Source: Alphaproteobacteria bacterium (lineage in GTDB: Bacteria; Pseudomonadota; Alphaproteobacteria; TMED109). From it: 64,000 bases of DNA. A program made the position numbers and the translations under genes. Of the stretch, positions 1-64,000 are shown piece after piece (positions within the stretch are counted from its first letter, which is position 1; each line of letters begins with the position of its first letter). The notes under the pieces are model-generated. The model was given only the letters and a program-made list of their open reading frames with translations. It was not told the DNA's origin and did not search any database. The stretch covers positions 124,001-188,000 of the forward strand of contig JAJDWH010000009.1 in the NCBI GenBank assembly GCA_022825705.1, given 5' to 3'.

Positions 1-6
1 GGCCGT

Positions 7-780
7 ATGGCATCGGTCACGAGTTCTTCAAGCCTTATGGACGTGGCGGTGGAAGCACGACTAAAACGCCTTGATGCGGCGCATGAAGTGACGCTTGCAG
101 TTCCGTTGTTTGAACTTCCGCAGCGAGGACTGGAGCTGCTCCGTGACTTGCATGGCCGCCTCTCTGACCTGGCCCACCCCATCGCATCGCACGAGATGCA
201 TTTCTTCGGTGGTACTGCGTTGTCAGACGTGCGCGCGCAAATTCAGCTGTACGGCGGCAACGCGGAGGTCGAGGTCACGGTCGAAAAATGCAGTGTCCGT
301 TTCAACAATATGCCCGGGCTGGATCAAGTCCAACTGTTCAAAGATTGCGTTGAGACGGTATGGGAAAGCATCCTTGAGATTTTTCCGACCGCCAGCGCCG
401 CGTTGCTATCCATTCGCCCCACACTCCAAATGGAGTTGGCGGATGCAAGTAACGCCGGCAGGTACCTCACGCAAGTTGCCGGCTGGGGCAAGGAAGGGGC
501 GTGGGACAAGTTCGGGCGCGTAGCCGAGCACCCGGGCGTCAGTCTCGAGCTTGCGCACGCGGATGAAGGATGGAACGCAGTCTTCAATGTATTTCGTGAT
601 CGCACCTCCGAATCATCGCTTGTGCTGACGTGCGTTGCGATCTACATGATCCGAGACGAGAAAGACCCAAATGCGAGCGGTGCCATGATGGATCGCTTCA
701 CACACTTGGAAGGGCTGCTGGAGGCATTCGTTGACCAATGCGGGCTGGAGGCTGCTAAGGGTAGCGAGAGCAAGCCATGA
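7..780 (+). CDS. Hypothetical protein, first gene of a toxin-antitoxin-linked cluster
   Basis: I do not recognise this 257-residue protein. It has no signal peptide or membrane segment and reads as a soluble alpha/beta protein. Its last codons overlap the start of the next gene in an ATGA arrangement at 777-780, so the two are very probably co-translated. The genes downstream are a Xre/MbcA-type antitoxin and a RES-domain toxin, which makes this the first gene of a three-gene unit. A role as a third, modulating component is inference only. The ATG lies six bases from the window edge, so a start further upstream cannot be excluded. Confidence 0.7.
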   Translation: MASVTSSSSLMDVAVEARLKRLDAAHEVTLAVPLFELPQRGLELLRDLHGRLSDLAHPIASHEMHFFGGTALSDVRAQIQLYGGNAEVEVTVEKCSVRFNNMPGLDQVQLFKDCVETVWESILEIFPTASAALLSIRPTLQMELADASNAGRYLTQVAGWGKEGAWDKFGRVAEHPGVSLELAHADEGWNAVFNVFRDRTSESSLVLTCVAIYMIRDEKDPNASGAMMDRFTHLEGLLEAFVDQCGLEAAKGSESKP

Positions 781-1436
781 CACAGATGACACCGCTCAGT
801 CCCGACAACGTGCAACCTGCCTCAGAACCTTATGAATTGGCATCCCCCCGGAATCAGCCGATTGTCGGGCTCGGGGAGATCCCGGCCTACCAATTGCGAG
901 AGGCAATATCGTTTGAGTCCCTGTTTGCCGGTATTGAAGATGCGTACAAGGAAGACGAGAGCACCCGAATGGATGCCGCGGCGACCTCGAGGCAGCGGTT
1001 CATTGCAGTCTTGGTCGATCGCCAGCTTGAGGAACCCCGGGCTGAACGCCACTTCTCATTTACGATTTCTGACCGCCGGGGACAGCCGTCCGGCCCAATC
1101 AAGTTCTTCTTGCTTCTGCTCAAGACGTGGAAGCTCGAGCGCGGCGACGCGGCGACGCTGCTTGGTTTCGAACGTGCTGAACTGGGTCACGTAGATCGAC
1201 TACTCGAGGGGCATGCATTGCTCACCGGGCGAGACGTCAAGGATCGAATCGCCTACTTGTTCGAGGTCAGGAGAACCCTCGCGGGTCTATTCCGCAACGA
1301 GGACGTAGAGAACGCTTGGCTCAGGGAGCCGCATGCCGGCCTCGGCGAGCGGAGTCCGTTGAATCTGTTGCTGGAAGGCACAATGGAAAATCTTCTGGTC
1401 ATCAGGGACTATGTGCTGAACGCCGCGGGTAAGTGA
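777..1436 (+). CDS. Xre/MbcA/ParS-type antitoxin
   Basis: This 219-residue protein has a C-terminal segment (about residues 160-217) that matches the toxin-binding domain of MbcA/ParS/Xre antitoxins: a helix, then a W-L-x-x-P-H motif, then a G-x-x-S-P-L-x-L-L-x-G motif. In this family that domain caps the active site of the RES toxin, and the N-terminal half usually holds a helix-turn-helix. Here the middle part (residues 95-150) could form such a helical DNA-binding unit but is not a clear match. It starts inside the previous gene (ATGA) and ends one base before the toxin start. Autoregulation of the cluster is expected from family knowledge. Confidence 0.75.
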   Translation: MTQMTPLSPDNVQPASEPYELASPRNQPIVGLGEIPAYQLREAISFESLFAGIEDAYKEDESTRMDAAATSRQRFIAVLVDRQLEEPRAERHFSFTISDRRGQPSGPIKFFLLLLKTWKLERGDAATLLGFERAELGHVDRLLEGHALLTGRDVKDRIAYLFEVRRTLAGLFRNEDVENAWLREPHAGLGERSPLNLLLEGTMENLLVIRDYVLNAAGK

Positions 1437-1437
1437 A

Positions 1438-2076
1438 TTGTTAGCGTCCATCAGGACCGAACCGCTCGAACTGAAGTTGCACCGATGCGCCAGCCATCAG
1501 GGTGTCTCTGAATTCCTGGGTACGCTTGAGTTGGAGGACCAGGCGGTGGTCGAGATGATGGAGCTGCTGAACGAGCGCGGTATGGACGAATCGCTGGACC
1601 ATCTCTGCGACGGTCCGTTTAGGCAAAAGACGCGATTGCACGGAGACAAGGCCCGAGCTACCCGGTATTCGGACGGCACGTATCCAGTGTTCTACAGCTC
1701 GCTGGAAACTGAGACTGCCGAAGCAGAAATTCGACATTGGTTTCCCTCGGTCATTGGTCGGCCTCCGACCCCGAGAACGGCCTATTACGTATGCTTTTCC
1801 TGCGAATTTGAGGGCCAGACAAAAGACCTGCGCCCGAAGCTCCGCGACTGGGCGGACCTTGTTTCGGACGACTACGGGTTTTGCAATGGGTTGGGCCGAG
1901 AGGCCATGCAGCAGGAACTGGATGCCCTCTTAGCTCCATCGGCGCGCCGTTCAGAAGGCACCAACGTCCCGGTACTCCGAAGAAGCTCCATCCGTGACCC
2001 AATTGTTCTGGACACGGTCGCCGTGACGTACGATCCCACCACGCAGACTGTTGCGGTCTCGAGCGCCGCTCGGTGA
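1438..2076 (+). CDS. RES-domain toxin (NAD-degrading family)
   Basis: This 212-residue protein carries the RES-domain signature. Arg76 lies in a R-Y-S-D-G motif, Glu95/Glu97 follow a Y-S-S-L-E-T-E-T-A segment, and a Ser pair near 183-184 follows G-T-N-V-P-V-L. Characterised RES toxins (MbcT, ParT and related) consume or modify NAD+ or transfer ADP-ribose and arrest growth unless held by the cognate Xre antitoxin. The start is a TTG one base after the antitoxin stop, which implies translational coupling and modest expression. An insert at residues 35-65 makes the N-terminal half longer than in minimal RES proteins. Toxicity is inferred from the family and gene order. Confidence 0.75.
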   Translation: MLASIRTEPLELKLHRCASHQGVSEFLGTLELEDQAVVEMMELLNERGMDESLDHLCDGPFRQKTRLHGDKARATRYSDGTYPVFYSSLETETAEAEIRHWFPSVIGRPPTPRTAYYVCFSCEFEGQTKDLRPKLRDWADLVSDDYGFCNGLGREAMQQELDALLAPSARRSEGTNVPVLRRSSIRDPIVLDTVAVTYDPTTQTVAVSSAAR

Positions 2077-2418
2077 ACGGCAATACAAGCCCGACGGATC
2101 AAGCCCACCAGCCTGACTTTCGGGCGGCATCCGCGGTTCGAACGGGGTAGACCTGATTCTGGCCGGCTAGAAATCAATCGACTCCAGCATGGTTCCGGTT
2201 GCTGACCGCCTAGTTTCCGGGCCAGTCTGCGCTCGTCCTGATCCTGGTCTTCTTCCTCTCCCGAAACCATCTCGACATCTGCGGCATCTCCGCCCAATCG
2301 CCATCACGGGGGCGGATACGCGGCTCCAGTGCCGGTCGAGCGGTCCATGTCACATGTTCCGGTGTTCGCACACGCCTTTACAGTGCCATACAACCCTTTG
2401 CAGTTCCGCTCAGGCGCC
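2077..2418. other. Intergenic stretch between convergent genes
   Basis: No convincing gene is seen in these 342 bases, which separate the rightward RES toxin from the leftward RNase H-like gene. Short open frames are present but have no family resemblance or ribosome binding site. The only structure noticed is a pair of direct repeats at 2375-2407. No clear hairpin followed by a T-run was found. Confidence 0.5.
2375..2407. repeat. Two 13-bp direct repeats, 20 bp apart
   Basis: CCTTTACAGTGCC at 2375-2387 and CCTTTGCAGTTCC at 2395-2407 match at 11 of 13 positions. Their starts are 20 bp apart, about two helical turns, as is common for tandem protein-binding sites. They sit just past the 3' end of the leftward gene at 2419. 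No regulator can be named. Confidence 0.3.
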
Positions 2419-3030
2419 TCAGTAGACCTCCACCACGGGAGGAATACCGAAGTCCATCCCTGACGCGATGAAGGCCGAACGAAGGATGTCACCATTGCAA
2501 ACCTTGAGCTCCTGCGGGCTCACGATTCTCCCCTCGTTGGTTTCCCCCCATGCGACCCGTCGGAGCTTCGCAACATCCGCAGCATGTGAGGCACGCTTCC
2601 CCTTTGGCTTAAAGGAAGCGAAACCCTCAAAGAGACGGATCTCTCGGTCGGAGCGCAGGCCCTGAACGCATGACATGTCGTTAAGGCTGCGGAGAAGGTG
2701 CGTGGCGGCCAGCAGTGTCGCTGCCCCGGCTCCCTGATACCAGTAGCGCGTGGCGCTTCTTCGCTTTTCGATCGTGCGACCCGTCGGACATCCCTTCACG
2801 TTGAACGCCACGGAAAGCGGGGCTTCGGTTAGCAAGTTCAAGGGAGAGGAATCCTTGTTCACCTCATTGGCAATCCAAGGCCCGAGTTCGCCGTAAAGAA
2901 CGTCCGAAGGCTCCGACTCGTCGATAGCAATGCAGCTGCTCGTGGTGTCCCGCGAAAAACCAATGTCTACGAACATCCATACGCCGGATTCACGGCGCGC
3001 CGCATCACAGGTACCCGGTACGATCTTCAA
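2419..3030 (-). CDS. Hypothetical protein, possibly RNase H-fold (DUF429-like)
   Basis: This 203-residue protein opens with a strand-rich segment V-D-I-G-F-S-R-D-T-T-S-S followed by further acidic positions (E84-like and D184-like). This recalls RNase H-fold proteins of the DUF429 kind, but the match is weak and catalytic residues cannot be assigned. The start is a TTG, supported by a perfect AAGGAG eight bases upstream (3039-3044 on the plus strand). A 43-codon reading frame ends just upstream at 3046, so the two may form an operon. It is not membrane-bound or secreted. Confidence 0.55.
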   Translation of the reverse strand: MKIVPGTCDAARRESGVWMFVDIGFSRDTTSSCIAIDESEPSDVLYGELGPWIANEVNKDSSPLNLLTEAPLSVAFNVKGCPTGRTIEKRRSATRYWYQGAGAATLLAATHLLRSLNDMSCVQGLRSDREIRLFEGFASFKPKGKRASHAADVAKLRRVAWGETNEGRIVSPQELKVCNGDILRSAFIASGMDFGIPPVVEVY

Positions 3031-3045
3031 TGCAACAGCTCCTTG

Positions 3046-3177
3046 TCAGGCTTCTTCCGTCACGATCCGAACCTGACGCAGCACTGCACGCGCCACTTGC
3101 TCGGGCGCGGTATCAATGCGGGTGTCCTCTTCCAACTCTGCCTGGCTCGGCCGACGTGTCAATGGCTTGAGGCGCAC
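3046..3177 (-). CDS. Possible 43-residue protein upstream of the RNase H-like gene
   Basis: This short frame has a GTG start and a TGA stop, and its stop lies only a few bases from the strong AAGGAG of the next gene. The composition is protein-like: a basic N-terminus, then a charged amphipathic stretch with A-E-L-E-E-D and E-Q-V-A-R-A-V-L-R, ending in E-E-A. An in-frame stop lies at 3184-3186. It could be a genuine small protein such as an antitoxin-like partner, or the last exonic scrap of a decayed gene. No ribosome binding site precedes the GTG, so the decayed-gene reading is equally likely. Confidence 0.3.
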   Translation of the reverse strand: MRLKPLTRRPSQAELEEDTRIDTAPEQVARAVLRQVRIVTEEA

Positions 3178-3295
3178 CGTCGATCAGTTGGAAATAGCGT
3201 CGTTGGACCCAGGTCGAACCGCTCCACGCGCCATCGTCAATCTCCGTTACCGCGGATCACACGCCAACATCTGCCGTATCAGGCTACGATGCAGC

Positions 3296-3419
3296 TGCAA
3301 TCCGTCACGTGCCCGCTTGGTCGGGCCGCCCGCTGAATAGAACAGCCTCTAGCCCGGCAAGGGGTAGCTCCCCGCGCCCAGGCAAATAGGCGGGGTCTTC
3401 ACTCACGTGACGGATTGCA
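3296..3419. repeat. 124-bp segment bounded by perfect 16-bp inverted repeats (MITE-like)
   Basis: TGCAATCCGTCACGTG at 3296-3311 is the exact reverse complement of 3404-3419, with 92 bases between. A short non-coding segment with perfect terminal inverted repeats is what a miniature inverted-repeat element looks like. No convincing target-site duplication is visible (flanks GC and AC). The arms also each contain half of the palindrome CACGTG. The segment lies directly upstream of the lipoprotein gene and may carry or alter its promoter. Confidence 0.4.
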
Positions 3420-3466
3420 ACGGCCCGGCGCCCGCCGGAGCCGCTGCAATCACAGTGAGCTTCATC

Positions 3467-4564
3467 ATGACCAGCCGCATTCTCGTCACAATCGCGACGC
3501 TGACTTTTCTCGCCGCCTGCGGCGGTGGAGGCGGAGGGAGTCCAACTACTGACGCTCCGGCTCCCCAGCCCCCGCCGACAGCTGACCCGATGCCGACCTC
3601 CCAATCCGCGTTTACCTCGGATCCAGCGACAACTCACGATGCGCTCGGAAATGCCGCCACTGCCCGCCCGGCCTTCGGCAGCGTCACCCAGTCGTCAAGC
3701 GTCAACGTGTCCGGCGTGTCAACCGACGCGGCGCAAGTCACCCGGCAAGGAAGCACAGTGGCGCTCCGCGTGCGCCGGCAAAATGGCGGTTCGTTCTCGC
3801 TCAATACCGCTCAACATCTCGTTGAAGCCTCCGCTGTCTCCGTGTCGCCAGTCACCGGTCGGGCATGGCAGGACGGGATCCTCTTCGACTACACATCGAA
3901 CAGCCTGACGGTCATGCGCGGCGCGATCGACTACAGTTCGACCGATGTCACCGACTGGATGGCCGGCGGCTACTGGCTCCACGTCCGGGGCGACTGGGCG
4001 AATGCCCACGTCAGCGCGGTCGAGGTCGGCGCATTCGTCGACGGCCCGGAGATTTCGGGCCCGGCCAACGTGCCATTGACCGGTACGGCCACGTACAACG
4101 GCATTGCCGCAGGTCTGTATGGCCTCGAAGCCGCAAGCGACGTCTCAGGCGTTCCGGCGGGAACCGTCGAGTTGGGCGAATATGATGGCGTGTTCAGGGC
4201 CCGCGCCGACTTTGGCCGGGGCACCGTTTCCGCATCGATCACGAACATCTACGTGGACGCGATCGCAATTACGCCCGATGGAACGGTCTACGACGCTTCA
4301 GGATCGAGTGCTTCGCAACTGCATTTCGGAGCCGCGCCCATCAGCTCCAACGGCACGTTCACCGGCACGTCCGTCACGGCCACCGACCCACGGTTCTCCA
4401 GCCTCAGGGCGCAAGGCTCATGGGGTGGCCGCTTCTCGACAATCGACGATGCCTCGGGCGATCCGCGATTGCTGGCTGGGACCCATGGCGGCACCGTGAC
4501 TACTCCAGGAGGTACCGAGGTCCAGTTCATCGGCGCCCACTTCGGGGCTACACCTGATTTCTAA
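3467..4564 (+). CDS. TbpB-like surface lipoprotein
   Basis: The protein begins with a lipoprotein signal peptide. The lipobox is L-A-A-C, and the Cys is followed by a glycine run and a Pro/Thr-rich linker, as expected of an exported, lipidated and probably surface-exposed protein. The rest is beta-rich. It contains a G-T-A-T-Y-N-G-I-A-A-G-L-Y motif near residues 210-225, followed by a strand pattern resembling the beta-barrel lobe of transferrin-binding-protein-like and Slam-dependent lipoproteins. I chose the ATG at 3467 because it puts the signal peptide at the N-terminus; an in-frame start 20 codons earlier would bury it. The ligand is unknown. A strong hairpin follows the stop. Fragments of the same broad family occur at 24,049-24,318 and 58,631-58,876. 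Confidence 0.65.
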   Translation: MTSRILVTIATLTFLAACGGGGGGSPTTDAPAPQPPPTADPMPTSQSAFTSDPATTHDALGNAATARPAFGSVTQSSSVNVSGVSTDAAQVTRQGSTVALRVRRQNGGSFSLNTAQHLVEASAVSVSPVTGRAWQDGILFDYTSNSLTVMRGAIDYSSTDVTDWMAGGYWLHVRGDWANAHVSAVEVGAFVDGPEISGPANVPLTGTATYNGIAAGLYGLEAASDVSGVPAGTVELGEYDGVFRARADFGRGTVSASITNIYVDAIAITPDGTVYDASGSSASQLHFGAAPISSNGTFTGTSVTATDPRFSSLRAQGSWGGRFSTIDDASGDPRLLAGTHGGTVTTPGGTEVQFIGAHFGATPDF

Positions 4565-4571
4565 AGTGAAC

Positions 4572-4599
4572 GGCCCCGCCTGCGGCAACGGGCGGGGCC
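4572..4599 (+). terminator. GC-rich hairpin after the lipoprotein gene
   Basis: GGCCCCGCC at 4572-4580 pairs perfectly with GGCGGGGCC at 4591-4599 across a 10-base loop, beginning eight bases after the TAA. The downstream T-tract is poor (TCATT), so termination may be only partly factor-independent. Confidence 0.6.
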
Positions 4600-4878
4600 T
4601 CATTCCAGAAGAAGGACCGTTCTCGTGGATGACTAATGCGGGAGGTTCACGGCACCCGGCCCGGAGACCATCCCCCAAATCGTTTCCCCGATCACTCGTC
4701 GAGTTCGGCCTGTGTCATCGGTGGGGGGTGGAATCGGAAGCATCCCGTCGCACAGTATTCCCGTGGCTGAATGACTCTAGGAACGCGTGGCCCTTCAGGT
4801 TGCCCTGTCTGTGCAGGCTGCAGCTCGGCTGGCGATCCTTCTGGACAATGCTGTGGGCAAAGGGTGCGCGGCGCTAGG

Positions 4879-5216
4879 TCAAGCCTGCCGCCGCAGACCG
4901 GTCTGCGCCGCCGGCGAACCCGCTGCGTCGTCACCTTCCATCCTGGCCGCGACCCTGGCCTTCGTCGTTTCCCGTTCCGCGAGCAGCAGTCGGACAATCG
5001 CCAGCTCCACGATCCGCATGAACTTGTCGCGGGCGATGTAGTGCGCCCCCAAGTTGCAACCGCTTGTCCGGGCCGAGGCCGCGCTCGAGCAGGGTGCTGA
5101 GGATGGAGGGTTCGATCTCCGACCAGTCGAGCGCGGATTTCCGCGCAAAGTGTGAAGCAAGCGACTTCCGGATTCTGCAGCGGACCCGGCAACGTTCCGA
5201 ACGCCTTGAGCGGCAC
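4879..5216 (-). pseudogene. Frameshifted fragment of an N6-adenine DNA methyltransferase
   Basis: Read on the minus strand, one frame encodes D-W-S-E-I-E-P-S-I-L-S-T-L-L-E-R-G-L followed by P-D-K-R. After a one-base shift the next frame continues L-G-A-H-Y-I-A-R-D-K-F-M-R-I-V-E. In large class I SAM-dependent DNA methyltransferases of restriction or BREX-like systems these two segments are contiguous (W-S-x-I-E-P-S-I-F ... L-G-A-H-Y-T). The G-K-rich and N-P-P-Y catalytic parts are absent, and the frame closes at 4879. This is therefore a truncated, frameshifted relic showing that a restriction-modification or related defence locus once lay here. Confidence 0.55.
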
Positions 5217-5448
5217 CGGTTTGGTCGGCCCCTGATGCGGATAGGGAACATGTGCAGGCGGGATCGCTCCATCGCCGCGACTATCGGTCGCGGCGCGCCC
5301 GTCAGAGGCGACTGCGGCATGGTGGTGCGCGAAGTGTGAAATATTTGCTTGCGCTCAGCCGAGGCACTCAGTGGGGGCAGGAAGCGATTCGTGTTTTAGG
5401 GACCAAGGATGAGGCACAGTGCGGATCTGTTGTCAGTAGGAGGCTTTG

Positions 5449-6258
5449 ATGCCAATTACATTGCGCGATGTCTGGGGCATAGATGACCCTGAGGACTACA
5501 AGGTCCATTTCGCCAGAAACAACGGAGACGTCGAACCGCTGGAGGTGTGGGCACGTAGCGCGGATGAGTGGCGCGGTTGGCAGGAATACCGGCCGAAGCG
5601 GAACGAATTCAATCGAGAGCGGATTTTCGCGCTCATGCAGTTCTACCACGAGACCGACGTATGGCTGTTCGGAGGCGTATTCCGCGTCGTCGAGCGTCGC
5701 CCCGACGCCTATCAGGTCGAATTGACGGACGAACTCGCAGGTTTCCAGGGGCGCCTGAAGCTGCGGACATCGTACCGCGGCAGGCACACGAGACCCAGAC
5801 TGGAAGCACAGTACGACCAATTCGAAGTTGCAGAAATCCTCAGGGAGCCGTACTCGGGAACTCCCTTCCCTGGACTCTCAAGCATCAACGTGTCATTCGA
5901 TGAGCTTGAGACGATCGTCAAGAACGAACGGTCGGAATGGAAAGCGGCGCTTGAACACGTAAGCGGCATCTACGTGGTTGCTGATACGCGGTTGGACCGA
6001 CTTTATGTCGGGGCCGCCTACGGGGAGGGAGGCGTGTGGTCACGCTGGTCGAACTACGTGAGTTCCGGAGATGCCGGCAACGTAGAGCTGCGCGAGGTGA
6101 TCGGCGGCGCGGGCTTGGATTACTGCCGTCGACACTTTCGACTGGCGCTGGTCGAGACATTGCTTGCAGCGGCGCCTGACGAGGCGATTGCGGCGCGAGA
6201 GACATATTGGAAGGAGGTGCTGCTATCCCGCGGGACACGGGGCCTCAACAGGAATTGA
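5449..6258 (+). CDS. GIY-YIG nuclease-family protein with unknown N-terminal domain
   Basis: The C-terminal half of this 269-residue protein shows the GIY-YIG pattern. G-I-Y is at 173-175, Y-V-G at 186-188 and Arg at 199, followed by an acidic helix with Glu251/Glu256 and a terminal G-L-N-R-N that fits the conserved Asn. These nucleases cut DNA using a Tyr/Arg/Glu/metal centre. The first 160 residues are a separate, mostly beta domain with several Trp residues and no recognised family, perhaps target recognition. An AGGAGG-like sequence at 5438-5443 is five bases from the ATG, so I prefer this start to the TTG one codon upstream. It lies beside a decayed DNA methyltransferase and converges on the ankyrin gene. 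Confidence 0.7.
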   Translation: MPITLRDVWGIDDPEDYKVHFARNNGDVEPLEVWARSADEWRGWQEYRPKRNEFNRERIFALMQFYHETDVWLFGGVFRVVERRPDAYQVELTDELAGFQGRLKLRTSYRGRHTRPRLEAQYDQFEVAEILREPYSGTPFPGLSSINVSFDELETIVKNERSEWKAALEHVSGIYVVADTRLDRLYVGAAYGEGGVWSRWSNYVSSGDAGNVELREVIGGAGLDYCRRHFRLALVETLLAAAPDEAIAARETYWKEVLLSRGTRGLNRN

Positions 6259-6338
6259 AGCGTAGCAGTCAGGACGTGATCGGACCTTCGAATCACTTCG
6301 GAGCGCCTGCTGAGCGCACCTTGGCGTTTTGGTGTGCA

Positions 6339-7064
6339 TCAACGGTTCCGGTCGGGCTCCCATTGCCGGGTCCGGTACGCGCCTGCAGCACGCAACGCAG
6401 CAGTCACATCGTGGCCTTCGGCAACATCAAGCGGCGTTTGGCCAGATCTGTTTCGGGCATTCAGATTCGGTTGGACGGCGATTAGCTCCTGTACTCTCTT
6501 CAGTTGTCCCCTGTAAGCGGCACGATGCAGCGGTGTCCAGGAAGCATCAACACCGACCAAGGACTTTCTTCGCTTGTGCTTGGAGCGCTTTCTTTCTCGG
6601 GGCGCAACAGTCGGAGGCACGGAGCCGAGAGCGGCATGAAGAGCGGCACGCACGTCCATTTGCGCCCGACCGCGCACTTCTCGTTCAATCACGCCATTCC
6701 CGTGAACCGGAACAAATGCCCATGCTTCGAGCTTGGAATGGTTCGGAACAATGCGACCGATCACCTTGCCATCAAATGTGACAGTTCGAATATCATCCCG
6801 GTGAAACTGAAGCCTTGAGGGGTCGACGTTTCTTTCCGGGCGTTGGTCGCTAGTGCCAGGCCGCGACCGGTTCATGGAAACAGCAATTCGTTGTTCCCGA
6901 AGCCGGCGGATCGCTCGTCGGCGCCAATACGTTGCCAGGAGCGTCAGCCCGATAACCAGCAAACCGATGGTCAAGAAGAGCAACTTGTGTTCCATCACAA
7001 ATTCGATTGCCGAAGCACCGACGATGAGAACAGCCACAAGCACAATTCCTGAAACGCCACGCAT
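6339..7064 (-). CDS. Membrane protein with ankyrin-repeat tail
   Basis: This 241-residue protein starts with two hydrophobic segments (about residues 5-20 and 28-47), followed by a basic W-R-R-R-A-I-R-R-L-R-E stretch, so it is an inner-membrane protein with a cytoplasmic tail. The C-terminus contains an ankyrin unit: W-T-P-L-H-R-A-A-Y-R-G near 177-187, N-L-N-A-R-N-R-S-G-Q-T-P-L-D-V-A around 203-218, and a partial second repeat. Ankyrin repeats mediate protein contacts; no enzymatic domain is seen. A basic R-E-R-K-R-S-K-H-K-R-R-K patch precedes the repeats. Function unknown. Confidence 0.65.
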   Translation of the reverse strand: MRGVSGIVLVAVLIVGASAIEFVMEHKLLFLTIGLLVIGLTLLATYWRRRAIRRLREQRIAVSMNRSRPGTSDQRPERNVDPSRLQFHRDDIRTVTFDGKVIGRIVPNHSKLEAWAFVPVHGNGVIEREVRGRAQMDVRAALHAALGSVPPTVAPRERKRSKHKRRKSLVGVDASWTPLHRAAYRGQLKRVQELIAVQPNLNARNRSGQTPLDVAEGHDVTAALRAAGAYRTRQWEPDRNR

Positions 7065-7228
7065 TTTCGATCACCCCTCTCGCTCGCGGGCGGCGAGCCC
7101 TTCTTCGGGTATTTTCGTCGCGCGAGATATTGCGGGTTGCCCTTACCGCACTCAACCCGACCCGCCGTGATGTCGCGGTGGCCAACGCTTGCAGCTGGCT
7201 CACGTTGCCCAGCTGCTTGGGAAGGAGC

Positions 7229-7807
7229 ATGAGACCAGCGGTCGAACAGGTCAGTGAATCCGTCTCCGCTGACGACAAGTACCGGTACAGGCTCGAAGTC
7301 GAGCTGTCGAACGAAGCGAGCGTCTGTTTATTCCTGATGCTCAACCCCAGCACTCGGGACGAGCGCACGCGGACCGGCTATCACCTGACGAGGGAACGCT
7401 GCAAGGCACTTGCGAGAGCGCGCCGCTGCGGCACGCTCGTAACGTGCAACTTGTTCGCGTACCGGTGTTCCAGACCCCGTGAACTCCGCGAGGCGGACGA
7501 TCCGGTCGGGCAGCCCGAGAACGATCGACACATTCGGGCAGCGGTCCGGCAGGCAGACATGATCGTTTGTGCCTGGGGCGACAGCGGGCGGCGGGCCCTA
7601 CCCGACGCTTTCTGTGATCGCGTCCGCCAAGTTATCGCTCTCCTCGAAGAGGAAGAAACCGACGGCAGGCTGTATGCGTTGGCTCCGGGATTAACCAGAA
7701 AAGGCCGCCAGCCGATTCACCCCGGTTGGCGCCTGTTGCCGAGCGCTTCCGACTGCAGGCGACTGGACATCCGAAGCGGCAGGCTGGAACTCGCATCCTC
7801 GACCTAG
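7229..7807 (+). CDS. DUF1643 family protein
   Basis: The protein matches the DUF1643 pattern: Y-R-Y-R-L near the start, L-M-L-N-P-S-T-x-D, a R-C-x-x-L-A-R-A-R-x-x-G segment, N-L-F-A-Y-R-x-x-x-P-x-x-L, and V-C-A-W-G. The biochemical role of this family is unknown. It is common in mobile and phage DNA. The ATG at 7229 has AAGGAG only one base away, too close, so the true start is uncertain; the family core begins shortly after it. The stop codon TAG (7805-7807) overlaps the left edge of an IS630 element by one base, so the insertion left the reading frame intact. Confidence 0.65.
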   Translation: MRPAVEQVSESVSADDKYRYRLEVELSNEASVCLFLMLNPSTRDERTRTGYHLTRERCKALARARRCGTLVTCNLFAYRCSRPRELREADDPVGQPENDRHIRAAVRQADMIVCAWGDSGRRALPDAFCDRVRQVIALLEEEETDGRLYALAPGLTRKGRQPIHPGWRLLPSASDCRRLDIRSGRLELASST

Positions 7808-8855
7808 AGCGTATCTGTCATTGAAGGAATCTCAGGGGGGATTCCATTTTGGGTAAGGATGTGATTCAAAGGGGTTTTGGCTGCACTGGAGGCCGGACCC
7901 ATGACTCGACCCTATTCGAACGACCTTCGCGAGCGCGTGGTGCGCGCCCATCTTGACGGCGAGCCGATCCGCTCGGTGGCGGCACGGTTCGGGGTCAGCG
8001 TCTCTTCGGTGCCGAAGTGGGTGGCGCGCTACCGTGCTACGGGCAGCGTCGCGCCAGGGCAGGTTGGCGGCCACCGCCCCTGGCTCCTGGAGCCGCATCG
8101 CGAGCGGGTGCACGCGCTGGCGGCGGCGACGCCGCACCTGACCCTCGATCGGCTGCAGGAGCAGCTGGCGAGTGACGGCATCACGGTGTGCCGGGACACG
8201 ATCTGGCGGTTCCTGCGCCGCGAGGGCCTGCGCTTCAAAAAAACGCAGTTCGCGCTTGAGCAGATGCGGGCGGCGGTGGCCCGCAAGCGGGCACGGTGGC
8301 GGACGCTGCGGCGCCGGCTGGATCCGGACCGGCTGGTGTTCGTGGACGAGACCTGGATCAAGACCAACATGGCGCCGCTGCGCGGCTGGGCGCCGAAGGG
8401 GCATCGCCTGAAGGGCTTCGCACCGCACGGCCGCTGGCGCACCCTGACCTTCCTGGCCGGCCTGCGCCGGGACGGGCTGAGCGCACCGTGCGTGTTCGAT
8501 GGGCCGATCAACCAGCGCGCCTTCCAGGCCTGGGTCGAGCAGCACCTGGTCCCGGCGCTCCGGCCCGGTGACCTCGTCATCCTCGACAACCTCGCCGTCC
8601 ACAAGGGCAAGGCCGTCCGCCGAACGATCCGCGAGGCCGGCGCCCGGCTGTGGTTCCTGCCGCCGTACTCGCCGGACCTCAATCCGATCGAGCAGGCCTT
8701 CGCCAAGATCAAGCACTGGATGCGCAACGCCCAGCAACGCACCGTCGAGGACACCTGGCGGCAGCTCGGCAAGCTCCTCGCCACCATCGAACCCCGCGAA
8801 TGCCAGAACTACATCCGTAACGCCGGCTACGGTTCTACCTAAAGCGGACGCGCTC
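7807..8855 (+). mobile_element. IS630-family insertion sequence
   Basis: A complete element of about 1,049 bp starts with GAGCG and ends with CGCTC, flanked on both sides by TA (7805-7806 and 8856-8857). This is the TA target duplication expected of IS630/Tc1-type transposition. Beyond the first bases the terminal inverted repeats are imperfect. The target TA was the first two bases of the DUF1643 stop codon, and the base after the right-hand TA is again G, so a TAG exists at both ends. One intact transposase gene fills the element, so it may be active. Confidence 0.8.
7901..8842 (+). CDS. IS630-family transposase
   Basis: This 313-residue DDE transposase has an N-terminal helix-turn-helix pair (residues 1-60), including the R-S-V-A-A-R-F-G-V-S-x-S-S-V recognition region. 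The catalytic triad is visible as Asp149 in L-V-F-V-D-E-T-W, Asp229 in L-V-I-L-D-N and Glu264 in P-P-Y-S-P-D-L-N-P-I-E. No frameshift is needed. I chose the ATG at 7901 because the conserved N-terminus begins there, although an in-frame start exists 24 bases upstream. Confidence 0.9.
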   Translation: MTRPYSNDLRERVVRAHLDGEPIRSVAARFGVSVSSVPKWVARYRATGSVAPGQVGGHRPWLLEPHRERVHALAAATPHLTLDRLQEQLASDGITVCRDTIWRFLRREGLRFKKTQFALEQMRAAVARKRARWRTLRRRLDPDRLVFVDETWIKTNMAPLRGWAPKGHRLKGFAPHGRWRTLTFLAGLRRDGLSAPCVFDGPINQRAFQAWVEQHLVPALRPGDLVILDNLAVHKGKAVRRTIREAGARLWFLPPYSPDLNPIEQAFAKIKHWMRNAQQRTVEDTWRQLGKLLATIEPRECQNYIRNAGYGST

Positions 8856-8858
8856 TAG

Positions 8859-9184
8859 CCACATTGGCCGTTGCTGCGGGAACTGCGATCCAGGATAGGC
8901 GCAACTTCCGCGCTGATCCGACGTCATTGCCCGCGGGCTACCCTGTCCCGAGCCCGCAAGGGGAAACCCGCGACGCCGTCACAATGTGGCGCGTCTGCTT
9001 GGCGGACAGGCACTTGGCGGTTACGCCGTGATCCCGCGATAAAGCAAGGATTGCCCGAATCCAATTCCCGTCGACGACCGGGGCCACGGAGTGCGGCCGA
9101 ACCGATCGCCGGCGAGGTCGCAAACGCCATGGGGCCCGGAATTGAACTACCCCGCCAGAAACCCGCTGCAAAAAGTGAACCGTC
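8859..9184. other. Stretch without a recognisable gene
   Basis: These 326 bases lie between the right end of the IS element and the stop of the leftward PD-(D/E)XK gene. Open frames exist on both strands because of the high GC content, but none has family resemblance or a credible start. It was originally the 3' flank of the DUF1643 gene. Confidence 0.5.
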
Positions 9185-10096
9185 TCATTGAGAAATTCCG
9201 CGCACGAACTGCTCGCTGTGCCCTTTTCGCAGAAGCCTTCCGCCCAGCAGTTTGTCGAGCTTTTTGCGATGCGGCTCCCAATTCGTCCCGCTCCGCTGGT
9301 CGGCGTCGTAACCGAATACCGCCAATCTGGGATGTGGGTCGAGTTCCAGCCTTCGTGATCCGCTGGCGATGTCTTTCAGCATCGCGTGACGTTCCGGATG
9401 ATGCCCGGCCACGCCGCGCAGGGACAGGAGATTGCAGCAAACGCGGCGGTAACTGGTGATAACAGCGTCAAGGTTGGCTTCCAGCAGCCCGCGATAGGTC
9501 TCGATCTGTTTTACGACCTCCGGAACCCTGTCGCCCTCGGCACGTAGCGCCTGACGGTTACTGAAATGCTTGGCTTCATACAGGACGATGGTCGCACGCT
9601 GGCCGGCACCACGAATGGCTGCAAAGTCCACGCGCGGCGCCGAAGCCCCGGATTCGTCGGTGCCGCTGATCCCGAACGCAATCTCAACATCGAGGATGTT
9701 GGGGTTGTCGCGAACGATGTTGTGTACGCCTGCCTTTTCGGTTCCCACATAGGGCTCGGCCGCTCTCTTGATGGCGCCGATGTCATCGAGACCGCGCAGG
9801 AACAGATTCCTCGCACCGCCCCGGAAGTCGGGCTGGCCGTCCAGCACCGTGATGTATGGATCGTCCGAGTCCGGTCGCAGGAGATACTTGTAGTGGACCC
9901 GCCCGACCATGGCGGCATCCAGGCGCTCCAATTTCAGCAGGCTGCATCCACGGTAGTAGAAATTCACGTAATGCTCGCGAATCGCCAGAAAAATCTCGCT
10001 GTCATCCACCAATCCGCGGAGCCAACCGCCCTTGTCGTACTCCTTGTTGAAGGCAGCCACAAAGGCGCTGTCCAGACCGCGATTGAATGTGCTCAT
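9185..10096 (-). CDS. Putative PD-(D/E)XK nuclease-family protein
   Basis: This 303-residue soluble protein carries a PD-(D/E)XK-like core. Asp157 is in R-V-D-F-A-A-I, Glu174 and Lys176 are in V-L-Y-E-A-K-H-F, and a Q-I-E-T-Y motif at 197-201 corresponds to the Q-x-x-x-Y seen in RecB-like nucleases. The first 140 residues contain no known domain. Cutting activity is inferred from the motif only. The start at 10,096 is chosen because GGAG lies seven bases upstream; an ATG four codons earlier would leave no ribosome binding site. It is one of three PD-(D/E)XK-like genes in the accessory region. Confidence 0.55.
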   Translation of the reverse strand: MSTFNRGLDSAFVAAFNKEYDKGGWLRGLVDDSEIFLAIREHYVNFYYRGCSLLKLERLDAAMVGRVHYKYLLRPDSDDPYITVLDGQPDFRGGARNLFLRGLDDIGAIKRAAEPYVGTEKAGVHNIVRDNPNILDVEIAFGISGTDESGASAPRVDFAAIRGAGQRATIVLYEAKHFSNRQALRAEGDRVPEVVKQIETYRGLLEANLDAVITSYRRVCCNLLSLRGVAGHHPERHAMLKDIASGSRRLELDPHPRLAVFGYDADQRSGTNWEPHRKKLDKLLGGRLLRKGHSEQFVRGISQ

Positions 10097-10527
10097 CGGT
10101 AACTCCATCCCAAGCTAGACATGCTCAGCACTCGCCATCGCTGCGCTGGACGAAATTGCCGAAGAAATCCCCATATCGATACGCGTTGAAGGGGCGCCGC
10201 GGCGAAGCGTACAAGGTTGGCGACGCCTGCTTGGCCGGCCTTTCACAGATTTCCGCTTGCTTTGTCAACCAGTGGGATCGAAGCGGCTCGCTGAATGCGG
10301 ATGCAATGATGAAGGTGAGGATGCACGCCAATTTTCACTATCGCGCTGGCCCGCATCTACATCGGTAGGCCTTCGTCGACAAACCGCCCGATGGTGACCG
10401 TCTCGGTGCGAGGCGGCCAAGCGACGGTGAATGGTGTCGGCCCACGCCCAGGCAACTTACTGGTTCTGACTTAATCTCCGAATTTGAGTGCTTTACGTAT
10501 TTTCTTCTAAGCGAAAGCAAAACTGCC
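10097..10527. other. Stretch without a recognisable gene
   Basis: These 431 bases separate two leftward genes. No protein-like frame, RNA or strong repeat was recognised. The composition is somewhat richer in A and T near 10,470-10,520, just past the stop of the ImmA-like gene, which could hold its 3' end signals. Confidence 0.4.
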
Positions 10528-11814
10528 TCAACGGAACGACAGGCCGTAGCGCACCGGTTTCGCCAGATCGTGGTTCTCAATCTGGTGGAGAACGACTTGG
10601 CTCGATACGCCGAACTCCCGACCGATCTCATCGATCGTGTCATCGTCCGCGAACCGGTCGTCCAGTCGCGAACGCAAGGACTCAGCCGGCGCGAGCAGCT
10701 CCGCCGCGAACGCCCGCGATTGCGCCTGCCGATCGGTGAACAGGGAAGTGAGAATGCCGAAGCCAGGTTCCGGTCGGCCCACATAGTCGCCCAGCGCGCG
10801 CGCCAGTAGAAACCGCCTGCCGGTCTCGCTCCTGCTAGTTGTGACGCACGCTGGCGCGTTCTCGGCCACAAGCCCATGAATGCGGCCGCAGGGAGGCACG
10901 CCTTCTCCATGATGAACTGCGAGCGGTCCGTGAGCCTGGAATTCGAACCGGCCATCACCGACACCCAGATGACGCCTGACCGAATCCGCCAATTCGTAAC
11001 CCCGCCGCCACGGTTCGGTCGCCCGGATGGGCGATAGTGCTGCCCGGATCTTGGTCCAGTCGTTCTTTTGCCCCGTTATCCGCAACGTTTCGACTGTTTG
11101 CTCCAACCACTCGCTGACACGAGGCAGGGTGCGTTCGTCGGCGCTTGCCAGCGCCTCCTCCCGTATTGACGGTGCTGCGCGCTGCCAGAACGCCACGATC
11201 GTTTCGGCCATCGAGTTCTCGACATCGAAGGGATCGATACCGAGCAGTGCCGCCGCACCGCTGAACTCCACCTCTTCCGGATCGAGAGAATTGATCGCGT
11301 CCCAAGCCTCGACCAGCGACACCGAAGCCGGGCTTCCGGCGTCCATGCTGCGAAGCCGCTCGACGACGGCCTCCACGATCGTTCGAAATTCTGTCTCCAG
11401 ATCAGCGCGAGACACGAGCGCTTCGTCCTCGTCGACGAACTCGACCGCTGCGTGACGTGGCGCCCAGCGTATCCATCTCAGATGCATGCGCCCCGACGAA
11501 GGAACCATCGTCAGTTGCGGCAGCACGAACCCGTCTCCCGCGAAGGCCAAGCTATGTCGTTGTTCGAATCCGGGCTTTTGCTGCACCGTGTCGCCGATCT
11601 CGTACCAGAGGTGCCACCAATTGCTCACCAGCCATTCCGCAAGATTGAACAGGGGCACCACCACGTGATCCCTGTAGACCCGGCTTCGGCGGTCGCGAAC
11701 GGACGTCACACTTGAACCACCGGCACTGATGGAGAGCGCGGCCATGGTATGCCGTGCCGCGCAATCGGGCGACGGCGCTGCATCCACCCATTCGAAACGA
11801 AATTGAACGGTCAC
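10528..11814 (-). CDS. ImmA/IrrE-like protein with a degenerate zinc motif
   Basis: The C-terminal third of this 428-residue protein has the layout of ImmA/IrrE metallopeptidases: a helix aligned to the H-E-x-x-H helix, then R-A-F-A-A-E-L-L-A-P (367-376), then a helical tail with D-E-I-G-R-E-F-G-V-S. At the expected zinc site it reads R-A-L-G-D (339-343) instead of H-E-L-G-H, and the usual Glu before A-x-x-F-A-A is missing. It is therefore probably not a working protease. The N-terminal two thirds are a distinct domain with W-L-V-S-N-W-W-H-L-W. It overlaps the preceding gene by ATGA, so the two are co-translated. Many ImmA-like proteins act with phage or toxin-antitoxin regulators; here a sensing role is inferred. 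Confidence 0.6.
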   Translation of the reverse strand: MTVQFRFEWVDAAPSPDCAARHTMAALSISAGGSSVTSVRDRRSRVYRDHVVVPLFNLAEWLVSNWWHLWYEIGDTVQQKPGFEQRHSLAFAGDGFVLPQLTMVPSSGRMHLRWIRWAPRHAAVEFVDEDEALVSRADLETEFRTIVEAVVERLRSMDAGSPASVSLVEAWDAINSLDPEEVEFSGAAALLGIDPFDVENSMAETIVAFWQRAAPSIREEALASADERTLPRVSEWLEQTVETLRITGQKNDWTKIRAALSPIRATEPWRRGYELADSVRRHLGVGDGRFEFQAHGPLAVHHGEGVPPCGRIHGLVAENAPACVTTSRSETGRRFLLARALGDYVGRPEPGFGILTSLFTDRQAQSRAFAAELLAPAESLRSRLDDRFADDDTIDEIGREFGVSSQVVLHQIENHDLAKPVRYGLSFR

Positions 11815-12206
11815 GGGAGCCCCCGCACCGCCTGTTCCAGCTCCAGGGGATAACCGTGATATTCACCGGAACCTGGAGAGCCCTGACGGGCTTCGTAAAC
11901 GGTCCCGCCATCGCGATACCAGACGTAGCGCGGATAACCCTGTTCCCACGCCCCCACGTGACCAGCCTTGACTGCGTCGCGCAGCCAGTTCTCGACCAGC
12001 GCCTGCTCATCGGCCAAGTGACGGGGGCACATGCTGGCATCCGGCCTGCGGGCGCGGGAAACGCCGGCGAAACTGGGAACGTCCTTATGGTAGGGGCTCC
12101 CGACATAGCGGCAGGACTTCGCTACCTCGGCGAGATCGACGCCGGCTGGCGGTGCCTGAATCCTGCGCGCTTTCGGATTGCGCCGCTGAAACTGCGGTTT
12201 TCTCAT
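11811..12206 (-). CDS. Small protein coupled to the ImmA/IrrE-like gene
   Basis: This 131-residue protein has a very basic N-terminus (R-K-P-Q-F-Q-R-R-N-P-K-A-R-R), then G-S-P-Y-H-K and R-P-D-A-S-M-C-P segments, and a Trp/Tyr-rich C-terminus. I cannot assign a family. It ends within the ATG of the ImmA-like gene (ATGA at 11,811-11,814), which indicates a two-gene unit. The conserved-looking H-K and C-P residues could suggest an enzyme or metal site, but this is speculation. No strong ribosome binding site is seen before the ATG. Confidence 0.55.
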   Translation of the reverse strand: MRKPQFQRRNPKARRIQAPPAGVDLAEVAKSCRYVGSPYHKDVPSFAGVSRARRPDASMCPRHLADEQALVENWLRDAVKAGHVGAWEQGYPRYVWYRDGGTVYEARQGSPGSGEYHGYPLELEQAVRGLP

Positions 12207-13646
12207 GGTGTCGATTCAGTCCCGCTACCCGGAACCGGCGACGTCCCGCTTGCATTGTCGGTGCGTGATTCGGGCAGCGCGCCGTATTTCCTGCCGCGTA
12301 ACTCTATTCAGTTCGGCTTCCCCTTCAAGATCGACGGGATTGGGAGATTCTCGCGGTCTCTTCCCGTCATCCGGTGACGCACCCGCACCGATCGCCTTCC
12401 TTCAAGATTACGACCAGAAGTGATGGTGCCTCGATTCGCGGTACCACACAACGACGGGTGTGGCCGCGAGAGGGGCAGCGGTTGGCGTTCCCGAGGGAGG
12501 CATCGCCGTCACTCACGTTTACCGGCACGATGGAGGTAGCGCCATGTGAACCGTGATCGCGATGCCAAGTAACACGATCCCCGAAGGGGAGGACGCTCGC
12601 GTCTCGGCCCGCAACTCCGAAGACGCGGCCTCAGAAATCACATGGCGGCTTGAGCGTCGCGGCAGCCCGTCCTGAATATCAATCCCGATTGATGACAGGC
12701 TCGGCGGGTTCGGTGTGCACGCCGTCGGCATCGGTTGGGTCAAGAGTCATGTCGGTCAGGTCCGCACCGAGATTCACGTCAGCCGCGGCCTTGTCGAAAC
12801 CGACCGTGATCGCATCGACGCTGTCAATGCACACGTCGGCGAGAACACCGAACGCCTGATCCGCATAGAGTCCCTGCTCAAGGAGCGCCTTCCCGAACGC
12901 CGATAGCGGAAGCTGTCGGCGTACCGATTTAATGCCTCCGTCTGGGCGCGTTCGTCTGGGCTCTGACCAGCATCCTGTACCTGTGCTCGTATCGCGTGGA
13001 GATGACGTCGCGGTTCGGTGATCGCACCTCCGGCACTGGCGCTGCTGCCGCTCAAGCGCCGCTCGGGCTGCAGCCCATTGCGACAGCGATCGCCGAACCG
13101 GAAACGGAGTGCTGCGCACAAGGTCATTCCCACTTCCTTGCGGAAGGGTTTTCTCTACACCACACGCACCTACGGTGCAGCGCGCGCATGAGCGCGCTGG
13201 CGTGCGCTTCGCTGCACGATGGACGCCTTTCGGCGACATGGCTATGAGGGGCGCGTGTATGCTCCAGCGCATACCTCCCAAGGCACTGAAGCGGTTGGCT
13301 TTCTTACCGGATGTATGCGCGAGAGCATACGTTGTATGCGCCACCGCATACCGAATGTATGCGCGACCGCATACACGTATCAGCGCCCGGGAAGCGGGCA
13401 AGCCGCACCGACTTGACGCGATATCCACCGGTAGTCCGGGCTGTCCTCCACCCGGAATCGCCGACGAGCAGCACGCCGGCCGCTGTGAATCGCGTCCCCT
13501 TTTCACCGCTTTTCGTGGCCGTGCGGCCCGTTCCACCCGGTCAAATGGCGCCGTGATGGAAGTTTCCGTGGTGCCCGCTGCCCTTCCCGTTACCCGATCG
13601 TGCGGGGTTCGAGCGGCATTCTTGCGCGTGGTTTGCCCTGGTCGGC
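12207..13646. other. Long stretch without a confident gene, holding a palindrome array
   Basis: About 1.4 kb contains no confident gene. On the plus strand, 12,676-12,906 encodes a charged, coiled-coil-like tail (E-T-D-R-D-R-I-D-A-V-N and R-L-I-R-I-E-S-L-L-K-E) that may be the end of a decayed gene, but it has no supported start. The main structure is the set of four palindromes at 13,257-13,374. Its position just beyond the relaxosome gene makes it a plausible transfer-origin region. Confidence 0.5.
13257..13374. repeat. Array of four GTATGC-N6-GCATAC palindromes
   Basis: Four 18-bp dyads with identical arms lie at 13,257-13,274, 13,313-13,330, 13,334-13,351 and 13,357-13,374. All have a six-base spacer; three spacers start with GC and two read GCGAVV-like. 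The last three are 21 and 23 bp apart centre to centre, close to two helical turns, so a protein could bind them on one face of the helix. Such arrays serve as operators, partition sites or relaxosome binding sites. The neighbouring ribbon-helix-helix protein at 13,647 is the obvious candidate binder. Confidence 0.75.
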
Positions 13647-14012
13647 TCAGTCCGGCCGACGCTTTTTCAGCTCGCCCTGCAGTGCCTGGGCGGAGCGGAT
13701 GAGCGCTTCCAGCTCTTCGTCACGGCCATTCTTGAGCATCTCGTTCCGCTTGGCGGTCGCCAGGACGTGCACGTAGCGGAAGATCTGTTCGACCTGTGCG
13801 ATGAGATGGCCATCGGAATCGGCCAGCGCGGGCCGGTCCCCGACCGCTGCAATGGCCGCAGTCCGCACGAGTTCGGCTGCCGTAATCCCCTGCATGACCG
13901 CATGAGTCTCGATCCGGGCCCAGTCGCGATCGTGGAAACGGATCGTCCGCGGCGTCTGTTTCTCCCGGTTCCCGTCTGAATCGACCGGGCGCCCTGCCAG
14001 TTTCTGGCTCAT
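13647..14012 (-). CDS. Ribbon-helix-helix relaxosome accessory protein (MobC/TraJ-like)
   Basis: This protein of about 121 residues has a typical ribbon-helix-helix region (T-P-R-T-I-R-F-H-D-R-D-W, then I-E-T-H-A-V-M-Q-G-I-T-A-A-E-L-V-R) followed by a helical, charged C-terminal half. Relaxosome proteins of this type bind the transfer origin and help the relaxase nick DNA. I chose the second ATG at 14,012, since GGGAGG is six bases upstream of it but directly abuts the first ATG. It precedes the relaxase terminus by 87 bases on the same strand and follows it in the transcript. It is the most likely binder of the palindromes at 13,257-13,374. Confidence 0.65.
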   Translation of the reverse strand: MSQKLAGRPVDSDGNREKQTPRTIRFHDRDWARIETHAVMQGITAAELVRTAAIAAVGDRPALADSDGHLIAQVEQIFRYVHVLATAKRNEMLKNGRDEELEALIRSAQALQGELKKRRPD

Positions 14013-14098
14013 CGCCATCCTCCCAGGCTTGCTTCCGCGCGTGTGCGACCACCTCGCCGCCCTGCGTCTTCAGGCATTCCGGCCCCGGATCCCGACCG

Positions 14099-17000
14099 CT
14101 ACAGGCCGAGCCCGTCGTCGCGGCTGCGTTCTTTCACCTCCGGTTCGCGCTCCGGAGTGTGTGAGCCCGGTCCCGCGCGGTCGTCGGCAACATCCCTTTC
14201 GGCGCTACTTGCCGGCGGTGTCCCGCGTGAACGGCCGGCTTCCGCCGCCCGGCCGGACGCCTCCCGGGGCATTTCCCCGATGCCTTCGAGGGCGGCGATG
14301 CGCTCGCCGGTGACCGCCTGGAGCTGCGCTCGGAGCTCGGCCGCATCGTCGGTGACCAGTTCGGCGCGGTCCCGCGCGCGGCTGATCTCCACGTAGAAGC
14401 TCTTCTGCGTCGTCAGGTGCGGGTGCCTGGCCTCGATCGCGGCGATCACGTTGTCGACCGTGCGCCCCTGAAAAGCGTGCACGGTCGAGGCCCAGGCGTG
14501 GTCGAGATGCCGTAGCTGCGGGTCGCCCCTCCCCAATTCCAGCCGCCGCCCGTCCTCCAGGCGGAACGCGACGCGCCCGTTGCCAACCCTGAGCACCTCG
14601 GCGGTGCGGCTGTTGACCACGCCGAGGCCGTCGTGGTTCCGCGTCCAGCGGATGCGGTCACCGGCGCGGAGCTCGATCCCCTCCGAGCGGTACACCTCGG
14701 TGCCGCCCTTGAGGCCGCCGATCTGCGATGGCTTCCAGGCGACGGTCCCGCCCCTGCCGTCGCTGAGCAGCACCGCGCGGCGCCTGCCGTCGACGCCCAT
14801 TACGCGCCGCTCGTCACCCTTTTCGACGCCAATTCGCTTGTAAGGCCGGTAGAAGGCGACCACGTCCCCCTTCGCATAGTTGCCCGCGAGCGCCTTCTCG
14901 GCGTGTGTGTAGCCCTTCGAAACCAGCCGTTCGACCTGCGCAGCCGGCCCGTGGAGCCGTCCCTCGCGGGCGAGTTGGTCGCGGATATGGCCGTTGATCT
15001 TCAGGCGCAGCTCATGGCTCGGGGCCATCACCCCGGTCTTCTCCCGCGCCTCGGGCGCCAGCGCCAGCCAGCGTTCGGCCACGGCCGCCGCGATCCCGCC
15101 CCGCGGCACCGCGGCCACGTTGGCGCCGAGCTTGCCGAAGGCGCGGTCAATGTCGCCCTTGATGCTCGCCTCGACCGCTTCCTTCAGGGCCGGATCCCGC
15201 TGCCGCAGGATTTCGTCCATCGTCGCAGTCTGCATCCCGGCGGCCTGGAGCTGGGCGAAGGGTTTGCCCGCGTCGACCGCGTCGAGCTGCTTGGCGTCGC
15301 CCACCAGCACGACGCGCGGGATGCGGAGCTCGGCCGCGATCCGGAGCAGGTCGCGCGCCTGCACGGTGGAGGCGAGCGAACCCTCGTCGACGACCAAAAT
15401 TGTCTTCGCGTAGGCCCCTCGCAACTCGCGCGCCGCACGCCTCGTGAGGCGCCCCGCGCCAACGCCGGCGTTCCGGGCGAGGAACCCCTGCAGGGTCTGT
15501 GACTCGATGTTGGCCTCTGCAGCGAGCGTCTTCACCGCTGATGCGGAGGGCGCGAGGCCCATCATCCGCCAGCCCTTCCGCTCCGCGAGCATGCGCGCTC
15601 GGTCGAGCATGGTGGTCTTCCCGGACCCGGCATACCCCTGTACGCCCACCACCCGGTGCTTCGCCGACAGGATCAGCTTCACCGCCTCCTTCTGCCCGGC
15701 CGTGAGCGGTGACTTGTGGAGGCGATCCCGGACCACCCAGCCGCGCATCGGGGCCTGCCCGCGGCCCGCGCCGGCGCGCATCAGGGCGATGGTCTCGCGC
15801 TCCTCGCCAACCGTGCGGTCGGTCGCGAGCGAGTCTGCCGCCCCCAGCAGCGTCACCGCGTGCAGCGCTCCCGCCTTCTCCAGCCGCGCCACCTCGTATT
15901 CGACGGACTCGACGGCGTGCCTGCCCGGAGCATGGGCCAAGGCTGCAGCGAGCAGATCCGCCCGCGCAAACACGGCTTGGCGCTCCGACAGATGCGCCAT
16001 CGCCCAGGCCACCGCCCCACTCACCGTGCCGCGATCCTGCAGCGCCTCCTCCGGCCCCGCCGGAGCGGCTGCCCCGGCCAGCCCGTGCCCCTGTCGTTCG
16101 GCCGCGGGCAGCAGATCCAGCCGCGTGTCCCGCTCATTGCCCGCAGCCGCTGCTGCCCGCCCGTCATGCCGCCCGCGCTCATCTGCCGCCGGCGCCGGGT
16201 CAACAACCGGGTTCACCGCCGGCTCCGCCGTGGCTGGTTCCGGCGAGACAGCGACGCACGGCACGGTGTCCGGTACCCGGCTCCGCGATTCCCTCGCCTG
16301 CACGATGCAATGTGCAAGCGCACCGGCGACGAACCCGCCGACGTCGATTCCCAGGTCGGTAACCTGCCGCTGCCACACCTGGCGGAGCTCGTCGCGGTCG
16401 ACTTCCCGCTTGGTGGCGCGCGTCATTAGCGCGGCGCGCCCGGCATAGCGGGGATTGTCCGCCGTTTTGCCAAGTCCGCGCGCTGCCATCGCCGTCTCGA
16501 TCTCGGCGCGGCGGGTCGAGAACGCCTCGATCACCTCGCGCGAGACCCCCGCGAGCTCGAAGCGGCCGTCCGCATGCGTCTTCTCGATGTCGTACCCGAG
16601 CTTCGTCAGCCCGGCCGCCAGCTCGTTCCGGTAGATCGCGCCGAACAGCTTCTGACGCTCATAGAGCGTCTCGTTGGCCATCGTCCGCCACTTGCCGTCC
16701 TCGCCCTGGACCATGTTGGCGAGCACCGAATGCGTGTGGAGCTGCGGGTCCAAGGCGCGGGACGTGTCGTGCCTGAACGTCGCGACGACGGCCTTCTGGG
16801 CGCCGGCGCGCACTATGCGGCCGGTCTCGGGGTCCTGCATCCGGGTCCGGACGGCGTTCTTCTCGACCCAGGCGAGCGTCGCCTGCACCGCCCGGTCGTG
16901 CGCGCCGACGATGCGCTCGTCACCCCCCACGAGGGCCGCGATCGAGACGGACTTGGGCGCCGAGAACGTGAGGTCCCTGCCCGGGCGGTGCGTGATCTCG

Positions 17001-17236
17001 CCGTCCTTGCCGCGGCGGCCGAGCTCGGTCCCGGAGCCGTCCGGAACCTTGCCCTCCAGGATCGCCTTGAACGTTTCCGCGTCGACGGGCCCGGAGAGCC
17101 CCAGCGCCTCGGCCCCCTTCCCGAACCACGCGCTCGCGTCCCGGTGCTCGGGATCGTCCTTCGCGTAGTAGCCATCCTTCTCGTAGTAGCTCGCGCCCTG
17201 CGCGGCCGAGGCGATGGCGCCGATGGAGGCTACCAA
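14099..17236 (-). CDS. MobF-family conjugative relaxase/helicase (TrwC/TraI type)
   Basis: This 1045-residue protein has the TrwC relaxase domain at its N-terminus: paired tyrosines Y17-Y18 and Y23-Y24, then F-S-A-P-K-S-V-S at 91-98, then the three-histidine metal site in H156-D-T-S-R and H167-T-H169. A RecD-like helicase follows, with Walker A G-Y-A-G-S-G-K540-T-T and a V-V-D-E Walker B. A C-terminal T-V-H-A-F-Q-G-like motif completes the helicase. Such enzymes nick the transfer origin, stay bound to the 5' end and unwind the strand. The start is a TTG with GAGG eight bases upstream; it gives the standard M-V-A-S-I-type N-terminus. The linker at residues 330-400 is Ala/Pro-rich. Confidence 0.9.
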   Translation of the reverse strand: MVASIGAIASAAQGASYYEKDGYYAKDDPEHRDASAWFGKGAEALGLSGPVDAETFKAILEGKVPDGSGTELGRRGKDGEITHRPGRDLTFSAPKSVSIAALVGGDERIVGAHDRAVQATLAWVEKNAVRTRMQDPETGRIVRAGAQKAVVATFRHDTSRALDPQLHTHSVLANMVQGEDGKWRTMANETLYERQKLFGAIYRNELAAGLTKLGYDIEKTHADGRFELAGVSREVIEAFSTRRAEIETAMAARGLGKTADNPRYAGRAALMTRATKREVDRDELRQVWQRQVTDLGIDVGGFVAGALAHCIVQARESRSRVPDTVPCVAVSPEPATAEPAVNPVVDPAPAADERGRHDGRAAAAAGNERDTRLDLLPAAERQGHGLAGAAAPAGPEEALQDRGTVSGAVAWAMAHLSERQAVFARADLLAAALAHAPGRHAVESVEYEVARLEKAGALHAVTLLGAADSLATDRTVGEERETIALMRAGAGRGQAPMRGWVVRDRLHKSPLTAGQKEAVKLILSAKHRVVGVQGYAGSGKTTMLDRARMLAERKGWRMMGLAPSASAVKTLAAEANIESQTLQGFLARNAGVGAGRLTRRAARELRGAYAKTILVVDEGSLASTVQARDLLRIAAELRIPRVVLVGDAKQLDAVDAGKPFAQLQAAGMQTATMDEILRQRDPALKEAVEASIKGDIDRAFGKLGANVAAVPRGGIAAAVAERWLALAPEAREKTGVMAPSHELRLKINGHIRDQLAREGRLHGPAAQVERLVSKGYTHAEKALAGNYAKGDVVAFYRPYKRIGVEKGDERRVMGVDGRRRAVLLSDGRGGTVAWKPSQIGGLKGGTEVYRSEGIELRAGDRIRWTRNHDGLGVVNSRTAEVLRVGNGRVAFRLEDGRRLELGRGDPQLRHLDHAWASTVHAFQGRTVDNVIAAIEARHPHLTTQKSFYVEISRARDRAELVTDDAAELRAQLQAVTGERIAALEGIGEMPREASGRAAEAGRSRGTPPASSAERDVADDRAGPGSHTPEREPEVKERSRDDGLGL

Positions 17237-17391
17237 TGCGCGCGCCTCGGCCCGGTGCCGCTCCGGCGTGGCCGCAGGCCCGCCGGGGAAGTCAGAGGCC
17301 GCACCAGCTCAAACGGATACGGTCAGGGAATGCCGGGCCCGGGCGGGATGGCGTCGCGGCCCGCGCATGGCCCGTCCTGGACAGGTTCCGC

Positions 17392-17598
17392 TCAGGCGGC
17401 TGCCTTCCGACCCGTGGCCAGCGGACGTGACGCCAGCCATGCCTCGAGGTCGCTCTCCCGCCAGCGAACGGCGCGCTGCCCGAGCCGGCGCGGCAGCGGA
17501 AAGTCCTCCTCCCGCATCAGCCGGTAGATCGCCGAACGGCTCAGTCCGGTGCGTTCCTGTACCTCTTCACGACGCAGCATGCGGTCAATGGTCGACAC
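17392..17598 (-). CDS. alpA: AlpA-family excisionase-like regulator
   Basis: This 68-residue DNA-binding protein of the MerR-like winged-helix type contains L-R-R-E-E-V-Q-E-R-T-G-L-S-R-S-A-I-Y followed by R-L-M-R-E-E-D-F-P-x-P and R-W-R-E-S-D-L-E-A-W-L. AlpA-type proteins act as excisionases or activate integrase genes on P4-like and mobilizable elements. I place the start at the GTG at 17,598, because GGAGG lies nine bases upstream and it gives the usual length; the frame is open further upstream without support. It sits between the relaxase and an integrase remnant. Confidence 0.8.
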   Translation of the reverse strand: MSTIDRMLRREEVQERTGLSRSAIYRLMREEDFPLPRRLGQRAVRWRESDLEAWLASRPLATGRKAAA

Positions 17599-17754
17599 GT
17601 TCCCGTTCCTCCGGATTCCAATTGGCCCAGGAACGGTAAGCCGGGTAATAATGGTTGTCAAACAGTGTGTTATGGAGAGTGCTCGCGATATTATTTTAGC
17701 GCAAATCAGGTCCCTCAAACGTACCTCATGGCGACGCATGCCGATTTTTGTCGC

Positions 17755-17923
17755 CTATTTGCCGGACCGGTCCGCCGCGACGTACGCGGCCCATTCCTGC
17801 ATCAGCAACCGCCGCCGCACGAAGAGATCGGTCCGCCGGTAGGGGGCCTCCGCCCGGTCCGAATTGACATGCGCAAGCGCCAGCTCGCAGACGTCGCGCG
17901 GCGCGTCCGAACACTCCGCCGCT
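17755..17923 (-). pseudogene. C-terminal remnant of a tyrosine integrase (copy 1)
   Basis: About 55 codons match the end of the complete integrase at 29,589-30,770: A-A-E-C-S-D-A-P-R-D-V-C, L-A-L-A-H-V-N-S-D-R, then the active-site Tyr in A-P-Y-R-R-T-D-L-F and M-Q-E-W-A-A-Y-V-A. Upstream of A-A-E-C the similarity ends abruptly, and the H-x-x-R motif and everything before it are missing. It differs from the other two copies at several residues, so it is a relative rather than a fresh duplicate. Confidence 0.75.
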
Positions 17924-18032
17924 CCTGCACCATGTCTCGGGACACGACCCCCGGCATTCCCGGCGGTGCGGCGCAGCGGAACGGACGGGTTCTCGCGGGA
18001 GCCGTGAACCGGCCCGGCAGTGCTGCGCCCGC

Positions 18033-18167
18033 TCAACGAAAGAGCCAATAGACGCTTACGCTGGGGCACTCCATGCAGGTTTCCGGAATCCGGATGGGAC
18101 AGCGAACGTTCATGGGCTTGTAGACGAGGGTCACAACCCGGACGGTCTCGGCGCCACGCCGTGGCAT
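18033..18167 (-). CDS. Possible 44-residue Cys-containing protein
   Basis: This short frame begins at an ATG and ends with a TGA. It encodes R-V-V-T-L-V-Y-K-P-M-N-V-R-C-P and then I-P-E-T-C-M-E-C-P. It lies 13 bases downstream of the zinc-ribbon protein stop on the same strand, and both carry C-x-x-C motifs, so they may be a pair. A GAGG is about 11 bases upstream. It could also be a decayed tail; support is modest. Confidence 0.3.
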   Translation of the reverse strand: MPRRGAETVRVVTLVYKPMNVRCPIRIPETCMECPSVSVYWLFR

Positions 18168-18180
18168 TCTGCTACCCGCC

Positions 18181-18423
18181 TCACGACACGCGGGCGCCGC
18201 AGTTCCAGCATTCCCACCACTGCAGGTCATGGCGCGGCGTGCGGTTGGGCTCAGCGCATACCGGGCAGTGTCTCGTGCACAATTCGGCCGGGGCAATATG
18301 TTTCGGATAGTTGCAGCTCGCGCATCGGGCGATCTCAACACGGTAGCCGTTGGCCCCGGCCAGGGTTCCGCTGCGGCGGTACTCCCTCCCGCCGCATCGG
18401 GCACAGGCGGGTGCAAGAGACAT
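18181..18423 (-). CDS. Small zinc-ribbon protein
   Basis: About 80 residues contain three C-x-x-C-type pairs: C-A-R-C-G-G near the start, C-A-S-C-N-Y in the middle, and C-P-V-C-A-E followed by W-W-E-C-W-N-C-G at the end. Together they could form two zinc ribbons. No enzymatic domain is visible. Zinc ribbons of this size often bind nucleic acid or protein partners in mobile elements. The start is uncertain: an in-frame ATG exists 12 codons earlier (18,459), but neither start has a good ribosome binding site. Confidence 0.45.
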   Translation of the reverse strand: MSLAPACARCGGREYRRSGTLAGANGYRVEIARCASCNYPKHIAPAELCTRHCPVCAEPNRTPRHDLQWWECWNCGARVS

Positions 18424-18496
18424 GAGCACGCATTCCGGTGTCGGGCGAGCCGGGAGCATAGCGGGCGGACAAGCCGGTTACCGGGCAGAGGATGGG

Positions 18497-18674
18497 CGCA
18501 AGCCCTCGGTCAGCAAACACGTCGACGGCACGGCGCACCCCAACAGCATCGAGCCGTTTTGCGCGATACTCAAGCGTGCACACAAGGGCACGTTCTACAA
18601 GGTCAGCCCGAAGCACTTGCCGCGCTAAGTCAGTGGGTTTGTGGCCAAGCACAACGTCCGCCAGTCAGGAACGC
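18497..18674 (+). pseudogene. Remnant of an IS1595-family transposase
   Basis: The frame reads V-D-G-T-A-H-P-N-S-I-E-P-F, then L-K-R-A-H-K-G-T-F, S-P-K-H-L, and after an in-frame TAA (18,626-18,628) continues V-A-K-H-N-V-R. IS1595-type transposases have H-T-N-G-I-E-S-F-W ... L-K-R-G-x-x-G-T-x-H ... S-x-K-H-L-x-R-Y ... F-x-x-R-H-N at their C-termini. The rest of the gene and the terminal repeats are gone. Confidence 0.6.
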
Positions 18675-18793
18675 TTGCGCTGAGGCGGGGCACGGTCGTA
18701 GGCGCGGCTGGCGCAGCAGTGTACGGGGCAGATTCTCGGAGTTTGCGCCTTTCAGGTGCGTCTTCGGATCAAGCACGGGGACGCCTCGGGTCA

Positions 18794-19141
18794 TTAGTCC
18801 AGGCACTCGATCAGTTGATTGTGTGTGGCTTCATCGATGTAGAAGACAGTTAGCTCCCCGTCAGGTTGCCGAACCCAAACTTGCCGAACCATAAGCCCCG
18901 GGAGTCCACCTTCCCCCTGGGGAAGCGCCACGTAAGCGATGTGAGTGATTGCCTTTTTCCGCACGGTGATAACCTCAACGCGGCCAACTTCCTTACTCTG
19001 GAAGGTGACAAAGGCCTTGCCGCAATGGAATCGGGATGTCTCCGCATATCCGGGCTGGATGGCAAGTGTCGAGGCGAATGCCGCTACCGCCCATACAACC
19101 ATCGCCTGCTTCCGTAGCGAGCGGTTGGGCACGTCACACAT
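18794..19141 (-). CDS. Small exported hypothetical protein
   Basis: This 115-residue protein has an N-terminal signal peptide. Basic residues are followed by a hydrophobic A-M-V-V-W-A-V-A-A-F-A-S-T-L-A stretch and a likely cleavage after G-Y-A-E. The mature part is a short beta-rich domain with two cysteines (C-G-K and the C of the terminal I-E-C-L-D), which could pair in the periplasm. Its start overlaps the end of the preceding gene by eight bases, which indicates co-translation. No family is recognised. Confidence 0.55.
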   Translation of the reverse strand: MCDVPNRSLRKQAMVVWAVAAFASTLAIQPGYAETSRFHCGKAFVTFQSKEVGRVEVITVRKKAITHIAYVALPQGEGGLPGLMVRQVWVRQPDGELTVFYIDEATHNQLIECLD

Positions 19142-19772
19142 CCATGTTCTCCCGCTCGTACATCTCGATCAGGTATCGCACATCAGGATGAGACCGATCC
19201 CTGAAGTGATTAGCGGCAAACGCCAAGCCGTCCTCGTCGTGGTTCCATTCGATGATCCTCTGGGCGATTTCTGGGATGCGGTCGTCCGCATCCACATTCT
19301 CGTCCGCTTCTTCGCTCGACCGGTAGAACATCGCGAAATAGGCCAGGTCCGCATCGGTCCGGTCATCAGCCAGACAGAACTCATCGAGCACGGTCATCGT
19401 GTCGTGCATGCTTGGTGCCCGCACGATGAGAATTGCTGCACGACGGCCATTGCAGGGTTCGCAGGACCAGCTCGCATAGGACGTCGCCCACGGCAAAGAC
19501 TCAGATTCGGGAACGGACGATCGTGTATCTGAGCGGTCATCAGCGGTGCCGACATTCACCGTCTGCTCGACCGGCTGATGAACTGCCATCGGCTGGGCGG
19601 GTGCGCCGATCTGGTCAGTACGCCGTTCCATCGCCACCATACGCTTGCGCCAGCCCCAGAAGCCGAGCGCGGTCAGAAGGCACCCGCAAACCAGCCACGC
19701 GACGCGCGCAAGAACATCGGCAATTGTCGCACCCAGAAGCGCGTGCGCGACCGTAGAGATGTCGAAGTCCAT
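19134..19772 (-). CDS. Hypothetical single-pass membrane protein
   Basis: The protein has one hydrophobic segment (about residues 10-40, with V-A-W-L-V-C-G-C-L-L-T-A-L-G-F-W-G-W), a short basic cytoplasmic flank, and a soluble acidic C-terminal domain rich in Asp and Glu. That domain includes C-E-P-C and a helical I-A-Q-R-I-I-E-W-N-H-D-E-D segment. I chose the ATG at 19,772, since it places the hydrophobic segment near the start; the frame is open 24 codons further upstream. It overlaps the next gene by eight bases. Function unknown. Confidence 0.5.
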   Translation of the reverse strand: MDFDISTVAHALLGATIADVLARVAWLVCGCLLTALGFWGWRKRMVAMERRTDQIGAPAQPMAVHQPVEQTVNVGTADDRSDTRSSVPESESLPWATSYASWSCEPCNGRRAAILIVRAPSMHDTMTVLDEFCLADDRTDADLAYFAMFYRSSEEADENVDADDRIPEIAQRIIEWNHDEDGLAFAANHFRDRSHPDVRYLIEMYERENMDV

Positions 19773-19813
19773 CCCGGGATCATGCCGGATTCCCCCCGCC
19801 CGGCAAGTAAGTC

Positions 19814-19836
19814 GGGTAATCTCCCTTTGTTTACCC
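19814..19836. promoter_or_regulatory. GGGTAA-N11-TTACCC dyad upstream of the KAP gene
   Basis: Six-base perfect inverted arms lie in an AT-richer gap between the divergent membrane-protein and KAP genes. This is a position where an operator would be expected. There is no independent support for binding. Confidence 0.2.
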
Positions 19837-20028
19837 TCCGGCAAATTCAGACGATGGCTGACCCGTGAAGCGCCTATAGATTCAATACGCAGTTCAGATC
19901 TCGTTCATAACCGCTACGGCCCACCACACAGTCTACTTGAGTAACGTGGATACGACGGACACGGCATGCACTCTATTCCGTCAACCAGAGACCTCAATGT
20001 TCGACCAGCGGCAAAGTGAGTCTGACGC

Positions 20029-22191
20029 ATGACAAATGACACCCCCTCAGCACCTCTTCTTCCAGACAACCCTATCTCCTCTTCTGACCAAGATGTTCTT
20101 GAATGGACGTCGGTTTCTACCACTTTTGTTCGTCGGATTCTCGAAATAGACACCACTCATGGCCTTGTGGTCGGTGTATTCGGGTCCTGGGGATCGGGCA
20201 AGACCTCGTTTATCAACTTGGCGCGGACGGAGTTCGAACAGGCCGACGTTCCGATACTTGATTTCAATCCCTGGTTATTCAGCGGAGCGGATCAACTCTT
20301 GAATAGGTTCTTTTCCGAACTTTCCGCAGCAATGAGCAATACTCCCGGTCTCGGAGACCTCGGCAGGCATCTCAAGAGATATGGCGAAATCCTCTCTCCA
20401 GCGGTAGCGGCAATATCTACGCTCGTAGGTAGTCCTCTTTCCAATAAGACCTTGAGAACTATCCTGAAATCAATCTGCAACACAGCAGAAGCTCCTGCTA
20501 CCGCCGTTGATTTGCGCAAGAGGTTGACGGAGACGCTTGAGCGGCGTGAAAAGCCAATTGTTGTCGTGCTCGACGATGTCGACCGACTTTCGAAAGACGA
20601 AATCCGGGAACTCTTCAAGCTGGTACGCCTAACAGCCAACTTTCCAAACCTCATTTACATTGTTGCATGCGACAGGGTTCGCGTTGAAGAGGCGCTCGAT
20701 GACAGCGATTCTAGTGTTCCCGGCAACTATTTGGAAAAGATCTTTCAATGGTCCATCGACGTCCCCGTCGCCTCTCACGAACGCATTCGGCGAGAACTGC
20801 TTGGCAGCCTAGAGAGTGCTCTTTGCGGCATTCCTATGCCCTTCGACGAAAAGGACTGGCCCGACATCGAGGCTGAGGTCATACGACCGCTTGTACGGAA
20901 TATGCGAGATGTCCGGCGATACAGCATGGCCGTTCGCGGCATGAGCGACGACCTCCGTCAGTCAATCTCCCTTGTTGATACCCTGGCGCTGGAGGCGATT
21001 CGCCTGTTCATGCCGCGCTTCTTCGGGGAACTTCCGAACTTGATTGACGTTCTGACGGTCGCCCCTGCGTGGGAAAGCAACCGAGAGCGAATTGGCGATA
21101 TCATCTTTGAGCAGATGGGCGATACCCAGAAAGCCGCGGAACTGCGCCGGACGCGTCTGGAAGACGTACTCGAAAAGGTAGATGCTGGATTGAGACCGGT
21201 CGCCCGTGCGGTAATTCACCGGTTGTTCTTGGGTGGAGTCGAACACCACGACAACGATGATCCGGAATGGTCAATCCAACACCTCAGAAACAATCGGGTC
21301 GTGCACCGACTCATCTTCCGGCTCTACTTGACCCGCGTTGAAGATGGAGATCTGGCTTCTTCCAATAGCGCAAGGCTCGCTATTCGGAGTTTGCACGATC
21401 CTCGCGCTTTAGACGAACTAATACGTTCTCAGGATCCCGACACATGGCCAACGATCATTCTTTTCCTGTGGAACATGTTCAAGCGCGATTTTGAGACAAG
21501 ACATGCTGAACCCGCCCTGATTGTCTTTTGGAATTTGCTACCGGACATGCCGAGACAAAATCCCGGCGGCCTGGACGAACCAAGGTTGATCCTGCGCACG
21601 GTCTCTATTTCACTGCTGGAAACGCTTGTAGGAACTGATGGAGCCGTTCGCTCAATCAACACCATATTTCGCCAACTTCAATCCCTTACTTCGAAGGTGG
21701 CATTCATCACTCTGATTAAGGCATTCATCAGGGAGAATAGTTCGCTAATTTCAGATGCTGAACTGCACGAAATTGAGGATCGCCTGAACAATCAGATTCT
21801 GTCAATCAACGCCGATGACCTTTTAACGGAACGACACCCCGCACAAATCCTGTTGTTTTCCAGCGTGCTGGCTGATCCGCCCGGCGTTCCGCACATGATT
21901 CATGATTCTCCCAAACTGACCTTTGCTCTGCTGTTGGATTGCCTAACGGAAAGCAGCTCGAGCGAATTCGGGAGCCGATCAGCCGAAATGACCCATGGAA
22001 TTGACTGGGATGGCATGATCGCAATTCACCGTGATGAAGCAACGCTTAGAACAAGAATTAATAGTCTCGACCAGAGATTTTCCACCATCAAATCATGGGT
22101 CGACTCTGAGTTGGGGGTGCCATTTACGGATGCTCAGTGCATCCTGCAGCTTGCGAGAACCTACGCTGACGGCACGTTTAGCCAAGACTGA
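20029..22191 (+). CDS. KAP family P-loop NTPase
   Basis: This 720-residue protein has Walker A G-S-W-G-S-G-K-T (52-59), the KAP-typical F-N-P-W-L-F (79-84) and Walker B V-V-V-L-D-D-V-D-R-L (178-187). Next come a sensor-like Y-I-V-A-C-D segment (210-215), a M-R-D-V-R-R-Y helix and a long helical C-terminus. KAP NTPases are membrane-linked STAND-like ATPases; several occur in antiphage systems, for example QatA. The usual transmembrane insertion between the Walker motifs is short here (around 123-135). Codon and base use are visibly richer in A and T than in the neighbours, which suggests recent acquisition. No QatBCD-like partners are adjacent. Confidence 0.8.
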   Translation: MTNDTPSAPLLPDNPISSSDQDVLEWTSVSTTFVRRILEIDTTHGLVVGVFGSWGSGKTSFINLARTEFEQADVPILDFNPWLFSGADQLLNRFFSELSAAMSNTPGLGDLGRHLKRYGEILSPAVAAISTLVGSPLSNKTLRTILKSICNTAEAPATAVDLRKRLTETLERREKPIVVVLDDVDRLSKDEIRELFKLVRLTANFPNLIYIVACDRVRVEEALDDSDSSVPGNYLEKIFQWSIDVPVASHERIRRELLGSLESALCGIPMPFDEKDWPDIEAEVIRPLVRNMRDVRRYSMAVRGMSDDLRQSISLVDTLALEAIRLFMPRFFGELPNLIDVLTVAPAWESNRERIGDIIFEQMGDTQKAAELRRTRLEDVLEKVDAGLRPVARAVIHRLFLGGVEHHDNDDPEWSIQHLRNNRVVHRLIFRLYLTRVEDGDLASSNSARLAIRSLHDPRALDELIRSQDPDTWPTIILFLWNMFKRDFETRHAEPALIVFWNLLPDMPRQNPGGLDEPRLILRTVSISLLETLVGTDGAVRSINTIFRQLQSLTSKVAFITLIKAFIRENSSLISDAELHEIEDRLNNQILSINADDLLTERHPAQILLFSSVLADPPGVPHMIHDSPKLTFALLLDCLTESSSSEFGSRSAEMTHGIDWDGMIAIHRDEATLRTRINSLDQRFSTIKSWVDSELGVPFTDAQCILQLARTYADGTFSQD

Positions 22192-22538
22192 AGGTCGAAA
22201 AGCAAAAATGGGAGCAGGTTGTCATTCCCCTTTCCGGGCTTGACGGTAGTGGCCAGCCAATCAGTCGCCGCCGGAAGGCCAGATATATTCATGCACGTCT
22301 TCTGACGACGGTTGGCAGTGCGGGATCGACCACTTGACCTAGGCAGCGGCGCCGTTTCCCGACGACGCCCAGATGCTTGAACGGGTAGTGTCAACGGCGC
22401 GGGCGTTGGCATAGCGGATCGGGCGGCCTCCGGCGGGGGTGATCCGGCAGCGCGCGGCCGATCCGCTGAGTGCCTGAATCCCGTTCAATCCTCTACGCTG
22501 CAGCTTGTCCCCGTGCACCAATCGAGAAGGTCTGCCAG
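22192..22538. other. Stretch without a recognisable gene
   Basis: These 347 bases lie between the KAP and PD-(D/E)XK genes. The sequence changes from AT-rich (end of the KAP gene) to GC-rich at about 22,330, which may mark a junction between DNA of different origin. No hairpin-T-run terminator or gene was recognised. Confidence 0.45.
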
Positions 22539-23627
22539 ATGGTCGTCAGCCGCAAGCCGTTGTTGGCGAAGCTCGCGCCCATGTTCGGCTCGCAGACGGA
22601 GAATCTTGCCGTCGAGGCGCTTGGACACATCCTGTCAGAGTCGGAAGCCGCACGGCACGCACTTTCCCTCCTGCTGCAGAGCGGCGGCGCGGACGTGGGG
22701 CATATCGCCCAGATGCAGACCCAAGCCAGCAGCGATGACGGGGCGCGCCCGGACCTCGTCGGTCGCGACCGGGGCGGCCGGGAACGCGTGCTGATCGAGG
22801 CCAAATTCTGGGCTTCGCTCACCGAGAACCAGCCGAACGGCTATCTCCGCCGGCTTGCAGAATCGCGGGCGCGGAGTCCCTGCGCGTTGCTGTTCGTCGC
22901 CCCGGAAATGCGGATGGAGTCGCTCTGGGCGGAGCTGCGCCGGGAGGTGGCAACATCGGCATCCGGTCTCGCGCTCACCGATCCTGGCGGGGTAGAGGGA
23001 CTGCACGGCGCTCTTGTCGGCGAGGACCAGCATCTGATGCTGACCAGCTGGAGAAATCTGCTCAACCGCATGGCGACAGCTGCCAGCGGCGTGGCGGACT
23101 CCCACACGGAAACCGATATCCGGCAATTGCAGGGGCTCGCTGAACTGGAGGACGACGAAGTGTTTCTGCCGCTGGGCAGGGAGGAGATCGGGCCGCAGGT
23201 ACCCCGGCGCATCCGTGACCTTACGCGCCTGGTGGAAGACGCGATCAGCCGTGCGGCCGAGACCGAGTGGGCAAGCATCAAAGGCAGCAGGTTCGTCGGA
23301 ACCGCGATGAGTTACGGCATCTGGATGACGTTTCCGCAGGCGCAAGCGGCCATCCAGAATGCTGTTGCGTTTTTCGGTGTCGAGTACACCCTCTGGGCTC
23401 AATATCGAGACACCCCCCTTTGGCTCAAGTTCTCCGGCAGTTCCGCCTCGCCAGAGTTGCGTCAGGCGCTGGAGCCCCTTCGTCACGCGGACCCGCCCGG
23501 ATTGATTGGGGACGCGGGCGAAGACATGAACATCCCGATCGCATTACCGATCGGGCAGGAGTACAGCGCAGTCTGCGACGCTGTGGTCGCCCGCCTGGAG
23601 GAAATCGCGCAACAGATCGGGTCTTGA
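22539..23627 (+). CDS. PD-(D/E)XK nuclease-family protein
   Basis: In this 362-residue protein the nuclease core lies at residues 70-105: Asp72 in R-P-D-L-V-G, Glu87 and Lys89 in V-L-I-E-A-K-F-W, and Q98-P-N-G-Y102, an example of the Q-x-x-x-Y motif. A second part, roughly residues 200-360, is a separate domain with W-x-x-F-P-Q-A-like features that may recognise a target. The ATG at 22,539 is preceded by GAGAAGG at a spacing of eight bases, better than the open frame upstream. Located between a KAP NTPase and a STAND-nuclease, it is likely a defence gene. Whether it works alone is unknown. Confidence 0.65.
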   Translation: MVVSRKPLLAKLAPMFGSQTENLAVEALGHILSESEAARHALSLLLQSGGADVGHIAQMQTQASSDDGARPDLVGRDRGGRERVLIEAKFWASLTENQPNGYLRRLAESRARSPCALLFVAPEMRMESLWAELRREVATSASGLALTDPGGVEGLHGALVGEDQHLMLTSWRNLLNRMATAASGVADSHTETDIRQLQGLAELEDDEVFLPLGREEIGPQVPRRIRDLTRLVEDAISRAAETEWASIKGSRFVGTAMSYGIWMTFPQAQAAIQNAVAFFGVEYTLWAQYRDTPLWLKFSGSSASPELRQALEPLRHADPPGLIGDAGEDMNIPIALPIGQEYSAVCDAVVARLEEIAQQIGS

Positions 23628-23853
23628 GCACGGCGCCAGGCAGGCACGACGCCACCGCTGCGAGACGATCATGCACAGAGGCGCGGCCCTTGCCATCAGG
23701 ACCGGTTCATCCCCCGCATCCGGATGTAGAGCCCGCTCTCAACGCACCAGCATGTCGAAATTGCGCGAACGAAATGGCGATCATTTGCGAGGGTGAAGCG
23801 GGCCAGATCAAGACAACGAGAGGCCGTCGGTCTCGGTGGTTGCGGGGACGAGG

Positions 23854-24048
23854 TCAGGCCAGATAGGCGGCCCATTCCTGCATCAAGAACCGCCGCCGCT
23901 CGAAGAGGTCGGTCCGCCGGTAGCCGGCCTCCACCCGATCCGAATTGACATGCGCCAGCGCCAGTTCGCAGACGTCGCGCGGCGCGTCCGAACACTCCGC
24001 CGCCCAGTCGCGGAACGACGAGCGGAACCCGTGCGACACGGCGCCGAG
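23854..24048 (-). pseudogene. C-terminal remnant of a tyrosine integrase (copy 2)
   Basis: The frame matches the end of the intact integrase from G-A-V-S-H-G-F-R onwards. It retains the H-x-x-R motif, F-R-D-W-A-A-E-C-S-D-A-P, L-A-H-V-N-S-D-R and the Tyr in A-G-Y-R-R-T-D-L-F, ending early after W-A-A-Y-L-A. It is longer upstream than copy 1. At about 24,048 the integrase sequence is replaced, in frame, by lipoprotein-like sequence. Confidence 0.75.
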
Positions 24049-24318
24049 CCGAAAATTCCGAACAAATCCGTCGACGGTTCCGTTATCTCCGCTGCCACCA
24101 AAATTCGCCGTCAATGTAAATTGGGCCGTCAGTCCTTTGAATGTGCGCACCCCATTGCCTGGACTGATGTGGGTGTCGACGTACAGGGCGAACGCGTCGG
24201 CATGGTAGGTCACGGAGCCAGCAAGTGCGGTGACGCGGAATTGCTCGAATGGGACGCTTCCGTTGACGAAGCCGCCATGTTCGATTTCCGCGAAGTACTG
24301 TGCGACACAACCCCCTGC
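24049..24318 (-). pseudogene. TbpB-like lipoprotein fragment joined to the integrase remnant
   Basis: About 90 codons in the same frame as the integrase remnant read V-A-Q-Y-F-A-E-I-E, F-E-Q-F-R-V-T-A-L, then F-T-L-T-A-N-F-G-G-S-G and G-T-V-D-G-F-V-R-N-F. This is a beta-strand pattern typical of the barrel lobe of TbpB-like surface lipoproteins. An in-frame TAG (24,319-24,321) lies upstream, and no signal peptide is present. The fragment is therefore dead. It continues without a stop into the integrase tail, so the open frame is a chimera made by recombination. Confidence 0.5.
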
Positions 24319-24550
24319 CTACGGCTCCAAGCAACTGTTGGCGATGTGCTGCGAGCGTGTCGATGACTTCAATGGGAGTTTGGTTCAAGGTCATTAGTGG
24401 AAAAGAGTCTTCCGATTGCGAGCCCGGCCTCGGTAGCCGCACATCCCGTCACAATTCGAACTGGCCGGCCCACGCGGTGTCGCACTCACCTTTCAGCTAA
24501 CCCAGAGGGATGTTACCTCCGTAGTCCGTCCCCATAACAAAGAAGTTCCC

Positions 24551-27500
24551 ATGATCGAACGAACATTTCAGGGCATTCCCAAGGGCAAACTCGCCGACGC
24601 TGATCAGCAGTCTTTCTTGGATAGCTTGGGCTGGTCAAGTGGAACAACATGGGAAGATCTACTGCGCTCAAAGCGAGTGCTGATGATTTCCGAGGCCGGC
24701 GCTGGCAAGACGTATGAATGCCGCGAACAGGCGCAGCAGCTGTGGGATGCCGGAGAACCCGCCTTCTTCGTTGAACTGACCGGCCTGGCGACAGGAGATT
24801 TGCGTAGTCTGCTGGACGACGATGAAGAAAGGCGGCTCAATGCTTGGCTTGCGTCTCAATCCGATGTCGCGACCTTCTTCCTGGACTCGATCGACGAACT
24901 CAAACTGACCCGCGGTTCGTTCGAGCAGGCTCTCAAGCACTTGAAGAGGGGCATTGGCAGTCAGCTCGGGCGGGCTCGGATCGTCATCACCTCGCGGCCG
25001 ATCCCATTTGACGAGGAGCTCGTGCGCCGTCTGCTGCCCGTCCCTCCGCCCCCTTTGGCGGGCACGCGTGAAGAGGCCTTCGCAAGAATCGCTATGGGCG
25101 ATCGCCCGGCTCCAGAAATCGAAGGCGAAAATGCCGGCGATGAGGAATGGCGAACGGTAGGGCTCATGCCGCTATCGAACGAGCAGGTTGTCGACTTCGC
25201 CAAGGGCCAGGGTGTCACGGATCCCGAGGCGCTAACGGACGACCTAGCAAGGCGAAATGCGGAGGAATTCGCGCGCCGTCCACAAGATCTAATTGAACTA
25301 TGTGCAGACTGGCGCGAGCAGAAGCGCATACGAACTCATCACGACCAAGTTGTGACAAATGTGCGCGTGAAGCTGCAGCCGCGGGACGACCGGGAGGAGC
25401 CAGCCGAGCTATCGGTCGACAAGGCGATCGAAGGCGCCAAGCGATTGGCGCTGGCAATGATGGTCACGCGCCGCATGACGATTCGGCACAGTGCGGCATC
25501 GGACGACATCGAAGACGAGGCTCCACTTGATCCGTCGATCATCCTGTCGGACTGGAGGCCGAATGAACGAAGGGCATTGCTCGAGCGGGCGCTGTTCGGC
25601 TTTGCCTCCTATGGCCGAGTGCGCTTTCACCATCGTTCGGTCGCCGAGTATCTCGCGGGGGAACGCCTTCAGGCGCTCAGCAAACGCGGAATGACCTTTC
25701 GCGCGCTCAAGCGGCTCGTCTTCGCAGAAACCAAAGGCAGGACAATTGTCCGTCCGTCAAGGCGCCCCATCGCCGGTTGGCTGGCACTCCACGAGGACGG
25801 AATATTCGAAATGCTGCGGGATTACGAGCCTGCCGTGCTTCTCGATGAAGGCGACCCGGAGTCGCTTTCCCTATCGCAACGCATCCAAGCGCTACGCGCC
25901 TACGTGGAGCGGCACGGTCAGGGCGGATGGCGCGGACTGAGCGTTCCACACATTCAGGTTCATCGTTTCGCTTCGCCCGAACTTGCAGACACCGTCACGG
26001 AGCTTTGGGCAAACGGTATCGAAAATCCCGATGTTCGGGAGATGCTTCTCCAACTCATTCGGGCCGGACGCATCAGTGATTGCGTCGATATCGCTTACGG
26101 GGTCGCGTGTGATGCGAATGCATCTCTGGTCGAGCGAATGATTGCGGTCGATGCGCTGGTGGCAATCAGGGATCCTCGACTTGAGGACATCGCGTCGCAA
26201 GTGGCGAACTTCGATCCTGCGTGGCCGGTGAAGGCTGTCCAGGGAGCCGTACTACGGCTGTTCCCCCGACATCTTTCGGTCCAGCAGCTTTGTCGGACAC
26301 TTAGAAGGATCAACGGAGAGAAACGCGGATCGGGTGATCTGACTTGGCAGTTAACCCGTCTAATTTCCGATGCTGAACTTGATCCACAAGACCTTGAAGC
26401 ACTTCGTGACGGTCTGGTCGATCTGCTTTCTGACGGGCTACGGTGGCAGGAAGATAGGTCGCACATCGTCAGCGACCGTGCCCATCTCAGCAGTGCGTTG
26501 GCCGCGACTTGCGTGCGTGGACTGGAGGGCAGCCGGGCTGATGATTGGCTGACGGCGAGCGCACTCGTACTGCGTCTTCATATAGACGAGCCCACAGAAA
26601 ACGACGTGCACAAGGCGCTTCGCGAGCGACTTTCAAACCTGGCACCCGAGGAGAATTCACGCTTCTTTTGGGCAGTCGATACCCTGGTTCAATCGCTCCA
26701 CAGCATTGCTGACCCTTGGATGCGCTTCGCGGAAATTACCATTCATGACGGACCCGTCGAACTTCGTGCGGAACGGGATCTGGGCTGGATCGAGGAAGCG
26801 ATTGGCGATACGGGCCGCTCCGCGAACGACCGGGCCATGCTGTTGGAGGCGGCGATGCGCCTGCCATTAGACCCCAAGCGACGGCGGGAGCATATATCGG
26901 GGCTGAAGGCGCTGGTCTCCGATCAACCAAGCCTGCTGGCGGCTATCGATGAGCGCCTGAAGCCGTCGAAGACTGAAAAAAAGATCCGTCGCTGGGAGAA
27001 GAAGCGAGCCGAACGGGAGAAGCAGAAAGAGCGCCGGCAGGCGAAGGACAGGGCAAAGTGGATTGAGTTCTGGCGGGAAGTGGCCGATCACCCTGAGATT
27101 GTCTTCTCCTCCAAGCGCAGCTGGAGCACGGCGTGGAATCTATGGAAGGCAATGAGTCACGAAGGGGACAACAGCCGAGCATCGGGGTGGAACCGGCGGT
27201 TCATCGAGGAACAGTTCGGAAAGGAGACTGCGGACAGGTTGCGGCGCACGTTGATGAACATTTGGCGGGAAGACCGTCCCACCCTCCCAGGTGAGAGGCC
27301 TGAAAACGAGCGCAGCACGTATCTGGTCCGCTGGCAACTCGGCCTCGCTGCACTTTACGCGGAGGCCGAGGATTCATCATGGGCCACCACACTCACTGAC
27401 GAACAAGCGAGGCTGGCAGCACGATACGCCTCCATCCAACTCAATGGGCTGCCCCTCTGGATGGAGAGCTTGGTCAATGCTCATCCAGAGGCGGTGGATG

Positions 27501-28879
27501 CTGTATTGGGCAACGAGTTGAGTTGGGAGCTGAGCGGGCAGCCGGGGTCGGACGGCCATTCCTTGCTTCTGCAGGACATCAACTACGCATCGGAGCCGGT
27601 CGCCAAGCTGTTTCTTCCCAGACTTCTCGACTGGCTGAACGTGAACGGAACAATTGTGGACGGCTCGTGCGATCAGGCTGGGGCGACCAAGCGCCTTCAG
27701 CAAGTAATCGGTACGATGCTGAAGCATGGTGACGACGACACGCGTGCCTACGCGAGAGACATGGCGTGTCAACGACTCCGTGAAGACCTTCCGAACGAAC
27801 TCGCGCTTGTCTGGTTGCTGACGCTCATGCGCGTCGATCCCGAACTCGGTGTATCCGCGCTGGAGGAGCGACTTCGAAGAATCGAGCCGGAAAAATTCAG
27901 CGAAGCCGTCAGATCTTTCGCCGTTCTATTCGGCGATCGTCATGATGGGATCAATCTGAAGACTTCGGCGTTCACGCCACGGCTACTCCTGCGGCTGCTC
28001 CGTCTAGCATACCGCCATGTGCGGCCCATCGACGACGCCCGGCACGAGGACGCCTACACGCCAGATATGCGCGATCACGCCGAATACGTACGAAACGCAA
28101 TCGTGAGCGCCTTGCTCGAGGCGAAAGGCGAAGACGGATGGGCAGCGAAGCTCGAAATGGCGAACGATCCACTCTGTGCACACTTCAAGGATCGGATTAT
28201 CGCGGTTGCCGAGGAGAATTGGGCGCAGGAGATCGATGGAGACGCGTTCGATCACGCGCAGGCCGTTGCACTGGACAAGACGGGCGAGGCGCCCGCTTCA
28301 ACGAACGAGGCAATGTTTGCAATCTTGCGCGATCGTCTAGAGGACCTTGATGAACTCCTGCTGCGAGACATGTCGCCAAGGGCCGCATGGGCCGGAATAG
28401 AGGATGAAAAGATAATGCGTCGCGAGATCGCGCGGGAACTGAACAATGCAGCCGACGGTCTCTACACGATTGACCAGGAAGCTGCCACGGCAGACGAAAA
28501 AGAAACGGACATTCGTCTGCGTTCAGTCGTGTCCAAGCACGAAGCGGTCATCGAGCTCAAGCGCGCCGACAACCGGTCCGGACGCGACTTGCGCGACACC
28601 ATCCGTGGTCAACTTGTCACCAAGTACATGGCGCCCGAGACCAGCAGGTCAGGATGCTTGTTGGTAACGCTGGCCAAGGATCGGAAATGGAGACACCCCG
28701 ACAGCGGAATTCTGGTCGATCGAAAAGGGCTGATATCACTTCTCCGTGAGGAGGCAATTCGCGTGGAGGAGTCGGTGGGCGGCGGCCTGTCACTTTGCAT
28801 CCATCTGCTCGATCTGTGTCCCCGCTTGCCGTTGGAGTCTACGGGCAAGAAGGACGGAAATGCTGCTCCCTCGACATAG
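24551..28879 (+). CDS. STAND/NACHT-like NTPase with C-terminal PD-(D/E)XK nuclease domain
   Basis: In this 1442-residue protein the P-loop domain is near the N-terminus: Walker A E-A-G-A-G-K53-T, Walker B T-F-F-L-D-S-I-D-E-L (108-117) and a sensor-like I-V-I-T-S-R-P (144-150). A winged-helix-like H-H-R-S-V-A-E-Y-L region (about 360-368) is typical of NACHT proteins. The middle is a long helical solenoid with a highly charged coiled-coil stretch around residues 805-835. The C-terminus carries a PD-(D/E)XK core: Asp1320, Glu1335-x-Lys1337 and Q1354-x-x-x-x-Y1359. In known Avs proteins the nuclease is N-terminal, so this order is reversed. The solenoid would sense an invader and the nuclease would act as effector; this is inference. 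A GIY-YIG gene follows 144 bases downstream. Confidence 0.75.
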   Translation: MIERTFQGIPKGKLADADQQSFLDSLGWSSGTTWEDLLRSKRVLMISEAGAGKTYECREQAQQLWDAGEPAFFVELTGLATGDLRSLLDDDEERRLNAWLASQSDVATFFLDSIDELKLTRGSFEQALKHLKRGIGSQLGRARIVITSRPIPFDEELVRRLLPVPPPPLAGTREEAFARIAMGDRPAPEIEGENAGDEEWRTVGLMPLSNEQVVDFAKGQGVTDPEALTDDLARRNAEEFARRPQDLIELCADWREQKRIRTHHDQVVTNVRVKLQPRDDREEPAELSVDKAIEGAKRLALAMMVTRRMTIRHSAASDDIEDEAPLDPSIILSDWRPNERRALLERALFGFASYGRVRFHHRSVAEYLAGERLQALSKRGMTFRALKRLVFAETKGRTIVRPSRRPIAGWLALHEDGIFEMLRDYEPAVLLDEGDPESLSLSQRIQALRAYVERHGQGGWRGLSVPHIQVHRFASPELADTVTELWANGIENPDVREMLLQLIRAGRISDCVDIAYGVACDANASLVERMIAVDALVAIRDPRLEDIASQVANFDPAWPVKAVQGAVLRLFPRHLSVQQLCRTLRRINGEKRGSGDLTWQLTRLISDAELDPQDLEALRDGLVDLLSDGLRWQEDRSHIVSDRAHLSSALAATCVRGLEGSRADDWLTASALVLRLHIDEPTENDVHKALRERLSNLAPEENSRFFWAVDTLVQSLHSIADPWMRFAEITIHDGPVELRAERDLGWIEEAIGDTGRSANDRAMLLEAAMRLPLDPKRRREHISGLKALVSDQPSLLAAIDERLKPSKTEKKIRRWEKKRAEREKQKERRQAKDRAKWIEFWREVADHPEIVFSSKRSWSTAWNLWKAMSHEGDNSRASGWNRRFIEEQFGKETADRLRRTLMNIWREDRPTLPGERPENERSTYLVRWQLGLAALYAEAEDSSWATTLTDEQARLAARYASIQLNGLPLWMESLVNAHPEAVDAVLGNELSWELSGQPGSDGHSLLLQDINYASEPVAKLFLPRLLDWLNVNGTIVDGSCDQAGATKRLQQVIGTMLKHGDDDTRAYARDMACQRLREDLPNELALVWLLTLMRVDPELGVSALEERLRRIEPEKFSEAVRSFAVLFGDRHDGINLKTSAFTPRLLLRLLRLAYRHVRPIDDARHEDAYTPDMRDHAEYVRNAIVSALLEAKGEDGWAAKLEMANDPLCAHFKDRIIAVAEENWAQEIDGDAFDHAQAVALDKTGEAPASTNEAMFAILRDRLEDLDELLLRDMSPRAAWAGIEDEKIMRREIARELNNAADGLYTIDQEAATADEKETDIRLRSVVSKHEAVIELKRADNRSGRDLRDTIRGQLVTKYMAPETSRSGCLLVTLAKDRKWRHPDSGILVDRKGLISLLREEAIRVEESVGGGLSLCIHLLDLCPRLPLESTGKKDGNAAPST

Positions 28880-29023
28880 GGCTCGTGACTGTTCGACTCG
28901 ACGACCCCAATGCGCCGAGCTCCACACCATCAAACCTGAACGAATCAGAACAAAGAACGAACGACTCATTCTTGTTGGCGATTGGTTTGAGTTGGTGTTC
29001 AACTACCTCGATTCATCTACCGC

Positions 29024-29497
29024 GTGACTTGGGACTACCTCAAAGAGGCCGCGAGAACACACGCGATACTGCTCGGAAGTGGAGAGGTTGGAATGGAGCC
29101 CGACGAGCCAGAAGCCGTAAAGGCATTGTTTGAAGAACTAATGCTGGAGCCACTCCAGACATTTCCGGGGCGGTACAAAAAGCTGGATGCGCCTGTCCAA
29201 CAGGGTGTCTACGTGATCTACGATCCACAGGAACAAGACGTCCTTCATGTCGGCCGTACGCCCCGCGCCAAAGGTGGGATTGCTCAACGCCTGCGTGGCC
29301 ACATGGGCCACAAGAACGGGAAAAGATCATTTTCGTCGTTTGTGAGAGGATACGAGCCTCTTGAGGGAGACGGCTCCAGGCTGCGGCGAGACAAATACAC
29401 TTTCAGGTGTCTGGTGGTCGAAAACCCCCGGCTGCGCGCCCTGTTGGAGGCGTATGCGACAGGTCATCTCTGCCCCGCTCACATCGGCACGGGCTGA
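29024..29497 (+). CDS. Small GIY-YIG nuclease-family protein
   Basis: This protein of about 157 residues carries a GIY-YIG core: G-V-Y at 61-63, H-V-G at 75-77 (the usual Tyr is His), R-L-R-G-H-M with Arg at 89-91, and Glu142 in L-L-E-A-Y. The final C-P-A-H replaces the common P-x-x-N. The GTG start at 29,024 has no ribosome binding site. An ATG at 29,093 has GGAGAGG five bases upstream and may be the true start, giving about 134 residues. It lies on the same strand as the STAND-nuclease gene and may be its partner. Confidence 0.65.
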   Translation: MTWDYLKEAARTHAILLGSGEVGMEPDEPEAVKALFEELMLEPLQTFPGRYKKLDAPVQQGVYVIYDPQEQDVLHVGRTPRAKGGIAQRLRGHMGHKNGKRSFSSFVRGYEPLEGDGSRLRRDKYTFRCLVVENPRLRALLEAYATGHLCPAHIGTG

Positions 29498-29588
29498 CCG
29501 TGAGGCTGTCAGACCCCGACAGACACCCGCACGAACCCGTCCACGCGCTATGCGCTGGGGGATGGTCCGTCGTACCGTCGAATGTGCA

Positions 29589-30770
29589 TCATCCTGTCAT
29601 GTTCTCCACGCTGGAGCGGTCCGCAGCAATGTACGCGGCCCATTCCTGCATGAGCAGCCGCCGCCGCTCGAAGAGGTCGGTCCGCCGGTAGGCGGCCTCC
29701 ACCCGATCCGAATTGACATGCGCCAGCGCCAGTTCGCAGACGTCGCGCGGCGCGTCCGAGCACTCCGCCGCCCAGTCGCGGAACGACGAGCGGAACCCGT
29801 GCGGCACGGCGCCGACTTTCAACTCCCGCAGGAGCTTCGACAAGGTGGAATCGCTCATCGGCCGGCCCCGGGCCGTCGGAAACACCAACCCCGACCCGCC
29901 CGTGTGCCCGCGCGCCTCCTCCAGGATCGCCACCGCCCGGTCCGGCAGCGGCACCCGGTGCTCCCGCTCTCCCTTCATGCGCCCCTTCGGGACGGTCCAG
30001 GTGCACGCCCCGAGGTCCATCTCGCTCCATTCCGCAAGGCGCACCTCGCCCGACCGTGCAGCAGTCAGGACGAGAAACTCGAACGCCGCCTTCGTCGCCC
30101 AGTGCGCCTGCGCGGAGCCCCGCACGGTGGCCACCGCCGCCCCGACCTCGCGGAACGCCAGTGCGCGATGGTGCACCTTCGGCTTGTTCCGCTTCGGGAG
30201 CGCCGCCCCGATGGCGTCGCCCGCAGGGTTGTCGGCACGGAACCCCTCCGCCACCGCCCACTGCATCACCGCGCTGATCCTCTGCCGGACCCGGCGCGCC
30301 GTCTCGTGCTTCTGCACCCAGATCGGCAGCAGCACCGCCATCACGTCCGCCGTCGTGATCGCGTTCACCGGCTTCTGTCCGAGCCGCTTCATCGCGTAGT
30401 CCCTGAGCGAGGCCCGCCACTGGCCCTCGCTCTTGCCCGCATCCTTCCAGGCCGCGCGGTGAATCGCGATGACCCGGTCGATTGCCGCCGCGAACGTCGG
30501 CGCCTCCCCCGTCCGCTTGAGCGCGCACGGGTCGCCGCCGGCCCGAGCCAGCCTGCGGTTGGCCATCGCCTGCTCGCGGGCTTCCGCAAGGCCGACCAAC
30601 GGATACCCGCCAAGGCCCAGCTGGCGGGCGCGCCCGTGCACGTCGAGGCGCTGCACCCACTGGCGCGTGCGCGCCGGCGTCACGCGCAGATTGAGCGTCG
30701 GACAGCCGCCGTCGCTGTAGAATCCCGGTGCGGCATTCCGGACGAATCGGTCGGTGAGATTGTGTGCCAT
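29589..30770 (-). CDS. Tyrosine recombinase/integrase
   Basis: This complete 393-residue integrase of the P4-like kind has an N-terminal arm-binding domain (D-G-G-C-P-T-L-N-L-R-V and L-G-L-G-G-Y-P). A core-binding domain follows, then the catalytic domain with Arg239 (T-A-A-R-S-G-E-V), His324-x-x-Arg327, His351 (A-L-A-H-V) and the nucleophile Tyr361. I chose the ATG at 30,770, which follows GGGA and begins the standard N-terminus; the frame is open another 31 codons upstream. An AT-rich region with nested inverted repeats lies directly upstream. Two remnants of close relatives occur at 17,755 and 23,854. No tRNA was found next to it. Confidence 0.9.
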   Translation of the reverse strand: MAHNLTDRFVRNAAPGFYSDGGCPTLNLRVTPARTRQWVQRLDVHGRARQLGLGGYPLVGLAEAREQAMANRRLARAGGDPCALKRTGEAPTFAAAIDRVIAIHRAAWKDAGKSEGQWRASLRDYAMKRLGQKPVNAITTADVMAVLLPIWVQKHETARRVRQRISAVMQWAVAEGFRADNPAGDAIGAALPKRNKPKVHHRALAFREVGAAVATVRGSAQAHWATKAAFEFLVLTAARSGEVRLAEWSEMDLGACTWTVPKGRMKGEREHRVPLPDRAVAILEEARGHTGGSGLVFPTARGRPMSDSTLSKLLRELKVGAVPHGFRSSFRDWAAECSDAPRDVCELALAHVNSDRVEAAYRRTDLFERRRLLMQEWAAYIAADRSSVENMTG

Positions 30771-30786
30771 TTCCCAGTCCCGTCGT

Positions 30787-30826
30787 TGTATATAACCCTG
30801 TACACAATTCACAGGGAGTATATACA
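30787..30826. promoter_or_regulatory. Nested inverted repeat upstream of the integrase
   Basis: TGTATATA (30,787-30,794) and TATATACA (30,819-30,826) form the outer arms, and CCCTGT (30,796-30,801) and ACAGGG (30,811-30,816) the inner arms, offset by a one-base bulge. It begins 16 bases upstream of the integrase ATG within an AT-rich stretch (30,780-30,960) that also has a GGAATACT/AGTATTTCC dyad at 30,879-30,904. It may be the integrase operator and promoter or part of the attachment site. Confidence 0.45.
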
Positions 30827-31022
30827 GATACATCCACAGATGCGACACGGATTTGGCAAGCACGGAAAGAACACTACAGGAATACTTCGGAAGACAGTAT
30901 TTCCGTATATTGCTGATTATAGACTACCTTATGGTATTCCTATGGCACGTCAAGGAACATAGTGGCACATTACGCTGGCGGGCGCCCCATCCGCCACCGC
31001 CCGAGCGGTTCCCTGCCAAGCA

Positions 31023-31043
31023 CCTTCAACGAATCGTTGAAGG
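31023..31043. repeat. Perfect 21-bp palindrome after the threonine dehydratase gene
   Basis: CCTTCAACGA and TCGTTGAAGG flank a single central A. It lies 20 bases past the stop of the leftward dehydratase gene. As RNA it would fold into an eight-base-pair stem with a five-base loop. No T-run follows, so it is a weak terminator candidate; a protein-binding dyad is equally possible. Confidence 0.4.
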
Positions 31044-31063
31044 CAGAGCGCTTGGCGCCGTTC

Positions 31064-32104
31064 TCAGCTAGTGCCGAACCGAGCTTCGCGAGCCTCGGCA
31101 AGCGCCCGGGCCAACATAGCCGCGTCGGCGTTGCCGCCTGACACCACCAGCAGCGCCGTCTTGTCACGAAGATCGATGCGGCCGGAGAGGACCGCCGCCA
31201 GCGCCGCCGCCCCGCCCGGTTCCACGACCAGCTTCAGTCGCAACAACGCAAAGGCGATTGCTTCCAACACCTCGGCATCCGACACGACAAGACCGGGCCC
31301 CAGGTACTTGGTCCCGATCACGTAGGCGATCTTTCCGACCCGAGGCGGCAGCAGTGAGTCGCAGATCGTGGTGACCCCTTCATCGGCTACCACGTGCCGG
31401 CCCTCAGCAAGTGAGCGCGCCATGTCGTCGTGCACCTCGGGTTCCACGCTGCGGACGTCAATTTTCGGAAATTCCGACCGCAGGCCAACCGTCACGCCTG
31501 ATAGGAGGCCGCCACCGCCGCACGGGACCAGCGCAACGTCGGGAACGATGTCCCGCGCGCGCATCTGCTGTGCTGCCTCGAGACCTGCCGTACCCTGCCC
31601 GGCCACAACGAGCGGGTCGTCGTACGGGTGGACGAACGTGCCCCCCCTTTCCCGGAGAACTCTGGTGCCCAGCTCCTCGCGCCCTTCTGCATGACGGTCG
31701 TAAAACACGATCTCCGCCCCAAAGTTCTTCACACCGGCCACCTTGATGCGGGCCGCGTCGTTTGGCATCACGATGGTCGCGGGACTCCCGACAAGGCGGG
31801 CTGCGCACGCCACACCTTGCGCATGGTTCCCGGACGACCAGGCAACGATTCCAGCAGCGCGCCGCTCGGTCGGTATCGCGGCGATCCGGTTGTATGCACC
31901 CCGGAACTTGAACGATCCGGTGCGCTGCAGGCACTCGGGCTTGATCAGTACGCGCCCTCCGGTTCGCGCGTTGAGCACCCCGGATTCCAGCAGGGGGGTA
32001 AGCCGGGCTCGGCCCTCGATGACCTTACTCGCGGCGACGATCTCGTCCCGCGAGATTCCTGCGGCGCCCACTGCTAGCGCGGGCACGTGAGCGGCATTTC
32101 CCAT
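31064..32104 (-). CDS. Threonine dehydratase-like PLP enzyme (serine/threonine ammonia-lyase)
   Basis: This fold-type II PLP enzyme of about 346 residues has the PLP lysine in S-F-K-F-R-G-A, the phosphate and substrate loops S-S-G-N-H-A-Q-G-V-A and G-G-G-G-L-L-S-G, and a C-terminal S-G-G-N motif. It lacks the C-terminal ACT regulatory domain of biosynthetic IlvA, so it resembles catabolic threonine/serine dehydratases or serine racemase-like enzymes. It converts Thr to 2-oxobutyrate and/or Ser to pyruvate; the exact substrate cannot be read here. The start at 32,104 overlaps the end of the transglycosylase gene by 31 bases. A GTG start a few codons later is possible. Confidence 0.8.
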   Translation of the reverse strand: MGNAAHVPALAVGAAGISRDEIVAASKVIEGRARLTPLLESGVLNARTGGRVLIKPECLQRTGSFKFRGAYNRIAAIPTERRAAGIVAWSSGNHAQGVACAARLVGSPATIVMPNDAARIKVAGVKNFGAEIVFYDRHAEGREELGTRVLRERGGTFVHPYDDPLVVAGQGTAGLEAAQQMRARDIVPDVALVPCGGGGLLSGVTVGLRSEFPKIDVRSVEPEVHDDMARSLAEGRHVVADEGVTTICDSLLPPRVGKIAYVIGTKYLGPGLVVSDAEVLEAIAFALLRLKLVVEPGGAAALAAVLSGRIDLRDKTALLVVSGGNADAAMLARALAEAREARFGTS

Positions 32105-34161
32105 TGCCCCGTAATTCCGTCGCCTACGGCCGAACGATAGATCGCAAGCCCTTCCAGGACTCGCTGGACGTAGTTCCGGGTCTCGTTTATCGGGATCAGT
32201 TCGAGCCAGTCGAGCATGGCGATTTCCCCGTGGCGGGGATCTCCGTACCGCCGGAGCCACCGTTTTACCCGACCGGGACCCGCGTTGTACGCAGCCAAGG
32301 CAAGCGGATACGATTGATCGTAGTCTTCAAGAAGGCCCGCAAGATAGCGAGAACCGATCGAGACGTTGTAGGCCGCGTCGGTCGAGAGCTTTTGCTGGTC
32401 GTACTGCATGCGTTCCCGACGAGCGACAAACTTCGCAGTGCTCGGTAGAACCTGCATCAACCCGCGGGCATTGGCACCGCTTCGGGCGCCAACCTGAAAC
32501 GCGCTCTCCTGCCGCGCGACTGCCAACAGAAGCGCCTTCTCAACGTCCGCTTCGACCGCATTGAACGCGCCGGGATACGCGTCGTCCGGGAAGGCTACCC
32601 CGGGCACGTACAACCCAAGGCGTGTGGCCTTCCGGAGCATGGCCAGCCCGAGATGCGTGTGTCCCGTCACATGAAGCAACTGGTAGAGGCTTGTCACCTC
32701 ACCAAGCGATTCCGCCGTGCCGGCCAGCTGCCGGGCGAACGAGCGCGCCAGACGGTGTCGTCCGTGCTCCGCCAGCAGGAGCATCGCTTGCACTTCAGGC
32801 TGAGAATCCCAGCGAGCCAAGTCGACGGCAGCAGCCGGGACCGAAGGCAACACGACGGGGCGTTCGCGACAACGGGTCGCCAGTTGGCCGTAAAACGTCG
32901 CCGGGTACTCGGCCGCCTCGTCGAGCCAGCGGACGGATTCCTCGTCTCCCTCAGAAGACAAGGCGGTCCAGTAAGCCGCGCGGCCGATCGACACCGGCAT
33001 GGTGACGGCGCTTCGCATTTTCCTGAAATGACGGTTGGCCGAAGAGTTGTTGCCGAGAAACCGGAGTGCGAGCCAGCCCGCCAGCCAATCCGCCTCAACT
33101 CCCGGAACCCCATCCAACGTCGTATATGCGGACACCAGTCGATAGGCGTCGGCATGCCGCTCGGCATTGACCAATCGCCGGGCATGCACGCGCACCTCGA
33201 ACCACCAGCGATCCGGCCTTGGTCCAAGTTCACCCGGGGGCTCGGACAGCAATTCAAGAGCGCGTTCGTGCATGCCGGATCTTCGTCTCCAGCGCGCCCG
33301 CTCAAACACGAGCCCCGGATTCAAAGTCAGTGCCGGCGGCACCCGGGCGACGGCGGCGTCGACGCCGGGCGACCGCCTGCCGAGCCGGATCCGGGCGGTA
33401 CCGAGACGCCGGACATCGGCCGAAACCCGCCGGAGCTGTCGAAGTGCAGCCCCCCACTGACGCTCCCAGATGAGATGGTCGAGTCGGGCGGCATGGTCCT
33501 CGTCGCTCAGGTACTGCCCGTAGCGCTGCAGGAACGGTCGGACCTCCGCGGACTGAAAGTCGCTCGTCCGCCACGCATCCCGCGCTTCGACTGCTACGTC
33601 CACATCGGCACCCGCCGCAACAAGCGATTCCGCATGGCGAACCTGCCCTGGCCCGGTAAGCGGAGGAAACCGTTCAAACCAGTCGATGACTTCTGCATTC
33701 GGGAGATTGGCCGGTATCCGGCGCTCGGCGAGCGCCTGCCGTTGTTCTGCATACGGCCAGCCGGAATGTCCCAAGTGGAAATCACGCGCCTGCCGCCACG
33801 TCGCCAAGCCGTCCTCGGCCGACAGCCAGCGCCATTTCGCGATGGTGTGCAGTAACGGGTCCTCAGCCCTTCGGGTCAGGTCGAGAGCGCGCTTCCACTT
33901 GGCTCGATCCATGGCCACAAGGGCCTTTTGAAACAGCGCCCGATCATCGGTGGACAGGATTGGTGCAGCAGCGTGGACCGCGGGTGCCGCCAGCAGGGTC
34001 GCACCGACCAACACCGTCAGGCTGCACGCGATCCGTACCGAACATCGAATGAACTTGGGACCGCGCTCCGCGGATCGCACGACCGCAGGTGACCCCCGTC
34101 CGGGTACCAGGCTTTGCGATCGTTTCGGGCTGAACATTCCTGCAAACTTGGTTCGTCGCAT
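32074..34161 (-). CDS. Soluble lytic murein transglycosylase (Slt-like)
   Basis: This 695-residue protein has a hydrophobic export segment around residues 43-65 (L-T-V-L-V-G-A-T-L-L-A-A-P-A-V-H-A) and a long alpha-helical superhelical domain. The C-terminal transglycosylase domain has catalytic Glu552 in A-R-Q-E-S-A-F, followed by G-L-M-Q-V-L-P and A-Y-N-A-G-P. It cleaves peptidoglycan glycan strands in the periplasm, forming 1,6-anhydromuramic ends. The 42 residues before the signal core are unusually long and basic, so the true start may be later. It overlaps the dehydratase start and follows the creatininase gene by 75 bases. Confidence 0.85.
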   Translation of the reverse strand: MRRTKFAGMFSPKRSQSLVPGRGSPAVVRSAERGPKFIRCSVRIACSLTVLVGATLLAAPAVHAAAPILSTDDRALFQKALVAMDRAKWKRALDLTRRAEDPLLHTIAKWRWLSAEDGLATWRQARDFHLGHSGWPYAEQRQALAERRIPANLPNAEVIDWFERFPPLTGPGQVRHAESLVAAGADVDVAVEARDAWRTSDFQSAEVRPFLQRYGQYLSDEDHAARLDHLIWERQWGAALRQLRRVSADVRRLGTARIRLGRRSPGVDAAVARVPPALTLNPGLVFERARWRRRSGMHERALELLSEPPGELGPRPDRWWFEVRVHARRLVNAERHADAYRLVSAYTTLDGVPGVEADWLAGWLALRFLGNNSSANRHFRKMRSAVTMPVSIGRAAYWTALSSEGDEESVRWLDEAAEYPATFYGQLATRCRERPVVLPSVPAAAVDLARWDSQPEVQAMLLLAEHGRHRLARSFARQLAGTAESLGEVTSLYQLLHVTGHTHLGLAMLRKATRLGLYVPGVAFPDDAYPGAFNAVEADVEKALLLAVARQESAFQVGARSGANARGLMQVLPSTAKFVARRERMQYDQQKLSTDAAYNVSIGSRYLAGLLEDYDQSYPLALAAYNAGPGRVKRWLRRYGDPRHGEIAMLDWLELIPINETRNYVQRVLEGLAIYRSAVGDGITGQWEMPLTCPR

Positions 34162-34236
34162 TAGCTGGCAACTCGTTGGGATATCAAGGAATTTACGGCG
34201 CTCCGCATGGCTGCGGAGCCGCCCTCATCTTCCTGT

Positions 34237-35001
34237 TCAGATGGAAGCGGTCTTCAGGCTTTCGATGAAGGCAACCGTCCGGGTGACCGCAGTGTCAACA
34301 ATGTCACGTCCCGCCTCGGCCGACGCCAGGCGGGCATCCCCGAAGGCACCGTTCGCGGTCTGCCGGTCAAACGGCACCGGAACCTGCAACGCAAACGGAT
34401 CATTGTTGAACCCGTGGGCAAGCCCAGTCTCCTTCATCTCACCCTTTGCAAGCGCGTCGGTCCGGACGTAGTCCGCGTCCAGGTGCATCAGAACACCGGT
34501 CTCGACTTCGCATGCGTGGCCGAAACGCTGCGTGCGCCCGTGCGCCCGCACCCGATCCGAGGCCTGGGCAAAGTAGAAGGCGACAGCCGCACGCAGCCCG
34601 AGCTCGTAGCGGATCTTGGTGGCAGCAACTTGCAGGACGGCAGAATTTCCGTTGTGACCGTTGACGAACACGATCGCCTTGATCCCCTGCCGGTCAATCG
34701 AGCGCGCGACGTCGAAACACAGCCGGATCACCGTTTCTGCGTCAAGTGTGATCGTTCCAGGGAAACCCATGTGGTGCGGTGACAATCCGAACGGCAATAC
34801 GGGCAGAAGCAGCGCCCGGCGGCCCAGCTCGGCGGCGACGCGGCGTGCAATCCGGTCGGCCGCCACGAAGTCCGTGCCAAGCGCCAGGTTGGGGCCGTGC
34901 TGCTCAGTGGCCCCGATCGGCTGCAGGGCGACTTCGATATCCGGAATGGCGGCGGCCATTTCCGGTGACGTCAGTCGTGCCATTTCGAGGATGTCGGTCA
35001 T
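34237..35001 (-). CDS. Creatininase-family amidohydrolase
   Basis: This 254-residue protein has the metal-binding pattern of the creatininase family: P-I-G-A-T-E-Q-H-G-P near residue 30, G-T-D-F-V-A-A-D, and V-N-G-H-N-G-N around 113-119, then Glu in E-V-E-T-G. Members hydrolyse cyclic or acyclic amides such as creatinine or formamide derivatives in cofactor pathways. The substrate here is unknown. It starts within the end of the epimerase gene (ATGA at 34,998-35,001), so the two are co-translated, which hints at a shared pathway. Confidence 0.85.
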   Translation of the reverse strand: MTDILEMARLTSPEMAAAIPDIEVALQPIGATEQHGPNLALGTDFVAADRIARRVAAELGRRALLLPVLPFGLSPHHMGFPGTITLDAETVIRLCFDVARSIDRQGIKAIVFVNGHNGNSAVLQVAATKIRYELGLRAAVAFYFAQASDRVRAHGRTQRFGHACEVETGVLMHLDADYVRTDALAKGEMKETGLAHGFNNDPFALQVPVPFDRQTANGAFGDARLASAEAGRDIVDTAVTRTVAFIESLKTASI

Positions 35002-35957
35002 GCTGTCCGTGTCCCTTCCGCGGCCTCCTCCAGCCAGTCTGAAATCATTGCGGCAGCGTCGAACGCGGGCGCAAAGTTCGTATCAGCACGCAGTTGCGCG
35101 TCAGAAAGAGTACGCCAATTGGATCCCCTATCTGCGTCGGCAACCTTAGGCAGCGTAACGATCTTGCCCGTTTCTGCAGCCAGCTGACCCACGAACTGGG
35201 AGAGCTGAAGCGAAAACGACGGGGCGTTGTATACCGGCGCCAGGTCGCCAGGAAATTCTGCCAGCGATACCAGCAGCCGGGCAGCGTCCTTCACGTACAG
35301 CACATCGCTCCGAAAATCGGCCGTCAGCCGTGCCGGAACGGCGCCGGTGGCAACGGCAGCCATCATGACATCCAGGAATTCCGCCGCTGCGCCACGGTAG
35401 TGGAGGCCTGGTCCCAACACCAGCGGCAACCGTAGCCCCGTTGGCTCGACCGGTCGGTACGCCCGGAACCACGCCGCCGTGGTCTCCGCCAGATGCTTCG
35501 AGAGACCGTAGGCCGTGTCCGGATCCGCCGGTAGCGACTCGCGGGCTGGCGCCGGGCCGCCATCCGCAGATCGGCCGTACACCACCGTGGAGCTGGTCCA
35601 AAGGACCCTTCGCACACCAGCCGCAGCCGCTGCTTCCAGGAGGGTTGCGAGCCCCCCGGCATTGACCGCAATGGCGGACCCGGGGTCCCGGTCCGCGGCC
35701 GCCAGAAGCCCCTTCCCACCGGAACCGAACGCACCGAGTCCGACCGCAACCTGAGGCGGATCTGCTGACAGAATGTCATTGAGAACGTCAGCGTGCGCCG
35801 GCCGAGCCACGGTGGTACAGCCACCGGGCAGCCGGCTCGCGATTGCCGCGGAGGGATCGACGACCGTCACGCGCCATCCGGCATCCAGGAACGCCCGTGC
35901 GGTCCAGCCGCCGACAAACCCAGCGCCGCCGACCAGCAACGCATGTGCGCCCGTCAC
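34998..35957 (-). CDS. NAD-dependent epimerase/dehydratase family protein
   Basis: This extended short-chain dehydrogenase of about 319 residues has the nucleotide-binding G-G-A-G-F-V-G near the start, a S-S-T-V-V-Y-G segment, and the catalytic Y-G-L-S-K pair. It acts on a nucleotide sugar or other keto/hydroxy substrate that cannot be named. I prefer the GTG at 35,957, which forms a GTGA overlap with the pncC stop and fits the pattern of the operon; an ATG at 35,996 is in frame. It overlaps the creatininase gene downstream. Confidence 0.8.
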   Translation of the reverse strand: MTGAHALLVGGAGFVGGWTARAFLDAGWRVTVVDPSAAIASRLPGGCTTVARPAHADVLNDILSADPPQVAVGLGAFGSGGKGLLAAADRDPGSAIAVNAGGLATLLEAAAAAGVRRVLWTSSTVVYGRSADGGPAPARESLPADPDTAYGLSKHLAETTAAWFRAYRPVEPTGLRLPLVLGPGLHYRGAAAEFLDVMMAAVATGAVPARLTADFRSDVLYVKDAARLLVSLAEFPGDLAPVYNAPSFSLQLSQFVGQLAAETGKIVTLPKVADADRGSNWRTLSDAQLRADTNFAPAFDAAAMISDWLEEAAEGTRTA

Positions 35958-36451
35958 GACTGGTCTGCCGCCTTCATCAGCAACCTTAGTGCGCATACGG
36001 CGGACCGTTCCCGGACGGTCTGCCGGTCACCGGTCAGTTGCAGGCGCTCATGGCACGCCCGCTCCCCACGTCGGCCGGCAGCGATGTACACGAGCCCAAC
36101 AGGCTTCGTCGCGGTCGCACCGTCCGGCCCGGCGATCCCGGTGACGGCGACCGCGAGGTCGACCGGCGCCTTCGCAAGCGCACCCCCGACCATGGCCAGA
36201 GCGACCTCCTCGCTCACAGCGCCGCAGGCCGACAGAACGCTGCGGGGGACGCCGAGCATTTGTTCCTTGGCGTCGTCCGAGTACACCACGAAACCACGGC
36301 TGAGCACTCGCGACGCGCCCGGGTGATCGGTCAGTGCCGTCGCGATCATCCCGCCGGTGCACGACTCGGCCGTTGCCAGCGTCAGGTCGACGCGATCAAG
36401 CAATCGCAGGCATTCCGCGCTGACCTGCCGGAGTTCAGAACCAGACGTCAC
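35954..36451 (-). CDS. pncC: Nicotinamide-nucleotide amidase (CinA C-terminal domain)
   Basis: This 165-residue protein consists only of the CinA C-terminal domain. It has A-T-A-E-S-C-T-G-G-M-I-A near residue 25, S-R-G-F-V-V-Y-S, V-S-E-E-V-A-L-A-M-V, and A-V-T-G-I-A-G-P-D-G. The enzyme removes the amide from NMN in pyridine-nucleotide salvage. The GTG start at 36,451 lies 17 bases inside pgpA; the longer open frame upstream is just pgpA read in another frame. The pgpA-pncC neighbourhood after ispDF is characteristic of alphaproteobacteria. Confidence 0.85.
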   Translation of the reverse strand: MTSGSELRQVSAECLRLLDRVDLTLATAESCTGGMIATALTDHPGASRVLSRGFVVYSDDAKEQMLGVPRSVLSACGAVSEEVALAMVGGALAKAPVDLAVAVTGIAGPDGATATKPVGLVYIAAGRRGERACHERLQLTGDRQTVRERSAVCALRLLMKAADQS

Positions 36452-36914
36452 GCAAGACTCCCAACCCGAGGGCACCTGCCATTGCCAAGAAACCCGCGGC
36501 CAGATCGTCAGCCATGACTCCCAATCCTCCGGGAACCTCTGCATCCAACCAGGAGATCGGGAACGGCTTCCCGATATCGAGCAGGCGAAACAGACCGAAC
36601 GCAACCAGTACCAGCACGATGTCACTTCCGACCGCGGCTAGTGGTACCAGCATTCCGGCCACCTCGTCCACGACCACCTCAGGCGCATCATGGCGACCGG
36701 TCAGTCGCCCGTATCGCTCTGCTGACCACCAGCCACACGCCACCACGCAAGCAACCGCTACGCCCACGGCCACCGCGCCGCCCAGGACATGCAGCGCCAC
36801 GCCAATTGGGATCGTCGCCAAGGATGCGACGGTACCGGGCGCCGGCCCGATCCGGCCCAGGCCGCCCACCAGTGCCACGGATTCGGCTAGACGGTCACCG
36901 ACCATCGGTTTCAC
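36435..36914 (-). CDS. pgpA: Phosphatidylglycerophosphatase A
   Basis: This 159-residue inner-membrane enzyme dephosphorylates phosphatidylglycerol phosphate to phosphatidylglycerol. The family motifs are clear: G-R-I-G-P-A-P-G-T-V-A-S near residue 20, V-V-V-D-E-V-A-G-M, F-R-L-L-D-I-G-K-P-F-P-I, and G-G-L-G-V-M-A-D-D-L-A-A-G. Hydrophobic segments lie between them. It overlaps ispDF by ATGA (36,911-36,914) and pncC by 17 bases, so all three are translationally coupled. Confidence 0.9.
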   Translation of the reverse strand: MKPMVGDRLAESVALVGGLGRIGPAPGTVASLATIPIGVALHVLGGAVAVGVAVACVVACGWWSAERYGRLTGRHDAPEVVVDEVAGMLVPLAAVGSDIVLVLVAFGLFRLLDIGKPFPISWLDAEVPGGLGVMADDLAAGFLAMAGALGLGVLRDVWF

Positions 36915-38101
36915 ACACTCTCGTTCGGCACAAGCACCGTGGCCAAAGCAAACGCGGCAATCCCTTCACGACGACCAGCAAAGCCGAGACCCTCGGTCGT
37001 AGTGGCCTTCACGCTCACCGCTGCGGCCGGCAGGCCCAGGATGCCGGCCACGGACTGCCGCATGCGCTCGCGATGCGGGGCAACTGCCGGAGCTTCGCAA
37101 ACGATGGTGACGTCGACATGTGTGATTTCTGCACCTGCCTCTTGCACCATGGCTCCGGCGTGCTGAAGGAACTTGGCCGAATCGGCGTCGCGCCACCGAG
37201 GGTCTCCCGGAGGGAAATGTTGCCCGATGTCACCCTGGGCGAGGGCACCCAGAATGGCGTCCGTCACGGCATGAAGTCCGACATCTGCGTCAGAGTGCCC
37301 GACCAGCGCCTGATCATGCGGGAGCCTGACACCTAGCAATTGAACCGATTCCCCCGGACCAAACCGGTGTACATCGAAGCCCTGACCGGTCCGGGGCAGG
37401 CGTTCCCCGAACAACCTCTCAGCCCGGGCAAAGTCGCCGGGCCCGGTGACTTTCAGGTTTTCGGGATCCCCCGCGACCGCCTGCACGACATGACCAGCCG
37501 TTTCGAGCAGCGAGGAGTCGTCGGTCGCGCCGGTCTCCGCCGACGCCGCCCGATGCGCGCCGAGGATGAGGTCGAAGCGGAAGCCCTGCGGCGTTTGCGC
37601 GCCGTGCAAGCCGGTCCGCGGGAGGGTCCGCCGGATGTGCCCGTCGTCACCGGTCTCCTTCAGGGTATCGCTCAGCGGCACGGTCGGCACCACGCCGTCG
37701 GCATTGGACAAGGCGTCGATGACCCGACTGATCAGCGCTGCGCCGGGTCGGGGACGGGCCCCATCATGGATGAGCACGGTCTGCGGCGGATCCGAGGCGA
37801 GCGCCTCGAGACCCGCCGCCACACTTTCCTGCCGGGTGGCACCGCCGCGATCCAGGATGCGAACCTCCACGCCTCTCAGTGCGGCGGCCGCGGCGGTGGC
37901 TTGACCGGGAGCGACGACGGTCAGTACGCGTTCAACCTGGGGGTGGCGGGCGAATGCTTCCACGGCCCAGCGGACGACGGGCCGGCCCTGAACGACGCGG
38001 AATTGCTTGGGCACTCCGCCCCCGGCGCGCTCGCCGCGACCCGCAGCCACGACCAGCGCATCGACGCGGCCCGGCGGCGTCCCCGCCGCGTCCGTCGTCA
38101 C
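36911..38101 (-). CDS. ispDF: Bifunctional IspD/IspF isoprenoid enzyme
   Basis: This 396-residue fusion catalyses two steps of the MEP isoprenoid pathway. The N-terminal IspD (about residues 12-232) has the CTP-binding V-V-A-A-G-R-G-E-R and P-K-Q-F and adds CMP to MEP. The C-terminal IspF (about 237-396) has G-x-D-V-H-R-F, H-S-D-A-D and the T-T-T-E-G-L-G-F loop, and makes the cyclic diphosphate. The missing step, IspE, is elsewhere. The fusion is common in alphaproteobacteria. The start is a GTG that overlaps the GMC oxidoreductase stop (GTGA). Confidence 0.92.
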   Translation of the reverse strand: MTTDAAGTPPGRVDALVVAAGRGERAGGGVPKQFRVVQGRPVVRWAVEAFARHPQVERVLTVVAPGQATAAAAALRGVEVRILDRGGATRQESVAAGLEALASDPPQTVLIHDGARPRPGAALISRVIDALSNADGVVPTVPLSDTLKETGDDGHIRRTLPRTGLHGAQTPQGFRFDLILGAHRAASAETGATDDSSLLETAGHVVQAVAGDPENLKVTGPGDFARAERLFGERLPRTGQGFDVHRFGPGESVQLLGVRLPHDQALVGHSDADVGLHAVTDAILGALAQGDIGQHFPPGDPRWRDADSAKFLQHAGAMVQEAGAEITHVDVTIVCEAPAVAPHRERMRQSVAGILGLPAAAVSVKATTTEGLGFAGRREGIAAFALATVLVPNESV

Positions 38102-39711
38102 GCGCGCGCGTCCCGGCGAATCATGTCCGCGCCCCGTTCTGCAATCATCATGGTGGGTGCATTCGTGTTGCCGTGCGTGATCGTCGGCATCACGGACGCA
38201 TCCGCCACTCGCAGTCCGCGAACCCCATGGACCCGGAGGCGCTCGTCGACTACCCCGTCACGGCCCATGTGGCACGTCCCGACCGGGTGAAAGATCGATG
38301 TGGCGATCGCGCCGGCGGCACTGGCCAGGCTCTCGTCATCGTCCGGAGTGGGCCCCGGGCGAACCTCCGTCGCACCGTATCGCTGCAACGCGGGCTGCGC
38401 GCAGATGCTCCGGGTCAGCCGAATCGCATCGGCCGCCACCCGCCGGTCCTCGGGGGCCGAGAGATAGTTGGGCCGGATGGCCGGCGCGGTCCGGGCATCG
38501 GGAGACGTTGCGTGCACGCTCCCACGCGATTCCGGCGCCAAGTTACAGACACTGGCAGTAAAGGCCGGGTACGGGTCCAGGGGTGCGCCGAAGCGGTCGA
38601 GACTGAGCGGCTGTATGTGGTACTGCAGGTTGACCGCATCGCGGTCAGGATCGGAGCGTGCGAAACAACCCAGCTGACTCGGGGCCATCGTCATCGGCCC
38701 CCGACGGAAAAGTAGGTACTGCAGCGCAATCGCCGCCTTGCCCCTGAGCGTCCCGGCGGTTTCGTTGAGGGTGCGTATCCCCTGCACGCGGTAGACCAGC
38801 CGCACCTGCAGGTGGTCCTGGAGGTTCTCGCCCACTGCTGCGCGGTCCACTACCGGAGCCACCCCGAGCTCCGCCAGTCGCACCGGTTGGCCAACTCCTG
38901 AGAGCTCCAGCAGCTGTGGTGAGCCGATGGCGCCGGCCGCGAGGATCACCTCGTTCGCAGCGTCCACACGGACGGCCTCGGTTCCCTGCCAGAGATCGAG
39001 TCCGACGGCCCGTCCGTCCTCGATCCGAACCCGCCTGACATGCGCATCCTGAACCACCTCGAGGTTGGGCCGACGGCGCACCGGGTCCAGGAATCCCCGT
39101 ACCGCGTTCCAGCGCATGCCCTGCCGCTGGTTGACCTCGAAGTAGCCGCAGCCCTCGTTGTCACCCCGATTGAAATCCTCGGTGGGCGGAATGCCCGCCT
39201 CCCGGGCGGCCGCACGAAAGGCGTCCAGGATGTCCCACCGGATTCGGGCCTGCTCGACCCGCCACTCCCCGCCCTGGCCGTGCATCGAGTCGTCGGCCCG
39301 CCAATGGTCTTCTGCACGGATGAAGTACGGGAGCACGTCATCCCAGGACCAGCCGGCGTTGCCGAGTTGGCGCCAATGGTCGTAGTCCGCGGCATGGCCG
39401 CGCATGTAGATCATGCCGTTGATGGAGGAACAGCCGCCGAGCACCCGGCCCCGTGGATAGGGAATTGCACGGTCCCCCAGTCCCGCCTCGATTTCGGTCG
39501 AGAAGCACCAGTCCACCCGCGGGTTGCCCATGCAATAGAGGTACCCCACCGGGATGCGGATCCAGTGCCAACGGTCCGAGCCGCCCGCCTCCAGGAGCAG
39601 CACGCGAGTGCCGGGATCCGCGCTCAGGCGGTTGGCGAGCACGCACCCGGCTGATCCCGCGCCCACCACCACATAGTCAAACGTGCCGAGACTCCGCACC
39701 TGTGAACTCAT
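38098..39711 (-). CDS. GMC-family FAD oxidoreductase (choline dehydrogenase-like)
   Basis: This 537-residue flavoprotein has the FAD-binding V-V-G-A-G-S-A-G-C-V-L-A near the start, the GMC signature around G-G-C-S-S-I-N-G-M-I-Y, and the C-terminal catalytic His pair in H-P-V-G-T-C-H-M-G and H-G-N-T-N-A-P. It oxidises an alcohol, possibly choline-like or a long-chain/aromatic alcohol; substrate unknown. The ATG at 39,711 has GGAG seven bases upstream; an in-frame ATG 41 codons earlier would precede the FAD motif with unrelated sequence. It is the first gene of the overlapping ispDF operon, an unusual position for this enzyme. Confidence 0.88.
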   Translation of the reverse strand: MSSQVRSLGTFDYVVVGAGSAGCVLANRLSADPGTRVLLLEAGGSDRWHWIRIPVGYLYCMGNPRVDWCFSTEIEAGLGDRAIPYPRGRVLGGCSSINGMIYMRGHAADYDHWRQLGNAGWSWDDVLPYFIRAEDHWRADDSMHGQGGEWRVEQARIRWDILDAFRAAAREAGIPPTEDFNRGDNEGCGYFEVNQRQGMRWNAVRGFLDPVRRRPNLEVVQDAHVRRVRIEDGRAVGLDLWQGTEAVRVDAANEVILAAGAIGSPQLLELSGVGQPVRLAELGVAPVVDRAAVGENLQDHLQVRLVYRVQGIRTLNETAGTLRGKAAIALQYLLFRRGPMTMAPSQLGCFARSDPDRDAVNLQYHIQPLSLDRFGAPLDPYPAFTASVCNLAPESRGSVHATSPDARTAPAIRPNYLSAPEDRRVAADAIRLTRSICAQPALQRYGATEVRPGPTPDDDESLASAAGAIATSIFHPVGTCHMGRDGVVDERLRVHGVRGLRVADASVMPTITHGNTNAPTMMIAERGADMIRRDARA

Positions 39712-40216
39712 GAACCCACTCCTCAGTCCGGGCGCAATGTGCCGGAGGGTGCACAGCAGCGCAACGCCGGAACACGGGCGGAAACCCTGAACCCCGACAT
39801 GCTTCGTCGCGTTCCCCCCTACCCCGGATTCCACCGGGGCGGTCCACAGGAAATGGCGATCTACGGGACGGGCTGTCCCGTCGGGGGGTCTTCTTCTGTG
39901 GCGGCGTCCGGCTGCAGATCGACATCTGGCGTCACCCTGACCACACAGTGCGGCAGCCCGGGAGCGGGTTACCGCACACAGGCATCGAACCCTGTCCGGC
40001 CGCCAGGCCCGTGCACCCGGCGCCGCTTCGCTCGGCGATCCGTCAAGCTTGGCCGCTGAACCCGCCGTGCACTAACATTCTGTCTCGGCCCATCGATCCA
40101 AGATGGCCGGCTGCTTAGACTGCCCGACCGGCAGTGTCCGATAAACGAGTGACAACAGGGCGCGGAACGTCCCCGGCGCTCAACAACGGGGCCTCAATGA
40201 CAGACGAGTTGCCGCC
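39712..40216. other. Divergent intergenic region between the GMC oxidase and monooxygenase genes
   Basis: These 505 bases must hold the promoters of two divergent units, the ispDF operon (leftward) and the monooxygenase gene (rightward). No sigma-70 boxes stand out enough to call. A segment near 39,985 resembles a tRNA T-arm, but no tRNA could be folded. No gene is seen. Confidence 0.5.
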
Positions 40217-42055
40217 ATGGACGAGGAACAAAGCATGTTGGTTGGGTTAGAGGACTCCCCGGTCCGGGCCGTTGACCGCTGGCTAGCTGATTTCGAGTCG
40301 GCCCTTTCCGACTCCGATCCAAGGGCGCTCGAAGCGTTGTTTCTCCGCAACAGCCACTGGCGCGATCTCCTCGCCTTCACCTGGAACGTCCAGACCATCA
40401 GTGGCATGACGAAAATCGTCAAGGCGCTGAAGCAATATGGTCCCCGCGCTCGACCCGTCGGTATTAAAACGGACCCGCGTCGGACGCCGCCCCGCCTCGT
40501 CACCCGGGCTGGAACGGAGGGAATCGAAGCCATATTCGAGTTCACGAGTGCATCCGGCCCGGCGGAAGGCGTGCTTCGTTTGATCCGCGACGAAGAAGAT
40601 GGAACTGTCAAGGCGTGGACCCTGCTAACAGCGCTCAGCGAGATCGAAGGGTTTGAAGCAGCGGTTGGCGATGCCAGGCCAACAGGCCAGTCCTATTCGA
40701 GGGATTTCCAAGGACCGAACTGGTTCGACCAGCGGCAATCCTCCGTCGCCTACGCCGACCGGGATCCGACGGTCCTTGTGGTCGGGGGAGGACACGCGGG
40801 ACTGTCCATCGCAGCGCAACTGACACAGTTGCAGATCGACACGCTCATCGTTGATCGCGAAGAACGCATCGGGGACAACTGGCGCAACCGGTACCATGCG
40901 CTGACCCTGCACAATCAGGTCCAGGTCAATCACCTGCCCTACCTGCCCTTCCCGCCAAACTGGCCGACCTACATCCCCAAGGACAAGATCGCCGGCTGGT
41001 TCGAGGCCTACGTCGAAATCATGGAACTCAATTTCTGGACGGGCACCGAGTTCGCCGGCGGCAGCTACGACGAGCAGGACGAGAGGTGGTCGGTGATGCT
41101 GCGTCTGCCCGACGGCGGCACACGGGAGATCCATCCGCGCCATATCATCATGGCGACTGGTGTCAGCGGCGTTCCCAACCGGCCGAATATTCCGAGCTTG
41201 ACGGACTTCGCCGGCCCGGTCCTGCATTCCAGTGAATTCGGGGAAGGTGCCGACTGGGTCGACAGCAACGTGCTGGTTGTCGGGACAGGCAACAGCGGTC
41301 ATGACATTGCGCAGGACCTGTATTCGCACGGTGCGAATGTCACGATGGTCCAGCGGAACCCGACCTTGATCGTCAACATCGAGCCAAGCGCACAGCTTCC
41401 CTACGCCCTGTACGACGAGGGCCCTTCGCTGGCGGACTGCGATCTCATCACCACGTCGATGCCCTTGAAGTTGATGAGGAAGACGCACCAGCAGATTACC
41501 GAGCAAGCCAAGGCGCTCGACCGGGATCTCCTCGACGGCCTTACGCGCGCGGGATTCAAGCTTGACTTCGGAACCGACGGTACGGGCTGGCAATTCAAGT
41601 ACCTAGAGCGCGGCGGCGGCTACTACTTCAACGTCGGCTGCTCGGACCTGATCGCCGACGGCAACATCGGGCTGATCCAGTTCTTTGATATCGACAAGTT
41701 CGTCGCCGACGGGGCCCGCATGCGAAACGGCGATATGCGGGCAGCTGATCTCATCGTGCTGGCCACTGGCTTCAAGGGACAGGACTATCTGGTCCGAAAG
41801 CTGTTCGGCGACGATGTCGCGGATCGCGTCGGCCCAATCTGGGGGTTCGATCCCGAGCAGCAGGAACTCCGCAACCTATGGACCCGGACCGGGCAGCCGG
41901 GACTCTGGTTCATCGCGGGCAGCTTCGCCCAGTGCCGGATCTACTCGAAATACCTGGCACTCCAGATCAAGGCGTGCAACGAAGGCATGATCCCGCTGAC
42001 GCGACCGGCACTCACTGGCGACGGATCCAGTCCTGTGGTCAGTGCCGGCGGGTGA
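40217..42055 (+). CDS. FAD-dependent monooxygenase with N-terminal NTF2-like domain
   Basis: In this 612-residue protein, residues 15-145 resemble an NTF2/SnoaL-like fold. The rest is a flavin-containing monooxygenase: the FAD motif V-V-G-G-G-H-A-G (188-195), the FMO-type F-A-G-P-V-L-H-S-S-E-F fingerprint, the NADPH motif V-V-G-T-G-N-S-G, and L-A-T-G-F near the C-terminus. Such enzymes add one oxygen to N, S or ketone substrates; the YUCCA-like group is one relative. The substrate is unknown. No strong ribosome binding site precedes the ATG. It sits where dusB or similar genes often precede ntrB. Confidence 0.85.
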   Translation: MDEEQSMLVGLEDSPVRAVDRWLADFESALSDSDPRALEALFLRNSHWRDLLAFTWNVQTISGMTKIVKALKQYGPRARPVGIKTDPRRTPPRLVTRAGTEGIEAIFEFTSASGPAEGVLRLIRDEEDGTVKAWTLLTALSEIEGFEAAVGDARPTGQSYSRDFQGPNWFDQRQSSVAYADRDPTVLVVGGGHAGLSIAAQLTQLQIDTLIVDREERIGDNWRNRYHALTLHNQVQVNHLPYLPFPPNWPTYIPKDKIAGWFEAYVEIMELNFWTGTEFAGGSYDEQDERWSVMLRLPDGGTREIHPRHIIMATGVSGVPNRPNIPSLTDFAGPVLHSSEFGEGADWVDSNVLVVGTGNSGHDIAQDLYSHGANVTMVQRNPTLIVNIEPSAQLPYALYDEGPSLADCDLITTSMPLKLMRKTHQQITEQAKALDRDLLDGLTRAGFKLDFGTDGTGWQFKYLERGGGYYFNVGCSDLIADGNIGLIQFFDIDKFVADGARMRNGDMRAADLIVLATGFKGQDYLVRKLFGDDVADRVGPIWGFDPEQQELRNLWTRTGQPGLWFIAGSFAQCRIYSKYLALQIKACNEGMIPLTRPALTGDGSSPVVSAGG

Positions 42056-42366
42056 TCGTTGCCGCCGACCCGAGGATGTCGGCTCGGCCGATTGACCGGC
42101 CCTAGCCCGCCTGACGGCGGACAGGTGCGAAACCGCGCCGCTGTAGGAGGCTGACACCCGGCGTAGACGGTCTCGAGGTCTCACCGAGCACAGGTTCGCA
42201 GTGGCGAGACCGCCAACGGGCCCCGCGACCGGGACCGAGGGTCACAACATTTGTGCCGGACCGGTGCCGCGCCGACATCGCCGCTCGTACCGTTGCCCGA
42301 TGTTGGGCCGGAGTGTGTTCTGGTATTAGTGTGTTGTGCCTAATCCTTGTGCAGGAGTACCGCGCA
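42056..42366. other. Intergenic region upstream of ntrB
   Basis: These 311 bases separate the monooxygenase stop and the likely ntrB GTG. There is an AT-richer patch at about 42,318-42,345, a possible promoter position, but no convincing -24/-12 or -35/-10 pair. No dusB-like gene, usual upstream of ntrB in alphaproteobacteria, is present. Confidence 0.45.
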
Positions 42367-43506
42367 GTGGCGGAGTCCAGCGACACCTCCACCCAAACGG
42401 CTGTCGGTCCTCAGGATCTGCTCGAATCAATGGCAGTGCCGGTCTTCCTGATCTCTGACACCGGCCATATTCTCTATGTCAATCCTGCCGGCGAGCATCT
42501 GTTTGGAACCGGTGCCCGCAGCCTCTTGCGGCGACCGATCCGAAACTTTCTCTCCAGCGATAGCCCCGTGCTCGCCATGCTCGGCCGCGTCGTTCGCCGC
42601 GGAAGCAGCGCCGTCGAGTACGGAATTCGCCTGACCGGGCCTGCCATGGCGCCACGGATCGTCGATGCCCGGGCATCTCCTTGCCATGACGCACACCATC
42701 AGATCGTGCTGACATTGCACGCACGGTCGGTAGCCCAGTCGATTGGCGGGCACCGCCTCGGGCAAATGAGCGCTGCGCGCTCGGCGACCGGTTTCGCCGA
42801 GACCCTGACCCACGAGATTCGCAACCCGCTCTCCGGGATCCGCGGGGCCGCCCAGCTGCTGGAAGAAGCCGTCGGTCCGTCCGACCGCGAGCTCACCCGC
42901 CTGATCCGCGACGAAACCGACCGAATTGGCAAGCTGCTCGCCCGCTTCGACACCTTCGTGGACGGCGCCACCGTGCCAACGGCTCCCGTGAACGTGCACG
43001 TCGTGCTTGATCGAGTCTTCATGCTGGCCAAGAACGGGTTTGCCAAGAACGCTTCGTTCACGCGCGAGTACGACCCTTCCATCCCCATGGTTCCAGGAGA
43101 TCGCGACCGGCTGGTCCAATCCTTCCTCAACCTCGCCAAGAATGCAGCCGAGGCCAATCCGGAGGGGACCATTCGACTGATCACCGGTATTCGGCATGGA
43201 CTGCGGGTTCAGACGGGAACGGCGGCCCACCGGGGGCTGCCGGTGTTTGTCGCTATCGAGGACAGCGGACCCGGCATTCCCGAAGACATGCGCCAGCACC
43301 TGTTCGAGCCGTTCGTTACCACCAAGTCAGGCGGACGCGGTCTTGGGCTTTCGTTGGTGGCCCGGGTAATCGAGGACCACGGTGGCGTGGTGGAGGTCAC
43401 GGATGCGACGGCCGGATCCGGGACCCGCTTTACGGTGTACCTCCCGGCCGTCAATTCCTCGACGGACGGGGTCCAGGCCCTTTCGCCGGCGGACTCAGCG
43501 CGTTGA
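42367..43506 (+). CDS. ntrB: Nitrogen regulation sensor kinase NtrB
   Basis: This soluble histidine kinase of about 379 residues has an N-terminal PAS domain (residues 15-120), then the dimerisation/phosphoacceptor helix with His149 in [11 protein letters not shown], an N-box [11 protein letters not shown], and the G boxes D-S-G-P-G-I-P and G-G-R-G-L-G-L-S-L. In the classical system it phosphorylates NtrC under nitrogen limitation, controlled by PII. I chose the GTG at 42,367, which has AGGAG nine bases upstream; the frame is open earlier. Its stop overlaps the ntrC start. Confidence 0.9.
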
Positions 43507-44966
43507 ATACGCCGGCATCCCCTACCGCCACGATCCTGGTGGGCGACGACGACGCGGCCATCCGGACCGTCGTGCGGCGTGCCCTCCACCGGCACGGTTT
43601 CGCGGCCCGCGATACTGGTGACATGGGCGAACTCTGGTCCTGGATCAGCTCCGGAGCGGGCGATCTCGTCATCACCGATGTCGCAATGCCATCCGGCAAC
43701 GGGCTTGATTTGCTGCCCCGGGTTCGAAAGGTTCGGCCCGATCTTCCGGTCATCGTGATCAGCGCCCGGTCCACGATGCTGACCGCCCTTCGGGCCGGTG
43801 AGCGCGGAGCCTTCGAGTACTTCCCGAAACCGTTCGACCTGGACGAGCTCGTGGCGACCGTCCGACGCGCGATTGCGGAAACCCGCGTGCCCGCTCCATC
43901 CGCCGCCGACACTTCGCCGGACGACTTGCCAATGGTCGGACGGTCGCCCGCGATGCAGCGCGTGTACCGGGTGGTTGCCCGAGTGGTGAACACCAACCTC
44001 ACGGTGCTCGTGCTTGGCGAATCGGGAACGGGCAAGGAACTCGTTGCCCGGGCACTGCACGACTTCAGTCCGCGCCGGGCGCGCCCATTCGTCGCCCTCA
44101 ACATGGCGGCCATTCCGCGCGACCTGATCGAGAGCGAACTGTTCGGGCATGAACGCGGAGCATTTACCGGTGCACACCGCGCGTCCGCCGGTCGCTTTCG
44201 GCAGGCCGAGGGCGGAACGCTGTTCCTCGACGAGATCGGGGACATGCCGCCCGATGCCCAGACCCGCCTTCTCCGCGTGCTTCAGGAAGGCGAGTTCAAT
44301 CCCGTCGGCGGGATGATTCCCGTTCAGGCCGATGTCCGCATCGTCGCTGCCACCCACCGGGACTTGGGCGCCCTGGTCCGCGAAGGCCTGTTCCGCGAGG
44401 ACCTGTACTACCGACTGAACGTGGTCCCGATCCGCATGCCGCCGCTTCGGGACCGATTGGAAGACCTTCCCCTGTTGACCCGGCATCTTCTAGCGCGCGC
44501 CTCGGAAGACGGTATGGAGCCCAAGCGGGTCTCCGAAGAGGCCCTGTCACGCCTGACGGAACACACGTGGCCCGGAAACGTCCGCGAATTGGAAAACCTC
44601 CTCCGGCGGATGGTGGTGCTCACCGCCGGGGACGTAATCAGTGCCGATACGGTGGAGGAAGAGCTCGGCAATGCAGATCAGTCACCGGTACGGCCCGATA
44701 CCGAAGGCTCCACGCTTGGTGCCAGCGTCGAGCGCCACCTGCATCGCTATTTCGCGGCGCATGGAGATACGTTGCCGCCTGCCGGGCTGTACCGGCGTTT
44801 CGTGCAAGAGGTTGAAAGACCGCTGATCCTGCGGACGCTGCGGGCCACCGGGGGCAACCAGATCCGGGCGGCAGAGCTCTTGGGAATCAACCGGAACACG
44901 CTCCGCAAGAAGATCCGCGATCTCGATCTCCGGGCACTGCCGCGGCGGCGGCGGGCAGCCGAATGA
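43503..44966 (+). CDS. ntrC: Nitrogen response regulator NtrC (sigma-54 activator)
   Basis: The receiver domain of this 487-residue protein has acidic D15-D16-D17 and phosphoacceptor Asp59 (V-I-T-D-V-A-M-P). The sigma-54 AAA+ domain has G-E-S-G-T-G-K-E and the intact G-A-F-T-G-A loop that contacts sigma-54, and the C-terminal Fis-type helix-turn-helix ends in [16 protein letters not shown]. It should activate nitrogen-limitation genes. The start is TTG overlapping the NtrB stop. It overlaps ntrY by ATGA. All key residues are intact. Confidence 0.92.
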
Positions 44967-47173
44967 CTGCCGTCACGTTCGTCTGGGCGCCGTTGTGGAC
45001 GCGAGTTCGCCAGCTGGCCGGCAGCAAACGGGTAAAGCTGTGGCTCGCGTGGGGGCTCGCGCTGACCGGAGCGGTGCTGGGCGTCGTCACATTCGCCGTG
45101 CTGACCCCGAGCGCGGACTCGGATCCCGACTTGATCCTTGCGCTCCTGTACGCCGACTTGCTCGTGCTCCTGCTGCTGACGTTGATCCTCGCGCGCCGGA
45201 TCGCCCTGCTCTGGGCACGGCGGCGGCGGGCGCAGCCGGGTGCGCGACTCCATGTGCAGCTGGTCGTCGCGTTCGGCCTGCTGGCCGCCACTCCGGCAGT
45301 CATCGTGGCCGCCGGTGCTGCAGGGTTTTTCACGATCGGCATCCAGGGCTGGTTCTCGGAGCGCGTCTCATCGGCGCTGACGCATTCGATGGCCGTGGCG
45401 GACGCATATTACGAAGACCATCGGAAACTCGTGCTGGCCGACGCGTTGTGGATTGCCAACGGGCTCGCGCGCACCCCGGACGAGAATCGCCTGGATACCG
45501 CGACGCTTGACCAACTGGTGACCGAGCGCGGAATTGCCGAAGCTCTCGTGCTTCGGGCGGACGGGCAAATCCTGGCCCGGAGTTCGCTGAGTCTGCTGCT
45601 GGCGTTCGACCAGCTGCCGGCGGGGGCGCTGCAGAGGGCGCTGCAGGGCGAGACCGTCGTGTTCCAGATTCGCGGCGGCGACCGGGTACGGGCGCTGGCT
45701 CCGCTCTCGGGGCTCGCCGACCAACTGCTCTATGTGGGGCGCTACATCGACACCAATGTGCTGCGCAATATCGATGCCGTGCGAACGGCGGTGGGGGAGT
45801 ACCAGCAGGCGGAACGCGAGCGGGCCAGCCTGCACATCACCTTTACGATGGTGTTCATTGCGGTGGCCGTGCTGCTGGTGGCCGTCGCCGCCTGGATCGG
45901 GTTCCAGGTCGCCAACCGGTTTGCCGGTCCAGTGTCGGAACTGGCCCATGCCGCCAACCGAGTGCGGGATGGCGACCTGAGTGCCCGCGTGAAGGAAGAG
46001 GGCCAGAGCGGCGAGCTCTTGTTGCTGCTCCGCGCATTTAATCGCATGACCGGCCAGATCGAGGACCAGCGCTTTGAACTCGTAGCTGCCAACCGCGAAC
46101 TCGACACCCGCCGGCGCTTCACGGAAGCGGTGCTTGCAGGGGTAAGCGCCGGCGTGGTCGCGGTGGATTCCCGTGGCGTGATCTTCCTCTCCAACCATTC
46201 CGCGTCCGACCTCTTGGGCGTGCCCGAGGACTCGCTCACCGGGCGGCCTTTCGCCCAAGCGATTCCGGCAATGTCGGACTTGTTCCACCGTGCGGTCATT
46301 TACCCGAGCAGGGTCAATCAGGATCAGGTCGTCATGACCCGCAACGGTCAAGAGCGCGTGTTGCTGGTGCGTGTCAACGCCGCGACCCGGAACACTCGGG
46401 TCCAGGGGTACGTCATCACGTTCGACGACATGACGGAACGGATTCTCGCCCAACGGGCGGCGGCATGGCGTGGTGTGGCCAGGCGGATCGCCCACGAAGT
46501 CCGCAATCCCCTGACCCCGATACGTCTGGCCGCCGAACGGCTCAAGCGCCGCTACGCCGGGGAAGTACGGACCGAGCCGGAAGTGTTTGAGTCTTGCATC
46601 GATACGATCGTGCGCCAGGTCGTGGAAATGACCCGAATGGTTGACGAATTCTCGGAGTTTGCGCGGCTGCCGCCCCCGGTGCTGCGCCGGGTCGATATGG
46701 TGGCCCTGATCAATGGCGTCCAAGCCATCAATGATACGGCGCACGCCAATATCCGCGTCAGCGCGCATGTCCCTGACCAACCCGTGTACGTTCTGTGCGA
46801 CGCGAGCCAGTTGGACCGCGCCCTCGGAAACCTGGTCCAGAATGCCGTCCAAGCCATTCACGGTCACGCCGAACCTGGTACGGCATTGGGCAACATCGAC
46901 ATCATCTTGGAGGCCGCCGACGACGGCGACACCTACCACGTCACGGTCGAGGACGACGGAGGCGGGTTTCCCGAGGACTTCCTTGACCGCGCGACCGAGC
47001 CCTACGTCACCACCCGCCAAGGCGGAACCGGTCTCGGGTTGGCGATCGTCCGTCGAATCGTCGAGGATCAAGGCGGAAAGATCAGCCTGGCCAACACAGG
47101 TCGTGGCGCCCGCGTGATGCTGACACTTCCTTGCGCCCCGGCCACACCGACCACGCCCGCCGTGGCGGCCTGA
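44963..47173 (+). CDS. ntrY: Membrane sensor kinase NtrY
   Basis: This 736-residue sensor begins with several hydrophobic segments (about residues 22-45, 52-75 and 92-115), then a periplasmic part, another transmembrane segment (about 295-315) and a HAMP domain. A PAS domain (about 380-490) comes next, then His511 in [11 protein letters not shown] and an HATPase domain with D-D-G-G-G-F-P and G-G-T-G-L-G-L-A-I. NtrY senses an extracytoplasmic cue and phosphorylates NtrX, influencing nitrogen and redox metabolism. It overlaps ntrC by ATGA and is followed by ntrX after five bases. Confidence 0.92.
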
Positions 47174-47178
47174 TCGTC

Positions 47179-48615
47179 ATGGTCACCACGTCCAAGAATT
47201 CTCGAACCGCGGCCAATTGGATGGGCGAGATATTGATCGTCGATGACGAGCCGGACATCTGTGCGGCGGTGCAGGACTTGCTACAGGACGAGGGGTACAC
47301 GACGCGAATGGCCAGCGACACCGATAGCGCGTTGGCCGCCTTGGCGGAACGGGTGCCATCGCTTGTGCTGCTCGACATCTGGCTTCGCAACGGCGAACGA
47401 GAAGGCATTGACCTCCTGGAGACGATCGGCACTCGATTTCAGGGCCTCCCGGTCGTCATGATCAGCGGGCACGGATCAGTACGCACCGCTGTTGACGCCA
47501 TGAATCTCGGCGCGGTTGACTTCCTCGAAAAACCGTTCGACAGCGGATTGATGCTGCACGTGGTCAAGCGGAGCCTGGAGACCCAGCATCTTCGCCGGGA
47601 AAATGCCGCGCTAGTCAACCGCACCGGCGCCACGGACGCGATTGTCGGGACTTCGCCGGCCATTCGTGCCCTCAAGAATGCGATCGCGCGCGTGGCGACC
47701 ACGAATAGCCGGGTCCTGATCACCGGGGAACCCGGTTCCGGCAAGGAGACCGCAGCCCGCGCCATTCACGCCCAATCGCACCGTCGCAACGCCCCGTTTG
47801 TCGTGATGAACGCTCCGCGCACGTCGGCTGACCGGTTCGAGGAGGAATTGTTCGGGCGTGAGGATGAAGGTGGACGCATACTTCGCGTTGGTCTACTTGA
47901 GCAGGCCCACGGCGGCACACTGTTCGTGGATGAAGTCGCCGAAATGTCGATGGACGCCCAGTCGTGGCTGCTGCGGGCACTCCAGAATCCCAGCTTCATG
48001 CGCGTGGGCGGGCAAACCCCCGTAAAGGTGGACGTTCGTGTCGTCGCCTCGACCAGCGTGGACCCCGAAACCTACATCCGCCAGGACCGGCTGTCGGCCA
48101 GCCTGTACTACCGAATCAACGTTGTGCCCATCCGCGTGCCGTCCCTGGCTGAACGCCGCGAAGACATTCCGGCCTTGGCCTGGCATTGCATGACGCAATG
48201 CGCGCGGGCTCTGGGCAGGCCGCCGCGCCCGATTGACGCGGAGGCGGAAGCCCGACTGCAGGCCTACAACTGGCGCGGGAACGTTCGCCAACTTCGAAAC
48301 GTGATCGAGCGCGTCCTGATCCTGGCACCGGATTCGGAAGCCAGTCCGGTGCGGGCTTCGATGCTGCCCGACGACGTGCTCTACGAACACGGAGACACCG
48401 GCGGGGGCTTCGGAACTGACTCGATCATGAGCCACCCGCTGAAGGCTGCTCGGGAACAGTTCGAACGCCAGTACCTGTCGTCTCAACTCGCGCGTTTCGG
48501 TGGCAACATCACGCGCACGGCCGCTTTCGTCGGCATGGAACGCACATCGCTGCATCGCAAGCTGCGGCTCCTGGGCATATCCGACGAGACCGGCTCCAAG
48601 CAGGAGGCACCGTGA
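47179..48615 (+). CDS. ntrX: Response regulator NtrX (sigma-54 activator-like, no GAFTGA)
   Basis: This protein of about 478 residues has a receiver domain with V-D-D-E-P near residue 21 and phosphoacceptor Asp66 (L-L-D-I-W-L). The AAA+ domain has T-G-E-P-G-S-G-K-E, and the C-terminal Fis-type helix-turn-helix has T-R-T-A-A-F-V-G-M-E-R-T-S-L. The G-A-F-T-G-A loop is replaced by an acidic E-D-E-G-G-R-like stretch after L-F-G-R. This is normal for alphaproteobacterial NtrX and means it is unlikely to activate sigma-54 in the classical way. The start is uncertain: ATG 47,179, or ATG 47,221, which would begin directly at G-E-I-L-I-V-D-D-E as in homologues. Confidence 0.9.
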   Translation: MVTTSKNSRTAANWMGEILIVDDEPDICAAVQDLLQDEGYTTRMASDTDSALAALAERVPSLVLLDIWLRNGEREGIDLLETIGTRFQGLPVVMISGHGSVRTAVDAMNLGAVDFLEKPFDSGLMLHVVKRSLETQHLRRENAALVNRTGATDAIVGTSPAIRALKNAIARVATTNSRVLITGEPGSGKETAARAIHAQSHRRNAPFVVMNAPRTSADRFEEELFGREDEGGRILRVGLLEQAHGGTLFVDEVAEMSMDAQSWLLRALQNPSFMRVGGQTPVKVDVRVVASTSVDPETYIRQDRLSASLYYRINVVPIRVPSLAERREDIPALAWHCMTQCARALGRPPRPIDAEAEARLQAYNWRGNVRQLRNVIERVLILAPDSEASPVRASMLPDDVLYEHGDTGGGFGTDSIMSHPLKAAREQFERQYLSSQLARFGGNITRTAAFVGMERTSLHRKLRLLGISDETGSKQEAP

Positions 48616-50003
48616 ACGAAGACGCCCAGTTCCGGGCCATCGTCTGTGGGGCCGGGGAGGTTGGCCGCAGCATCGCCCGGCACCTTGCGGAGGAGGAGGC
48701 AGCCGCGGTCACGCTGGTCGCCCAGGAAGCCGAATTTCTGGATCGGGCGCGCCGGGACACAGCTGGAATCGAAACTCTCCACGGGCACCCGGCGCATCCT
48801 CCCGTGCTGCGCGATGCCGGCGCCGACAATGCGAACCTGCTGGTAGCTGTTACCCGGAGCGACGAGACCAACATGGTTGCCTGCCAGGTGGCGCACAGCG
48901 TGTTTTCGATTCGAACGCGCATTGCCCGCGTCAGCAACCCGGCCTACCAGGAGGAGGACTGGCCGCAGCTGTACGGCCGTAACGACCTGCCGGCCGAGAT
49001 TATTGTGCCGGAACGAGAGGTGGCGATCGCGCTGTCACGGCTGGTCGCACTGCCCGGGGCAAGCGATGCCGTCGGTTTTGTGGGCGGCCGGGTCCAACTC
49101 ATCGGCATGAAGCTGGACCAACAGTCGCCGGTCCTGTCGCATCCCCTGCACGAGCTGACGGAGCTGTTTCCCGAACTCCACGCCAGGGTTGTCTACATCG
49201 TGCGTGATGGTGTCGGGATCGTGCCCAGGAAAGACGAGACGCTGACCGTCGGAGACGAGGTCTTCGTCGTCACGGAAGCCAACCGCGTCAATCGCGTACT
49301 CCGTTCCTTTGGGCGGGACATCGAGGCATCTCGACGCATCCTGATTGTCGGGGGCGGCAACCTGGGCCGGTTGGTCGCGCAACGGATCGCGAAACAGGAG
49401 TCAGCCGAGGGCGTGACGATTCTCGAGGCCGATCCGAATATCGCCCATCAGGCGGACGAAATTCTCGACGGCATGAAAGTCCTGGTCGGCGACCCGCGTG
49501 ACGACGGAGTGCTGGAAGAAGCCGGGGTGCATGACGCGGCGATGCTCCTCGCGGTCACCGAGAACGACGAGGTCAACACGCTTGTGTCGGCGCTGGCCAA
49601 ACAAAAGGGCTGTCCCTACGCGGCGACGGTGACACACGACAACAAGTACGGCTCCCTGCTAAGCCAGCTCGGAATCGACCAGGCCATCGTTCCCCGGTCC
49701 GCGACGGTGTCCAAGATCCTGCGATGGGTGCGGCGCGGGCGCGTCCAGGCTGTCCATACCCTGCATGACGGACGTGCCGAAGTCATGGACTACGAAGCGC
49801 TCGACACTTCCAACATTGCCGGAACTTCGCTCCGCAACCTGAAACTGGATTCCGACATCGCGGTCGGTGCCATCGTACGAAACGGCGAAGTGATATTGCC
49901 GGTCGGAGACACCGTGATCCGCCCTCACGACCGAGTCATCGTCCTCGTTACCCACGAGAAGGTCCAGGCGCTCGAGGCTGCATTCGGAACCGTCAAGCTC
50001 TAA
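48612..50003 (+). CDS. trkA: Potassium uptake regulatory subunit TrkA
   Basis: This 463-residue peripheral protein of the Trk potassium transporter has two RCK (NAD-binding) units. The first has G-A-G-E-V-G at residues 13-18, and the second V-G-G-G-N-L-G near 238-244. Each is followed by a TrkA-C domain. Nucleotide binding gates the membrane channel TrkH. It overlaps ntrX by ATGA and is one base from trkH, so the sensing cascade and potassium uptake form one transcript. Confidence 0.92.
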   Translation: MNEDAQFRAIVCGAGEVGRSIARHLAEEEAAAVTLVAQEAEFLDRARRDTAGIETLHGHPAHPPVLRDAGADNANLLVAVTRSDETNMVACQVAHSVFSIRTRIARVSNPAYQEEDWPQLYGRNDLPAEIIVPEREVAIALSRLVALPGASDAVGFVGGRVQLIGMKLDQQSPVLSHPLHELTELFPELHARVVYIVRDGVGIVPRKDETLTVGDEVFVVTEANRVNRVLRSFGRDIEASRRILIVGGGNLGRLVAQRIAKQESAEGVTILEADPNIAHQADEILDGMKVLVGDPRDDGVLEEAGVHDAAMLLAVTENDEVNTLVSALAKQKGCPYAATVTHDNKYGSLLSQLGIDQAIVPRSATVSKILRWVRRGRVQAVHTLHDGRAEVMDYEALDTSNIAGTSLRNLKLDSDIAVGAIVRNGEVILPVGDTVIRPHDRVIVLVTHEKVQALEAAFGTVKL

Positions 50004-51386
50004 GTGGTACTCGCCTCCATTTCGCGAGCACTGGCGTTGGCGCTGGGTGCCGAAGGGCTGCTCGCAGGAGTCGTCGGCTTCTGGGCATGGTTTGACGGCC
50101 TTCCGTCAGCGGGCGGGTTTCTGCTGCTGACGACCGGTACTCTCTTCGTCAGCGGCGGAATACTTCTCGCCACTCGCAGTCGTGGCCGCAGCTGGACGAG
50201 GAAGACGGCCCTGCTTAGCGCGGCTGCGATCTGGGGGGCCCTTTCAATCGGCGGGCTCGTTCCGTTTTGGGTTGCCGGGGCTGATCCCTATGCCGCGCTG
50301 TTCGATTCCGTTTCCGCCGTTACCACCACAGGTTACTGGTCGATTCAGGTCGGCGGGGCTGACCCTGCCCTTGTGCTCTGGCGCGCCGTGCTGCAGTGGA
50401 TCGGAGGCCTGACCACGCTCCTGCTGGCTGCCATCGTGTTCCTTCCGGCCGGGCTGGGCGGAGCCGCGTTCGCAACCCCGGGATCGGCCGCAGGCGTCAG
50501 CAGCTTGGTGCCCTCGATGTTCCGCGGGGTCACGGTCACCTATGCGACGCTGACGGTGATTTGCGTGTTTCTTCTTTTCTCTGGCGGGGTGAGTGCGTTT
50601 GACGGTGTCCTGTACGCGCTGTCCGCAATCGCGACCGGCGGTGACCCCAAGGGCTATCCGTCCTCGATTCCAGGCGCCGGCCCCCAACTGATTCTGGGCG
50701 CCTTCATGCTCATCGGCGCCCTGTGGTTTCCCGGCACCCCTAATCAGCCTCGTGCGTTCATGGCCGCGATGGTCCGGAACCGGGAAACGTTGCTATTAGC
50801 GGCATTGGTGGCAGGAGGTATCAGCTTCGCCTGGCTGGCAGTGCCGGACATGGGCCTGATCGACAGTTTCTTTGTCACCGCCTCCCTGATCAGCACGTCC
50901 GGCATCGTAACCGAGGCTCGAGACGCCTCCATTACGCCGCTGCTTGCGCTCGCGGTCATCGGGGGCTCGGTGGCGGGAGCTTCAGGCGGCCTTCGTCTCC
51001 GCCGTGCATGGCTCTTGGGCGCAGTTATTTGGAACGAGCTGAACCGCGGTGTTCAGCCCCATGAAGTTCGAACCCTGCGCTATGGCGGTCAGACCGCAGA
51101 ACCGGGCCTAGTCTCGGCTCTGTTCGCATTTGCGGTCCTTTGGTTCAGCGCCTGCGCCGGATTGGCGGCGCTCCTCTCCGTGACTGGAGTGACTGCGGAA
51201 GACGCCATCTTGGGCGCAGTGGCCGCGCTCACCAATACTGGCCCCGGCATGGCCACGCTCGTCGGTGCAGTTGCGGTTCCGGGCGGCTCCACTGGCACCA
51301 CGGTGTTGATGGCCGGGATGCTGCTTGGACGACTTGAGGTCATCGCCCTCGTAGCGGTGCTCGGCCCCTGGTTTTGGACCCGGTAG
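50004..51386 (+). CDS. trkH: Potassium transporter membrane subunit TrkH
   Basis: This 460-residue polytopic inner-membrane protein has four M-P-M-like repeats. The four selectivity-filter loops are recognisable: T-T-T-G-Y-W, A-T-G-G-D-P, T-S-G-I-V and N-T-G-P-G-M. Each has the conserved Gly. It imports K+ with TrkA. The first TM pair is short compared with Escherichia coli TrkH. The GTG start directly follows the trkA stop. Confidence 0.9.
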   Translation: MVLASISRALALALGAEGLLAGVVGFWAWFDGLPSAGGFLLLTTGTLFVSGGILLATRSRGRSWTRKTALLSAAAIWGALSIGGLVPFWVAGADPYAALFDSVSAVTTTGYWSIQVGGADPALVLWRAVLQWIGGLTTLLLAAIVFLPAGLGGAAFATPGSAAGVSSLVPSMFRGVTVTYATLTVICVFLLFSGGVSAFDGVLYALSAIATGGDPKGYPSSIPGAGPQLILGAFMLIGALWFPGTPNQPRAFMAAMVRNRETLLLAALVAGGISFAWLAVPDMGLIDSFFVTASLISTSGIVTEARDASITPLLALAVIGGSVAGASGGLRLRRAWLLGAVIWNELNRGVQPHEVRTLRYGGQTAEPGLVSALFAFAVLWFSACAGLAALLSVTGVTAEDAILGAVAALTNTGPGMATLVGAVAVPGGSTGTTVLMAGMLLGRLEVIALVAVLGPWFWTR

Positions 51387-51585
51387 ACGGCCCGTCGCGT
51401 ACGGCCGGTCCCACCCTGCGCGACTGCCCGCACCGACGCTCCTTGGCAACCGGCGAAGCGGCCGGTGGCCAGCGCTGGATCGGACGTGCGGAAGAGCTAA
51501 ATCATTTGCAGACATGGAACGTGACATTTGCTGGACGAACCTGCGGGGGGCCGTTAGGTTCACCGCGTCTTGAGACGGGTTGTAG

Positions 51586-52233
51586 ATGGAACAGTCTTTG
51601 GGCAGGACGACGCTACCTGCGTGCAATCAACGTGGCCGCTCGGAAGTTGGTAGGAAGCGCACCGTGCTGGTGTTTTGTGGTTCCCGGGTGGGCAGCAACC
51701 CAAGGTTTGCCCAAGAGGCCCGCGAGCTGGGCCGGAGGCTGGGCGCAGCAGGCTACGGTCTTGTCACCGGCGGTTCACAGCACGGGCTTATGGGCGCCGT
51801 AACCGACGGCGCCCTGGAGGCAGGCGTACGTACGACCGGATTCATCCCCATCTACATTGCGTCCATGCAAGAAATGCACTCAGCGCTGGAGCGAACGGTG
51901 GTCGTGGACTCACTGGCTGATCGCAAGACCATGATGTTCAACGCCTCTGACATCTGCGTGGCGCTCCCCGGTGCGATCGGAACCATGGACGAGATCATGG
52001 AAACGCTGGTGCTGCGCGAACTCAAGCAACACCCGCGGCCCATCGTGGTGATCGATATCGATCAGTACTGGGCGCCAATGTTCGCGATGCTCGAACGCAT
52101 GATCGAGCAGGAATTTCTTCCCGACATTCTTGATTCAATGGTGATCAAGGTGGAATCCGCCGAGGCGGCCGTTCAGGCAGTGAGCGAGCAGCTCGCAACA
52201 CCGGCGTCGGTTGCACCTGGCGGCAAAACGTAA
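51586..52233 (+). CDS. LOG-family nucleotide phosphoribohydrolase-like protein
   Basis: This 215-residue protein matches the LOG/TIGR00730 family: F-C-G-S-R near residue 31, [15 protein letters not shown] at 56-70, and P-G-A-I-G-T-M-D-E near 129-137. LOG enzymes release free bases from nucleoside 5'-monophosphates, including cytokinin ribotides. The usual P-G-G-x-G-T motif reads P-G-A-I-G-T, so one Gly is Ala. Activity is probably kept, but this deserves a check. A later GTG (51,664) lies close to the conserved core and could be the real start. Confidence 0.82.
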
Positions 52234-52279
52234 TCATCCCCTGCAGTCACTCATCTTTGTCATTTGGAGCGCGCATTCC

Positions 52280-53491
52280 GTGAGCAAGATCAAGGTTGCT
52301 TCCCCTCTCGTCGAACTAGAGGGGGACGAAATGGCCCGGATCATCTGGGAAATGATCCGGGAGCGTCTCATTCTCCCCCATCTCGACGTGGATCTGGTCA
52401 ACTACGACCTGCACGTCAAGAGCCGCGATCAGACCGATGACAAAGTGACGGTGGAGGCGGCGCACGCCATCCGTGAACACGGCGTCGGCGTCAAATGCGC
52501 GACCATCACTCCTGACGAGGATCGAGTCTCCGAATTCGGCCTGAAGAAAATGTGGCGGTCCCCGAACGGGACCATCCGCAACATCCTCGGCGGCACGGTG
52601 TTTCGCGAGCCGATCATCTGCCGCAACATTCCCAAGTACGTGCCCGGCTGGTCCAAGCCGATCGTAATCGGCCGCCATGCATTCGGTGATCAGTACCGCG
52701 CCACCGAATTGCAGGTCCCAGGCCCGGGGCGCCTTGTAATGCGCTTCGAACCGGACGGGCGGGAATCGCCCACCGAAACCGAGGTGTTTCGATTCCGGGA
52801 GGCCGGTATTGCCCTGGGGATGTACAACTTGGACGAATCCATCCGAGGCTTCGCCAGGGCTTGTCTGCGGTACGGCCTCAATCTCAAGATGCCGGTCTAT
52901 CTGTCGACCAAGAACACCATCTTGAAACAATATGATGGACGTTTCCGGGATATCTTCCAAGAGGTCTTCGACGCCGAGTTCGCCACGAGCTTCAACGAGG
53001 CCGGCCTGGAATACGATCACCGTCTAATCGACGATCTGGTGGCCAGCGCAGTCAAGTGGGACGGTGGTTTCGTGTGGGCCTGCAAGAACTATGACGGTGA
53101 CGTTCAATCTGATCTCGTTGCGCAGGGATTTGGGTCGCTCGGCCTCATGACCTCGGTGCTGATGACGCCCGACGGACAAACGATCGAGGCGGAAGCGGCC
53201 CACGGTACCGTCACCCGGCATTACCGGGCCTACCAGAAAGGTGAAGCGACTTCGACCAACCCAATCGCATCGATTTTCGCCTGGACGCGGGGACTATGGC
53301 ACCGCGGCCGATTCGACGACACGCCAGAGGTACAGCGGTTTGCCCAAACGCTCGAGCGCGTGTGCCAGGATACGGTTGAATCCGGCAAGATGACCAAGGA
53401 TCTTGCCCTGCTCGTCGGCCCGGACCAGGGTTGGTTAGAAACCGAACCGTTCCTTAATGCGATTGCCGAAAATCTGAGACAGGCCCTCTGA
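52280..53491 (+). CDS. icd: NADP-dependent isocitrate dehydrogenase
   Basis: This 403-residue enzyme of the eukaryote-like dimeric IDH type has E-G-D-E-M-A-R near the start, [30 protein letters not shown], and [10 protein letters not shown]. It oxidises isocitrate to 2-oxoglutarate, linking carbon metabolism to nitrogen assimilation. I chose the GTG at 52,280, which has GGAG ten bases upstream and begins at the standard N-terminus; the frame is open earlier. It converges on alaS with a 13-base gap. Confidence 0.9.
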
Positions 53492-53504
53492 GCCGACCAG
53501 AGCT

Positions 53505-56156
53505 CTAGCCCGCCTCGCCAATGGCCTGCTGTACGGCCTGCAGGGCCTTCCGGGTGGCCGCGCCATCGGGCCCGCCGCCTTGGGCCATGTCGCGACGGCC
53601 GCCTCCCTTTCGCCCGCCGAGCGCCGCCACGCCGGCCTGCACCAGCTCCACCGCATCAAAGCGATTCGTGAGGTCCTCGCTGACGGCGACTACCAACGAA
53701 CCTTTCCCTTCGAAGGATGTCACCACTACCGCCAAGCCGCTTCCGAGAGTGTTCCTCAGCTCTTCGGCTTGGCCGCGAAGGACCTTCGGAGGGACGCCGT
53801 CGAGAACCCTTCCCGCAACGCGCACGCCGGCGATTTCGGTCGGGGCAGCGCTATCGGTATTTCCGCGAGCAAGCTTCTGGCGCAAGTCCTCAATCGTACG
53901 TTCGAGTTCGCGACGTTCTTTCAGGAGCCGCTCAATTCGATTTGCGAGTTCATTCTGCCGAACCCCTAGACCGGCGGCCAGCTCATCAAGCACATGGGCA
54001 TGATCCTGGAACAGCTTCAACGCGGCGGGGCCCACCACCGCCTCCAGGCGGCGCACACCGGACGCGAGCGCCGACTCTGAAACAATCTTCAGGACGCCTA
54101 TCTCGCCGGTTCGACCCACATGCGTTCCTCCGCACAGTTCGAGCGAAAACGTCGGGCCGGCCTCCACGCCCATGCGAACCACCCGTACTTCATCGCCGTA
54201 TTTTTCCCCGAACAAGCCGAGCGCGCCGGATTTCATGGCGTCATCCGGCGGTAGTAGCCGGGTCTCCACGGACGCGTCCGCCCGTATCCAACCATTGACC
54301 TTGCGCTCGATGTCCTCAAGTTCATCAGCAGCAACTGCACGCGGGTGGCTGATATCGAACCGGAGGCGGTCAGGGGCAACCAGGGATCCCTTCTGGATGA
54401 CGTGCTCGCCGAGGCGCTCGCGCAACGCGGCATGCAACAGGTGGGTTGCCGAGTGGTGAATCCGTAAGCCCGCGCGTCGTTCCTCGTCGACGGTGAGCTC
54501 GACCGCCTCGCCAACGCGCAATTCGCCTTCGTCGACGGTCCCGTAATGGACGTGGAGTGCTTCGGCGCGGGAGTGCGTATCCGACACCGTCATTGTCCCG
54601 TCGGGCCATCGGATCGTGCCGGTGTCGCCGACCTGGCCCCCTCCTTCAGCGTAGAACGGAGTCTGGTTACAGATCACGCCGATTGTCCCGCTGGCTGAAT
54701 CGGCTACACGAACCTGCTCGCCATCGGTCACGATCGCCGACACCACCGCCTCCGCCCTGGTCCCGGCATAGCCCAGAAACTCCGTGGGTTCTGCCTCATC
54801 ACGAACTTCAAACCAGACCTGCTCCGCCTTGGTGTCTCCCGTGCCCGACCATGCGGCGCGCGCCTTCCTCCGTTGCTCTGCCATTGCCGCCTCAAACCCG
54901 GCCCGGTCCAAGGCGCGCCCTTCGCTGCGCAAAATGTCTTCCGTCAGGTCGATGGGGAAACCGTACGTGTCATAGAGCTGGAAGGCGGTGGCGCCAGGCA
55001 GCGCGGCACCGTCTCCCAGCTTCGACGTCTCGTTTGAGAGAAGGCGCATCCCGCGTTCAAGCGTCTCGCCAAATCTCGTCTCCTCGCCCTTCAGGGTCTC
55101 CGCAATCAATGTGCGGGCGTGGGCCAGTTCCGGGAAGGCGTCCCCCATTTCCGCAACGACACTTCCGACGATTTTCCACAGCACCGGCTCGCGGGCGCCC
55201 AGCAGATGGGCATGCCGCATGGCTCGCCGCGCAATGCGGCGCAGCACATAACCGCGCCCCTCGTTGGACGGGAGCACGCCTTCCGCAATGACAAACGCCG
55301 AAGCGCGCAAGTGATCCGCGATCACCCGGTGCGAAACCGAGCGCCCCCCGTTCTCGTCCGTGCCTGTCGCCGCTTTCGACGCTTCGATCAGCGTGCGAAA
55401 CAGGTCGATGTCGTAATTGTCCGTAAACCCCTGCATGACGGCCGCCATGCGTTCGAGACCCATGCCGGTGTCGATCGAAGGCCGCGGCAGCGAGACCCGG
55501 CGGTCAGGGGTTTCCTGTTCGTACTGCATGAACACGAGGTTCCAGATCTCGACGAACCGGTCCCCGTCTTCGTCGGGGCTGCCCGGCGGTCCGCCCGGGA
55601 CCTGCTCCCCGTGATCGAAGAAGAGCTCCGAACAGGGTCCGCACGGGCCGGTGTCCCCCATGGCCCAGAAATTGTCAGAAGTGGCAATCCGCAGAATGCG
55701 GTCTTCCGGCAGCCCGGAGATCTTTCGCCAGAGATCGTACGCCTCGTCATCGTCCGCATAGACCGTTGCGAGCAACCGGTCGGAATCGACGCCAAACTCC
55801 CTGGTCACCAGCGTCCAGGCGTGCGCAATGGCCTGTTCCTTGAAATAGTCGCCGAAACTGAAGTTCCCGAGCATTTCAAAGAACGTGTGATGACGAGCGG
55901 TGTAGCCAACGTTCTCAAGGTCGTTGTGCTTGCCGCCGGCCCGTAGGCATTTCTGCGACGTGGTCGCGCGCGGATGGCTTCGTTTCTCCTGGCCCGTAAA
56001 GATGTTCTTGAACTGCACCATGCCGGCGCTAGTGAACAACAGGGTGGGGTCGTTGCGCGGCACGAGCGGCGACGAGGGAAGCACCTCGTGCCCCCGCGCC
56101 CGAAAGTACTCCAGGAACGCTGCGCGAATTTCCGATGTGGTCGTGGCAGTCGCCAT
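53505..56156 (-). CDS. alaS: Alanyl-tRNA synthetase
   Basis: This 883-residue enzyme charges tRNA-Ala. The class II catalytic domain includes F-F-E-M-L-G-N-F-S-F-G-D-Y-F. The editing domain has the zinc-binding H-S-A-T-H-L-L-H and C-G-G-T-H motifs, and the C-terminal dimerisation domain ends in a Gly-rich K-G-G-G-R-R-D-M-A-Q-G. All main motifs and the usual length are present. It lies 89 bases downstream of the small secreted gene on the same strand. Confidence 0.95.
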   Translation of the reverse strand: MATATTTSEIRAAFLEYFRARGHEVLPSSPLVPRNDPTLLFTSAGMVQFKNIFTGQEKRSHPRATTSQKCLRAGGKHNDLENVGYTARHHTFFEMLGNFSFGDYFKEQAIAHAWTLVTREFGVDSDRLLATVYADDDEAYDLWRKISGLPEDRILRIATSDNFWAMGDTGPCGPCSELFFDHGEQVPGGPPGSPDEDGDRFVEIWNLVFMQYEQETPDRRVSLPRPSIDTGMGLERMAAVMQGFTDNYDIDLFRTLIEASKAATGTDENGGRSVSHRVIADHLRASAFVIAEGVLPSNEGRGYVLRRIARRAMRHAHLLGAREPVLWKIVGSVVAEMGDAFPELAHARTLIAETLKGEETRFGETLERGMRLLSNETSKLGDGAALPGATAFQLYDTYGFPIDLTEDILRSEGRALDRAGFEAAMAEQRRKARAAWSGTGDTKAEQVWFEVRDEAEPTEFLGYAGTRAEAVVSAIVTDGEQVRVADSASGTIGVICNQTPFYAEGGGQVGDTGTIRWPDGTMTVSDTHSRAEALHVHYGTVDEGELRVGEAVELTVDEERRAGLRIHHSATHLLHAALRERLGEHVIQKGSLVAPDRLRFDISHPRAVAADELEDIERKVNGWIRADASVETRLLPPDDAMKSGALGLFGEKYGDEVRVVRMGVEAGPTFSLELCGGTHVGRTGEIGVLKIVSESALASGVRRLEAVVGPAALKLFQDHAHVLDELAAGLGVRQNELANRIERLLKERRELERTIEDLRQKLARGNTDSAAPTEIAGVRVAGRVLDGVPPKVLRGQAEELRNTLGSGLAVVVTSFEGKGSLVVAVSEDLTNRFDAVELVQAGVAALGGRKGGGRRDMAQGGGPDGAATRKALQAVQQAIGEAG

Positions 56157-56245
56157 AGCGTCGTCAGATCCGGCAGAGAGCGGCCCGCGGGCTGCGTGTG
56201 CAAGGCTGCATGGGTTGGTAATTCGCCCGAACAGGCGGCGTCAAG

Positions 56246-56590
56246 TCACTCGGCGCATGCGTACGTGTTCGCCAGATCGAAAATCACGGTGTTCTCGGCT
56301 CGCGTCGTCTCGCAAATCGACACACACTCGCCGGAGACCGCGTGTTCACCTGAAAGGAAATACCGGGTACCCGCGGTCACCAGGTCCGCAGCAAAGCAAC
56401 CGGTTTCACCCTGCTTGACCCGCACGGACGGCCCCTCACAGCGATACGCGTCCTGATTTGCGTAGAAATAGATTCCAGGATGCACCCAGGCGACCTCAAA
56501 GGTATTGGTCACGCATACCGTCTCGGCAGTGGCCATACCTGGTACCAGGCATGCAGCGCCAATCAGTACGCCGGCAAGCAAGCGCGTCAT
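56246..56590 (-). CDS. Small secreted Cys-containing protein
   Basis: This 114-residue protein has a clear signal peptide ([16 protein letters not shown] ... A-T-A-E). The mature part has six cysteines (in V-C-V, Y-R-C-E, G-C-F, E-C-V-S-I-C and A-C-A-E), an even number that suggests three disulfides in the periplasm. The start overlaps the acs stop (ATGA), which is unusual for an exported protein. No family is recognised. Confidence 0.6.
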
Positions 56591-58524
56591 CGATTGAGCC
56601 TATCCCGAACCAGGTCGTCGACGGCCGCAGGGTCAGCTAACGTCGATGTATCTCCGAGTTCGCCGTGTTCGTTTGCGGCGATTTTCCGCAGAATGCGCCG
56701 CATGATCTTACCCGATCGCGTCTTGGGCAGGGCCGGGGCCCACTGCAGAAGGTCGGGTCTTGCGATCGGGCCGATCTCGCTTCGCACCCACGCACCCAGC
56801 GCGGCACGAAGATCGTCCGTGGCTTCAACCCCGGCAACCAGCGTCACGTAGGCGTAGATTCCCTGGCCCTTGATCTCGTGGGGATAGCCGACCACGGCAG
56901 CTTCGGCCACGGCCTCGTGCGCAACCAGAGCGCTTTCGATCTCGGCGGTCCCCATCCGGTGTCCGGAAACGTTGATGACATCGTCCACACGGCCGGTGAT
57001 CCAGAAGTACCCGTCCTCGTCGCGCCGAGCGCCGTCACCCGTGAAGTACATGCCCGGGTACGTCGCGAAGTAGGTATCAACGAATCTCTGGTGATCGCCG
57101 TAGACGGTCCGCATCTGCCCAGGCCAACTGTCCAGCAGCACCAACTTCCCAGATGCAGCCCCTTCCAAAAGGATTCCCTCGTCGTCGACGATGCCCGGGC
57201 GCACTCCGAAGAAAGGCAAGGTGGCCGAACCCGGTTTCAGCGCGGTAGCGCCGGGAAGCGGCGCAATCAGGATGCCGCCGGTCTCGGTTTGCCACCAGGT
57301 GTCGACAACGCGGCAACGTTCCTCTCCCACCACCCGGTGGTACCAGAGCCATGCCTCGGGGTTAATGGGTTCGCCGACAGAACCGAGTATTCGAAGTGAC
57401 GAACGACTGGTCTTGCGCACGGGCTCCTCGCCGTCCCGCATCAGCGCACGGATCGCGGTGGGCGCCGTATAGAAGATGTTGACTTGGTGCTGATCGCAGA
57501 TTTGCCAGAAGCGTGACGAGTCCGGCCAATTGGGCACTCCTTCGAACATCAGCGTCGTCGCCCCGTTGGCGAGCGGACCATAGACGATGTAGCTGTGACC
57601 GGTCACCCATCCGACGTCCGCGGTGCACCAGTAGACCTCGCCGTCACGATAGTCGAAGACGTATCGATGGGTCATGGACGCGTAGACGATGTACCCACCT
57701 GACGTGTGCAACACGCCCTTCGGTCGCCCGGTGGAGCCCGATGTGTACAGGATGAACAGCGGATCTTCCGCAGCCATCTTCGCCGCCGGACAGCTGGCAT
57801 CCACTTCGGACCGCATGACGGACCAGGACACGTCTCGGCCTTCCTGCATGGCAACGTCGCCACCGGTGCGCTCGACAACCAATACCGTGTGAACATCGGG
57901 ACAACGCCGCAGCGCCCGATCCGTGTTCTCCTTGAGCGGGACTAGCTTGCCCCCTCGCGGTCCCTCATCCGCCGTGATCACGAAGGTCGATCCGCAGTCC
58001 AGAATCCTCTCAGCCAGCGATTCCGGCGAAAATCCTCCAAACACCACCGAATGGACGGCGCCAATCCGGGCACAAGCCAGCAGGGCGTATGCGGCCTCGG
58101 GGATCATCGGCATGTAGATCGTGACCCGATCACCCCGCTGAACGCCGCGCTTCAGAAGGACGTTGGCCATCCGGCAAACCTCCTCGTGGAGCTCGCCGTA
58201 ACTGATGGTGCGTGTGTCTCCGGGACGGTCACCTTCCCACACGATTGCCGCCTGATCGCGGCGGGACGCGAGATGCCGGTCGACGCAATTCGCGCATACG
58301 TTAAGCGTTCCGTCGTGGAACCACCGGATGTGGACGTGATCGCGCGCATAACTCACGTCGCGCACCTGGGTGTAGGGGCGAAGCCAGTCGATGGCTCGGC
58401 CGTGTTCGGACCAGAAGGCCTCCGGGTCAGCGACCGAGGCGCGGTACATGGCCTCATACCGCTGTGCGTCGACGTGAGCGGCCGTCGCGGTTGCGTCCGG
58501 TACCGGGAATAGTGTGTCGTTCAT
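56587..58524 (-). CDS. acs: Acetyl-CoA synthetase
   Basis: This 645-residue adenylate-forming enzyme makes acetyl-CoA from acetate, ATP and CoA. Visible motifs are [11 protein letters not shown] (AMP-binding), [10 protein letters not shown], a [13 protein letters not shown] segment, and the C-terminal lysine in [10 protein letters not shown], the site acetylated in regulated homologues. The length and motifs are standard. A GGTGAG lies eight bases upstream of the ATG. Confidence 0.95.
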
Positions 58525-58630
58525 GAACGTCTCACCGCCTTACTGATCCTCGACTCGAACTCAGGGCCATTGTCACGGCGGGGTGCATCCCTCCGAAGCG
58601 ACCGACGGTCCACGCCGCATCGTAGCCTGA

Positions 58631-58876
58631 ACCGGCCGCCGGCCGATACCCGGTTCAGCATCGGGACGCCAACGCTCCGGCATCCACGATGTCGATGCCG
58701 GCCGGTCGTGTGTCCACATGACTTGGGACGACGTCCCGCTCATGGACGGGAACTTCGGCAAGGGATCGGACGGCAACTCGATCCAGGGGGCATTCTACGG
58801 GTCGAACCATGCGGAGGTCGGCAGCATCTTCGAACGCAATCAGGCCATCGGCGCGTTCGGTGTGAAGCGCCCGTAG
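58631..58876 (+). pseudogene. C-terminal remnant of a TbpB-like surface lipoprotein
   Basis: A short frame with no start codon of its own encodes M-T-W-D-D-V-P-L, then G-N-F-G-K-G-S-D-G-N-S-I-Q-G-A-F-Y-G and H-A-E-V-G-S-I-F-E-R-N, ending G-A-F-G-V-K-R-P before a TAG at 58,874. This is the recognisable end of the barrel lobe of TbpB-like, alphaproteobacterial surface lipoproteins (I-x-G-x-F-Y-G ... H-x-E-V-G-G-x-F-E-R). An in-frame TGA at 58,628 blocks the upstream part. The rest of the intergenic stretch 58,525-59,141 holds no gene that I can recognise. Confidence 0.6.
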
Positions 58877-59141
58877 GGTTTTTCCCGGGGCCAAGCGTGC
58901 AATCCGAAAACACTTGCAGGCCCACCTTTACACCGGTCGACCGAAGCGCCCGGACCTACAGGGTCCACTGTTTCAACCGGGTCCTGCACGTTGGTCTTGA
59001 CCGGTACCGCCGCCACTCCCTCCCGGCAGGGCAGACAGAGCGGAAGCTACGCTGATGCAGCAGGCCACGCGAGATGTGTCATCCCTGCCCCACTTCTGGC
59101 CGCGACCGGAGTCACGCCCGCTCCCGTGGGGCCGGCAACGC

Positions 59142-59480
59142 TTACACGAAGCTTAGTTGGAGCGACGGGTGCAGCTTCCGCAAATTCGGCAGGGACTTCG
59201 ATTGCCAGGGGATGCGCGTAGAGCCCTTAACCACAATTGCAATATTCTTTTGCTTGCGTACTTCTATAGTAAAGCGAGCCAGCAAGTTGATACCAGAACT
59301 GTTCAAGAATTCCAGCCCCACCAAGTCGAGCGTGATTTCTTCGGGTTGTGACTCAAGAACATCATTCATCAGCGCCATAATCGGCTGATAGGCTTCGGTT
59401 CCGGACAGTCGCATCGTGCCTTCGTAATGGATAACCGCATCCTCGACCCATATGCGGTATTCACTGGTCTTGATTTCCAT
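59142..59480 (-). CDS. STAS-like regulator (slr1659-like)
   Basis: This 112-residue single-domain protein has the core pattern of slr1659-type regulators, which resemble anti-sigma-factor antagonists: a beta-rich start, then [19 protein letters not shown] with the likely phosphorylatable Ser pair, then I-A-I-V-V-K-G-S. In partner switching, a kinase phosphorylates such a Ser and a PP2C phosphatase removes it. It ends the five-gene operon. Its target beyond the operon is unknown. Confidence 0.75.
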
Positions 59481-59554
59481 GTGACAGAATCACCCGTGGT
59501 TCATATGGGAGGGGGATGCGCTTGAAAAACACGCAAGTACCAGCATAACGTACA

Positions 59555-60106
59555 CTATGGCAATGGCAAAACCGCGTAGGTCGCCAGCTGGACGGTGCCC
59601 TCCTCCTCGGGGTCCGTCTGGAAGTCCCAGCCCAGTTGCACGTCGTAGTCGCCCATCAACGTGAGCAGGCCTAGGCCAGATCCCGTCGAGTTGGGATCGG
59701 CCGCGTTTCGCTCGATCCGTTCAATCAAGAGATCCGACGGATCCCGCCCCTGCAGCCTCTCCAAGACATCTTGGAACCGCAGCGCGCCCGCTTTACTGAT
59801 TGAATTAGTGACGCAAAGGCGAAAGTTGTCGTCCTCCATAGACGTATCAATGACAATATCACCTGACGTCCTGAACTTCACGGCGTTTTCTAGTATTTCG
59901 TTTACAAGATAAGACACATTGTGGCGTATCTCGTTCGCGTCAACGGATCCTCGATTAGCACGAGCCGAGTAAAAGTCCCCAAGGAAATCTGAAGTAATTC
60001 CACAGTGTTTCCAAGCGAGGCCGAGCGGGACGGCAAACAGCTTCAACTTGAACGAACCAGCCGTGAACGAGCTGATAATGCCCGTGTTCCCTGCCTGCCT
60101 GCGCAT
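59555..60106 (-). CDS. HATPase-like partner-switching kinase (slr1658-like)
   Basis: This 183-residue protein has a Bergerat ATP-binding fold: an N-box Y-L-V-N-E-I-L-E-N-A-V-K-F (residues 67-80) and a G-S-G-L-G-L-L-T-L-M-G box near 145. It lacks a phosphoacceptor helix, so it is of the anti-sigma/GHKL kinase type. The likely substrate is the STAS-like protein 74 bases downstream. It follows the phosphatase gene by 14 bases. Confidence 0.7.
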   Translation of the reverse strand: MRRQAGNTGIISSFTAGSFKLKLFAVPLGLAWKHCGITSDFLGDFYSARANRGSVDANEIRHNVSYLVNEILENAVKFRTSGDIVIDTSMEDDNFRLCVTNSISKAGALRFQDVLERLQGRDPSDLLIERIERNAADPNSTGSGLGLLTLMGDYDVQLGWDFQTDPEEEGTVQLATYAVLPLP

Positions 60107-60120
60107 CCGTCGCTACCCGG

Positions 60121-62502
60121 TTACCGGTGCCTCATGACGACGAGGGTAATGTCGTCGTGAATTTTCTGTGTCCCGATATGCGATTTCACGTCCATGACAA
60201 TTCCGTTGACCAAGTCAACAGCGGACCCATTGCAGTTCGCCTTCGCACTCTCGCACAGGCGTTCCAGCCCATAGAGCTCGCCTTCCAGATTTTCCGCCTC
60301 GGTCACACCATCGGTGTGAAGAATGAGGGTGTCGCCGCTCAAAAACGTCAATTTGCGCGTGCCGATAAACGGCGCTATGTCGATTTCAAGGCCGATGGGG
60401 AAGCCGAGATCCATGGTATCGATACGTTCAAGCGAGCCATTGCTCCGCACCAGCAAGACTTCCTCGTGCTGTCCAGTCAGCGTGACTTCATTCTCTTCGT
60501 AGTCGACGAAAGCAAGGGTCAAGTGCTTGTCTGACTCGGTACGCTCGATGTTCTTGAAGATCGCACGGTTTACAACTTCGAGGAATCGCTTCTTGTCTTG
60601 GTCCCCCTTCTCGTAAAGAGCCCGAGCTACTGATTGCACCATCAGCATCAGTACCCCGCTCTCAAGGCCATGGCCCGTTACGTCACCAATACCGACCTTG
60701 ATGCGAGAACCATCCTGAAGCACGTCGTAATAGTCACCTCCAACTTCATCGGCCGGCTCCATGTAACCGGCTATCTCCAACTTGGGTATCTGATCCAGCT
60801 CGCTGACCCGCGGCAGCACCATTTTTTGAATCCGATGCGCAACGTCAAGTTCGGCGCCAAGGCGCAAGTTCTCGCTTCGAAGCTGTTCGTTAAGGGAAAC
60901 AATCTCCCGGTTCGCCTCTTCAAGGTTGCGAGTGCGCTCTTCGACCAGGTTTTCCAGGTTCTCGGTATGGTACTGGATTTCCTGCACCATGCTGTTGAAC
61001 GCAACTCCAACCTTGCCGACTTCGTCGCGCGTCGGAATGTTGACCCGAACCGAGTAGTCCTTTTGTTCCAGGCTCCTCGCAGCACCGGCAAGCGCGCTCA
61101 AACCCGCCGTGATACGCCCGGATATCGCGTAAACCGCGAAGAACACGATTAGCAGGCTGACCAGCAAGACGGCGATCTGCAGATTGTAGATTCGCGACGT
61201 GGCGTCGGAAATCCCGCTCTCCACGGCCGTCAGCAACTGATACACCTCCTCTTCCGACACGACGAAGCCAACCGTCATGTTTTCCCGACCGATACCATCG
61301 ACATTCCACAAGTTTGTCGGGCGCAGTTGCTTCTGAACGATGAGGTAGTTCGTGTCCTCGCCTTTCTGGTCAAGCGTCAAATGCTGGATGGTTACGTCAC
61401 TTCCGGTCGGCAATTGCATGTCTGCGATCGCCGGATGAACACTGTCGCGGATTGATCTGTCAATTCCGGTTACGCCCTGTCCCCCACCTTCGCTCGCAAC
61501 CAGTCCAATCGTCGATTCACCCGACTCGTTTATGGCAATCACATTGCCATTCGACATCAGCAGATAGCCGAAACCCGTATCGGCAATCGTGATGCTCTCA
61601 ACCAGCGAGGTCAGTTGGTCAAGGGTAATGTCGACGGCAACCATTCCGGCGACATCGGTGCGGTCAGCGGTCCAGAGCGGATGGAAAAAGCTTACGATCA
61701 GTATGCCGGTGATGGCGTCCACGTAAGGTTCGGTCATCACAATGTTGGAATCGACCTGCCGGGCGTCCGGGTCAGTCAGCCAAGCCTGCCAGCCCTCGTA
61801 CACGCCTGGAAAGAAAAAGTCCCAGAAATTGGGACCTTCATTGTGTCCGGGATAGAGCTTGTCGAACGTCTGAGCCTGCTCCGAATACGGCGTGGCTCGC
61901 AGGATTGATGCGTGCTTGGGGCCGACGTAATAGACCTGCAGCTTAGGGGCACCGGTCTTCATGATCGCGGGCCCCATCAAGTCGAGAAACTTGCTGTCCT
62001 GGATTTCCTGGGCTGTGCTGGGGAGAGGCTGGCGGTTCTCATCCAAGAGATATCCCCAGACACTGACAGCGGAAGGCGCACCCGGCATATTCTGCGACCA
62101 CCCGCCTTCGGTGCTATAGACCAGTGGGCTGGTCAGTTCGGGGTCGGCGGCAATCGCAGCACCGAGTTCACCTTTCACATCCGGGTGGTCGATCAGGAGC
62201 TGCATCCCGTTAGCCAGCATCGTGACTTCGGAATGCACTCGTTCCAGCAGCAGGTCAGCCTGGGACGTCGTCATTTCGATGGAGGTTTGCAAGAACTGCT
62301 CGGTCGACTGGGTCAGGCCTTCACTGATCTCTTCCCGTGCCCCCTCGGACAGTCGCTGCATGTTCCAGATCGACACCCCGCCAGACATCGCCAGGTCAAA
62401 CACCACCGCGGCGCCGACAACGAGCACGAACTTGGCGCGGAAACTGCGAAGCGAGAAGCGCCCTACCGACAACTTACCGCTATCACCCTGACCGGAACTC
62501 AT
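60121..62502 (-). CDS. Membrane sensor with HAMP and PP2C (SpoIIE-type) phosphatase
   Basis: This 793-residue protein has a first transmembrane segment (about residues 23-45), then a large periplasmic dCache-like sensor region (50-430), then a second transmembrane helix with V-L-L-V-S-L-L-I-V-F-F-A-V-Y. A HAMP domain and a coiled coil follow. The C-terminus is PP2C/SpoIIE: G-G-D-Y-Y-D-V, G-D-V-T-G-H-G-L-E-S, L-H-T-D-G-V-T-E-A and H-D-D-I-T-L. It would dephosphorylate the STAS-like partner in response to an external ligand. I chose the ATG at 62,502, which overlaps the methyltransferase stop (ATGA); an upstream ATG is less likely. Confidence 0.85.
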   Translation of the reverse strand: MSSGQGDSGKLSVGRFSLRSFRAKFVLVVGAAVVFDLAMSGGVSIWNMQRLSEGAREEISEGLTQSTEQFLQTSIEMTTSQADLLLERVHSEVTMLANGMQLLIDHPDVKGELGAAIAADPELTSPLVYSTEGGWSQNMPGAPSAVSVWGYLLDENRQPLPSTAQEIQDSKFLDLMGPAIMKTGAPKLQVYYVGPKHASILRATPYSEQAQTFDKLYPGHNEGPNFWDFFFPGVYEGWQAWLTDPDARQVDSNIVMTEPYVDAITGILIVSFFHPLWTADRTDVAGMVAVDITLDQLTSLVESITIADTGFGYLLMSNGNVIAINESGESTIGLVASEGGGQGVTGIDRSIRDSVHPAIADMQLPTGSDVTIQHLTLDQKGEDTNYLIVQKQLRPTNLWNVDGIGRENMTVGFVVSEEEVYQLLTAVESGISDATSRIYNLQIAVLLVSLLIVFFAVYAISGRITAGLSALAGAARSLEQKDYSVRVNIPTRDEVGKVGVAFNSMVQEIQYHTENLENLVEERTRNLEEANREIVSLNEQLRSENLRLGAELDVAHRIQKMVLPRVSELDQIPKLEIAGYMEPADEVGGDYYDVLQDGSRIKVGIGDVTGHGLESGVLMLMVQSVARALYEKGDQDKKRFLEVVNRAIFKNIERTESDKHLTLAFVDYEENEVTLTGQHEEVLLVRSNGSLERIDTMDLGFPIGLEIDIAPFIGTRKLTFLSGDTLILHTDGVTEAENLEGELYGLERLCESAKANCNGSAVDLVNGIVMDVKSHIGTQKIHDDITLVVMRHR

Positions 62503-63674
62503 AGCGGTTTTCGTCCGGAAGCCACCCATATCGGCCAGCCCGCATAGCCCTTGGGATGCAGGGCGGCAAAGATATGGTCGTCAAAACCTTTCTTGAACTT
62601 CTCGATGAATGCTTCGTCGTCACCACGCTCTCTGGCCATACTATCGGCGAACATATGCCGCCAAGTCCTTACGACCTCCGCAAACTCCTCTGGATCACCA
62701 TCAAGATTGGTCACCATGAACGATTCCATGCGGATGTCGACGAAGCCGGCATCAAGCAGCAACCTGCGGCTCTTCGGACCGATTTCAATGTCCATGTTGA
62801 AGTGCTTCCAGAGTTTAGCAACCTCGTTGTATGTCCATTGGATGGATTCTGAGCGTGGCTCGCCCAGGCAGTGAGAATTCTTCTCGTTGGAGACATAGAC
62901 GCGGCCGCCCGGCTTACAAATTCGGAGCAACTCCGACAAAATGCGCTCGGGGTGATCAAAGACCTGGAGGGAGTGCCGGCACGTCACGAAATCGAATTCG
63001 CCGTTCGGCAATAGCATCTCAGCAGCGTCGCCGTAGACATACTCCACACCGGTCACATCGAATTCCTTCGCCATCCTACGGGCGTATTCGAGGCTGGCCT
63101 TGGCGTGGTCGAGGGCTACCACGTACGTCGGATTGAATTCCTTGAACAGCAGAATTGCGAAATCGCCAATTCCGCAGCAGATGTCGGCGATTTTCATGCC
63201 TTCCCCGATTCCGTGACGCGGGAGAATATGCTTCTCGTGTCGCCACGTCATCGTCGTCTGCCTCCGCAACACGGAAACAAACGAACTATCTTCGACAAAC
63301 GCCTGTCCAGGGTAGAAATCCTTGTCGTATTCCACGACGTTGATACTGGGTATCTTGCGGCGTAGCGCATTGAATTTTCTGGGTGTCCAGCCCACTACAC
63401 TGGACATCGTGATCGTAATGTCTACGTCAGGCCTCTCCCGGCACACCTCCATCAGCACGGAAGCCATGCCATTGAATGCGATGTTGTTTGATTGCAGCAA
63501 CCGCCGGACGTTGACATAGAACATCCCGGTGGCCCGCATCGCGCATGCCCGCAGCGACTCCAGACATGCGCCGATTTCACTGGTCTCCTTCGGCCGCATG
63601 GAGCCACTTAACGTGAATACCTGGTCGTTCTCGTCGAACGCGAATTCAAACGAAGCGGAGACGGGGTTTGCCAT
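62499..63674 (-). CDS. STAS-like domain fused to a SAM-dependent methyltransferase
   Basis: In this 391-residue protein, residues 1-125 resemble an STAS or slr1659-like unit, with a Y-V-N-V-R-R-L-L-Q-S-N-N segment and a M-A-S-V-L-M-E helix. A class I methyltransferase follows: motif I I-A-D-I-C-C-G-I-G-D-F-A (162-173), then V-V-A-L-D-H-A, G-D-A-A-E-M-L and F-D-F-V-T-C-R-H-S-L-Q. The methyl acceptor is unknown. The fusion suggests that methylation is controlled by partner switching. The start overlaps the previous stop by one base (TAATG). Confidence 0.8.
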   Translation of the reverse strand: MANPVSASFEFAFDENDQVFTLSGSMRPKETSEIGACLESLRACAMRATGMFYVNVRRLLQSNNIAFNGMASVLMEVCRERPDVDITITMSSVVGWTPRKFNALRRKIPSINVVEYDKDFYPGQAFVEDSSFVSVLRRQTTMTWRHEKHILPRHGIGEGMKIADICCGIGDFAILLFKEFNPTYVVALDHAKASLEYARRMAKEFDVTGVEYVYGDAAEMLLPNGEFDFVTCRHSLQVFDHPERILSELLRICKPGGRVYVSNEKNSHCLGEPRSESIQWTYNEVAKLWKHFNMDIEIGPKSRRLLLDAGFVDIRMESFMVTNLDGDPEEFAEVVRTWRHMFADSMARERGDDEAFIEKFKKGFDDHIFAALHPKGYAGWPIWVASGRKPL

Positions 63675-64000
63675 TAGTCCGTCTCTGGCTCGAGCGCCAA
63701 GTCAACGGTCAGACGAATCGCGTGATCTTCAACCGCATCGGCTGACAGTTCGGCATTGTATGAGATCGCGAGTTCGAACAGCCCGACACGACGGTCGACT
63801 CCCTTGTCGGAAAAGAGAAGATCAAGGTATGTTTCCGAAGCGTCGCCTGCGCAGATATCGTCCATTGTCTTGATGTAGAACTGCTGTTCGTCCGCTGAGC
63901 AGGGCACCAGCATTGCGATCCGATCAATGGGGCCGTTTCGCAGAATTTGAAAGCGGAACTGTCCTGCTTCTTTGCGGGTGCGATAAACCGTCTCGAACAG
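63674..64000 (-). CDS. Partial protein of the partner-switching operon
   Basis: The frame is open to the window edge, so the gene enters from beyond base 64,000. The visible 108 residues are acidic and beta-rich: a V-Y-R-T-R-K-E-A-G segment, then M-L-V-P-C-S-A-D-E, then D-L-L-F-S-D-K-G-V-D-R-R-V-G-L-F-E-L, ending in L-A-L-E-P-E-T-D. I cannot assign a family. Its position, with the stop TAA overlapping the ATG of the methyltransferase fusion, marks it as part of the same signalling operon. Confidence 0.6.
   Translation of the reverse strand: MFETVYRTRKEAGQFRFQILRNGPIDRIAMLVPCSADEQQFYIKTMDDICAGDASETYLDLLFSDKGVDRRVGLFELAISYNAELSADAVEDHAIRLTVDLALEPETD

Follow-up and report, generated by a model that had tools for sequence, protein, structure and literature searches.

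A HyoA-family NACHT protein with a predicted C-terminal nuclease in a tRNA-Ser island of an alphaproteobacterium

The window, a stretch of 64,000 nucleotides (contig C4 124001-188000 of a source assembly of 3.49 Mb in 55 contigs), contains a gene (24551-28879, forward strand) for a protein of 1442 residues that, judged by its sequence, is an intact member of the named antiphage family HyoA. A NACHT NTPase is predicted at its N-terminus and a PD-(D/E)XK nuclease at its C-terminus, with a variable region between them that is the probable sensor. This order of domains is inverted relative to Avs and bNACHT proteins and is shared with the sister family EruA. The HyoA-family protein quite probably acts alone as an antiphage receptor, and the small GIY-YIG gene next to it is likely to be an unrelated neighbour, most simply explained as cargo that happens to lie close by.

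Identity and distribution of the HyoA-family protein

The open frame at 24551-28879 (+) starts with ATG and is free of internal stops. Its product matches the NCBIfam equivalog model NF058534, "NACHT domain-containing antiphage protein HyoA", at 1597.5 bits (cut-off 1200), over residues 2-1425 of the protein and the full length of the model (profile positions 1-1430 of 1430). With a score so far over the threshold that defines a named family, the protein is not of an undescribed kind, contrary to what the earlier note on this DNA had supposed. EruA is a distant relative: its model (NF058535), which has a cut-off of 1000, scored no more than 136.5 bits, on residues 198-1368. No match above noise was found among Pfam and PADLOC models, sequence searches of solved structures returned nothing meaningful, and neither the HyoA-family protein nor the GIY-YIG protein matched PHROGs. 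The count of promoter-like and terminator-like sites near hyoA was not above that in shuffled sequence. A literature search for the names HyoA and EruA yielded nothing relevant, and the source paper behind the family labels was not found; an EruA returned by this search appears to be an unrelated regulator of E. coli that has only the name in common, and PMC13113432 proved not to bear on the question.

Of 7,991 candidates scored from the protein database, 1,266 are relatives at E <= 0.001, a number that is a lower bound. Proteins over the HyoA cut-off are present in 9 of 385 genomes sampled from the class and in 8 of 398 genomes sampled from the phylum, the source genome being included in both counts, and any match at E <= 0.001 is present in 37 of the 398. 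Matches were also found in 65 of 72,556 plasmid records, 20 of which have matches covering at least 80% of the protein, and in 2 of 50,697 phage records; a search of viral_contigs with HyoA patterns found none. The source genome encodes a second HyoA protein on another contig (C37 13262-17530, locus L033) that scores 1582 bits, also over the cut-off. The two proteins can be aligned in two stretches, with 27-30% identity, and the second has no GIY-YIG gene beside it.

Conservation was assessed in three alignments. The first has 27 rows, including the window copy and 10 database proteins taken from a listing of 120, and leaves out one protein annotated as two overlapping frames (L031) and one cut by a contig end (L009). 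The second has 121 rows: the window protein plus everything in that listing of 120 (the window protein itself among them) out of the relatives counted above. The third spans HyoA to EruA in 19 rows, of which six proteins were scored with NCBIfam: L033 is over the HyoA cut-off, L025 (1113.7 bits) and L068 (1145.8 bits) are both over the EruA cut-off, L069 and L072 are under it, and L066 is under the HyoA cut-off.

Domain architecture

Structure prediction of both ends of the protein, which the earlier note had put forward as a check, was run on residues 1-545 and residues 1236-1442. The N-terminal NACHT module comprises approximately residues 1-480 (24551-25990, +). Its Walker A motif (residues 47-54, S-E-A-G-A-G-K53-T, 24689-24712, +), Walker B motif (residues 109-116, F-F-L-D112-S-I-D115-E116, 24875-24898, +) and sensor-like arginine R149 are conserved: G50, G52, K53, D112, D115, E116 and R149 are invariant in all 27 proteins of the first alignment, and in the second K53 is kept in 120 of 121 rows (one gap) and D112, D115 and E116 in all 121. 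The module also contains the sequence F359-H-H-R-S-x-x-E366-Y-L-A369, which we take to resemble an NLR motif. The AF2 model of residues 1-545 (pLDDT 82.4, pTM 0.65) has among its best structural matches (Foldseek/VIA) NLRC4, NLRP3, NOD2 and Avs4. The model and the conserved residues thus uphold the P-loop NTPase that had been noticed at the N-terminus, and its predicted fold is that of an NLR-like NACHT NTPase. The P-loop begins at residue 47 and is preceded by merely 46 residues, modelled as short elements, so there is no N-terminal effector.

At the other end, residues 1236-1442 (28256-28876, +) are predicted to form a PD-(D/E)XK nuclease domain with its residues intact. Five of these (D1320, E1335, K1337, Q1354 and Y1359) had been picked out correctly before, and E1310 belongs to the set too. 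None of the six varies among the 27 proteins of the first alignment; their codons are at 28478-28480 (E1310), 28508-28510 (D1320), 28553-28555 (E1335), 28559-28561 (K1337), 28610-28612 (Q1354) and 28625-28627 (Y1359), all on the forward strand. In the 121-row alignment, E1310 and K1337 are each kept in 120 rows (one gap), D1320, Q1354 and Y1359 each in 119 (two gaps), and E1335 in 119 (one serine, one gap), and the pattern E...D...E-x-K...Q...Y can be recognized by eye in 19 of 19 proteins of the HyoA-to-EruA alignment. The model of this region (mean pLDDT 85.9) consists of four helices followed by a core of strand-strand-strand-helix-strand-helix-strand, and it resembles PD-(D/E)XK enzymes. 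A Foldseek search with it gave no match at E <= 0.001.

Between the two ends lies a region of greater variability (residues 481-1140 approximately, 25991-27970, +). Mean column entropy, calculated in blocks of 60 residues from the 121-row alignment, is 0.41-0.69 in residues 241-480 and 0.63-0.78 in residues 1201-1380, and it rises to 1.01-1.48 in residues 481-840 and 961-1140, with 0.82 in residues 841-960. High values are also seen in residues 181-240 (1.16) and in the final block of 60 (1.60). A variable middle between a conserved motor and a conserved nuclease fits a central sensor, and by this measure of variability the region is the probable sensor.

The island and its cargo

Both hyoA and the GIY-YIG gene are cargo of an island of about 41.4 kb (C4 113595-154996) inserted at a tRNA-Ser(GCU) gene. 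In two congeners (G002 and G004) the site is empty, and the chromosome runs unbroken from window position 30983 to contig position 113594, which is the end of the tRNA-Ser(GCU) gene (tRNA-Ser(gct) according to ARAGORN). Flank alignments at the empty sites overlap by 14 nucleotides in one congener and 15 in the other, placing the island's right boundary at a 14-nucleotide direct repeat of the 3' end of the tRNA gene (30983-30996). The left copy of this repeat lies outside the window (C4 113581-113594). The right end of the island encodes a tyrosine integrase (29589-30863, reverse strand; PF00589, PF22022, PF13356), and a TrwC-type relaxase is encoded at 14099-17236.

The 3' end of the integrase gene is present in two further copies on the reverse strand, one of 184 nucleotides at the left edge of the hyoA segment (23864-24047, 96% identical to the intact copy) and one of 162 nucleotides at the left edge of the neighbouring segment (17761-17922, 91%). 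In related elements of G005, and at two places in G006, the integrase 3' end runs directly into the region corresponding to window positions 17000-17922, and the window holds two intervening segments there, each bounded by the integrase 3' copies of 162-184 nucleotides. The first segment contains a KAP P-loop NTPase gene and a weakly recognized nuclease gene, and the second contains hyoA and the GIY-YIG gene. Five remnants of at least 85% identity were found in two genomes, four of which are edged at integrase nucleotide 1093/1094 and adjoined by similar sequence; the remnant loci include L107, L111, L112, L113 and L114. The integrase 3' remnants look like the marks of a hot spot at which defence genes are exchanged as cargo.

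There is also a 1155-residue Dsr1-type SIR2 protein (PADLOC, 1380 bits) encoded in the source genome at C4 275238-278705 (L112 6239-9706), about 0.4 kb from two more integrase 3' remnants. The KAP NTPase (20029-22191, +), already noted in this island, was confirmed (PF07693, 148.6 bits; PADLOC PifA model, 183.6 bits); for the nuclease-like protein mentioned along with it (22470-23627), the search gave no more than a PDDEXK_4 match that is weak (E 0.16). These two genes are possibly a separate defence unit. Elsewhere in the window, positions 777-2076 contain a probable toxin-antitoxin pair of the Xre/RES type (Xre_MbcA_ParS_C and RES domains), and positions 5446-6258 encode a protein of 270 residues in which a GIY-YIG-like stretch (GIYVV...LYVGAA) was seen by eye and which has no Pfam match.

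Genes adjacent to hyoA in other genomes

No conserved neighbour of hyoA was found: among 226 open reading frames of at least 70 residues located within 5 kb of hyoA in 23 loci, there was only one related pair, common to two loci. The greedy selection of open reading frames in this survey missed the window's own GIY-YIG frame, and two loci (L037 and L038) end just past hyoA; therefore, pairing with GIY-YIG was judged from direct searches. Nine neighbours in other loci were compared with PADLOC models and three were recognized: the Olokun proteins OloA and OloB in Vreelandella and a PDC-S06 protein in Rheinheimera. The other six, which include a GMP synthase, a thiamine-pyrophosphate enzyme and a ParB-like protein, had no match.

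Proposed mode of action and alternatives

We think it quite probable that a HyoA-family protein works by itself as an antiphage receptor. Some product of the phage would be recognized by the variable central region, in response to which the N-terminal NACHT NTPase would oligomerize; oligomerization would switch on the predicted C-terminal PD-(D/E)XK nuclease, which would cut DNA, the presumed substrate, and the infected cell would be stopped, presumably by suicide. Computed features on which this reading is based are membership of the family, conservation of NTPase and nuclease residues, the folds predicted for both ends, the lack of room for an N-terminal effector, the absence of a conserved partner gene from the loci examined, and location in a mobile island at a tRNA gene. 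A role in defence, as the earlier note had suggested, is likely, and NCBIfam labels the HyoA family antiphage.

An unlikely alternative, although the best of those considered, is an ATP-driven enzyme resembling restriction systems such as McrBC and the Type ISP enzyme LlaBIII, in which the central region would read foreign DNA itself instead of a phage protein, and the NTPase would power or gate the C-terminal nuclease. However, NLR/NACHT folds are the best matches of the NTPase, NCBIfam describes the family as NACHT, and no methylase or other partner is common to the loci. It is less probable still that the protein is a NACHT ATPase with a role unrelated to phage, such as competition between plasmids or islands, or regulation; the occurrence of copies on plasmids and in islands would suit such a role, but both HyoA and EruA are named antiphage by NCBIfam, and the neighbours recognized in two other loci are the Olokun and PDC-S06 proteins.

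The GIY-YIG gene beside hyoA

That the HyoA and GIY-YIG proteins act together as a two-nuclease system, which the earlier note had favoured and with which their position on the same strand in one segment bounded by integrase 3' copies would agree, is highly improbable, considering that a GIY-YIG relative is present in none of the 26 other genomes and records with a HyoA relative, in none of 72,556 plasmid records, although 65 of these carry HyoA relatives, and in none of 50,697 phage records. Of the 26, 13 are genomes with a protein that exceeds the HyoA cut-off, and in four more the score is lower (553-1019 bits); the remaining nine, five genomes and four plasmid records, were recognized by tblastn only, and in one of these the gene is cut by a contig end. 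No GIY-YIG gene was seen in the other HyoA loci examined, and a search of viral_contigs with the GIY-YIG alignment gave 31 pattern matches, none of which was confirmed.

The GIY-YIG-like protein (29093-29497, +) has 134 residues and 317 relatives at E <= 0.001, and is probably not part of the system. The open reading frame reaches 157 residues only when started at an upstream GTG (29024). Because 94 of the 120 relatives listed (of the 317 found) are 121-137 residues long and the database version of the protein from this locus has 134, the start is probably the ATG at 29093; the gene is thus on the same strand as hyoA, as had been stated, but probably 213 bp downstream of it instead of 144. The Pfam GIY-YIG match of the window protein is under the cut-off (E 0.25), with no match at E <= 0.01 for the 134-residue form, and precomputed PF01541 matches are present on some of the relatives. 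G38-V-Y40, V53-G54, R66, H70 and E119 are invariant in 18 aligned members.

Among the 385 genomes of the class, searched with the single sequence, the source genome alone has a strong match, with a weak one in G258 (31% over 73 residues, E 5.4e-4); among the 398 genomes of the phylum, searched with the family profile, matches were found in the source genome, in G745 (E 3e-51) and weakly in G505 (E 1.1e-4). Neither G258 nor G505, where the matches are weak and partial, is among the HyoA genomes of these searches, and G745 has no HyoA match. The G745 relative (L094 2547-2942) interrupts a phenylacetyl-CoA epoxidase operon, with paaD on one side and paaE on the other; the PaaA, PaaC, PaaD and PaaE proteins of the operon are all over their NCBIfam cut-offs. 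This position suggests that the small GIY-YIG family moves on its own. The verdict on pairing with hyoA could be softened by the weak matches in G258 and G505, and by the fact that most of the 317 relatives are on contigs of unread context.

Comparison with other NACHT and STAND systems

According to PMC12169576, bacterial NACHT proteins, like all STAND NTPases, have their sensor at the C-terminus and their effector at the N-terminus; PMC13092281 likewise states that what a NACHT domain typically activates is an effector at the N-terminus. PMC12169576 adds that bNACHT25 and bNACHT32 carry N-terminal PD-(D/E)XK domains, and so have a NACHT module and such a nuclease in common with HyoA, but with the nuclease N-terminal and the sensor C-terminal, unlike HyoA. 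In Avs4 (AVAST) the nuclease is also N-terminal, whereas that of the window protein is C-terminal; the likeness lies in the STAND/NACHT fold, Avs4 being a structural match to the model of the N-terminal NTPase, and the sequence search found no match to solved chains. Of the features that define Avs and bNACHT proteins, the window protein thus has the STAND/NACHT fold and not the N-terminal effector (Walker A at residues 47-54, nuclease at residues 1236-1442). Some literature searches for a C-terminal nuclease in NACHT defence found no papers, and others led to the two papers just cited, which describe N-terminal effectors.

The reversal of domain order relative to Avs, which the earlier note had recognized, therefore stands, as a property of the named family and not of this locus. 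Compared with other HyoA proteins, the window protein is alike in its full-length match, its NACHT motifs and its C-terminal nuclease residues, which are as in the aligned members, and the sole difference found is its GIY-YIG neighbour. The EruA members L025 and L068 share with HyoA both the NACHT motifs and the C-terminal set of E, D, ExK, Q and Y.

We propose tentatively that HyoA and EruA constitute a class of NLR-like receptors with the inverted order motor-sensor-nuclease, the activation geometry of which would then have to differ from that of Avs and bNACHT proteins. Since the sensor would lie between the motor and the effector, a ligand could gate the nuclease directly and not only via N-terminal clustering. 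The rule of an N-terminal effector is broken by HyoA and EruA in a large group, given the number of relatives (at least 1,266 at E <= 0.001). There is no need to count the GIY-YIG protein as a component, which avoids positing a false two-component system. The window copy keeps all its catalytic residues and lacks a conserved partner gene, so the activation of an inverted receptor could be tested cleanly on this gene alone.
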